Part shown: in pieces, positions 1 to 31,600 of the stretch
Position numbering within the stretch: the first letter of the stretch is position 1
Layout: every line of letters starts with the position of its first letter
DNA from: Pantoea phytobeneficialis
Lineage (GTDB): Bacteria > Pseudomonadota > Gammaproteobacteria > Enterobacterales > Enterobacteriaceae
Reading direction: 5' to 3'
NCBI RefSeq assembly: GCF_009728735.1
Contig: NZ_CP024639.1
Coordinates: 259,018 to 290,617, forward strand
DNA length: 31,600 nucleotides
Notes under the pieces: generated by a model
What the model was told of the DNA's origin: nothing
Databases searched by the model: none
Seen by the model: only the letters and a program-made list of their open reading frames with translations
Translations under genes and position numbers: made by a program

Positions 1-71
1 TTTTTCCCGTTGCCGGGCAACAGGCAGAGGTCGAGTTTGTTTTTACTGACATCAATACCGAGATAAATCAT
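1..71 (-). CDS. IS110-family transposase, N-terminal fragment cut by the window edge
   Basis: The ATG is at 71 on the minus strand. The 23 visible codons read MIYLGIDVSKNKLDLCLL followed by PGNGK. GIDVSK with Asp at residue 7 is the first catalytic motif of the DEDD (RuvC-like) domain of IS110 transposases, which act as RNA-guided recombinases. A purine-rich GGGAGC lies a few bases before the start. The gene runs off the window, so the serine-containing Tnp domain cannot be assessed. Confidence 0.85.
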   Translation of the reverse strand, partial: MIYLGIDVSKNKLDLCLLPGNGK

Positions 72-91
72 AAGACAGCTCCCTTTCACAT

Positions 92-247
92 GAACCATCA
101 CGCCATCTTGCCTTGTACATACGAAGTCAGAGCTTCTGGTTACCGTTCAGAGTAGATGCTGGCGTGAAAGGAGAAACGGAGGGCTTTAAGCTACGGCACA
201 AGATCGGGTCTTAAGCGGCGCGACAAGCTGCCTCCGTTTCGTGTAAC
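92..247 (-). ncRNA. Candidate IS110 bridge RNA (left-edge copy)
   Basis: This is the mirror of the copy at 31345-31500 and identical in sequence. Two stems are visible on the minus strand. The first is a 10-bp stem (231-240 with 173-182) closing a loop that contains the REP-target copy at 213-223. The second (99-108 with 157-166, with an internal bulge) closes another loop. In IS110 elements with the bridge RNA 5' of the transposase, the target-binding loop precedes the donor-binding loop, which fits this order. The RNA ends are not defined by the sequence; the limits are approximate. Confidence 0.6.
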
Positions 248-280
248 GGGTAGCTAACCAGTTACAACTTCAAGATACAA

Positions 281-337
281 GCGGCGCGATTTATCGCGCT
301 GTTTTTTGTTTTAAAACCGTGCGATAAATCGCGCCGC
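281..337. repeat. REP-like palindrome at the IS110 junction and 3' of the LysR gene
   Basis: Arms 281-299 (GCGGCGCGATTTATCGCGC) and 319-337 are inverted with one mismatch around a 19-base loop. A second copy of the same palindrome lies at 31252-31311. The left arm touches the IS110 left end; the right arm is intact and followed by GACGG. It lies 12 bases after the LysR stop codon and may stabilise or end that transcript, although no T-run follows. Confidence 0.75.
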
Positions 338-349
338 GACGGATCTGAC

Positions 350-1282
350 TCAACGAAACTGCAAATCAAACTCTTTCCGACACTGCTGATCCCGCTGCTG
401 TAACTCTTCCCGCAGGAAAACAAAAAAAGCATCCAGCATCGCACTGCGCGGTTTTCCCATCTCACTTTGCAATTGCAGGCTGCGTTGGCTCAACTGGTCG
501 CGGTTGATGGTCTTGATGATCAGGCCATCCTGCCGCGCCCGCGTCATTACCGAATAATGGCTACTAACGCTGATGGCGCCAGGAGTTTGGCAGACAAATT
601 CGTACAGCGTGGAAAAGTGGTTACAGGTGAAGACGGGATCGATGAAGACATTATTCATACGGCAGGAGAGGTCGAAAAGCTGGCGAATGGTCGCTGACTG
701 GTCTGGCAGCACCACGGGCCAGGCATTCAGATCCGCCAGCTGAATATCCCGTTCCGCTAACGGATGATCGTCCTTCATAAAAATCAGTACCGGGGAGGGA
801 AAAGACGCCAGCACTTCCACACCGGACTCAGGAGAGAGGATAAACCGGATAGCCAGATCGCACTCACCATTGCGCACCAGTTCCGGCACCTGCCTGCCGG
901 TGCCGACCGTGAGGATAAAACTGACACGGGGATGGAGCAGGCGAAACTTTGCCATCAGGTTCGGTAGCAAGTTAAACGCCAGCCCATCAGTACACACCAC
1001 CCGGATAGTGGTTTGAGCCACGGCTTTAATACCTTGCAGTTCAGCCACGGCCAACTCCATATCCGCCATGCTACGACGGACATGGTTTGCCAGAATATGT
1101 CCGGCATCATTAAGCTGCATCCCGCGTGGACTGCGTTCAAATAACGTCACCCCCAGCCGGGTTTCCAGCCGCTGGATATGCCGACTGATGGCGGAGATGG
1201 CGACAAACAGTTGCTGGCTGGCGGCGCTGATCGAGCCGGTGGTTGCAACCGCCATAAAGTAGCGAATCTCAGTGTTGTGCAC
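350..1282 (-). CDS. LysR-family transcriptional regulator
   Basis: 310 residues, a normal LysR length. The N-terminal winged helix-turn-helix spans roughly residues 1-60 (SISAASQQLFVAISAISRHI, then LGVTLFERSPRG). A periplasmic-binding-protein-like effector domain covers about 90-295. The start is GTG at 1282, preceded by GGGAGG at a good distance. It follows the M20 peptidase gene by 15 bases on the same strand and is the last gene of the peptide-importer operon, so it may be co-transcribed with the genes it controls. Unusually for LysR, it is not divergent from its likely targets. The effector is unknown. The tail after residue 295 is rich in Gln and Arg. Confidence 0.9.
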   Translation of the reverse strand: MHNTEIRYFMAVATTGSISAASQQLFVAISAISRHIQRLETRLGVTLFERSPRGMQLNDAGHILANHVRRSMADMELAVAELQGIKAVAQTTIRVVCTDGLAFNLLPNLMAKFRLLHPRVSFILTVGTGRQVPELVRNGECDLAIRFILSPESGVEVLASFPSPVLIFMKDDHPLAERDIQLADLNAWPVVLPDQSATIRQLFDLSCRMNNVFIDPVFTCNHFSTLYEFVCQTPGAISVSSHYSVMTRARQDGLIIKTINRDQLSQRSLQLQSEMGKPRSAMLDAFFVFLREELQQRDQQCRKEFDLQFR

Positions 1283-1297
1283 AGGGCCTCCCTGATG

Positions 1298-2698
1298 TCA
1301 GCCTTGCCGATCGAGCATGACCTCCCGGCCCTGCTCAGCCAGATCCCAATACAGACCAGTCATGATTTGCAGCGCTTCGCAGGCCACATCGGCGAGCAAA
1401 TGCTCATCGGGTGCATGCTGGGAACACGCCGGATACGAGTGGGGTAGCCACAACGTGGGCACATCAAACGTATCAAGAAAGCAGGCATTGGGTAAGCCAC
1501 CGCCAAAATTTGGCAGCACTGCGGCTTCCTTGCCGATTGAACGGCGAATTGAGTCGAGACTCCAGCCGACCCAGGGATCGTCAGGATCAATACGCGTGGC
1601 TTTGAAACAGTTTACCGGCGCCACCACATCCACATCGTGAAAACCCTGCTGGTCAAGATGCTGGCGAATATGGTCGGCAAAGTTGTCCACATCACTGCCC
1701 GGAACATAACGCATATGGCAATGCGCCAGCGCGGTTGGTGGGATAGCATGTGCCGGTTTTTCGGGATTGCCGCTAGTGATTGCCAGCGTCTCCAGCGTAT
1801 TCCAGCCATAGAGTTTTTCTGCCGCGCTTAAGCCCGGCTCTCCCCACTGCGGGGCAATCTGCGGATCGCCAGGGGCATTTCCCAACGCAAGGTCGCTCAG
1901 ATGATGACGGATACTGGCGGATAACGGTGGTGGCAACAACGCAGGAAGCAAGATGCGACCATTGTCATCCACCAGACTGGCAATCGCATGGGCCAGGCGT
2001 ATACCTGGGTTACTGAGCAATCCGCCCCAGTTGCCGGAGTGATGCGCGCCATCACGTAATGTCACCCGCAAGGTAAAGTTGAATACGCCGCGTGAGCCGA
2101 GGAATAAAGTTGGACGTGACGCTGTCACGCGTGGACCATCTGAAGCGATAAACAGATCGGCGGCCAGCCAGTCGCGATACTGCTGGCAAACCGTCTCCAG
2201 TCCCGGTGAGCCGGTCTCCTCACCCATCTCCAGAATCATTTTGACGTTATAGCCCAGCCGTCCGTTACGCGCTTTGAGAACCAACGCCAGCGCGGCCAGG
2301 TTAATGCTGTGCTGGCCTTTGTTATCAGCCGTGCCGCGTCCGTACCAGCGATTGCCCTCGACACTCAGCTCCCACGGATTAAGACCGCTGCGCCAGTTCT
2401 CTTCGTCTCCCGGCACCACATCGCCGTGTCCATAAGTCAGCAGGGTAAAAGCCGCATCGGCTTCGAGACGACGCGCCAGCAGAAAAGGACTTTTCCCTGC
2501 TTCAGGATTGGCCACCACCTGACAACTGAACCCCATTGCGGAGAGGTACGGGATCATCTCTTCATTGAGATAGGCCATCTGCTGTGGATGGTGACTCTCT
2601 GTCCGGTAGCTGACCCGGCGCGCCAGCGTTTCACGTAAGGCACCGGTGTGAAAATGGTCCAGCGCTGCCTGTAGCACGACTTCACGAGTGATCGTCAT
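1298..2698 (-). CDS. M20-family metallopeptidase (dipeptidase/deacylase-like)
   Basis: 466 residues. The di-zinc M20 signature is complete: GHGD with His91 and Asp93, the bridging Asp125 in RGTADNKG, the catalytic base and ligand pair Glu160-Glu161 in MGEETGSPG, a likely ligand Asp187 (SDGPR), and a last His in the HAPDEH segment near the C-terminus. A dimerisation/lid domain sits between about 195 and 310. The family cleaves dipeptides or N-acyl amino acids in the cytoplasm. The start codon overlaps the upstream ATPase stop by one base (TAATG), so translation is probably coupled. The location suggests it hydrolyses what the ABC importer brings in. The exact substrate cannot be read from the sequence. 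Confidence 0.92.
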   Translation of the reverse strand: MTITREVVLQAALDHFHTGALRETLARRVSYRTESHHPQQMAYLNEEMIPYLSAMGFSCQVVANPEAGKSPFLLARRLEADAAFTLLTYGHGDVVPGDEENWRSGLNPWELSVEGNRWYGRGTADNKGQHSINLAALALVLKARNGRLGYNVKMILEMGEETGSPGLETVCQQYRDWLAADLFIASDGPRVTASRPTLFLGSRGVFNFTLRVTLRDGAHHSGNWGGLLSNPGIRLAHAIASLVDDNGRILLPALLPPPLSASIRHHLSDLALGNAPGDPQIAPQWGEPGLSAAEKLYGWNTLETLAITSGNPEKPAHAIPPTALAHCHMRYVPGSDVDNFADHIRQHLDQQGFHDVDVVAPVNCFKATRIDPDDPWVGWSLDSIRRSIGKEAAVLPNFGGGLPNACFLDTFDVPTLWLPHSYPACSQHAPDEHLLADVACEALQIMTGLYWDLAEQGREVMLDRQG

Positions 2699-3549
2699 TA
2701 TCCGTCAATTCCTTCTATTTCCGGGATACCGAGCCCCGGTTCCGGTGTCATTACCGAGGCCAACAACGCTCGGGTGTAGGGATGTTGCGGTTGGCTAAAA
2801 ATCTGTTCCCGCGTTCCCTGTTCAACGATCTGGCCTTTGCGCATCACCGCAACATGATCAACCAGATGTTCCACCACCGACAGGTTGTGGCTGATAAACA
2901 GGTAAGTCAGGGAAAACTCCTGTTTCAGCGCCAGCAACAGATTGAGGATCTGCGCCTGCACCGAAACATCCAGCGCCGAAGTGGGTTCATCACAGATCAG
3001 AATCTCCGGACGCAGGATCAGCGCACGGGCAATGGCGACGCGTTGACGCTGACCACCGGAAAGTTGCCCCGGATACTGGCTGTGAGTACGTGAAGGCATG
3101 CCGACCAGATCCAGCATCTCCCGCACCTGCTTTTTGCGTTCATCCGGCGTGCCAATGTGGTGCAGCCGCAATGCCACTTCAACGACATCTGAGACGGTGC
3201 GACGCGGGTTAAGTGAAGACCAGGGGTCCTGAAAAATGGGTTGAATACGCGCACTCAATTTACGCCGATCGGCGGCATCAACCTCGCGTCCCTCAATCAG
3301 TACGTTGCCAGTGGTGGGCGGCAGCAGACCCAGTAGCATTTTTGCCAGCGTACTTTTACCGCAGCCGGATTCCCCCACCAGTCCCAGCGTTTCCCCGCGC
3401 CGGATACGCAGCGAGACATTGTCTACCGCCCGGATCTCCGCAGGGGACTTAAACAACCCGCGATTCAGGCGAAAAGTCCGGCTCAGCGCGCAAAGTTCCA
3501 GGGCGATATCCTCATTGCCGGCAATGTGTGGCGGTGTCAGCTTGCTCAT
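2698..3549 (-). CDS. Peptide ABC importer ATPase, DppF/OppF type
   Basis: 283 residues. Walker [10 protein letters not shown] is at 59-67, a Q-loop at about 107, the ABC signature LSGGQ at 163-167 and Walker B ILICDE at 183-188, followed by the D-loop SALD and the switch His in ISHN. The C-terminal oligopeptide/dipeptide ATPase extension (QHPYTRALL) is present but short. It is the second of two ATPases in the operon and should pair with the protein encoded upstream to drive import through the two permeases. Its ATG overlaps the upstream stop (ATGA). Confidence 0.95.
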   Translation of the reverse strand: MSKLTPPHIAGNEDIALELCALSRTFRLNRGLFKSPAEIRAVDNVSLRIRRGETLGLVGESGCGKSTLAKMLLGLLPPTTGNVLIEGREVDAADRRKLSARIQPIFQDPWSSLNPRRTVSDVVEVALRLHHIGTPDERKKQVREMLDLVGMPSRTHSQYPGQLSGGQRQRVAIARALILRPEILICDEPTSALDVSVQAQILNLLLALKQEFSLTYLFISHNLSVVEHLVDHVAVMRKGQIVEQGTREQIFSQPQHPYTRALLASVMTPEPGLGIPEIEGIDG

Positions 3550-4541
3550 AGCGCCTCCCTGATGGTCAAAGGACGAATGCAGCGCACCTGATGCTGTGCA
3601 TTGAGTGGTTGATAAGGCGGATTCTCGTTACACGCCTCCTGGCACTGGCTACAACGGTTGCGAAATGCACAACCCTGTTGAGGACCGGTAAGATTGGGGA
3701 CCACGCCAGGAATGGTAGGCAGAGGCTGCCCCGGCTGCGTGCGGCCCGCAACCGGAATGCACTCCAGCAACCCACGGGTATAGGGATGGTGCGGCTGACG
3801 GAACAGTTCATTGACCGGAGCGGTTTCCACCACCTGCCCGGCGTACATCACCGCCACGCGATCGGCGATACGTGCCACCACGCCCAGATCGTGGGTAATG
3901 AAGATCACCGCCATGCCCATTTCCTGTTGCAACTCGCGCAGTAAACGCAGGATCTGTGCCTGAATGGTGACATCCAACGCGGTGGTCGGTTCATCGGCAA
4001 TGATCAGTTCAGGTTCACACATCAGCGACATCGCAATCATGATGCGTTGCCGCAGGCCACCAGAAAGTTGGTGCGGATACTGTTTCAGTCGATCTGCCGC
4101 CTGCGGAATGCCGACGCGCTCCATCAGGTACACCGCGCGTTCCCGCGCCTGCGCACGCGACACCTTACGATGTGCCAGCAGGGTTTCACATAACTGTTCG
4201 CCGAGCGTCCAGGACGGATTCAATGATGTCATTGGTTCCTGGAATATCATCGACATACTGTTGCCGCGCATTGCCGCCCGTTCGCGGCGGTTAAGTGCGA
4301 GCAGGTCGTTCCCCTTGAAGCGCAGGCTGTCGGCCTGGCGTCGGGCATTGCGCGGCAGCAGATCCATCATCGCCAGTGAGGTCATGGATTTACCACAGCC
4401 GGATTCCCCCACCAGGCACAGCATTTCGCCGCGATTTACGCTGAAATCGATACCGCGCACGGCATGCAGCGTGCCACGCGGCGTCTGGAGATCCACCCGC
4501 AGATTTTTCACTTCAAGCAGAGGTGCGTCAGTCTGGTTCAT
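3546..4541 (-). CDS. Peptide ABC importer ATPase, DppD/OppD type
   Basis: 331 residues. Walker A GESGCGKS is at 45-52, followed by a signature LSGGLRQR, Walker B LIIADEPT and the switch His in FITHD. The C-terminus has the family's cysteine cluster ([15 protein letters not shown] and a later Cys), known in DppD/OppD proteins as a likely iron-sulfur site. It follows the second permease by 12 bases and overlaps the DppF-type gene, as in dpp, opp and gsi operons. It is a cytoplasmic nucleotide-binding subunit. The substrate class is inferred from the family: peptides, glutathione, nickel chelates or similar. Confidence 0.95.
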
Positions 4542-4553
4542 GTCATTTCCCTC

Positions 4554-5477
4554 TTAGTTGCGACCGTCGAGCGCCGTGATATCGCGCAGACCATCACCCA
4601 CCAGGTTGATACTCAATACCAACAACGCCAGTGCCACACCGGGGATCACAATCACCCAGGGCTGAAAGAACATATAGGCTTTGCCTTCTGCGACCATCAG
4701 CCCCCAGGACGGCATGGGCGGTTGTACGCCAAGCCCCAGAAACGACAGGGTGGCTTCCAGTAAAATGGCGTGGGCAATTTCGAGTGTTACCACCACGGTC
4801 AGCGGCCCGAGCAGATTCGGCAGAATTTCGCGCAGCATGATAAACAGCGAAGATGCGCCCAGCGTTCGCGCTGCTGCGATGAATTCGGCCTCACGCAGTT
4901 GCCGGGTGACGGAACGGGAGACAATCAGAAAGCGATCCCACAACAACAGGCCAAGCAGCATAATCACCACCTTGACCGAACCCCCAATCAGCGAGGCCAG
5001 CGCCAGCGCCACCAGGATCACCGGCATCGCCAGACGCACTGTCAGCAGGTAACTGACTACCGCATCAACCCGTCCACCAAAGTAACCGGCCAGCACACCG
5101 AGCGTGACGCCAATCAGCGCTGAGATCATCACCGATACCAGACCAATCAGCAGAGATACCCGAGCGCCATACAACAGGCGGCTGAGATAGTCGCGCCCGA
5201 GTTTGTCGGTGCCCAGCAGGTGCGTCCATTCGCCTTTCTCAAACCATACCGGCGGCACCAGGCGTCTGCTGACGTCCTGCGCAAAGGGATCGTGTGGGCT
5301 GATTAATGGAGCCAGCAACGCCAGCAGAACGATGGTGCCAAGAATCACCACGCCCAGCGTCATGCTGTGATGACCGAAGACACGGCGACACAGGCGCTGC
5401 CAGGCCGTTGGTTCCGGCAACAGGCCGGTTTCCGGGCTAATGACGTTTTTCATGGTTCCTGCCATAGTCGTTTTCAT
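4554..5477 (-). CDS. Peptide ABC importer permease, DppC/OppC type
   Basis: 307 residues. There is a cytoplasmic N-terminal tail, a first membrane helix near 35-60 (MTLGVVILGTIVLLALLAPL), then the OppC_N/BPD_transp_1 core with about five further helices. The ATPase-coupling EAA-like loop is EAEFIAAARTLGASSLFIM, and FLGLGVQPPMPSWG is characteristic of DppC proteins. The called ATG at 5477 has a modest GGAAC upstream; an in-frame ATG a few codons later is an alternative. It sits 9 bases after the DppB-type gene and forms the inner-membrane heterodimer with it. Confidence 0.94.
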   Translation of the reverse strand: MKTTMAGTMKNVISPETGLLPEPTAWQRLCRRVFGHHSMTLGVVILGTIVLLALLAPLISPHDPFAQDVSRRLVPPVWFEKGEWTHLLGTDKLGRDYLSRLLYGARVSLLIGLVSVMISALIGVTLGVLAGYFGGRVDAVVSYLLTVRLAMPVILVALALASLIGGSVKVVIMLLGLLLWDRFLIVSRSVTRQLREAEFIAAARTLGASSLFIMLREILPNLLGPLTVVVTLEIAHAILLEATLSFLGLGVQPPMPSWGLMVAEGKAYMFFQPWVIVIPGVALALLVLSINLVGDGLRDITALDGRN

Positions 5478-5486
5478 TGAGGTTCC

Positions 5487-6404
5487 TTATTTGCTGCGCA
5501 AACGGGGATCGAGCACGGCATTAAGCACATCCGCCAGGAACGTCAGCCCGATATAGAAGATGGCGATGATCAACACGATGGCCTGCACCACCGGGAAGTC
5601 GTTGCGCGAGATGGAGTCCCAGGCCAGTTGCCCCAACCCCTGCAACGAGAACACCGATTCAATCACCACCGAGCCGCCCAGCATAAAACCGAGCTCCACC
5701 GTTGCCAGCGCCACGACCGGGATAATGGCGTTACGCAGCCCATGCTTGACCACCACCTTAAAGGCACTCAATCCTTTGGCATGGGCGGTGCGGATATAAT
5801 CCGCACCCAGCACATCCAGCATGCCGGAGCGTGTCAGGCGCATCAGCGACGGCATGGCGTAATATCCCAGTGCCACTGCTGGCAACACAAAATGTTGCCA
5901 GCTACCGTTACCGGCCACCGGCAGCCATTTCAGCCCTACGGCGAAAATCAGGATCAACACCAGAGCGAACCAGAAGTTGGGGATCGCCTGGCCCAGCACC
6001 GAGATAAACATCGCGCAGCGGTCTACCCAACTGTCGCGAAACACCGCCGCCACCACACCAAGGGGGATCGCCACCACCAGCGCCAGCAGCAGCGCCACAC
6101 CGCCCAACTGGAGCGTAATGGGCATACGCTGACCGACCAGCTCCATCACGGTGTTTTCGAAGTAGAACGAACGACCAAAATCGAGGTGCAACGCCGACCA
6201 GAACCAGTGTGAAAACTGCACCAGCAGCGGCTGGTCCAGTCCATTCTGTACGCGGATCTGCGCCACGGTTTCCGCGCTGGCATCCGGTCCGGCAATGGCT
6301 ATCGCCAGGTCACCCGAAAGATGCAGCAGGGCAAAACTGACGACCGCCACGGTAAACAGCACCGCCAGCGCCACCAGCAGCCGATTTAAGATAAAGCGCA
6401 CCAT
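5487..6404 (-). CDS. Peptide ABC importer permease, DppB/OppB type
   Basis: 305 residues with six predicted membrane helices. The first is at about 9-30 (LLVALAVLFTVAVVSFALLH). The typical DppB features are a periplasmic loop after helix 1 with a GLDQPLLVQF-like stretch, the coupling segment DYIRTAHAKGLSAFKVVVKHGLRNA, and the end motif DVLNAVLDPRLR. GGAG lies 8 bases before the ATG. The gap from the binding-protein gene is 11 bases, so it belongs to the same transcript. Confidence 0.95.
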   Translation of the reverse strand: MVRFILNRLLVALAVLFTVAVVSFALLHLSGDLAIAIAGPDASAETVAQIRVQNGLDQPLLVQFSHWFWSALHLDFGRSFYFENTVMELVGQRMPITLQLGGVALLLALVVAIPLGVVAAVFRDSWVDRCAMFISVLGQAIPNFWFALVLILIFAVGLKWLPVAGNGSWQHFVLPAVALGYYAMPSLMRLTRSGMLDVLGADYIRTAHAKGLSAFKVVVKHGLRNAIIPVVALATVELGFMLGGSVVIESVFSLQGLGQLAWDSISRNDFPVVQAIVLIIAIFYIGLTFLADVLNAVLDPRLRSK

Positions 6405-6415
6405 AACTCGGCTCC

Positions 6416-7948
6416 TTATTTCCAGCTGGATTGGGCAAAGCGCGGCAGTTCATCCGGCCAGTCCTGGAAGTTCAGATCGGCATTGAAGGCGTAGTGGGTG
6501 GAGTAGGAAAACATCGGTGCAATGTAAGCCTGGGCAGAGATACGCCCCAGCGCCTCGCCATATTCTTCATTGCGCTGTTTGACATCGACCGTGGCATCGG
6601 CTTTTTTCAGCATTGCGGTCAGCGTGGCATCTTTCCAGATATCGCTGCCTTTGCCACCGAAGTAGGGGGTGGTAAACGCCGAGGTATCATTGATCGAGAA
6701 CGATCCCCAGGTGTTAAAGGCCATCGGCGCCTGGCCGGAGCTGAGGGCGGTCGCCATCACCGGATACTGCACAAAATGGAGGCGGGCGCGGATACCGACT
6801 TTGCGTAGATCGCCAATAATCGCTTCCGCATAATCACGTTCGCGATAGGCCCACAGGTCGGTGTCAAAACCGTTGGCATAGCCCGCCTCTGCCAGCAGTT
6901 GCTTCGCTTTGGCAGGATCGTAATTGTACTTGATAACTTTGCTGTCGTTGCAGGCGACCTGGGTGCGGAAACAGGCGGTGTACACTGGCTTGCTGCCACC
7001 ACGTACCAGGTTATCGACAATGCCCTGACGGTTAATAGCGTAATTGATGGCCTGGCGGACGCGCAGATCTTTCAGCGGCGCCGCTTCGGGGCCGGTGGCA
7101 TTGGTGTTCAGTGCAAGGAAACCGATGCGCATGGTCTCGCCACTTTTCACCGCGATATTCGGCATGGCCGAAAGCGGCTCCACCTGGTCGGCGGCCACAC
7201 GCCAGATCCAGTCCACCTGGCCGGTCATCAACTGGGCGACACGGGCTTCCGGGTCGCGGATCACCACAAACTGCACCTTGCCGATGTGCGGCTGCCCTTG
7301 TGGACTCTCTTTGAAGTAGTCGGGGTTTTTCACCATATCAACGCCCTGGCCGGGGATGACTTTCACGATCTTGTAGGGGCCGGTGCCGATTGGGGCTTTA
7401 CTGAAACCTTCCAGTTTCACCTGCTGGAAATATTTGGCCGGGTAGATTGGCGTAGGCCCGGACAGGTACTCCAGCGCCGCCGGGAAGGGTTGTTTCAGGT
7501 GCAAACGAACGGTGAAGTCATCGACTTTCTCAACATGATCGATCCAGTCAACACTTTGCGGCACCACGGAGGCGGTATTTGGACCCGCGATTTTCTCGAA
7601 GGTGTAGACCACATCATCGGCACTGAAGGGATCGCCATTGTGGAATTTAACGTCTTTGCGCAGATGAATTAATAACGCAGTCGGGGATTCCCATTTCCAG
7701 TCAGATGCCAGTTCCGGTTTATATTCACCGGTTTTCGGGTCGCGATAAATAAGCGTGTCCCACACCATATGCGCCAGAATAACGCCTTCGCGCAGATTGT
7801 TATGATAAGGACTGATATTTTCCACTTCGTTATCAGAGGCATAAACCAGCGTGTCGTTCTGTTTACCTGCATAGCTGTAAGAAACGCAGCACAACAATAA
7901 TGCGGTTAAAGCATACTTGTGAATCTGTCTTGTCTTGTAACGAGCCAT
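6416..7948 (-). CDS. ABC transporter substrate-binding protein, family 5 (peptide-binding)
   Basis: 510 residues, normal for the SBP_bac_5 family. The N-terminus has basic residues, a hydrophobic stretch at about 12-24 and a likely signal peptidase I site after SYA near residue 27, so the product should be periplasmic. The family motif around residues 70-120 (LASDWKW, LRKDVKFHNGDPFSADDVVYTFEK) is clear. GGAGA sits 6 bases before the ATG. It is the first gene of a seven-gene minus-strand operon and has a candidate sigma-54 promoter about 45-55 bases upstream. It supplies ligand to the two permeases. The ligand itself is not determinable; the M20 peptidase in the operon points to short peptides or acylated amino acids. 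Confidence 0.95.
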   Translation of the reverse strand: MARYKTRQIHKYALTALLLCCVSYSYAGKQNDTLVYASDNEVENISPYHNNLREGVILAHMVWDTLIYRDPKTGEYKPELASDWKWESPTALLIHLRKDVKFHNGDPFSADDVVYTFEKIAGPNTASVVPQSVDWIDHVEKVDDFTVRLHLKQPFPAALEYLSGPTPIYPAKYFQQVKLEGFSKAPIGTGPYKIVKVIPGQGVDMVKNPDYFKESPQGQPHIGKVQFVVIRDPEARVAQLMTGQVDWIWRVAADQVEPLSAMPNIAVKSGETMRIGFLALNTNATGPEAAPLKDLRVRQAINYAINRQGIVDNLVRGGSKPVYTACFRTQVACNDSKVIKYNYDPAKAKQLLAEAGYANGFDTDLWAYRERDYAEAIIGDLRKVGIRARLHFVQYPVMATALSSGQAPMAFNTWGSFSINDTSAFTTPYFGGKGSDIWKDATLTAMLKKADATVDVKQRNEEYGEALGRISAQAYIAPMFSYSTHYAFNADLNFQDWPDELPRFAQSSWK

Positions 7949-8003
7949 ACCGTTCTCCAGCGATCAATGAAAAGTTAACAACAAAAGCAGATGGCACTGA
8001 TGT

Positions 8004-8020
8004 AGCAAGAGCAGCGCCAA
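8004..8020 (-). promoter_or_regulatory. Candidate sigma-54 promoter of the peptide-importer operon
   Basis: On the minus strand the sequence TTGGCGCTGCTCTTGCT matches the -24/-12 consensus: GG and GC separated by exactly 10 bases, TGGC at -24 and TTGCT at -12. Transcription would start near 7993, leaving a leader of about 45 bases before the binding-protein ATG. A 17-base palindrome at 8058-8074 lies upstream, where an enhancer-binding protein could sit. Confidence 0.5.
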
Positions 8021-8057
8021 TGCCGGAATATTGTCATTACCGATTTTCGATAACCGA

Positions 8058-8074
8058 TTTCTCAAAATGAGAAA
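8058..8074. promoter_or_regulatory. Perfect inverted repeat, possible operator or enhancer site
   Basis: TTTCTC-AAAAT-GAGAAA is a perfect 6-5-6 inverted repeat. It lies about 65-80 bases upstream of the predicted sigma-54 start of the importer operon. CGATTT occurs twice just before it (8041 and 8055). It does not resemble the NtrC or NifA consensus. The cognate regulator is unknown; the operon's own LysR protein is one candidate, although classical LysR boxes look different. Confidence 0.35.
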
Positions 8075-8185
8075 CACGAGAGCAGGCAGACGTCACAGCG
8101 AGATAATTAAGGTTAAGTGGGAGGGAATATCAGCCAGCCAGGGAACGCCGCGTTATCGTAGTACCATCCATTGAGCGTTACGATG

Positions 8186-8214
8186 GTGCAGGAAAGTTTC
8201 ATCCTGCACTTTTT
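8186..8214 (+). terminator. Intrinsic terminator on the plus strand with no plus-strand gene before it
   Basis: GTGCAGGA (8186-8193) pairs perfectly with TCCTGCAC (8202-8209) around an 8-base loop and is followed by five T. It lies in the 349-base gene-free stretch 7949-8297. No plus-strand coding sequence lies upstream, so it may end a small RNA. ATCGTA (8155-8160) can pair with TACGAT (8179-8184) just before it. A GATAAT at 8102-8107 could be a -10 element, but no good -35 is seen. Read on the minus strand the hairpin has no T-run, so it is not the terminator of the DUF4174 gene. Confidence 0.5.
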
Positions 8215-8297
8215 GTGTGAAGGTTATTTGTGCAAACCGCATTCTATTTTTGTGAAAGCTGGCAACGAGCACAACAGGTTGTAGCCCGTCACCCGCG

Positions 8298-8750
8298 TTA
8301 ATCCAGGTTAGCCTTGCGCATCGGCATTTGATCAATGGTCGAGAGCAAGATCTCTGAACTTATTGGTCGGGTGTCACGCAGTTTCATTCCACCATCTTTA
8401 CCGACCAATACCACCTCAAACCCCTTTGGCTGGAGCTGCGAACGCAACTGACCTTGCTTTGTTGGCGCGGTATCAGTGAGCACGATGACATCACGTTCGG
8501 CCAGGGCAGTCTGGGCCTTTTCCAGCATTGCCATCTGCTCCAGGTAACTTGCATCTTGCGTTGAGGGGGCAAAAATCACCACCGGACGCGAATGCCAGCG
8601 GTATTGACTCAGGTCGGCAGTATCGGGAGGCAAAGTGCGAAACAGGCTACTCTCTGCCGCATGGGCAGCACTGCACAACACAAGAAGCAGTGCTGCAAGC
8701 AGCAAACTTTTACCAGGATGCCATTGAGCGGGGAAGCATGCAGTAATCAT
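8298..8750 (-). CDS. Secreted DUF4174-domain protein
   Basis: 150 residues. There is a signal peptide with a hydrophobic core at about 15-28 and cleavage probably after AHA near residue 31. The mature part opens with a short segment leading to YRWHSRPVVIFAPS, then a region resembling a thioredoxin-fold core without the CxxC pair (ALAERDVIVLTDTAP, FEVVLVGKDGGMKLR), and ends with STIDQMPMRK. These are the features of DUF4174, a periplasmic family of unknown function. The AGAGGAG ribosome site is 6 bases from the ATG. It stands alone between the importer operon and the hydrolase operon. Confidence 0.8.
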   Translation of the reverse strand: MITACFPAQWHPGKSLLLAALLLVLCSAAHAAESSLFRTLPPDTADLSQYRWHSRPVVIFAPSTQDASYLEQMAMLEKAQTALAERDVIVLTDTAPTKQGQLRSQLQPKGFEVVLVGKDGGMKLRDTRPISSEILLSTIDQMPMRKANLD

Positions 8751-8871
8751 GATGATCTCCTCTAAGCCGACGGGCGCAAAGCCACCCTATCAAGGTTAGA
8801 GGAAACTGATCCGACCGTGCGGGTCTTCACCTTTTTTTACCAACAGGACCAGATAATCCTGAGACCGTTGT

Positions 8872-9519
8872 TTAACCTGCCGCGAGTTCGTTGAGAAAAT
8901 CCTGTGTCGTCACCTGGCGGCAATAACCTTTGATAGCATTGAGGGAGTTTTGCTGACGTTCTGGCGTCAGTGTCGCGCAGGCATCGGTCACTAATGTTAC
9001 CAGATAGCCCAGATCGCAGGCGTCACGTACCGCGCTTTCAATGCATTGATCGGTAAGAAAACCCGCAATCACCAGATAACGTGTGCCAAGATTACGCAAC
9101 ACATAATCAATATTGGTAGAGATAAACACGCTGGAAGAGGTTTTCGACAGAACGATTTCATCATCCGCTGGTGCGATAGCTTCCAGCACCTGAGCGTCCC
9201 ACGAATCACGCGGCACGTTAAAGCCGGTGATTTTGTAGTCGAGACTACGGTCACGTCCATCTTTGGTCAGACTTTCAATCACGGTGTACATCACTTCAAC
9301 CTGACTGGCACGACACGCCGCCTGGACTTTTTGCATATTCGCGATGGTTTCACGTTCAATAATGTCAAAGAAATAACCAAACTTCTCGTGTTGCTCGGCT
9401 GTAGACATCCCGACATATTCACCACCATCACGGCGGGCGTTGTAGTTCTGCACATCGACAAATAACAACGTCGCGGCTTGTTTCTCAATCGGGATATTAC
9501 GACTGGAGGGATTAAACAT
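8872..9519 (-). CDS. Isochorismatase-fold cysteine hydrolase
   Basis: 215 residues. The three catalytic positions of the family are present: Asp22 in LFVDVQNYN, Lys126 in VLSKTSSS and the nucleophile Cys159 in GFLTDQCIESAVRDA. Relatives hydrolyse amides, ureido groups or isochorismate, among others, so the family alone does not name the substrate. It follows the N-formylglutamate amidohydrolase-like gene by 3 bases and is the last gene of the minus-strand operon led by the RpiR regulator. The pairing with two amide-directed enzymes and a divergent ligase/transaminase set suggests C-N bond cleavage in an amine or amino-acid pathway. Confidence 0.85.
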   Translation of the reverse strand: MFNPSSRNIPIEKQAATLLFVDVQNYNARRDGGEYVGMSTAEQHEKFGYFFDIIERETIANMQKVQAACRASQVEVMYTVIESLTKDGRDRSLDYKITGFNVPRDSWDAQVLEAIAPADDEIVLSKTSSSVFISTNIDYVLRNLGTRYLVIAGFLTDQCIESAVRDACDLGYLVTLVTDACATLTPERQQNSLNAIKGYCRQVTTQDFLNELAAG

Positions 9520-9522
9520 GAA

Positions 9523-10344
9523 TTACGCCTCTTTTTTATATTGCTGACGGGTAAGCACATTCCAGCTGTCGGTAAAAATGGGGGCTAAATCCTCAGCCCA
9601 AGCCAGTTGTCCTGCTGGCTGTGCAATCAAATCCTGGCGGATTTCAATTTCCACATAAGGCAGACCATTTTTATTGGCATGCTGCGGTACGGCGTAGTCG
9701 GTTTCATCGGAAACGGAATAGGGTTGGTTATCTCCCACGCACCAGCGCTGGGTGTTGTGCAATTGTTCCAGCACCGTCAGGGCATAGTCGGCCTGATGCT
9801 GATACAGAACGCCAACCTGCCAGGGCCGCTGCTCACCATGAAACACCGGGGTGAAGCTGTGCATTGCCAGGATGCACGTCGGGATACCGTGCTGCTTGCG
9901 CTCGGCCAGTATCGCGCGGATAGCATCATGATACGGGGTGAAAATGTCGTCCCGTCGCTGGTCACGATCCTGCTGACTCAGGCCGATATTGCCCGGAATG
10001 GGGGTGGCTTCCGACACCACCGGGATCGAGCTGGGAATGCCAGGCAGGCGGTTGCAGTCGATCACCAGGCGGGAATAGCGCTGATGCACCAACGGGGCAT
10101 TCAGTAACCGGCTCAGGTGCCGGGAAACCGCCAGTACGCCAATATCCCAGCCAATATGTCGGTCGATCTCATGCTGAGGTAAACCCAGATCGCCGAGCTG
10201 ACGCGGAATGCGTTTTCCACCGTGGTCACACAGGATCAAAAAAGGGGAATCGCCTGTCCGGTTCTCCACCATCACTGGAGCGGGTTCATCGGAAAAAAGG
10301 AGTGGGACGCTCACGTCTTCAATTACCTCATTTAGATTTTGCAT
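9523..10344 (-). CDS. N-formylglutamate amidohydrolase-family protein
   Basis: 273 residues. The family hallmarks are near the N-terminus: CDHGGKRIPRQLGDLGLP with His41, DRHIGWDIGV and YSRLVIDCNRLPG. Later segments (MHSFTPVF and YVEIEIRQDLI) are also typical and supply further metal and substrate ligands. HutG-type members cleave N-formyl-L-glutamate in histidine degradation, but no other hut gene is here, so the real substrate is probably another N-acyl amino acid. The start overlaps the regulator's end by 17 bases. The divergent glutamine-synthetase-like gene makes glutamyl amides a reasonable guess, offered as inference only. Confidence 0.85.
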   Translation of the reverse strand: MQNLNEVIEDVSVPLLFSDEPAPVMVENRTGDSPFLILCDHGGKRIPRQLGDLGLPQHEIDRHIGWDIGVLAVSRHLSRLLNAPLVHQRYSRLVIDCNRLPGIPSSIPVVSEATPIPGNIGLSQQDRDQRRDDIFTPYHDAIRAILAERKQHGIPTCILAMHSFTPVFHGEQRPWQVGVLYQHQADYALTVLEQLHNTQRWCVGDNQPYSVSDETDYAVPQHANKNGLPYVEIEIRQDLIAQPAGQLAWAEDLAPIFTDSWNVLTRQQYKKEA

Positions 10345-11179
10345 TCAAAGATAGGGGGCCAAGCGCTTCCCATTGCTGCAAGCGCTGCACGGTTTTATCG
10401 CCCTGACTTTCCATAATGCTGGCGATAATGGCATCGATCAGCACAATACCGGCGGCATAACCATCAAACAGCCACGGGGTTTCCACATGGATGGCCAGCA
10501 CCACTTTAGCCAGAGAAGCGATGGGAGAGAGTTGGGTATCCGTTACCGCAATGAGCGTGGCGCCTCGCGCCACAATCTCCTGCGCCAGCTGATACATGTC
10601 CTGCTGGTAGCGGCGAAAATCAAACAGCACGAACACGTCGTTTTTATTGACGTCGATGATCTGCTGAATCCGGTCATGATGGTTTTCGGCGAGCACATCC
10701 ACGCCGCGTCTTACCTGTTGCAGGTTGCGGCCAAAATACATCGCCAGCGATTGACTGATACGGCCACCGCCGAGGATCACATGATGTTCTTTGGCACCGA
10801 TTAGCCGGGTGGCCTCGGCGATTTCGTATTCCGCGATGTCACGTAATGAACACTGGATTGCCAGCGTCGAAGATTTAATCGCCGCTTCCATCAGGGCCGA
10901 CGCGCTTTCTGTCGTCACCCAGTTATCCAGACGTTGTAACGGACCTTTGGCCTGTTCAGAGATCTCATCACGCAGCGCCTGCTGAAAATCAACGAAGCCA
11001 CCAAAGCCCAGGCGGCGGGCAAAGCGCACCACGGAAGGCAGGCTGACGCCAGCGCGATCTGCCAGCATCTGCACCGAACCTAAGCCCGCACCGGGATAGT
11101 CGGCCAGCATGGCCCTGGCAATTTTACGCTCCGCCGGACTCAGCTCCGCCATATTGTCTTTTATCTGTTGTGCCAGCAC
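10328..11179 (-). CDS. MurR/RpiR-family transcriptional regulator
   Basis: 283 residues from the start chosen here. An HTH_6 domain covers about 1-75 (LSPAERKIARAML, MLADRAGVSLPSVVRFARRLGF) and a SIS sugar-phosphate-type domain about 120-255 (VILGGGRISQSLAMYFGR, LIAVTDTQLSPIASLA). I chose GTG at 11179 because AAGGAG lies exactly 6 bases before it; a GTG at 11194 would add five residues with a poorer ribosome site. It is first in the minus-strand operon and divergent from the glutamine-synthetase-like operon, so it probably controls both. RpiR proteins near amino-acid or peptide genes are also known outside sugar metabolism. Confidence 0.9.
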   Translation of the reverse strand: MLAQQIKDNMAELSPAERKIARAMLADYPGAGLGSVQMLADRAGVSLPSVVRFARRLGFGGFVDFQQALRDEISEQAKGPLQRLDNWVTTESASALMEAAIKSSTLAIQCSLRDIAEYEIAEATRLIGAKEHHVILGGGRISQSLAMYFGRNLQQVRRGVDVLAENHHDRIQQIIDVNKNDVFVLFDFRRYQQDMYQLAQEIVARGATLIAVTDTQLSPIASLAKVVLAIHVETPWLFDGYAAGIVLIDAIIASIMESQGDKTVQRLQQWEALGPLSLNAKSK

Positions 11180-11330
11180 CCGGATCTCCTTCACTCCACT
11201 TCAGGCAAATCACAGTGCCACAAGCGCTGCGTCTGAACCATACGAATTTAATATATATTACATATATTGATTTTTAATCGATCTTGTAACATACACAAAA
11301 AAATAGCAAGGGGCGTATCTCAAACCAACT
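11180..11330. promoter_or_regulatory. Divergent promoter region of the RpiR operon and the ligase operon
   Basis: These 151 bases separate two divergent operons. The centre is very AT-rich (11245-11278), with ATATATATTACATATATT forming an imperfect dyad that could be the RpiR operator. TTGATT at 11267 and TAACAT at 11287 face the ligase gene, but the spacing of 14 is short for a sigma-70 promoter. I cannot assign precise start sites. Confidence 0.4.
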
Positions 11331-12722
11331 ATGACGGGAGTTCTCGGTTTAATGGGCAAGCAATCCGTAATCATCGACGAAGAATCCATTGATTTACAGA
11401 GTGAAAGTGAAAGGCTCAGGGCACTCGGTGTCACGACCTTGTTTGCTTCACTGGTGGATTCCGCTGGCGTTATCCGTGGCAAATCCGTTCCGGTTAACCG
11501 ACTGAAAACGCTCTGTCAGTCAGGGGTGGGGGCATCCCCCTCCTGGGCATTATTCTGCGCCGATAACGCCATCGCCTGGATCCCTGCGTTCTCGGCGGTT
11601 GGCGATCATCGCCTGCGTGCCGACCTCGCCGCGCTGGTGACATTACCGGATGGTTTTTGCTGGGCGCCGGTTGATGTGTTTGAACAGGAAGGGGAGCACG
11701 CTGCCTGGTGTAGCCGCCATTTTCTACGCCGACAGGTAGCGGCCTTGCAACAGCAGGGCATTGAAACCCTCGCAGCCGGTGAGCTTGAGTTCTTTTTGTT
11801 ACCCGAACAGGACGATCAGCAGGATAACGAATGGCACGCCTACGGTATGGGCGGGCTGCTGGCACATGAAGCGATGGTCAATGATCTCGTCAAAACCCTG
11901 GAAGAAGCCGGTGTCGGCCTTGAGCAATTTCATGCCGAATATGGCACTCGCCAGTTTGAATTGTCACTGGCCCCGGCCAATCCGGTTACGGCCATCGATC
12001 GCCTGGTGCTGACCCGTATTTTGCTGGGCCGCATCGCGCGTCAACACAAGTTGCGGATCAGTTTCTCTCCAAGGCCGTTTGAGCATGATGCTGGTAACGG
12101 CGCACATCTGCACTTCTCCTTTACCCGTGAGGGCCAGCCGCTGCTGGCAGGCGGTACCGGTAGCTACGGTATCACCGATGCGGGAGGCAGCCTGCTGGCC
12201 GGGATTGTCCGGCATCTGCCGGAACTGGTGGCGTTATTGGCCCCGTCAGTGCTGTCTGCCGATCGCCTGCAACCCGGGCACTGGTCAGGCGCGTATGCCT
12301 GCTGGGGACTGGAAAACCGGGAAGCTGCGGTGCGTTACTGTGCGGCAAATCAGGGCAACCCGTATGGCGCGCACCTTGAAGTGAAGTGTATCGATCCTTC
12401 CGCCAACCCCTATATCGCCTGTGGCGCAGTGCTGGGGATGGCGCTGGCGGGACTGAACGCCGCGCTGCCGCTGCCACAACCTACACAAGCGGCTCCTGCC
12501 GATCTCTCTGAAGTGCAGCGCCATGAGCAACATATTCATCGACTGATCACCTCCCACAGCGATGCCTTAACGCGTCTCGCACAAAGTCCGTTGGCGCAAT
12601 CGATGTTGCCGCCGGAACTGCTGGGGGCACTGATCGCTGTGCGTCAGCACGAACAGGATACCTGGGGACATATGCCGTTAAAGACCATCACGGAAAAATT
12701 CCGCTTTGCATGGTCGGTTTAA
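11331..12722 (+). CDS. Glutamine-synthetase-family ligase (gamma-glutamylamine-synthetase-like)
   Basis: 463 residues, close to PuuA-type enzymes. The N-terminal beta-grasp domain contains VTTLFASLVDSAGVIRGKSVP. The catalytic domain has the Glu-rich metal motif AGELEFFLL, an EYGTRQFELS segment, the ATP/metal motif GNGAHLHFSF, and the glutamate-binding HLEVKCIDPSANPYIACG. The adenylylation loop of true GlnA is not obvious. The start is uncertain: ATG 11331 has no ribosome site at a normal distance, while ATG 11352 has GGGAG 11 bases upstream. The next genes are an APC permease and a class III aminotransferase, as in putrescine or ethanolamine-type utilisation sets, so an amine rather than ammonia is the likely acceptor. 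Confidence 0.87.
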   Translation: MTGVLGLMGKQSVIIDEESIDLQSESERLRALGVTTLFASLVDSAGVIRGKSVPVNRLKTLCQSGVGASPSWALFCADNAIAWIPAFSAVGDHRLRADLAALVTLPDGFCWAPVDVFEQEGEHAAWCSRHFLRRQVAALQQQGIETLAAGELEFFLLPEQDDQQDNEWHAYGMGGLLAHEAMVNDLVKTLEEAGVGLEQFHAEYGTRQFELSLAPANPVTAIDRLVLTRILLGRIARQHKLRISFSPRPFEHDAGNGAHLHFSFTREGQPLLAGGTGSYGITDAGGSLLAGIVRHLPELVALLAPSVLSADRLQPGHWSGAYACWGLENREAAVRYCAANQGNPYGAHLEVKCIDPSANPYIACGAVLGMALAGLNAALPLPQPTQAAPADLSEVQRHEQHIHRLITSHSDALTRLAQSPLAQSMLPPELLGALIAVRQHEQDTWGHMPLKTITEKFRFAWSV

Positions 12723-12791
12723 GCCTTACCAATACCGGGGAAACCCATAACACATCTCGCTAATCAATCACGTCGTATGAGGGTGATGAAG

Positions 12792-14258
12792 ATGAACCAT
12801 GCACCAAATAAAAAGCGAAGTTTAAAACTGTGGGAAGCGCTGGCGCTCTCGCTGGGGATGGTGGGACCGACGCTGGCTATGTCGGGCAATGCGCAGGGAT
12901 TGATCGACTCAGTAGGCAAAGCGCTGCCGATTGTGTTTGTACTCGGTCTGATCGGGGTCGCGTTAATTGCTTATGGTTTTATTCGTTTGACGCGTTTTTA
13001 TAATCACGCCGGTAGCGCATACGGCCTGGTGGGAAAAACCATCGGCCCGCGTGCCGGGTTCTTTTCCGGTTTCGCCATTATGGGCACCTATCTGTTCTTC
13101 TCGATTGCCACGCTGGCGGCACTGGGTGCATTTACCAACGCCTTTCTGGCCGCATTATTCCCCACGTCAGGTTTCCAGATCCCGTGGATTGTCACTGCGG
13201 CGGTCGGGGTGATATTTAGCTGGATCCTGAATTCGCGAGATGGGCAGACCGTGGCCCGCGTGCTGATGGTGATTGAGGGCGTCGGGATTGTATTGATGTT
13301 GATTCTGGCGGCGGTGATTGTCGTGCACCAGCCTGCGACCGGCACAGAACATGCCTCCTTGTTTAGTCTGAATGGCGTTAGTTTTCAGGCGGTAATGGCG
13401 GGCGTGGTCGCTGCTTTCCTCTCCTGGGCTGGTTTTGAGGCCTGTGCCACCCTGGGTGAAGAGACGGAAAATCCCAAACGCAATATCCCGCTGGCCCTGC
13501 TGGGTTCTATCCTGCTGACCGGGGTGTTGTTTGTCGGCATGATGTATGTGCAAACACTCGGTTTTGGCACCAGCGAATCGGGTTTAACTGCCTTCAAAAA
13601 TTCAGCGAACTCGCTGGGGACGCTGTCGCAAACTTACGTCGGCACCGCATTCTCATTAGCGATGTTGTTTACCGCCATGATGTCGGCCTTCGCGGCGAAT
13701 TTATCGGCCGCGGCCACCTCCAGCCGTCTGCTGTTTGCCCTCGCCCGCGATGGGTTCGGCCCGGCATGCTTCGCGCAGGTGTCAGAAAAAAATCATCAAC
13801 CTCGTAACGCCTTAACGCTGGTACTGGTACTCAGCCTGCTGATCGATGTCGTGGCCTGGTTGAGCGGTAAACCGGCGATGGGCACCGGCAATAGCGCGAT
13901 TGATGCGTACTTCTACTTTGCGATCATCGGCTCCGTTTGCCTGATGATCACCTATCTGATGATTGAAGTTGGGGTGATCAATTTTATCACCCGCATGAGC
14001 CAGAACATCCCGAAATGGGAACTGATCCTGCCGCTACTCGGCATCGTCATTATGGTGGTGTCGTTGTATTACAACGTGGTAGGGCAGGAAGAACTGTTTA
14101 GCCCGGCACTGGTGGCGTTTTACTGGTGCATTGCCGGGATGATCATCATCATCTCCGCGCCAAAACTGGTGCGCAATATCGGGCTTTCTCTGGCGTCAGA
14201 GTTTGTTACGCCTGCGGAAACGGTGACAACCGCCACGACACAGAAGGAGTGGGTATGA
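12792..14258 (+). CDS. APC-family amino acid/amine permease
   Basis: 488 residues from the chosen start and about 12 membrane helices, the standard APC topology. The first helix carries LWEALALSLGMVGPTLAMSG, with the unwound small-residue motif of the family, and AGFEACATLGEETENPKRNIP is the usual helix-6 signature. ATG 12792 is preferred over ATGs at 12777 and 12786 because GAGGG ends 8 bases before it. The gene follows the ligase by 69 bases, and its stop overlaps the aminotransferase start. It probably imports the compound that the ligase and aminotransferase act on. Confidence 0.92.
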   Translation: MNHAPNKKRSLKLWEALALSLGMVGPTLAMSGNAQGLIDSVGKALPIVFVLGLIGVALIAYGFIRLTRFYNHAGSAYGLVGKTIGPRAGFFSGFAIMGTYLFFSIATLAALGAFTNAFLAALFPTSGFQIPWIVTAAVGVIFSWILNSRDGQTVARVLMVIEGVGIVLMLILAAVIVVHQPATGTEHASLFSLNGVSFQAVMAGVVAAFLSWAGFEACATLGEETENPKRNIPLALLGSILLTGVLFVGMMYVQTLGFGTSESGLTAFKNSANSLGTLSQTYVGTAFSLAMLFTAMMSAFAANLSAAATSSRLLFALARDGFGPACFAQVSEKNHQPRNALTLVLVLSLLIDVVAWLSGKPAMGTGNSAIDAYFYFAIIGSVCLMITYLMIEVGVINFITRMSQNIPKWELILPLLGIVIMVVSLYYNVVGQEELFSPALVAFYWCIAGMIIIISAPKLVRNIGLSLASEFVTPAETVTTATTQKEWV

Positions 14259-15577
14259 GTCAGGACATTTTTCCACCCGAAGCCGCCGCGCTGTATCAAC
14301 GCGACGCCCAGTCAGTCGCCGGTATCGAGAAATTACGCTTTTTTCCGTTAGCGATTACCTCCGGGCAGGGATGCTGGCTAACCGAGGCCGGTGGCCGAAA
14401 GTTACTCGACCTGTCAGCCACCTGGACCGCATCCGGTTTGGGGCATGGACATCCGGCGATTACGGCTGCCATCACCCAGGCAGCACAGAATCCAGCCGGG
14501 GCGGGGGGATTGTCTGCCGTTCATCCGGATTCGGTTGGACTGGCGGAGGAGTTGCTGGCGATCACCCCCGGCAGTGGCGATCGCTGTGTCTATCTCGGCC
14601 ATGCCGGTAGCGATGCCAATGATGTGGCGCTGCGCGCCTGCCGACTCGCCAGCGGCAAACGTAAAGTGGTGGCGTTTGCGCATGGCTATCACGGCGGCAT
14701 CGGGCTGGCAATGAAGGTGTCCGGCGTACATATCTCGGCAGGCAACGCTGCCGATCCTGACCTCTATCTCGCCACCTATCCCAATCCTTTCCGCAGCGAT
14801 GATGCAGGCGCAGCGGCAGTCAGTGCCAGCCTGCTGGAAGTTAAAGAACAACTCGATAAAGGCGATGTCGCCTGTGTCATCGTCGAACCGATTCTGTCGG
14901 ATGGCGGCATGGTGGTGCCACCTAAAGGCTTTTTATCGGGGTTACATCGGTTGTGCATTAACGCGGGTGTGCCGCTGATTTGCGATGAAGTAAAAATGGG
15001 ACTGGGACGACCCGGACTGATGCATGCCTTCCAACATGAGAACATCACCCCGGAAATCGTCACCTTTGGCAAAGTGATCGGTGGCGGTTTACCGCTCTCT
15101 GCTACCGTGGGGCCAAAAGAGATCCTCGGCGGTCCCGCTGCGCATGCATTGCTGACCACGGCGGGCAATCCGATTTGTACTGCGGTGGGCCGCTCCGTGT
15201 TGCGTGTGCTGCAAAGCGAAGAACTGCCACAGCGGGCGGCGCAGGCCGGACGCTATTTTATGCAACTGCTGCGCGAGCTGGCGCAGGATATCCCGGAGAT
15301 CGGTGATGTCCGTGGACATGGCCTGGCAATCGGAGTCGAGTTAGTCGTTCCGGACGGCAGCAAAAAACCGGACCGTGCGCTGGCGCAAAAAGTCGTGTAC
15401 CAGGCATGGAAAGAGGGACTGGTGGTGTACTACGTCGGGGGGAATGTGTTGGAAATTACGCCGCCGTTAATCATCAATCAGGATGAGATGGCCTATGCGG
15501 TCGAAAAACTCTCGCTCGCCATACGCCATGCCCCGCAGGTCACGCGTGAAGAAATCCAGGCGTATGCGGGTTGGTAA
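14255..15577 (+). CDS. Class III PLP-dependent aminotransferase
   Basis: 440 residues. The start at 14255 has AGAAGGAG 5 bases upstream and overlaps the permease stop (ATGA), so it is translationally coupled; longer upstream in-frame sequence is not used. PLP-site features are the GHAGSDANDVALR phosphate-binding turn, HGYHG stacking residues, Asp244 in CDEVKMG and the Schiff-base Lys273 in TFGKVIGGGLP. Relatives convert 4-aminobutyrate, diamines or omega-amino acids, using pyruvate or 2-oxoglutarate. DEVKMG replaces the commoner DEVQTG. It is the last gene of the ligase-permease operon and is followed by a strong hairpin. Confidence 0.93.
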   Translation: MSQDIFPPEAAALYQRDAQSVAGIEKLRFFPLAITSGQGCWLTEAGGRKLLDLSATWTASGLGHGHPAITAAITQAAQNPAGAGGLSAVHPDSVGLAEELLAITPGSGDRCVYLGHAGSDANDVALRACRLASGKRKVVAFAHGYHGGIGLAMKVSGVHISAGNAADPDLYLATYPNPFRSDDAGAAAVSASLLEVKEQLDKGDVACVIVEPILSDGGMVVPPKGFLSGLHRLCINAGVPLICDEVKMGLGRPGLMHAFQHENITPEIVTFGKVIGGGLPLSATVGPKEILGGPAAHALLTTAGNPICTAVGRSVLRVLQSEELPQRAAQAGRYFMQLLRELAQDIPEIGDVRGHGLAIGVELVVPDGSKKPDRALAQKVVYQAWKEGLVVYYVGGNVLEITPPLIINQDEMAYAVEKLSLAIRHAPQVTREEIQAYAGW

Positions 15578-15595
15578 CGAATCTCGCATTGAGAT

Positions 15596-15622
15596 GATCT
15601 CGCCAGCCGGTCTGGCGAGATC
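15596..15622. terminator. Long hairpin between convergent genes
   Basis: GATCTCGCCAG pairs perfectly with CTGGCGAGATC around a CCGGT loop, an 11-bp stem. It lies midway between the aminotransferase stop and the convergent flavin reductase stop and probably serves both transcripts. It lacks a T-run on either side, so it may act with Rho or as an RNA 3' barrier. A smaller hairpin, ATCTC-GCATT-GAGAT, precedes it at 15581-15595. Confidence 0.6.
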
Positions 15623-15645
15623 GTCCTCATGAATAAGATGTCTGG

Positions 15646-16218
15646 CTACTCGACGTCCAGCACTTCACCAATTTTATAAAAGTGTTTTCCCGCGATGTAA
15701 TGCAAACTTCTCCACTCATCCCCGGCCGATTCAAACAACCAGTGCCCATCCTGGAAAATACGGCTATCGGCCCATGCCGCTTTGACTTCGCCGATAAACA
15801 GATCGTGATCGCGTTGATTCGCTTCCAGCGGAATCAGTTCGCAATACAACCAGGCGGAGCAGCCGCTGACAAAAGGTTGATCAATCCCCTCAACATAAAA
15901 ACACTCGACATCGCTGTGAGAAAGCTTGTCCTGCTCGTTGGCTTTTGAATGGGTTCCAAGGTAGTGCACCATTTCCGCCTGTTTGGCATTCGGAACCTGA
16001 ATAATAAACTTGTTGCTCTTCTCAATTAACTGGCGGGTATAGGCGGATTTATCCAGCACCACCGTCAGTTTGGCTGGGGTGAAATCCAGACCACAAACCC
16101 AGGACGCCGCCATAACGTTTTCAATGCCATCATGACTGGCGGATACCAGTGTTGCAGGCCCATGATTTATCAGGCGGTAAGCCTTTTCTGGCTCGACTGA
16201 GGTGAAATAGGGGTTCAT
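15646..16218 (-). CDS. Flavin reductase-like (FMN-binding split-barrel) protein
   Basis: 190 residues. The flavin reductase-like fold is indicated by the N-terminal segment ATLVSASHDGIENVMAASWVCGLDFTPAKLTVVLDKSAYTR (read in parts), the middle KFIIQVPN, and the end GKHFYKIGE. The family binds FMN and either reduces flavins with NAD(P)H or has unclear roles. It has its own promoter region and is convergent with the aminotransferase operon. No partner monooxygenase is adjacent, so its role here is open. Confidence 0.85.
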   Translation of the reverse strand: MNPYFTSVEPEKAYRLINHGPATLVSASHDGIENVMAASWVCGLDFTPAKLTVVLDKSAYTRQLIEKSNKFIIQVPNAKQAEMVHYLGTHSKANEQDKLSHSDVECFYVEGIDQPFVSGCSAWLYCELIPLEANQRDHDLFIGEVKAAWADSRIFQDGHWLFESAGDEWRSLHYIAGKHFYKIGEVLDVE

Positions 16219-16365
16219 TGCATCTTCCTGTCACTGTTGGCGGAAAAAATAAGGTCACGACCTGCGTCATTTTACCTTTTCCCCTCATAAAACAGCAGAC
16301 CAAAAGCGTTAGCTTGCCTCTCCATGACATGCGATGACATAAGTCTGGAACAATTGATAACCCCT

Positions 16366-16382
16366 GCCGACGCGGCTTTTTT
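16366..16382 (+). terminator. Weak terminator-like hairpin upstream of the efflux operon
   Basis: GCCG-ACG-CGGC is followed by six T. The stem is only four base pairs, so this is a weak intrinsic terminator. It sits 70 bases before the EF-hand gene on the same strand and could attenuate the operon or end a short upstream transcript. Confidence 0.3.
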
Positions 16383-16404
16383 ATATTCTCCTCCCCGTGA
16401 ATTT

Positions 16405-16431
16405 CCTCACATCCCTTTACGCTTTCTTTAA
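16405..16431 (+). promoter_or_regulatory. Candidate response-regulator direct repeats before the efflux operon
   Basis: CTTTA occurs at 16415-16419 and 16426-16430, an 11-base period, with a related CCTCAC at 16405-16410. OmpR-family regulators bind tandem repeats at about this spacing, and the operon encodes such a regulator. The repeats are short and low in complexity, so this is only a candidate. Confidence 0.25.
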
Positions 16432-16450
16432 CGGTTAATCGAGGTAACAA

Positions 16451-16705
16451 ATGAAAAAGTTTCTGATTCTGGTGGCAGGTTTGGTCTTTATGAGCGCGGC
16501 CAACGCCGCACCGACCGCCGCATTCGCGCAACTGATGCAAAATCGCTTCAATGCAGCGAACACCAATCATGATGGCAAGTTAACCCTGGCTGAAGCGCAG
16601 GCCGGCATGCCCCGCGTTGCGCAGCATTTTTCTGAAATAGATACGGCGAAAAAAGGCTATATCACCTTCGCACAACTCAGCGCATTTATGGCTGCGAAAA
16701 AATAA
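16451..16705 (+). CDS. Small secreted EF-hand protein
   Basis: 84 residues. The signal peptide runs to about residue 19 (cleavage after ANA). The mature protein has one near-canonical EF-hand loop at 37-48 (NTNHDGKLTLAE; Asn instead of Asp at position 1, Glu at position 12) and a degenerate second one at 64-75 (DTAKKGYITFAQ, lacking the final Glu). It may bind calcium or another cation weakly in the periplasm. GAGG stands 5-9 bases before the ATG. It is the first gene of the efflux/two-component operon, 8 bases before the adaptor gene, so a link to sensing or export is possible. Confidence 0.82.
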   Translation: MKKFLILVAGLVFMSAANAAPTAAFAQLMQNRFNAANTNHDGKLTLAEAQAGMPRVAQHFSEIDTAKKGYITFAQLSAFMAAKK

Positions 16706-16713
16706 CCTGGCTG

Positions 16714-17802
16714 ATGAACGTGCTATCCATGAAGATACTTAGTGTGGCATGCCGATTCGGGCTGCTGGTGATGGCGGGCTGTGCACTGGCGGGGTGCAAG
16801 CCACAGCAAAACGCTCACCCGCAACCCGTTCCCGCCGTGTCGGTGAGTGTGCCGCAAAAACTCACGTTTGATCCGTCAATCACCGTCACGGGCACGCTGA
16901 GTGCTTCTGAGCAGGTACAGATTGTGGCGCGTGTCGCCGCGACGCTGCAATCTGTTAACTTCAGGGACGGCGATATCGTTCATGCTGGTCAGGTGTTGTT
17001 CACCCTGGACTCTTCCACCTTGCAGGCGCAGCTTAATTCGGACCAGGCCACGCTGGTGAATAATCAGCGTGCAACGGACCGGGACCAGGCGCTCTATCCG
17101 TCACATGTTATTTCTCTGTCAGACTTGCAAAACGCACAGACGGCCCGCGATCAGGCACAGGCGCAACGGGACATTGCGCAAATTAACCTCGGCTATACGC
17201 GGATTACCGCCCCGTTTACCGGGCGCATCGGGCGACGCACTGTCGATGTGGGTAATCTGGTCGGCAGCAGCGGTAACACCGTGTTAGCCACGCTGAATAA
17301 AATCGACCCGCTGTATGTCACTTTCAGCCTGAACCAGTCAGACGCGACACGTTTCGGCATTATCGCGGCACGCAGCGATGCGGTGGAACATCAGCCGGTG
17401 GATATCCAGGTTCCTGGTCTGAATGAGCCGCTGCATACCACCATCGATTTTGTCGATAACCAGCTCGACAGCGCCAGCGGCAATATCACCCTGCGCGCGA
17501 CCCTGAACCAGCCGCCGGTTAACCTGCTGCCGGGCATGTTTGTCCAGGTCACTCTGCATGCGGCAACGCCGGACAGCCCGTGGCAGCTCCCGGTGACGGC
17601 CGTGAAGGACGGCAGCATTTTCCCGGTGTCCCCGGATGGCACGGTCAGCCAGCTCAGGATTAACACCGCTCCCGGCAGTGATGAACATGTCATTTTGCTC
17701 AGTGCAAATGACACCACACAACGCGTCCTGACCTATGCTCGCCCGGATCTGGTCGGCAAAAAAGTCAACGTCAGCAACGAGGCGCAAAGCCAGCATGATT
17801 AA
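16714..17802 (+). CDS. RND efflux periplasmic adaptor (membrane fusion) lipoprotein
   Basis: 362 residues. A lipobox LAGC places the lipidated Cys at residue 28, so the protein should be anchored at the inner membrane facing the periplasm. The order is that of HlyD/AcrA adaptors: half lipoyl domain (VAATLQSVNFRDGDIVHAGQ), alpha-hairpin (about 100-160), second lipoyl half (LGYTRITAPFTGRIGRR), beta-barrel (PLYVTFSLNQSDATRF) and a membrane-proximal domain. ATG 16714 has no strong ribosome site; ATG 16729 (second Met) is possible. The stop overlaps the pump start by 8 bases. Confidence 0.93.
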   Translation: MNVLSMKILSVACRFGLLVMAGCALAGCKPQQNAHPQPVPAVSVSVPQKLTFDPSITVTGTLSASEQVQIVARVAATLQSVNFRDGDIVHAGQVLFTLDSSTLQAQLNSDQATLVNNQRATDRDQALYPSHVISLSDLQNAQTARDQAQAQRDIAQINLGYTRITAPFTGRIGRRTVDVGNLVGSSGNTVLATLNKIDPLYVTFSLNQSDATRFGIIAARSDAVEHQPVDIQVPGLNEPLHTTIDFVDNQLDSASGNITLRATLNQPPVNLLPGMFVQVTLHAATPDSPWQLPVTAVKDGSIFPVSPDGTVSQLRINTAPGSDEHVILLSANDTTQRVLTYARPDLVGKKVNVSNEAQSQHD

Positions 17803-20800
17803 GTTCTTTCTTGACCGGCCGGTTTTTGCCAACGTACTGTCATTGATCATCCTGATCCTCGGCGCTGTGGCTTTGAGGGCGTTGCCGGTAACGCAATATC
17901 CCGCCATTACACCGCCAGTTGTTCAGGTGGTGACCCACTATCCCGGTGCGAACGCGCAAACCTTGCAGGATCAGGTGGCGTTCCCTATCGAGCAGCAGGT
18001 AAATGGGGTCGAGAACATGCTGTATATGAAATCGACCACCGGCAATGATGGCACCTACACCCTGAATATCACCTTTGCCATCGGCACCGACAGCAATCAG
18101 GCACAGATCCTGGTGCAGAACCGTGTTCAGGCGGCGCTTTCCCAGTTACCGGATGCGGTGCAGCAGCAGGGGGTGACGGTACGTAAAAGGTCGACGGCAA
18201 TTTTGCAGTTGTACAGCCTGCAATCTTCTGACCCAAACCAGGGCACGTTGTTTTTAAGCAACTATGCCACCAACCATTTGCGCGACTCACTCGCGCGGAT
18301 CCCCGGCGTGGGGGATGTCACGGTCTTCGGTACCGGAGATTACAGTATTCGCATCTGGCTGGATGCCGCGCGTATGCAGCAATATGGCCTGGTGCCGGAT
18401 GACGTAATTAACGCCATCAAAGCGCAAAACCGCAGCGTCAGCGCCGGGCAACTGGGCGCGCCACCCGCTAACAATGGTCAACAGATGCAGCTGACGCTTA
18501 ACGTCAATGGCCTGCTGAGCGATGCCAGCCAGTTTAATCAGATCGTTATCAAAAGCAGCACCCAGGACGGCGGCAGACTGGTACGTTTACAGGATGTGGG
18601 CCATGCCGAGCTGGGTTCATCCAGCTATGCGCAGTTTTTCACGATGGACGGTAAACCTGCGGCAGGGATTGCCATTTCGCAACTCCCGGATGCTAACGCG
18701 CTGGAGGTTGGCAACGCGGTTGCGGCGGAGATGCAGAAATTGTCTGCCCGGATGCCAGCAGGCATGCATTATGCGCTGCCTTTTGACACCACCACCTTTA
18801 TCAAGAGTTCGGTCAATGATGTCTACAGCACGCTGCTGATTGCCGGGCTGTTGGTGTTACTGGTGATCGTGGTTTTCTTACAAAACTGGCGTGCCGTGCT
18901 GGTGCCTGCCACCACCGTGCCAGTCACCCTTATCGGAACATTCGGTGCCATCTATCTGATGGGGTTTTCCATCAATCTACTGACGCTTTTTGCCATCGTG
19001 CTGGCGATTGGTATCGTTATTGATGATGCAATCGTGGTGGTCGAAGGGGTGAGTCATCATATCGAACAGGGATATGCACCCCGCGAGGCGACGCTACGTG
19101 CCATGCGTCAACTGCTGCCGCCGATCATTTCCATCACGCTGGTGCTGGTCGCCGTGTATCTTCCGGCCAGTTTCTTACCCGGCCTCAGCGGCCAGATGTA
19201 TCGTCAGTTTGCGCTGGTGATCGCCGTGACCACCTTACTCAGCGCCCTCAATGCCCTGACGTTAAAACCGGTACAAAGCGCGCAGTGGCTGCGACCCGCT
19301 AACAGTGGCAGCAAACCCTGGATTTACCGCAAGTTCAATCAGGTGTTCGCGTGGCTGGAAAACGCCTATCTCAACGGCATTCGCCGCTTGATCCGCCACA
19401 GCAAAGTGGCGTTTATCGGCGGTCTGCTGGTCATCGCGCTGACACTGGCGGCCTTTTTCAGCATCCCGACCGGATTTATTCCGCTGGAAGACCAGGGCTA
19501 TCTTCTGGTGTCGCTGCAACTGCCGGACGCCGCCTCGCTGGAACAAACCGCCAGCGTGACCCAGCGGGTAGAGCTGGTGCTGGGGCAGCAACCGGGGGTG
19601 GATCATGCCGTCGTGATTGGCGGACTTTCACCGCTCGACAACAATGCGTCCTTGTCCAACGCGGCACTGATTTACGTCACCCTGAAACCGTGGAATCAGC
19701 GTGGCAGACACCAGGATCTGCGTTCTATCTACAGCAACCTGAATAAACAACTGGCGAAAATTCCCGATACCAATGCGCTGGTGATTGTGCCGCCGCCGAT
19801 TCAGGGCGTAGGTAACGGGGGCGGTATGCAGATGGTGCTGAGCGAAACTAACGGACAACGTGACTATCAGCATTTGCAGCAGGTAAGTGACAATTTTGTC
19901 CGGCAGGCGATGGCACTGCCACAAGTGTCGCGGATGTTTAGTACACTGCGTTCGAACGTACCGCAGATCAATGTCACGCTGGACAGAACGCGCGCGGCAG
20001 CGATGGGCGTCTCACCGGGTGATGTCTTCGATGCCATGCAACAATATCTCGGGGCCAGCTATGTCAATCAAATCACCCGTGAAAACCATAGCGTGAAAGT
20101 GTACGTTCAGGCGCAGTCTGACCAGCGCCGCCTGCAACAACAAATCTCCGCCCTGACGGTAAAAAATGCCAGCGGCGAGCCGGTTTCGCTGGCAACCCTT
20201 GTCAGTTTCACCCCGACAGAAGGGCCAGCGGTGGCTTCTTTATATAATCTTAATCCGTCGGCCACCCTCAATGGTATGCCCGCTCAGGGTTACAGTACCG
20301 GTGCGGCAATGCAGGCAGTGAGCGCGCTGGCAAAAGCCACACTGCCGCCGGATATCAGCCTGTCGTGGACCGATATGTCGTATCAGGAAAACGTCGCCGG
20401 GAACCGTATCTATCTTGCATTCGCCATGTCACTGCTGCTGGTTTATCTGGTGCTGGCTGCACAATATGAAAGCTACTGGTTGCCCGTCAGCGTGATCCTC
20501 GGTGTCCCGCTTGCATTATCAGGTACGGCGATCACATTGTTAGCGCTGAATATCGCTAACAATCTGTATACGCAGATTGGCGTGCTGCTGCTGGCCGGAC
20601 TTGCTGCGAAAAATGCGATCCTGATTGTCGAATATGCCCGCCAGCAACGTCTGGCCGGTAGCAGCATCATCGATGCGGCACTGACGGCAGCCAGGACGCG
20701 TTTCCGCCCGATTATTATGACCTCGCTGGCCTTTACGCTGGGCGTTATACCGCTGATATTCTCCAGCGCCGCCAGCGCCAGTGCCAGAAAATCGCTGGGG

Positions 20801-20929
20801 ATTACCGTTTTTTCCGGGATGGTGTCAGCGACGTTGCTTGCCATCCTGTTGGTCCCTTGTTTTTATGTCGTTTTGCAACGTGCACAAGAGGCCTGGCAAG
20901 CGCGCCGGAAGCCTGTTCATCAGGGGTGA
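17795..20929 (+). CDS. RND efflux pump, HAE1 (AcrB-like) family
   Basis: 1044 residues from the ATG at 17795, the usual HAE1 length; the N-terminus FFLDRPVFANVLSLI fits AcrB-type pumps and rules out the longer upstream reading. Helix 4 carries the proton-relay Asp pair near residues 410-411 (GIVIDDAIVVVEGV), and helix 10 has the conserved Lys in GLAAKNAILIVEYA. Helix 11 contains RFRPIIMTS. Two large periplasmic porter loops lie between the helices. It overlaps the adaptor gene, and no outer-membrane channel is encoded, so it would use a TolC-type protein made elsewhere. Drug or toxin substrates cannot be predicted. Confidence 0.95.
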   Translation: MIKFFLDRPVFANVLSLIILILGAVALRALPVTQYPAITPPVVQVVTHYPGANAQTLQDQVAFPIEQQVNGVENMLYMKSTTGNDGTYTLNITFAIGTDSNQAQILVQNRVQAALSQLPDAVQQQGVTVRKRSTAILQLYSLQSSDPNQGTLFLSNYATNHLRDSLARIPGVGDVTVFGTGDYSIRIWLDAARMQQYGLVPDDVINAIKAQNRSVSAGQLGAPPANNGQQMQLTLNVNGLLSDASQFNQIVIKSSTQDGGRLVRLQDVGHAELGSSSYAQFFTMDGKPAAGIAISQLPDANALEVGNAVAAEMQKLSARMPAGMHYALPFDTTTFIKSSVNDVYSTLLIAGLLVLLVIVVFLQNWRAVLVPATTVPVTLIGTFGAIYLMGFSINLLTLFAIVLAIGIVIDDAIVVVEGVSHHIEQGYAPREATLRAMRQLLPPIISITLVLVAVYLPASFLPGLSGQMYRQFALVIAVTTLLSALNALTLKPVQSAQWLRPANSGSKPWIYRKFNQVFAWLENAYLNGIRRLIRHSKVAFIGGLLVIALTLAAFFSIPTGFIPLEDQGYLLVSLQLPDAASLEQTASVTQRVELVLGQQPGVDHAVVIGGLSPLDNNASLSNAALIYVTLKPWNQRGRHQDLRSIYSNLNKQLAKIPDTNALVIVPPPIQGVGNGGGMQMVLSETNGQRDYQHLQQVSDNFVRQAMALPQVSRMFSTLRSNVPQINVTLDRTRAAAMGVSPGDVFDAMQQYLGASYVNQITRENHSVKVYVQAQSDQRRLQQQISALTVKNASGEPVSLATLVSFTPTEGPAVASLYNLNPSATLNGMPAQGYSTGAAMQAVSALAKATLPPDISLSWTDMSYQENVAGNRIYLAFAMSLLLVYLVLAAQYESYWLPVSVILGVPLALSGTAITLLALNIANNLYTQIGVLLLAGLAAKNAILIVEYARQQRLAGSSIIDAALTAARTRFRPIIMTSLAFTLGVIPLIFSSAASASARKSLGITVFSGMVSATLLAILLVPCFYVVLQRAQEAWQARRKPVHQG

Positions 20930-20936
20930 ATGACCT

Positions 20937-21668
20937 ATGAGTGACGCGAAAACCGAGCATAAGGCAAAGAAAATACTGGTCCTTGACGATGAAAATGAAC
21001 TGCGCAGCATGCTGCAACGCTATTTACGCGATCAGGGATTTGACGTCAGGACGGCGGAAAATGGCGCCCGACTCGACCGCCTTTTGCAACGTGAACCCTT
21101 TGATCTGCTGGTGCTTGACCTGATGATGGAACCGGAAGATGGCCTGTCCGTTTGCCGCCGCCTGCGGGCAGCAAACTTCACGTTGCCCATTCTGATGCTA
21201 ACGGCGCGCGGCGATCCGGTAGATCGGGTGATCGGTCTGGAAACCGGTGCTGATGACTATCTCGCCAAGCCTTTTCTGCCGCAGGAGTTGGTGGCACGCA
21301 TCAAAGCGATCTTCCGGCGTCAGGCGTTGCAGCAGGGTGAAACACCCGCAGGTTCGGGGGCGGTCTGCTTTGGCCCTTACCGTCTTGATATCACGCGGCA
21401 GACGCTGTACCGCGAAGATCAGTTGCTGGCGTTGAATTCTGCCGAAATGAATTTACTGATTGCGCTGGCCACCACACCTAACCGGCCCGTCAGCCGCGAG
21501 AACCTGCTGAGCCGCGCCAGAGGACGCGAATATGCAGCGCTGGACAGAAGTGTTGATGTGCAGATGTTACGCCTGCGCCAGCAACTTGAGGCGCAGCCTT
21601 CCGAACCTCGCTGGTTGAAGACCGTGTGGGGGATGGGTTACATGCTTATCGTAGATAGCGAAACGTGA
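20937..21668 (+). CDS. OmpR-family response regulator
   Basis: 243 residues. The receiver domain covers about 12-125, with acidic pair Asp17-Asp18, phosphoacceptor Asp61 (LLVLDLMM), Thr in MLTARG and Lys in YLAKPF. The winged-helix DNA-binding domain covers about 145-240 (LNSAEMNLLIALATTPNRPVSRENLL split by strands, then SVDVQMLRLRQQLE and TVWGMGYML). It lies 7 bases after the pump gene and overlaps the sensor kinase start. It is probably the regulator of this efflux operon. Confidence 0.95.
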   Translation: MSDAKTEHKAKKILVLDDENELRSMLQRYLRDQGFDVRTAENGARLDRLLQREPFDLLVLDLMMEPEDGLSVCRRLRAANFTLPILMLTARGDPVDRVIGLETGADDYLAKPFLPQELVARIKAIFRRQALQQGETPAGSGAVCFGPYRLDITRQTLYREDQLLALNSAEMNLLIALATTPNRPVSRENLLSRARGREYAALDRSVDVQMLRLRQQLEAQPSEPRWLKTVWGMGYMLIVDSET

Positions 21669-23011
21669 AAAAATTCTGGCCCCGCTCACTGCTGGCACGC
21701 AACAGTGTCCTGCTGATTTTGCTGGTGACGTTGACGCAAATCACCACGTTCACGGTGTTTCTGGTTTTTATCCAGAAGCCCAGAGTGAATGATGCCGCCT
21801 CGCTCATTGCCTCGCAGATCATCATGCTCGATAAGCTGCTGGCAACGGTACCGGCCACGGATCGCGATCGTTATGCCCAGGCGGTGGGGGGCGTCATTCA
21901 ACCACCGGCTCATCTGATCGAAATCCCCACGCTGGGGCTGGCGGGTTTCTATCGCCGTTATTATCTCAAAGTCTTTCTTGATAGCCTGCACCAGCAACTT
22001 CCGCCCGGCATACCGCTGCGCTGGGAACAGGCCCCCGAAAAAAAATTATGGGTGGAGGTACAGATCGCCGATCAGCCATATTGGGTGGCGCTGGCGGTTG
22101 AACCGTCGAACCACCTTTCCAGCCTGATCAGTGCGATTCTGCTGTCAGTGGGGCTGGCCCTGCTGGCATTGCTGACGGCCTATGGCCTGCAACGGCGCAT
22201 CAACCGCCCGCTGACCTCTCTGGCGCAGGCTGCCACTGATGTAGGGAAGGGAGGATGGCCGCGCCCGTTATCGCCGGAAGGACCGAGCGAAATCAGGACG
22301 GTCAGCCTGACATTTAACCGCATGCTGGATGGTCTGGCCGAGATGGAAAATGCCCGCGCGCAGATGCTGGCCGGAATATCTCACGACCTGCGCACTCCGC
22401 TGACCAAATTGCGGCTGGCGATGGCAATCGGCGGGCAGGGAAGCGCTAACCCGGATGATGTTGGCCGGTACTTCGAGGATGTGGATACTATTCTCCAGCA
22501 ATTCATTGATTATGCCCGCGGCAGCGCCACTGAGCTGAGTCAGCCTGGTGACATTAATCAGATGATTACCGAACTGAATTATGATTTTACCGGTCTGGGC
22601 CAACACTTTACCCTGTCCCTGACGCCGCTCCCGGTGTGCTATTTTCGTCCCGTCAGCATGATGCGCCTGCTGACAAACCTGATGCAAAACGCCGCCAAAT
22701 ATGGTCGGACCGGACTTGAAGTTGCCAGTTGGCGGGAAGGTGATGTCGCAAAGATTGCGGTACAGGATCGTGGTCCCGGCGTTACAGAGGAAGAATTGTT
22801 GCTGATTACTAAACCATTCCACCGGGGTAAAGGCGCGGCAGCCCGGCACAACGGTTCGGGCCTGGGATTGGCTATCGCACGCCAGATTGCCCAGCAACAT
22901 GGCGGGGATCTCAGCGTCAGCCAGCGGGCAGGCGGGGGACTGACGGTAATGGTGACGCTGCCGTTGGTTGAGGGAGGAAAACTCGTTGTGTCAACTTCAG
23001 TTCGGCATTAA
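21665..23011 (+). CDS. Sensor histidine kinase, EnvZ-like
   Basis: 448 residues. GTG start at 21665 overlaps the regulator's stop (GTGA). Helix 1 spans about 14-36, a periplasmic domain follows to about 150, helix 2 is at 153-174, and a HAMP domain runs to about 228. The H-box is AGISHDLRTPLTK with phospho-acceptor His240, the N-box is LLTNLMQNAAKYG, and the G-boxes are DRGPGV and GSGLGLAIARQI. The architecture is complete for an active kinase. A cationic or envelope signal is possible given the EF-hand protein in the operon, but this is inference. Confidence 0.95.
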   Translation: MKKFWPRSLLARNSVLLILLVTLTQITTFTVFLVFIQKPRVNDAASLIASQIIMLDKLLATVPATDRDRYAQAVGGVIQPPAHLIEIPTLGLAGFYRRYYLKVFLDSLHQQLPPGIPLRWEQAPEKKLWVEVQIADQPYWVALAVEPSNHLSSLISAILLSVGLALLALLTAYGLQRRINRPLTSLAQAATDVGKGGWPRPLSPEGPSEIRTVSLTFNRMLDGLAEMENARAQMLAGISHDLRTPLTKLRLAMAIGGQGSANPDDVGRYFEDVDTILQQFIDYARGSATELSQPGDINQMITELNYDFTGLGQHFTLSLTPLPVCYFRPVSMMRLLTNLMQNAAKYGRTGLEVASWREGDVAKIAVQDRGPGVTEEELLLITKPFHRGKGAAARHNGSGLGLAIARQIAQQHGGDLSVSQRAGGGLTVMVTLPLVEGGKLVVSTSVRH

Positions 23012-23033
23012 CACGTTAGCGACATTGAAAGGA

Positions 23034-23525
23034 ATGACATTGCACGACAATCACGCCAAAAAACTCTACCGCAGAGTCAATACCACGACGCGCCATCATT
23101 CGAACAATCCCGGTGCGGAATACCGTCATGGCAGACACAGGAAAAAGCTTGCAGATGATCTGTTACCCCAACGCGAATCTATGCGCGGTAAACAGCAACG
23201 TGGCCTGGACTACACGCCATTGTTTAACTTTCTGATGAGTAAAGTGGGTCAACAGTGGGATGATGTTTTCAGTGAAGCCAACAGCCGACTCGACAGGCCC
23301 GATCCCATTTTCTGGATGGTGGCGTTGCATGAGCATCAACAGCGGGACTATGTCCGGTGTGGGGATTTCGCCTTTTTTCCGGGTCTCTATGTAGACGAGA
23401 ACAGAATCCTTCAACAGGTTAATCCGCACATTACAGCAGAGGATATTCCCGTGACATGCCGATGCTGTACCCACACGTTTGTTGGAGTACCATTGGTATG
23501 GCGTGATGAGCCGACCAGTGATTGA
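23034..23525 (+). CDS. Unrecognised protein of about 163 residues
   Basis: I do not recognise the family. The N-terminal 50 residues are rich in His, Arg and Lys (KKLYRRVNTTTRHH). The middle has an acidic/aromatic segment, DYTPLFNFLMSKVGQQWDDV, and the C-terminus has a Cys-rich CRCCTHTF that may bind a metal. There is no signal peptide or membrane helix. The start is unclear: ATG 23034 touches an AAAGGA directly, whereas TTG 23040 has the same AAAGGA at a normal 6-base distance; both give nearly the same protein. It begins 22 bases after the kinase gene and may be on the same transcript, or may belong to the defence-like patch that follows. Confidence 0.65.
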   Translation: MTLHDNHAKKLYRRVNTTTRHHSNNPGAEYRHGRHRKKLADDLLPQRESMRGKQQRGLDYTPLFNFLMSKVGQQWDDVFSEANSRLDRPDPIFWMVALHEHQQRDYVRCGDFAFFPGLYVDENRILQQVNPHITAEDIPVTCRCCTHTFVGVPLVWRDEPTSD

Positions 23526-23550
23526 CGCAATCATCAAGTACTGGTAAGTT
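23522..23550 (+). promoter_or_regulatory. Candidate sigma-70 promoter before the Abi-associated hairpin RNA
   Basis: TTGACG at 23522 (five of six consensus bases) and TAAGTT at 23545 are separated by 17 bases. The -10 element is poor (three of six). A start near 23557 would give a transcript of about 65 bases ending at the T-run at 23620. Confidence 0.35.
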
Positions 23551-23556
23551 ATCCTT

Positions 23557-23620
23557 AACAACACCTGCCTCGCCTAGGGTTTCTATTAGAAATCATGCGC
23601 AAACTGGCGGGTTTTTTTTT
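23557..23620 (+). ncRNA. Candidate small structured RNA upstream of the HEPN Abi gene
   Basis: An outer stem CCTGCC (23564-23569) with GGCGGG (23606-23611) encloses a 7-bp hairpin, GGTTTCT-ATT-AGAAATC (23578-23594), and the outer stem is followed at once by nine T (23612-23620). The arrangement resembles a small RNA with its own intrinsic terminator, placed between a candidate promoter and the Abi ribosome-binding site. I recall reports of structured RNAs next to AbiF-type genes but cannot verify a match from here. It could also be a leader attenuator. Confidence 0.45.
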
Positions 23621-23651
23621 GTCTGTATATTTGTGGGTAAAGGGAGGATTT

Positions 23652-24593
23652 TTGGCAAGGAAAGCTGAACATAGTAAAGTACCTTATACGAAACCGACAA
23701 ACAGCCCAGACGAGCTAATCAGCAAGCTCAGGGAGCGTGGGTTAATTATCCAGGATCACGCGGTTGCTGAGAATGCGCTCCGGTTTATTGGTTACTACCG
23801 CCTGCGCGGTTATTTCTATCCCTACTACCGAATGACGGACGAACGTGTGCCGCAACCGGTTGAACCGAAACACTTCTTGCCTGACACCACGATTGAGCAG
23901 GTGATCAGCCTCTATGAATTCGATCGCCGTCTACGGCTGATTATTCTTGAACAAATCCAGAAGGTTGAAGTGGCTTTGCGTACCTGCCTGTCAGAACATA
24001 TGTCTGGTAGATACGGACCACACTGGTTCATGAATCTTGCCATCCTGAGACCAGAATTTGATTATGATGCGTTTTTTAAGCAGATTTCCAGCGCCAAAGA
24101 AGTCTTCATTCAGCACTACAGTGATACTTACTCGACACCTGTGTACCCCCCCTCCTGGATGGTAACGGAGGTTATGACGTTTGGCAGCTGGTCCAGTGCT
24201 TATGCGGGATTATCCGTCAGAGATCAACGTGAAATCGCGCGCATGTTCAGTCTGAACAGCAATGAAGTTTTGGGCTCGTGGTTTCATACATTGTCACACC
24301 TGCGTAACCTCTGTGCTCATCATAACCGTATATGGAACCGCCATTTTCAGGTTTTCGCGCCGATGCATATGAAGGGATATGAGCACCACTTTTCACGTAA
24401 GAACACCCTCTACTGCCGTCTGGCCATACTCAAATATCTCTCCGACCAGGTATCGTGGAGTGATGGGCTGAAAGAACAGCTGGACAACCTCATGGCACAA
24501 CGTCCTGATTGCGTGACATGGGAAAAAATGGGATTCATGGAGGGGTGGCGAACCGATGTTCTCTGGACCCGCTCGATAAATCCTCCTGCCTGA
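23652..24593 (+). CDS. Abi_2 (AbiD/AbiF) family abortive-infection protein, HEPN type
   Basis: 313 residues from TTG 23652, which follows AGGGAGG by 4 bases and gives the usual family N-terminus (KVPYTKPTNSPDELISKL). An ATG at 23595 would start inside a hairpin followed by nine T and add an atypical hydrophobic leader, so I reject it. The family core GYYRLRGYFYPYY is near residue 50. The HEPN ribonuclease-like motif Arg218-x4-His223 lies in RNLCAHHNRIWNR. Family members stop phage growth, probably by RNA cleavage. The gene stands in a patch that splits the efflux operon from the nif cluster, consistent with acquisition by transfer. Confidence 0.9.
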   Translation: MARKAEHSKVPYTKPTNSPDELISKLRERGLIIQDHAVAENALRFIGYYRLRGYFYPYYRMTDERVPQPVEPKHFLPDTTIEQVISLYEFDRRLRLIILEQIQKVEVALRTCLSEHMSGRYGPHWFMNLAILRPEFDYDAFFKQISSAKEVFIQHYSDTYSTPVYPPSWMVTEVMTFGSWSSAYAGLSVRDQREIARMFSLNSNEVLGSWFHTLSHLRNLCAHHNRIWNRHFQVFAPMHMKGYEHHFSRKNTLYCRLAILKYLSDQVSWSDGLKEQLDNLMAQRPDCVTWEKMGFMEGWRTDVLWTRSINPPA

Positions 24594-24646
24594 TAGCACG
24601 ATTTGTATGGTAAAGCGACGAATATGACCACGGAAGGTAGCAAAAA

Positions 24647-25159
24647 ATGATGACATCCTCATATCCTAAATTATTTTCCATCACACTCATGGTGTTGGGA
24701 TGCATCTTTGGCTTTTTCACCTGGCAATATGAGATTGATCGGGAGACGTTCCTGAGACCATTGACTATCAGGAACATGCTGTTAGCCAGTTTATTATTCG
24801 CTGTGCCATTGCTCTTTGCGCTAATTAAATGGGGAAAAGGTGCCAAACCACATACCGCCAAGGATTATATTAAATTGTATTCCGGTGTGGTTCTTCTCCT
24901 TTGCATGTTCAGTTATTTGCTGCTCACCACACTGACGTGGTTACTACCAGGACAGGTCAGCACTTACTCCGCCCCTTATGAATATGATTCCGCTGGACGC
25001 CATAGCTGTTCAGGTGCTCGCCTGTACGATCCTGATTTGGAAGAAAAAATCAAAGTGTGTTATCCGGCAGGTAATGTGTATGGCGGCAACGTTATTACCA
25101 TCACTAAACGAAGCAACGCATTGGGCATGACTGTCATTCATGCCGTAACGAAAAGATAA
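24647..25159 (+). CDS. Unrecognised membrane protein of 170 residues
   Basis: I do not recognise the family. Three hydrophobic segments are visible at about 11-26, 44-61 and 78-100, followed by a polar C-terminal region of about 70 residues with two Cys (CSGARLYDP and KVCYP) that could form a disulfide outside the cytoplasm. GGAAGG is 8 bases before the ATG. Base composition is more AT-rich than the neighbouring nif and efflux genes. It follows the Abi gene by 53 bases on the same strand and is convergent with nifQ. It could be a partner of the Abi protein or an unrelated cargo gene. Confidence 0.6.
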   Translation: MMTSSYPKLFSITLMVLGCIFGFFTWQYEIDRETFLRPLTIRNMLLASLLFAVPLLFALIKWGKGAKPHTAKDYIKLYSGVVLLLCMFSYLLLTTLTWLLPGQVSTYSAPYEYDSAGRHSCSGARLYDPDLEEKIKVCYPAGNVYGGNVITITKRSNALGMTVIHAVTKR

Positions 25160-25245
25160 AACATGCTGTTGGCTGACGATAATTCAGCAATGTAAGACAG
25201 AGACGTAATCATGCCGGCAAAAATATTGGATAGTGCCGCCAAAAG

Positions 25246-25752
25246 TCATGCCATATCAAAACAAACGCCCCGTTCACAACATGCATCACAACTCGGTGAA
25301 CGACAGATCAATTCACCTTCGGCATGTAGACAGCGCTGGCGATAGAAAAACTTTTTCCAGCGCATATTTTTATCATTCATCACCACCAACTCAGGAAAGC
25401 AGTCACTCATTAGTTGGCGTAATTCCGCGCGGGAACTCAGGCCGAGGTCTTCCCAGAGATGGTTAAACGCCAGCGCAACGCTGGCAACAATGCAATGCAT
25501 CGGATCAGCGTCAGGATGCATGTACTCTGCCAGCCATAACGCCAGTTGTTGCTGCTCATCCCGGCGTGTCGCCATCAGTTCACTCATCAGTTGATGACGC
25601 CTCAGCGCATCCTCTGAAACGAGCCGTTGCCGGGCAGGATAGGGCAACCGTGTCCATTGCTGCGGTGAAAGCCCCATCATCAGGGCATAGCTGCCGCAGC
25701 CCTGAGCATAGAGAGACATTAACCGGTGTAGCCAGCGATGCTGAGGCGTCAT
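25246..25752 (-). CDS. nifQ: NifQ, molybdenum donor for FeMo-cofactor synthesis
   Basis: 168 residues, the usual size. The C-terminal motif Cys-x4-Cys-x2-Cys-x5-Cys is intact in CRSPSCDACCERGVC and ligates the iron-sulfur or Mo-Fe-S cluster of NifQ. Upstream is a helical domain with RWKKFFYRQRCLHAEGE. NifQ supplies molybdenum to the NifEN/NifH assembly system in the cytoplasm. The ATG overlaps the nifB stop (ATGA), so both are expressed from the nifB promoter, as in Klebsiella. It is the last gene of the nif cluster on this side. Confidence 0.95.
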   Translation of the reverse strand: MTPQHRWLHRLMSLYAQGCGSYALMMGLSPQQWTRLPYPARQRLVSEDALRRHQLMSELMATRRDEQQQLALWLAEYMHPDADPMHCIVASVALAFNHLWEDLGLSSRAELRQLMSDCFPELVVMNDKNMRWKKFFYRQRCLHAEGELICRSPSCDACCERGVCFDMA

Positions 25753-27152
25753 GCAACCCCCTTATTTCGTCTGTCTGAGGAGGCTATTCGGGTTCGATAA
25801 TCTTGCCACCAGCGAGTCAATGCTGCCGTTACAGGCTGCCAGGCATCGTCGACACAAGGCTGAATACCGAGCGCTTCCAGTTTTTGCCAGGGCGTATAAC
25901 CCATACGTACGCAGAACACCGCTTGTACATCGGCGAGTAGATCAAAAATCGCCGTCATCCGCTCTTCATTGTCCTGTTCGGTGTCGCAATTGTCGTTACC
26001 GTGACAATATTTAGGTGTGAAACGCTGATTCACCAGCACCACACCTGCGGCAGAGAGACTGTAAATATAAAAACGGTCGGCATGACCAAAATGGCTGTCA
26101 ATCACATCCCCACGTTGCGATGCCACGGCCACCAGGCAAGCGTCTTCATCATCCGATTCCCCCTGGGTCGCAATACTGGCGTGCAGCCTGGCACGCTGGA
26201 ACAGTACCGGCAACCAGGGTTGTGGTGACGGCTCAGGTTCCGGTATCCGGGCAAACTGTTGGCTACGATCTTCCCCCAGCATACCAATCGCATCCGCGCG
26301 GCACTGATGACAGTGGGTCATCTGCGGCATGATCTCACCACAGCGCTGCCTGACTGCCGCGATCATGGCGGCATCAGGTTCCGCTTGTCCGTTCAGGCCA
26401 AACACCGTGCCATGTTCAGGTCGGGCAATCAGCGGCATGATGTTATGGATAAACGCACCGCTGGCTTGCAGCAACTGACTGACATCGGGTAACGCCTGAT
26501 CGTTAATTCCCGGAATCAACACCGAGTTAATTTTCACTAATACGCCCTTCGCGGTGAGCCGACGTACGCCTTCCAGTTGACGGGCAACCAGAATCTCACC
26601 CGCTTCACGCCCGCTGTAACGCTCCCCCTCCAGCCACAGCCAGGCATAAATTTGCGCGGCGATGTCGGGATCAAGGGTGTTAATGGTGACGGTGACATGG
26701 TCAACGCCAAGCGCCACCAGACGATCCACCGCATCAGGCAGCATCAAACCATTGGTGGAGAGGCATAATTTCAGGTCAGGAAACGCCTCCCGCACGCGTT
26801 CGAGGGTGCTAAAGGTACGATGCATATTTGCCAGCGGATCACCCGGACCGGCGATGCCCACCACTGATAATTGTGGGATCGCCGTCGCGACCTGACGGAC
26901 TTTGGCAACAGCTTGTTCCGGCGTCAGCAAGGTCGAGGAGACACCGGGCCGTGACTCGTTACTGCAATCAAACTTGCGATTGCAGTAGTTGCATTGCAGG
27001 TTACAGGCGGGTGCCACCGGCAAGTGCATACGGGCAAACCGGTGGTGCCCACTGCGTGAGTAGCAGGGGTGTGACGCCACTTTCCCCGCGACCAAATCAT
27101 CCAGCATTTCGCGAGTGGGTGCCTGACAGGCAGAAGAGGAGCAGGAAGTCAT
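25749..27152 (-). CDS. nifB: NifB, radical SAM FeMo-cofactor precursor synthase
   Basis: 467 residues, full length. The radical SAM motif Cys50-x3-Cys54-x2-Cys57 (PACNLQCNYCNRKFDC) is intact, with SAM-binding GIAGPGDPLAN and further cluster ligands downstream. The C-terminal NifX-like domain (about 345-450) begins at VAVASQRGDVIDSHFGHADRF. NifB makes the carbide-containing 8Fe-9S precursor (NifB-co). It has a sigma-54 promoter and a NifA site in the 164-base gap from nifA. The Cys-rich N-terminus (SCSSSAC) is a normal NifB feature. Confidence 0.97.
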   Translation of the reverse strand: MTSCSSSACQAPTREMLDDLVAGKVASHPCYSRSGHHRFARMHLPVAPACNLQCNYCNRKFDCSNESRPGVSSTLLTPEQAVAKVRQVATAIPQLSVVGIAGPGDPLANMHRTFSTLERVREAFPDLKLCLSTNGLMLPDAVDRLVALGVDHVTVTINTLDPDIAAQIYAWLWLEGERYSGREAGEILVARQLEGVRRLTAKGVLVKINSVLIPGINDQALPDVSQLLQASGAFIHNIMPLIARPEHGTVFGLNGQAEPDAAMIAAVRQRCGEIMPQMTHCHQCRADAIGMLGEDRSQQFARIPEPEPSPQPWLPVLFQRARLHASIATQGESDDEDACLVAVASQRGDVIDSHFGHADRFYIYSLSAAGVVLVNQRFTPKYCHGNDNCDTEQDNEERMTAIFDLLADVQAVFCVRMGYTPWQKLEALGIQPCVDDAWQPVTAALTRWWQDYRTRIASSDRRNKGVA

Positions 27153-27186
27153 AACGTTACCTTGATAAGATCGACTGAACTTCCTG

Positions 27187-27203
27187 CTGCAAGTTATGTA
27201 CCG
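27187..27203 (-). promoter_or_regulatory. Sigma-54 promoter of nifBQ
   Basis: On the minus strand CGGTACATAACTTGCAG has GG and GC separated by exactly 10 bases and a consensus TTGCA at -12. The start should be near 27177, giving a 25-base leader before nifB. The TGT-N10-ACA site at 27294-27309 is about 124 bases upstream, a usual distance for NifA activation. Confidence 0.8.
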
Positions 27204-27293
27204 TTTGCCAATTTTATAACCAACTGAAATAAAACAATTTTCATTCTATTTTTCGCGCTGGGTTTTGTCATAATCACCACCTGTAGCTGACAA

Positions 27294-27309
27294 TGTGCTG
27301 ATCATCACA
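27294..27309. promoter_or_regulatory. NifA upstream activator sequence for nifBQ
   Basis: TGTGCTGATCATCACA is a perfect TGT-N10-ACA NifA site with an inner GATC dyad. It sits in the intergenic gap, 7 bases after the nifA stop codon, and points to NifA control of the nifBQ operon. Confidence 0.85.
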
Positions 27310-27316
27310 ATTCGCG

Positions 27317-28888
27317 TCAGAGACGCGGCATGGTGATATCCATGGTCTGAATACGGTAGGCTACCTGGCGCGGCGTCATTCCCAGTAACCGGGCCGCTTT
27401 GGCCTGCACCCATCCGGCTTTTTCCAGCGCAGCGATTAACCGCTGGCGCTCATCGAGATTCTGATCCAGCCAGCTGTCTTCTCGCGGTGCGCTGACCGGC
27501 AGTGGTTTTGGCACCGTTTCCCGATGGTTAAACAGAATGACTTCACGATCAATTAACCCGCTATCCGACATCACCGCCGAACGCTCCAGGCAGTTTTCCA
27601 GCTCACGTACATTGCCCGGCCAGTTGTAACTCAGCAGCAGACGGATTGCGCCTTCGCTGATCCGCAGGGTGCGGTGCTGGTTTTGCCCGATTTTGCGCAC
27701 CAGAAAATGTGCCAACTCAGGGATATCGTCCTGACGTTCGCGTAGCGGCGGGAGCGCAACCGGCATTACATTCAGGCGGTAATAAAGATCTTCACGAAAA
27801 TTCCCGTTGCGGACCTCTTCCTCCAGATTACGGTTGGTCGCAGCAATAATTCGCACGTTGACCCGCAGGGTTTCATCCCCCCCGACCCGTTCCATTTCGC
27901 CTTCCTGCAAGATCCGAAGTAGTTTGGCCTGAAAAGACGCGCTGCTCTCGCCAATCTCATCGAGAAAAAGCGTGCCGCCATCAGCCAGTTCGAATCGTCC
28001 TTTCCGCTGCCGCACCGCGCCGGTAAACGCCCCTTTTTCATGACCAAACAGCTCGCTCTCCAGCAAGGTATCGGGTAATGCCGCACAGTTAAACTTCACA
28101 AACGGAAAAGTGGAGCGCGGAGAATTGTGATGAATGGCATTGGCAATCAACTCTTTACCCGTCCCACTTTCGCCACGCACCAGCACGGTGGTATCCCAGC
28201 GCGACACCTGGCGGATAATCTCCAGTGTCTGCTGCATCGCGGGGCTTTTTCCCACCATATTTTCGAAGCCAAAGTTATGGGCGGGAACGCAGTTGTGCCC
28301 CTTGACTGGCGGCATCACCGCCGGGCGCGCAACGGTCGGCGCCGGTGATGACATCAGGCGTACCGTCTGTGCCACCAGATTGGCAACGGTTTCAAGAAAG
28401 CGGGTGCAGGAAGGAAGGCGTGATTCAGCCTGCGCCATCGGCTGTGCAGCCAAAACCCCCATCGGCCTCGCATCTGGCCCCATTAAAGGCACCGCAATAA
28501 ACGGCAGGTTGTAGTCGTACAACCCCAGTCGATCAAGGAAACGCGGGTCATCTGCCAGGCGTGGCAAAACCAGCGATTGTCCCTGAGACAGCACCGTGCC
28601 CACCAGCCCTTCTCCGGCACGATAACGGATTTTCAGGCCATCATTCAGTTGCTGCAAATCGGCTTCTGGCAGTGCTTCGATATTCAGTTGCCCCTGCTGA
28701 CTGTCGTGCAGGCAAATCATGCCATGCTGCATAAAGGCATCGTTTTGCAGTACGGACAACACCTCCTGGAGTGTCCGATGCCGATCGGTTGAACGACTCA
28801 GCACCACGCTAAGACGTTGCATCGCGGTAAATTGCTGAGACAGGTCAAAGCGCCAGACCCGGTTGTCGGATTCCGATTGCTGAGTCAT
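27317..28888 (-). CDS. nifA: NifA, sigma-54-dependent activator of nif genes
   Basis: 523 residues. The N-terminal GAF domain is at about 35-180, the AAA+ domain at about 212-440 with Walker A GESGTGKE (239-246), the sigma-54-contacting GAFTGA (286-291) and Walker B GTLFLDE (305-311), and the C-terminal Fis-type helix-turn-helix at about 485-520 ([19 protein letters not shown]). The linker after the AAA+ domain lacks the Cys-x4-Cys motif of oxygen-sensitive rhizobial NifA, so control should come through NifL. The ATG overlaps the nifL stop (ATGA), giving coupled synthesis with its inhibitor. A 6-bp hairpin (27313-27327) covers its stop codon. Confidence 0.97.
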
Positions 28889-30369
28889 TTGGCACCTCCG
28901 GTCAGTGAGGCAAATAACGGAAATCGCAGGGTGAGACAGGACCCGCCTTCGGGCGGCGACGTGAGTTCAATGGCCCCCCGATGATGTGCAACCAGGGTCT
29001 GGATCAGCCGTAGTTCCATCCCTTTTCCTGGGGCATTTAAAGCAGTTGCGGTGTGGGTGTAGTGGACATACTTTAACGGGAGGTTGTCGCATAAGTAGAA
29101 GGCCAGCCAGCCATTTTCTTCATGGGCATAAAGCTGGGTTTCCAGCGCAAAATGGGGGATTTCAGCGGCGAGATCCAGAGTCCGATCCAGCCATAAACTC
29201 AGGCAGGCCAGTACCTGAGTTCGTTGACCAAAACACACCAGTTCGGGGGAGTCTTGCGTCACCTGTAAGCGATCTCCCTGCTGATAACGGGTGTGGTAGA
29301 GTGCGCGCAGATCGGCCAAAAAATCGGTCAGGGGCCACAGGGTAGATTGTTCAAGATTCAGGGAGGGGCGGCAGCGTTGCAGGCGAGCCATAGCTTCTTC
29401 ACCTTCATGCCAGGCAGAATTAAGCGCAACGTTGCTGTTGTCGCCATTCAGGCGTCGGGCGGCTGCCAGCATATTAATCGGGCAGTTTAGCTGGATCAGT
29501 GCCGCATCGAGTGAATCCCGAATTGCCGCCAGCAATTTGCCGGTGGTCATGTGTTGTTTCAGTCGATCCAGTCGTCCCTGTTCTTGCTGTTGCTGCTGCT
29601 GGGTATAATCGGTAATCACCACCAGGGTGCGGGAGAGACTGTTATCAATAAAATAACGGCTAACTTCCTCACTGACGCCGGGCAGTGTCCAGCATGTCAC
29701 CCTCAGCCAGCGCTCCGCACCACACAGCATCACGGGAATGACTTCACCCTCGGCGAACGCTTTTTTCCGTGAAGAAAAATCCAGCTCAGTCAGTAACTCT
29801 TTGCCACCACAATCAGCGCATAAGGTTTTGTAGGTCAGGTTATCCATGATGACCTGGTCCTGCTCATCCACCACGACAACGGCAGCCGGGATATTATTCA
29901 GCACTGCTTCGGTCAGCGTCATTTGATTACGCAGGCGTTGTTCCAGCGCGTAACCTGTACTGATATCACGTTGCATTGCCAGATAGTGTTCCAGCTCGCC
30001 TCCGACATTCATAACCGGAGTGATATCGATCTCGACCAGAAACAAACTGCCATCACGACGGCGGTTGATGAGTTGTCCGCGCCAGGGCTGACGCAGGCGC
30101 AAGGTGCGCCACATATCCTCATAAATCATGCGCGGTGTTTGCTTACTGGCAAGCAGGCGCGGGTTCTGTTGCAATAATTCTTCCAGCGGATAACCCGTCT
30201 GGCGGCAGAATGCCGGGTTGGCGTAAATAATTCGGGCTTCAGCATCAGTTAAAGAGATGGCAACGGGTGCCTCTTCAACAATGGTCATAAACAGGCCGGG
30301 ATGTTGCTGAGAAAGCCCTCGTGCAATGGCTTGCGGTTCAGCGGCATCCATCATCATATTCTCAGTCAT
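28885..30369 (-). CDS. nifL: NifL, redox- and nitrogen-responsive anti-activator of NifA
   Basis: 494 residues. PAS1 (about 25-140) contains [31 protein letters not shown] (read in parts) and [20 protein letters not shown], the FAD-binding redox domain. A second PAS domain spans about 150-270. The C-terminal part is a degenerate transmitter with a weak GHKL ATPase region ([27 protein letters not shown]) and no clear phospho-acceptor His, as in enteric NifL. I start at ATG 30369, 5 bases after GGAGG, rather than at GTG 30372. A polyglutamine stretch lies near residue 260. It is first in nifLA and divergent from nifF. Confidence 0.96.
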
Positions 30370-30397
30370 CACATCCTCCGGAACTCAGGTTCATTTG

Positions 30398-30413
30398 TGT
30401 CGCAGTTATGACA
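30398..30413. promoter_or_regulatory. NifA upstream activator sequence, probably for nifF
   Basis: TGTCGCAGTTATGACA is a perfect TGT-N10-ACA site. It lies about 260 bases upstream of the predicted nifF start and inside the predicted nifL leader, 28 bases before the nifL ATG. The distance is long but reasonable for nifF with DNA looping; binding here could also affect nifL transcription. Confidence 0.75.
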
Positions 30414-30467
30414 ATTTGTCCCACCTGTCGACATTGGCCGCCGCGGTGGTTGCCTGCCACATAACCA

Positions 30468-30484
30468 TGCAAACAGTAAGCCTT
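30468..30484 (-). promoter_or_regulatory. Sigma-54 promoter of nifLA
   Basis: On the minus strand AAGGCTTACTGTTTGCA has GG and GC separated by 10 bases and a consensus TTTGCA at -12. Transcription would begin near 30457, giving a leader of about 88 bases. Klebsiella nifLA is driven by such a promoter under NtrC. Confidence 0.7.
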
Positions 30485-30600
30485 ATGCGGCAGTGACTCG
30501 CCTTAACCTTGATCCAGATCGGTTTTACCCGTACATCTCGCGCAAAATCGCTCAGTAAGGTTCCTGAACTCACTGAAATCGCGCTGAGAGTGCGTCACTT

Positions 30601-30618
30601 CTGGTGCGCCCTGGTGCA
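30601..30618 (+). promoter_or_regulatory. Candidate NtrC half-sites upstream of nifLA
   Basis: CTGGTGC occurs at 30601 and again at 30611, one helical turn apart; the second continues as GGTGCA. These match the right half of the NtrC consensus and lie about 145-160 bases upstream of the predicted nifL start, where NtrC sites are expected. The left half-sites are poor, so the call is tentative. Confidence 0.35.
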
Positions 30619-30637
30619 AAACTGTGCAGCCAGATAC

Positions 30638-30654
30638 CTGGCACAGCATTCGCA
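30638..30654 (+). promoter_or_regulatory. Sigma-54 promoter of nifF
   Basis: CTGGCACAGCATTCGCA has consensus TGGCAC at -24 and GC exactly 10 bases after GG. The start would be near 30665, about 32 bases before the nifF ATG. It is the best -24 element in the window. Confidence 0.82.
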
Positions 30655-30696
30655 ACAGCAATGAGGAGTAATTCTTTTATTCCACAGGAGGGCGGC

Positions 30697-31230
30697 ATGG
30701 CGAACGTTGGTATTTTTTTCGGCACTGATACGGGCAAAACCCGCAAGATCGCTAAGATGATCCACAAAAAGTTGGGGGAGGTGGCAGATGCACCGGTCAA
30801 TATCAATCGCATCTCTCTGGAGACTTTTCTTTCCTATCCGGTTTTGGTACTGGGCACACCCACCCTCGGCGATGGTCAATTACCTGGCCTCAATGCGGGC
30901 TGTGAAAATACCTCGTGGGGGGAGTTTGTGGCCGAGCTTAACGGGGCCAGTCTGGCGGGTAAAACCGTTGCCTTATTCGGGTTGGGCGATCAGAAAGGTT
31001 ACCCTGATAACTTTGTCAGCGGGATGCGCCCGTTGTACGACGCACTGAAAAACTGCGGCGCACAGCTTATCGGGCAATGGCCAAATCAGGGATATGAATT
31101 CACCCGCTCAGCGTCACTGGAAGAAGGCGCTTTCGTTGGACTGGTTCTGGACCAGGATAATCAGTATGACCTTACCGAAGAGCGACTGGATGCCTGGCTG
31201 GAGAGTCTCAGGCCAGCAATTGTAGAGTAA
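30697..31230 (+). CDS. nifF: NifF, flavodoxin electron donor to nitrogenase
   Basis: 177 residues. The FMN phosphate-binding loop is at the N-terminus (GIFFGTDTGKTRKIAK), followed by the long-chain flavodoxin features GTPTLGDGQLPG and LFGLGDQKGYPDNF, and the C-terminal GLVLDQDNQYDLTEERLDAWL. I start at ATG 30697, 5 bases after AGGAGG and downstream of the sigma-54 promoter; a longer reading from GTG 30604 would include the promoter itself. The reduced flavodoxin passes electrons to the nitrogenase Fe protein. It ends 21 bases before a REP-like palindrome that carries an IS110 insertion. Confidence 0.96.
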   Translation: MANVGIFFGTDTGKTRKIAKMIHKKLGEVADAPVNINRISLETFLSYPVLVLGTPTLGDGQLPGLNAGCENTSWGEFVAELNGASLAGKTVALFGLGDQKGYPDNFVSGMRPLYDALKNCGAQLIGQWPNQGYEFTRSASLEEGAFVGLVLDQDNQYDLTEERLDAWLESLRPAIVE

Positions 31231-31251
31231 GCTGGTTTGCAATAACGCGTA

Positions 31252-31311
31252 GCGGCGCGATTTATCGCGCTGTTTTCTGTGTTGTTAACCCCACGCGATA
31301 CATCGCGCCGC
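31252..31311. repeat. REP-like palindrome 3' of nifF, at the IS110 junction
   Basis: GCGGCGCGATTTATCGCG (31252-31269) pairs with 31294-31311 with one mismatch. It is the same unit as at 281-337, in the same orientation, and shares the following GTTTT. Here the right arm touches the IS110 left end, while the left arm is intact and, read on the minus strand, continues from TCGCGCCGC into TACGCG. REP units commonly sit at gene 3' ends and are known targets of IS110 elements such as IS621. Confidence 0.75.
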
Positions 31312-31344
31312 TTGTATCTTGAAGTTGTAACTGGTTAGCTACCC

Positions 31345-31500
31345 GTTACACGAAACGGAGGCAGCTTGTCGCGCCGCTTAAGACCCGATCTTGTGCCGTA
31401 GCTTAAAGCCCTCCGTTTCTCCTTTCACGCCAGCATCTACTCTGAACGGTAACCAGAAGCTCTGACTTCGTATGTACAAGGCAAGATGGCGTGATGGTTC
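31345..31500 (+). ncRNA. Candidate IS110 bridge RNA
   Basis: Stem 1, GAAACGGAGG (31352-31361) with CCTCCGTTTC (31410-31419), closes a 48-base loop. The loop contains TCGCGCCGCTT (31369-31379), an 11-base copy of the target-IS junction at 31303-31313, and CCGTAG (31396-31401), whose complement CTACGG would be the right half of the target. Stem 2 pairs CACGCC and ATCT (31426-31438) with AGATGGCGTG (31484-31493) and closes a second loop, presumably donor-binding. The order 5' target loop, 3' donor loop, then transposase is that of IS621-type bridge RNAs. Exact RNA ends are unknown. Confidence 0.62.
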
Positions 31501-31520
31501 ATGTGAAAGGGAGCTGTCTT

Positions 31521-31600
31521 ATGATTTATCTCGGTATTGATGTCAGTAAAAACAAACTCGACCTCTGCCTGTTGCCCGGCAACGGGAAAAAGAAAACCAA
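31521..31600 (+). CDS. IS110-family transposase, N-terminal fragment cut by the window edge
   Basis: Twenty-six codons are visible, starting MIYLGIDVSKNKLDLC and continuing with a Lys-rich PGNGKKKT. Asp7 in GIDVSK is the first acidic residue of the DEDD RuvC-like domain. A GGGAGC ribosome site lies just upstream. The rest of the protein is outside the window. Confidence 0.85.
   Translation, partial: MIYLGIDVSKNKLDLCLLPGNGKKKT

Follow-up and report, generated by a model that had tools for sequence, protein, structure and literature searches.

At its right edge (31313-31600), the 31,600-nucleotide stretch of Pantoea DNA that we analyzed (the window) almost certainly carries, to judge from its sequence, the left end of an element that belongs to the IS110 family and is of the IS621 (bridge RNA) type. 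We put at roughly 95% the probability that this element is recombined into REP repeats at a CT core under the guidance of a bridge RNA encoded in its left end. The REP repeat that this copy interrupts lies downstream of a gene for a flavodoxin (30697-31230), named nifF from its position beside nifL, nifA, and nifB, and the contig terminates at the right edge of the window (Table 1).

In the mechanism that we propose, excision of the element as a circle would join its ends into a promoter, from which the bridge RNA (31327-31510) would be made. One loop of this RNA would pair with the REP target TCGCGCCG-CT-AC and the other with the joined ends of the element, ACGGTAG-CT-TGTAT, and the transposase would recombine both DNAs at the CT core. 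For transcription, transposase binding, and strand exchange we lean on the analogy with IS621, and these steps would proceed as they do there. The proposal is built on the junctions, the identity of guide and site, a covarying RNA structure, free and empty target sites, and the covariation of guides and sites in relatives, each of which was observed here.

Table 1. Observed and predicted features of the element and its surroundings in the window
Feature	Position	Strand	Observation
Second copy of the same left end	1..279	-	Core 280-281, guide 213-223
Intact neighboring REP, opposite orientation	31255..31270	+	
Interrupted REP, left half: TCGCGCCG (left target) and core CT	31293..31312	+	TCGCGCCGCT at 18/18 left junctions
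Core dinucleotide CT, left junction	31311..31312	+	CT on both sides of the element at 13 loci with both ends read
Non-coding left end of the IS110-family element	31313..31520	+	18 identical copies, 281-299 aligned bases
TATCTT, -10-like box	31315..31320	+	17 bp downstream of the right-end TTGACG in the joined ends
Predicted bridge RNA: 5' stem-loop, target loop, donor loop	31327..31510	+	5' end (31327) inferred
Short 5' stem-loop, ahead of the two loops	31327-31349	+	Addition to the earlier two-loop reading
Target-binding stem-loop	31352..31419	+	Stems 31352-31361/31410-31419 and 31364-31367/31406-31409; inner hairpin 31380-31383/31389-31392
Left target guide CGCGCCGCT	31370..31378	+	Equals the site at 18/18 left junctions; covaries in relatives
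Right target guide GTAG (CC ahead, 31396-31397)	31398..31401	+	Complementary to CTAC(GG); CTAC 21/21, GG 11/21
Target-loop handshake CT	31402..31403	+	Both pair with AG at the element right end; scheme from PMC11208158
Donor-binding stem-loop	31421..31510	+	Outer stem 31421-31428/31503-31510; inner hairpin 31456-31459/31466-31469
Left donor guide ACGGTAAC	31446..31453	+	Against ACGGTAG-C at the right end, 7/8; assigned by comparison with IS621
Right donor guide ATGTACAAG	31472..31480	+	Against CT-TGTAT
Donor-loop handshake GC	31481..31482	+	First base unpaired with the target G before the core
Transposase gene start (MIYLGIDVSKNKLDL...)	31521..31600	+	Interrupted by the contig end

Junctions of the element

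The window's own genome (G000) has 18 copies of the left end, at 100% identity. At each of their left junctions TGTATCTTGAAG comes directly after TCGCGCCGCT, and a search of the same genome for right ends returned 21, each reading GACGGTAG and then CTAC; it follows from these left and right reads that the element sits between two CT dinucleotides. The first-pass annotation had named two observations that would count against it, insertions of the same element at unrelated sites and ends away from the predicted CT core. Instead, the same REP site was found at every left and right junction, and all 21 right ends meet the CT core.

That annotation had started the element at 31302 rather than at 31313, its first base, and had reported an 11-base match between loop and junction. 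The matching sequence, TCGCGCCGCTT, occurs four times in the window (31303-31313 and 31369-31379 on the plus strand, 279-289 and 213-223 on the minus strand; chance expectation, 0.04), the four sites being the REP/IS junction and the guide for each of two IS copies at the window ends. Ten bases of the match are indeed target. The eleventh (T, 31313) is where the element begins, and we dropped it from the guide because the uninterrupted site reads TCGCGCCGCT-AC, 31313 lies inside the element, and the loop base that matches it differs among relatives. The nif-bearing window is bounded by two element copies in opposite orientations, with left ends inward and the right copy at the contig end.

All 17 other loci with a left end have a gap of 100 N within the element or right after its readable part, and at four of these (L012, L013, L019, and L025) no right end comes after the gap; the scaffold may be misjoined there. 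At one further locus (L045; G000 C4:223900-225900), a single assembly gap has an element right end on each flank, both pointing away from it, a sign of a misjoined scaffold or of two adjacent copies. Because of the N gaps and the contig end, the full transposase of the window element is unreadable, and only two protein fragments can be read, both matching IS621 and ISCro4.

Free and empty target sites

Uninterrupted TCGCGCCGCTAC occurs 549 times in G000, compared to 7 occurrences of a reversed-pattern control. We joined the flanks of 13 insertions and compared 8 of them with four Pantoea genomes. In G687, which is of the same species as G000, 7 of the 8 joined sites align whole and without the element (five at 98 to 100% identity, two at 92% and 88%), while for the eighth (L014) the alignment starts 22 bases left of the junction and extends only to the right. 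A comparison of the guide with empty REP sites in the same genome or in relatives had been suggested beforehand, and both the free copies and the seven empty sites fit the guide.

The 14-base target predicted at first stood through CTAC, present at all 21 right junctions, and less well at its final GG: CTAC is followed by GG in 11 cases, by GA or GT in 4, by AA or AG in 5, and by TA in 1. ACGG is found at 11/21 right junctions versus 197/596 free sites in G000 (549 + 47; p = 0.053), and the right guide beyond CTAC is therefore only a trend. The REP arm near the LysR-type gene (329-342), which had been taken for a close match to the target, reads TCGCGCCGCGACGG and makes a poor target because CG stands where the CT core belongs. 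In another genome (G240, C5:606208-607078), TTGCGCCGCTAC is repeated at a regular 174-base spacing, forming a tandem array of a REP-bearing unit.

Structure of the predicted bridge RNA

The two consecutive stem-loops described earlier were borne out both by folding, with a z score of -2.0 and 5 of 200 shuffles as good, and by covariation in 15 sequences; the predicted single-sequence fold is stable but not extreme. In an alignment of 15 related elements with 35 pairs, 95.2% of the cells pair and 13/35 pairs have changed on both sides, 11 of the 17 pairs in the target-binding stem-loop showing such double changes. The covariation score was 0.294 versus 0.193 in shuffles, none of 500 shuffles equaled the real alignment in pairing, double changes, or score, and sliding the partners lowered pairing to 38 to 52%. 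One of five covariation measures, the number of further pair types, showed no excess (28 versus 28.3 in shuffles). Rfam at gathering thresholds returned no match in the window. We built a covariance model from the RNA alignment of the 15 elements, and the predicted bridge RNA was found in 14/61 genomes of the genus and in 7/394 genomes from the order, with G000 in both sets.

Within the target loop, the match of the left guide extends one base 5' (31369, T), and the CCGTAG noted before is on the loop's 3' side at 31396-31401. In the donor loop, the left guide agrees with ACGGTAGC with a single mismatch beside the core, and the right guide fits CTTGTAT with two flipped bases of the IS621 scheme. 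The notion of a bridge RNA with a REP-directed guide is supported by the junctions, by the free and empty sites, and by the IS110-family transposase of the G685 relative.

Transposases and relatives of the element

The transposase of the relative in G685 scored 218.2 bits against NCBIfam NF033542 (cut-off, 140), the model of IS110-family RNA-guided transposases, and two relatives (L073 and L028) showed both PF01548 and PF02371 of Pfam above cut-off, corresponding to a DEDD RuvC-like domain and a C-terminal Transposase_20 domain. In L073, a complete relative, the gene stops at 2661, with the right end of the element at about 2680. The protein fragments of the window element are closest to G669 (79% and 88% identity), followed by G685 (71% and 84%). 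In a tree of 12 transposases, built without L030 and L063, in which no frame was found, and without G188 and G000, the REP elements of Pantoea (G685 and G669) and Cedecea (G065) form one clade with support of 100/99. A search of the genome contigs with the G685 transposase returned no relative, and a search with the donor-loop DNA pattern returned 24 stretches.

Three further relatives showed peculiarities. L031 (G069) has a bridge-RNA match whose upstream left end has apparently been replaced by other DNA, and its guide fails to match the flank (4/9 positions). L064, in a genome of 1.7 Mb (G315), has two bridge-RNA matches on one strand (167-328 and 1501-1661), about 1.3 kb apart and with different target loops. 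In L063 (G575), both site and guide finish in CC, not CT, at the core position.

Predicted junction promoter and handshake bases

A promoter across the joined ends has been reported for IS621 (PMC11208160, PMC11208158). The joined ends of the window element would read TTGACG, 17 bp, and TATCTT, which resembles a sigma-70 promoter at the level of sequence only. TTGAC is present in 10/15 element rows, at a spacing of 17 in 7 and of 15 in 3, the right ends of G669 and G065 being shortened in this count so that their -35 box is not covered.

The handshake is also in print for IS621 (PMC11208158). In all 15 elements with a readable right end, the base that follows the right target guide pairs with the terminal base of that end (14 Watson-Crick pairs and one G-U) through G-C, A-T, and T-A pairs, and the next target-loop base pairs in 11/15. 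In the donor loop, the handshake base and the target base that precedes the core form a pair in 11/15. Elements with C before the core have a handshake G, and three with G before the core (L052, L032, and L033) have a handshake C. The exceptions are the window element, G669, G685, and L063; in the first three (with L072 and L073) G stands both at the handshake position and, in the target, just before the core. L060, for which the right end was not found, likewise has a donor handshake mismatch at its actual site. Read most simply, these pairs would mean that in the Pantoea branch the target changed and the old donor-loop handshake base was retained. The second handshake base of IS621 is also imperfect (PMC11208158).

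The donor-loop mismatch of the window element is one of two points that would fit a bridge RNA system that has become inactive in the window's strain, the other being that no intact transposase is readable in the assembly. We regard present inactivity as unlikely: the N stretches are repeat-associated assembly gaps, transposase frames of 333 and 337 aa are open in sister elements, the 18 left ends are identical, and the spread of the element was recent, given that seven of the eight sites are empty in the same-species genome.

Covariation of guides and target sites

For a wider view, guides and sites of related elements were entered by hand and compared, taking the best of seven registers for real and shuffled pairs alike. 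Among 24 elements, 193/216 guide-site positions matched, compared to a mean of 120 in shuffles (0/20,000 as high). With six rows added (L031, L077, L078, L081, L082, and L083, matching at 4, 5, 5, 3, 8, and 5 of 9 positions), the 30 elements gave 223/270 versus 143 (0/5,000 as high), and without the five REP-clade elements the count was 178/225 versus 119 (0/5,000 as high). Repeat copies of one element, the second L064 match, and the short L037, L038, L043, and L044 were left out of both sets.

Within the REP clade, guide and site agree to single bases. Elements with the guide TCGCGCCGCT sit in TCGCGCCGCT in G000 (18/18), G687 (9/9), and G669 (1/1). In G685 the guide is TTGCGCCGCT, and 10/10 copies have T at the varying position (9 TTG and 1 GTG), while the free sites of that genome are 103 TCG and 105 TTG (p = 0.001 for the bias of the copies toward T). 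In Cedecea, the guide of G065 is TATCCACCCT and 3/3 copies sit in TATCCACCCT, whereas in G188, of the same genus, the guide is TATCCGCCCT and 15/17 copies match it in full, one of the others lying at TATCCACCCT and one at TATCCGACCT. G is present in 16/17 copies of G188, versus 76 A and 24 G counted by hand in the first 100 of its 172 listed free sites (p = 1.6e-9). These tests take the copies as independent, and their flanks are distinct. The Cedecea spelling has no occurrence in G000, G687, G669, or G685, and TCGCGCCGCTAC occurs once each in G065 and G188.

A preference for C was not detectable in G000 (18/18, p = 0.23) or G687 (9/9, p = 0.58). Since 549 of the 596 free sites in G000 already have C, the C spelling offers no test within that genome, and it is G685 and G188 that carry the single-base claim.

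Taking these data with those on the handshake, we lean toward the view that, in this small IS110 clade, the target guide follows the host's REP spelling down to one base (C/T in Pantoea, A/G in Cedecea), and that the Pantoea branch switched REP family through its target loop, left the donor handshake base behind, and still spread to many copies.

The same data bear on whether the transposase protein alone could recognize the REP palindrome, in which case the target copy in the left end would be a regulatory structure or a by-product. In favor of this, REP palindromes are conserved, and the Pantoea sites share more than the bases matched by the guide (GCGATAAA upstream). Such recognition would leave unexplained why guide and site change together by a single base between G685 and G000 and between G188 and G065, why distant elements that insert outside REPs change guide and site together by whole sequences, and why 0/10 copies in G685 sit at the C spelling, which is as common there as T. 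We therefore hold recognition by protein alone to be very improbable and retain RNA-guided recombination.

Comparison with known systems

REP-specific insertion by IS110-family elements is in print, and ISPa11, ISPpu9, and ISPpu10 each have a single insertion point within a REP, used by all of their listed copies (6/6, 7/7, and 7/7) (PMC1525189). Insertion at a fixed point of a REP is shared by the window element; theirs are Pseudomonas REPs, and a guide was not yet known at the time of that description (PMC1525189). ISPa11 belongs to the IS1111 type and so might suggest an IS1111-type element with a seekRNA here as well, an assignment that is barely credible given that the long non-coding region lies upstream of the transposase gene and not downstream as that type requires, that the bottom-strand guide comes before the top-strand guide, and that IS621 is the nearest solved relative besides ISCro4.

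The bridge RNA has likewise been described, together with its covariation with targets (PMC11208160). With IS621 the window element has in common an IS110-family transposase, a predicted RNA in the left end, target guides of 9 nt on the left and 4 nt on the right, the CT core, the right donor CTTGTAT, REP targets, a predicted joined-end promoter, and the handshake bases of the target loop (PMC11208160, PMC11208158). It differs in using another REP family (TCGCGCCGCTAC), in its distant transposase (whole-protein match of the G685 relative, E = 7.9e-50), and in a donor-loop handshake base that fails to match the target. The closest solved protein by sequence is the ISCro4 transposase (PDB 9t56; E = 5.2e-50).

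Natural redirection between related elements is in print for ISEc11 and ISXne4, where guides and sites also changed together (PMC11187229). Those elements are of the IS1111 type and their site has largely changed, with 3/13 bp the same (PMC11187229). In the clade of the window element, by contrast, the changes are of single bases inside a REP family, and there is also a switch from one REP family to another. Among the titles listed for the open-licence literature outside preprints, we found none on the window element or on the tracking of host REP spelling. The element appears to be an RNA-guided element of known type that is retuned host by host; what looks fresh is the tracking of host REP spelling by single bases and a donor-loop handshake base unpaired with the present target.

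Raw sequence is enough to read the target of this predicted bridge RNA, and dozens of natural insertions allow it to be checked. The elements of Pantoea and Cedecea amount to a natural mutagenesis experiment, in which one enzyme type is combined with one-base changes in the guide and corresponding ones in the site, and the control is provided by many unused sites in both spellings. The unpaired donor base would be a natural exception to the handshake pairing of IS621, relevant to both the working and the design of bridge RNAs. If true, a clade that tracks REP spelling would document in nature how guides are reprogrammed step by step and which bridge RNA base pairs are dispensable.

Matches of 60 to 90% to the left end were also seen in 1,307 plasmid records, mostly of Klebsiella and Escherichia, so relatives of the window RNA are common on enterobacterial plasmids.
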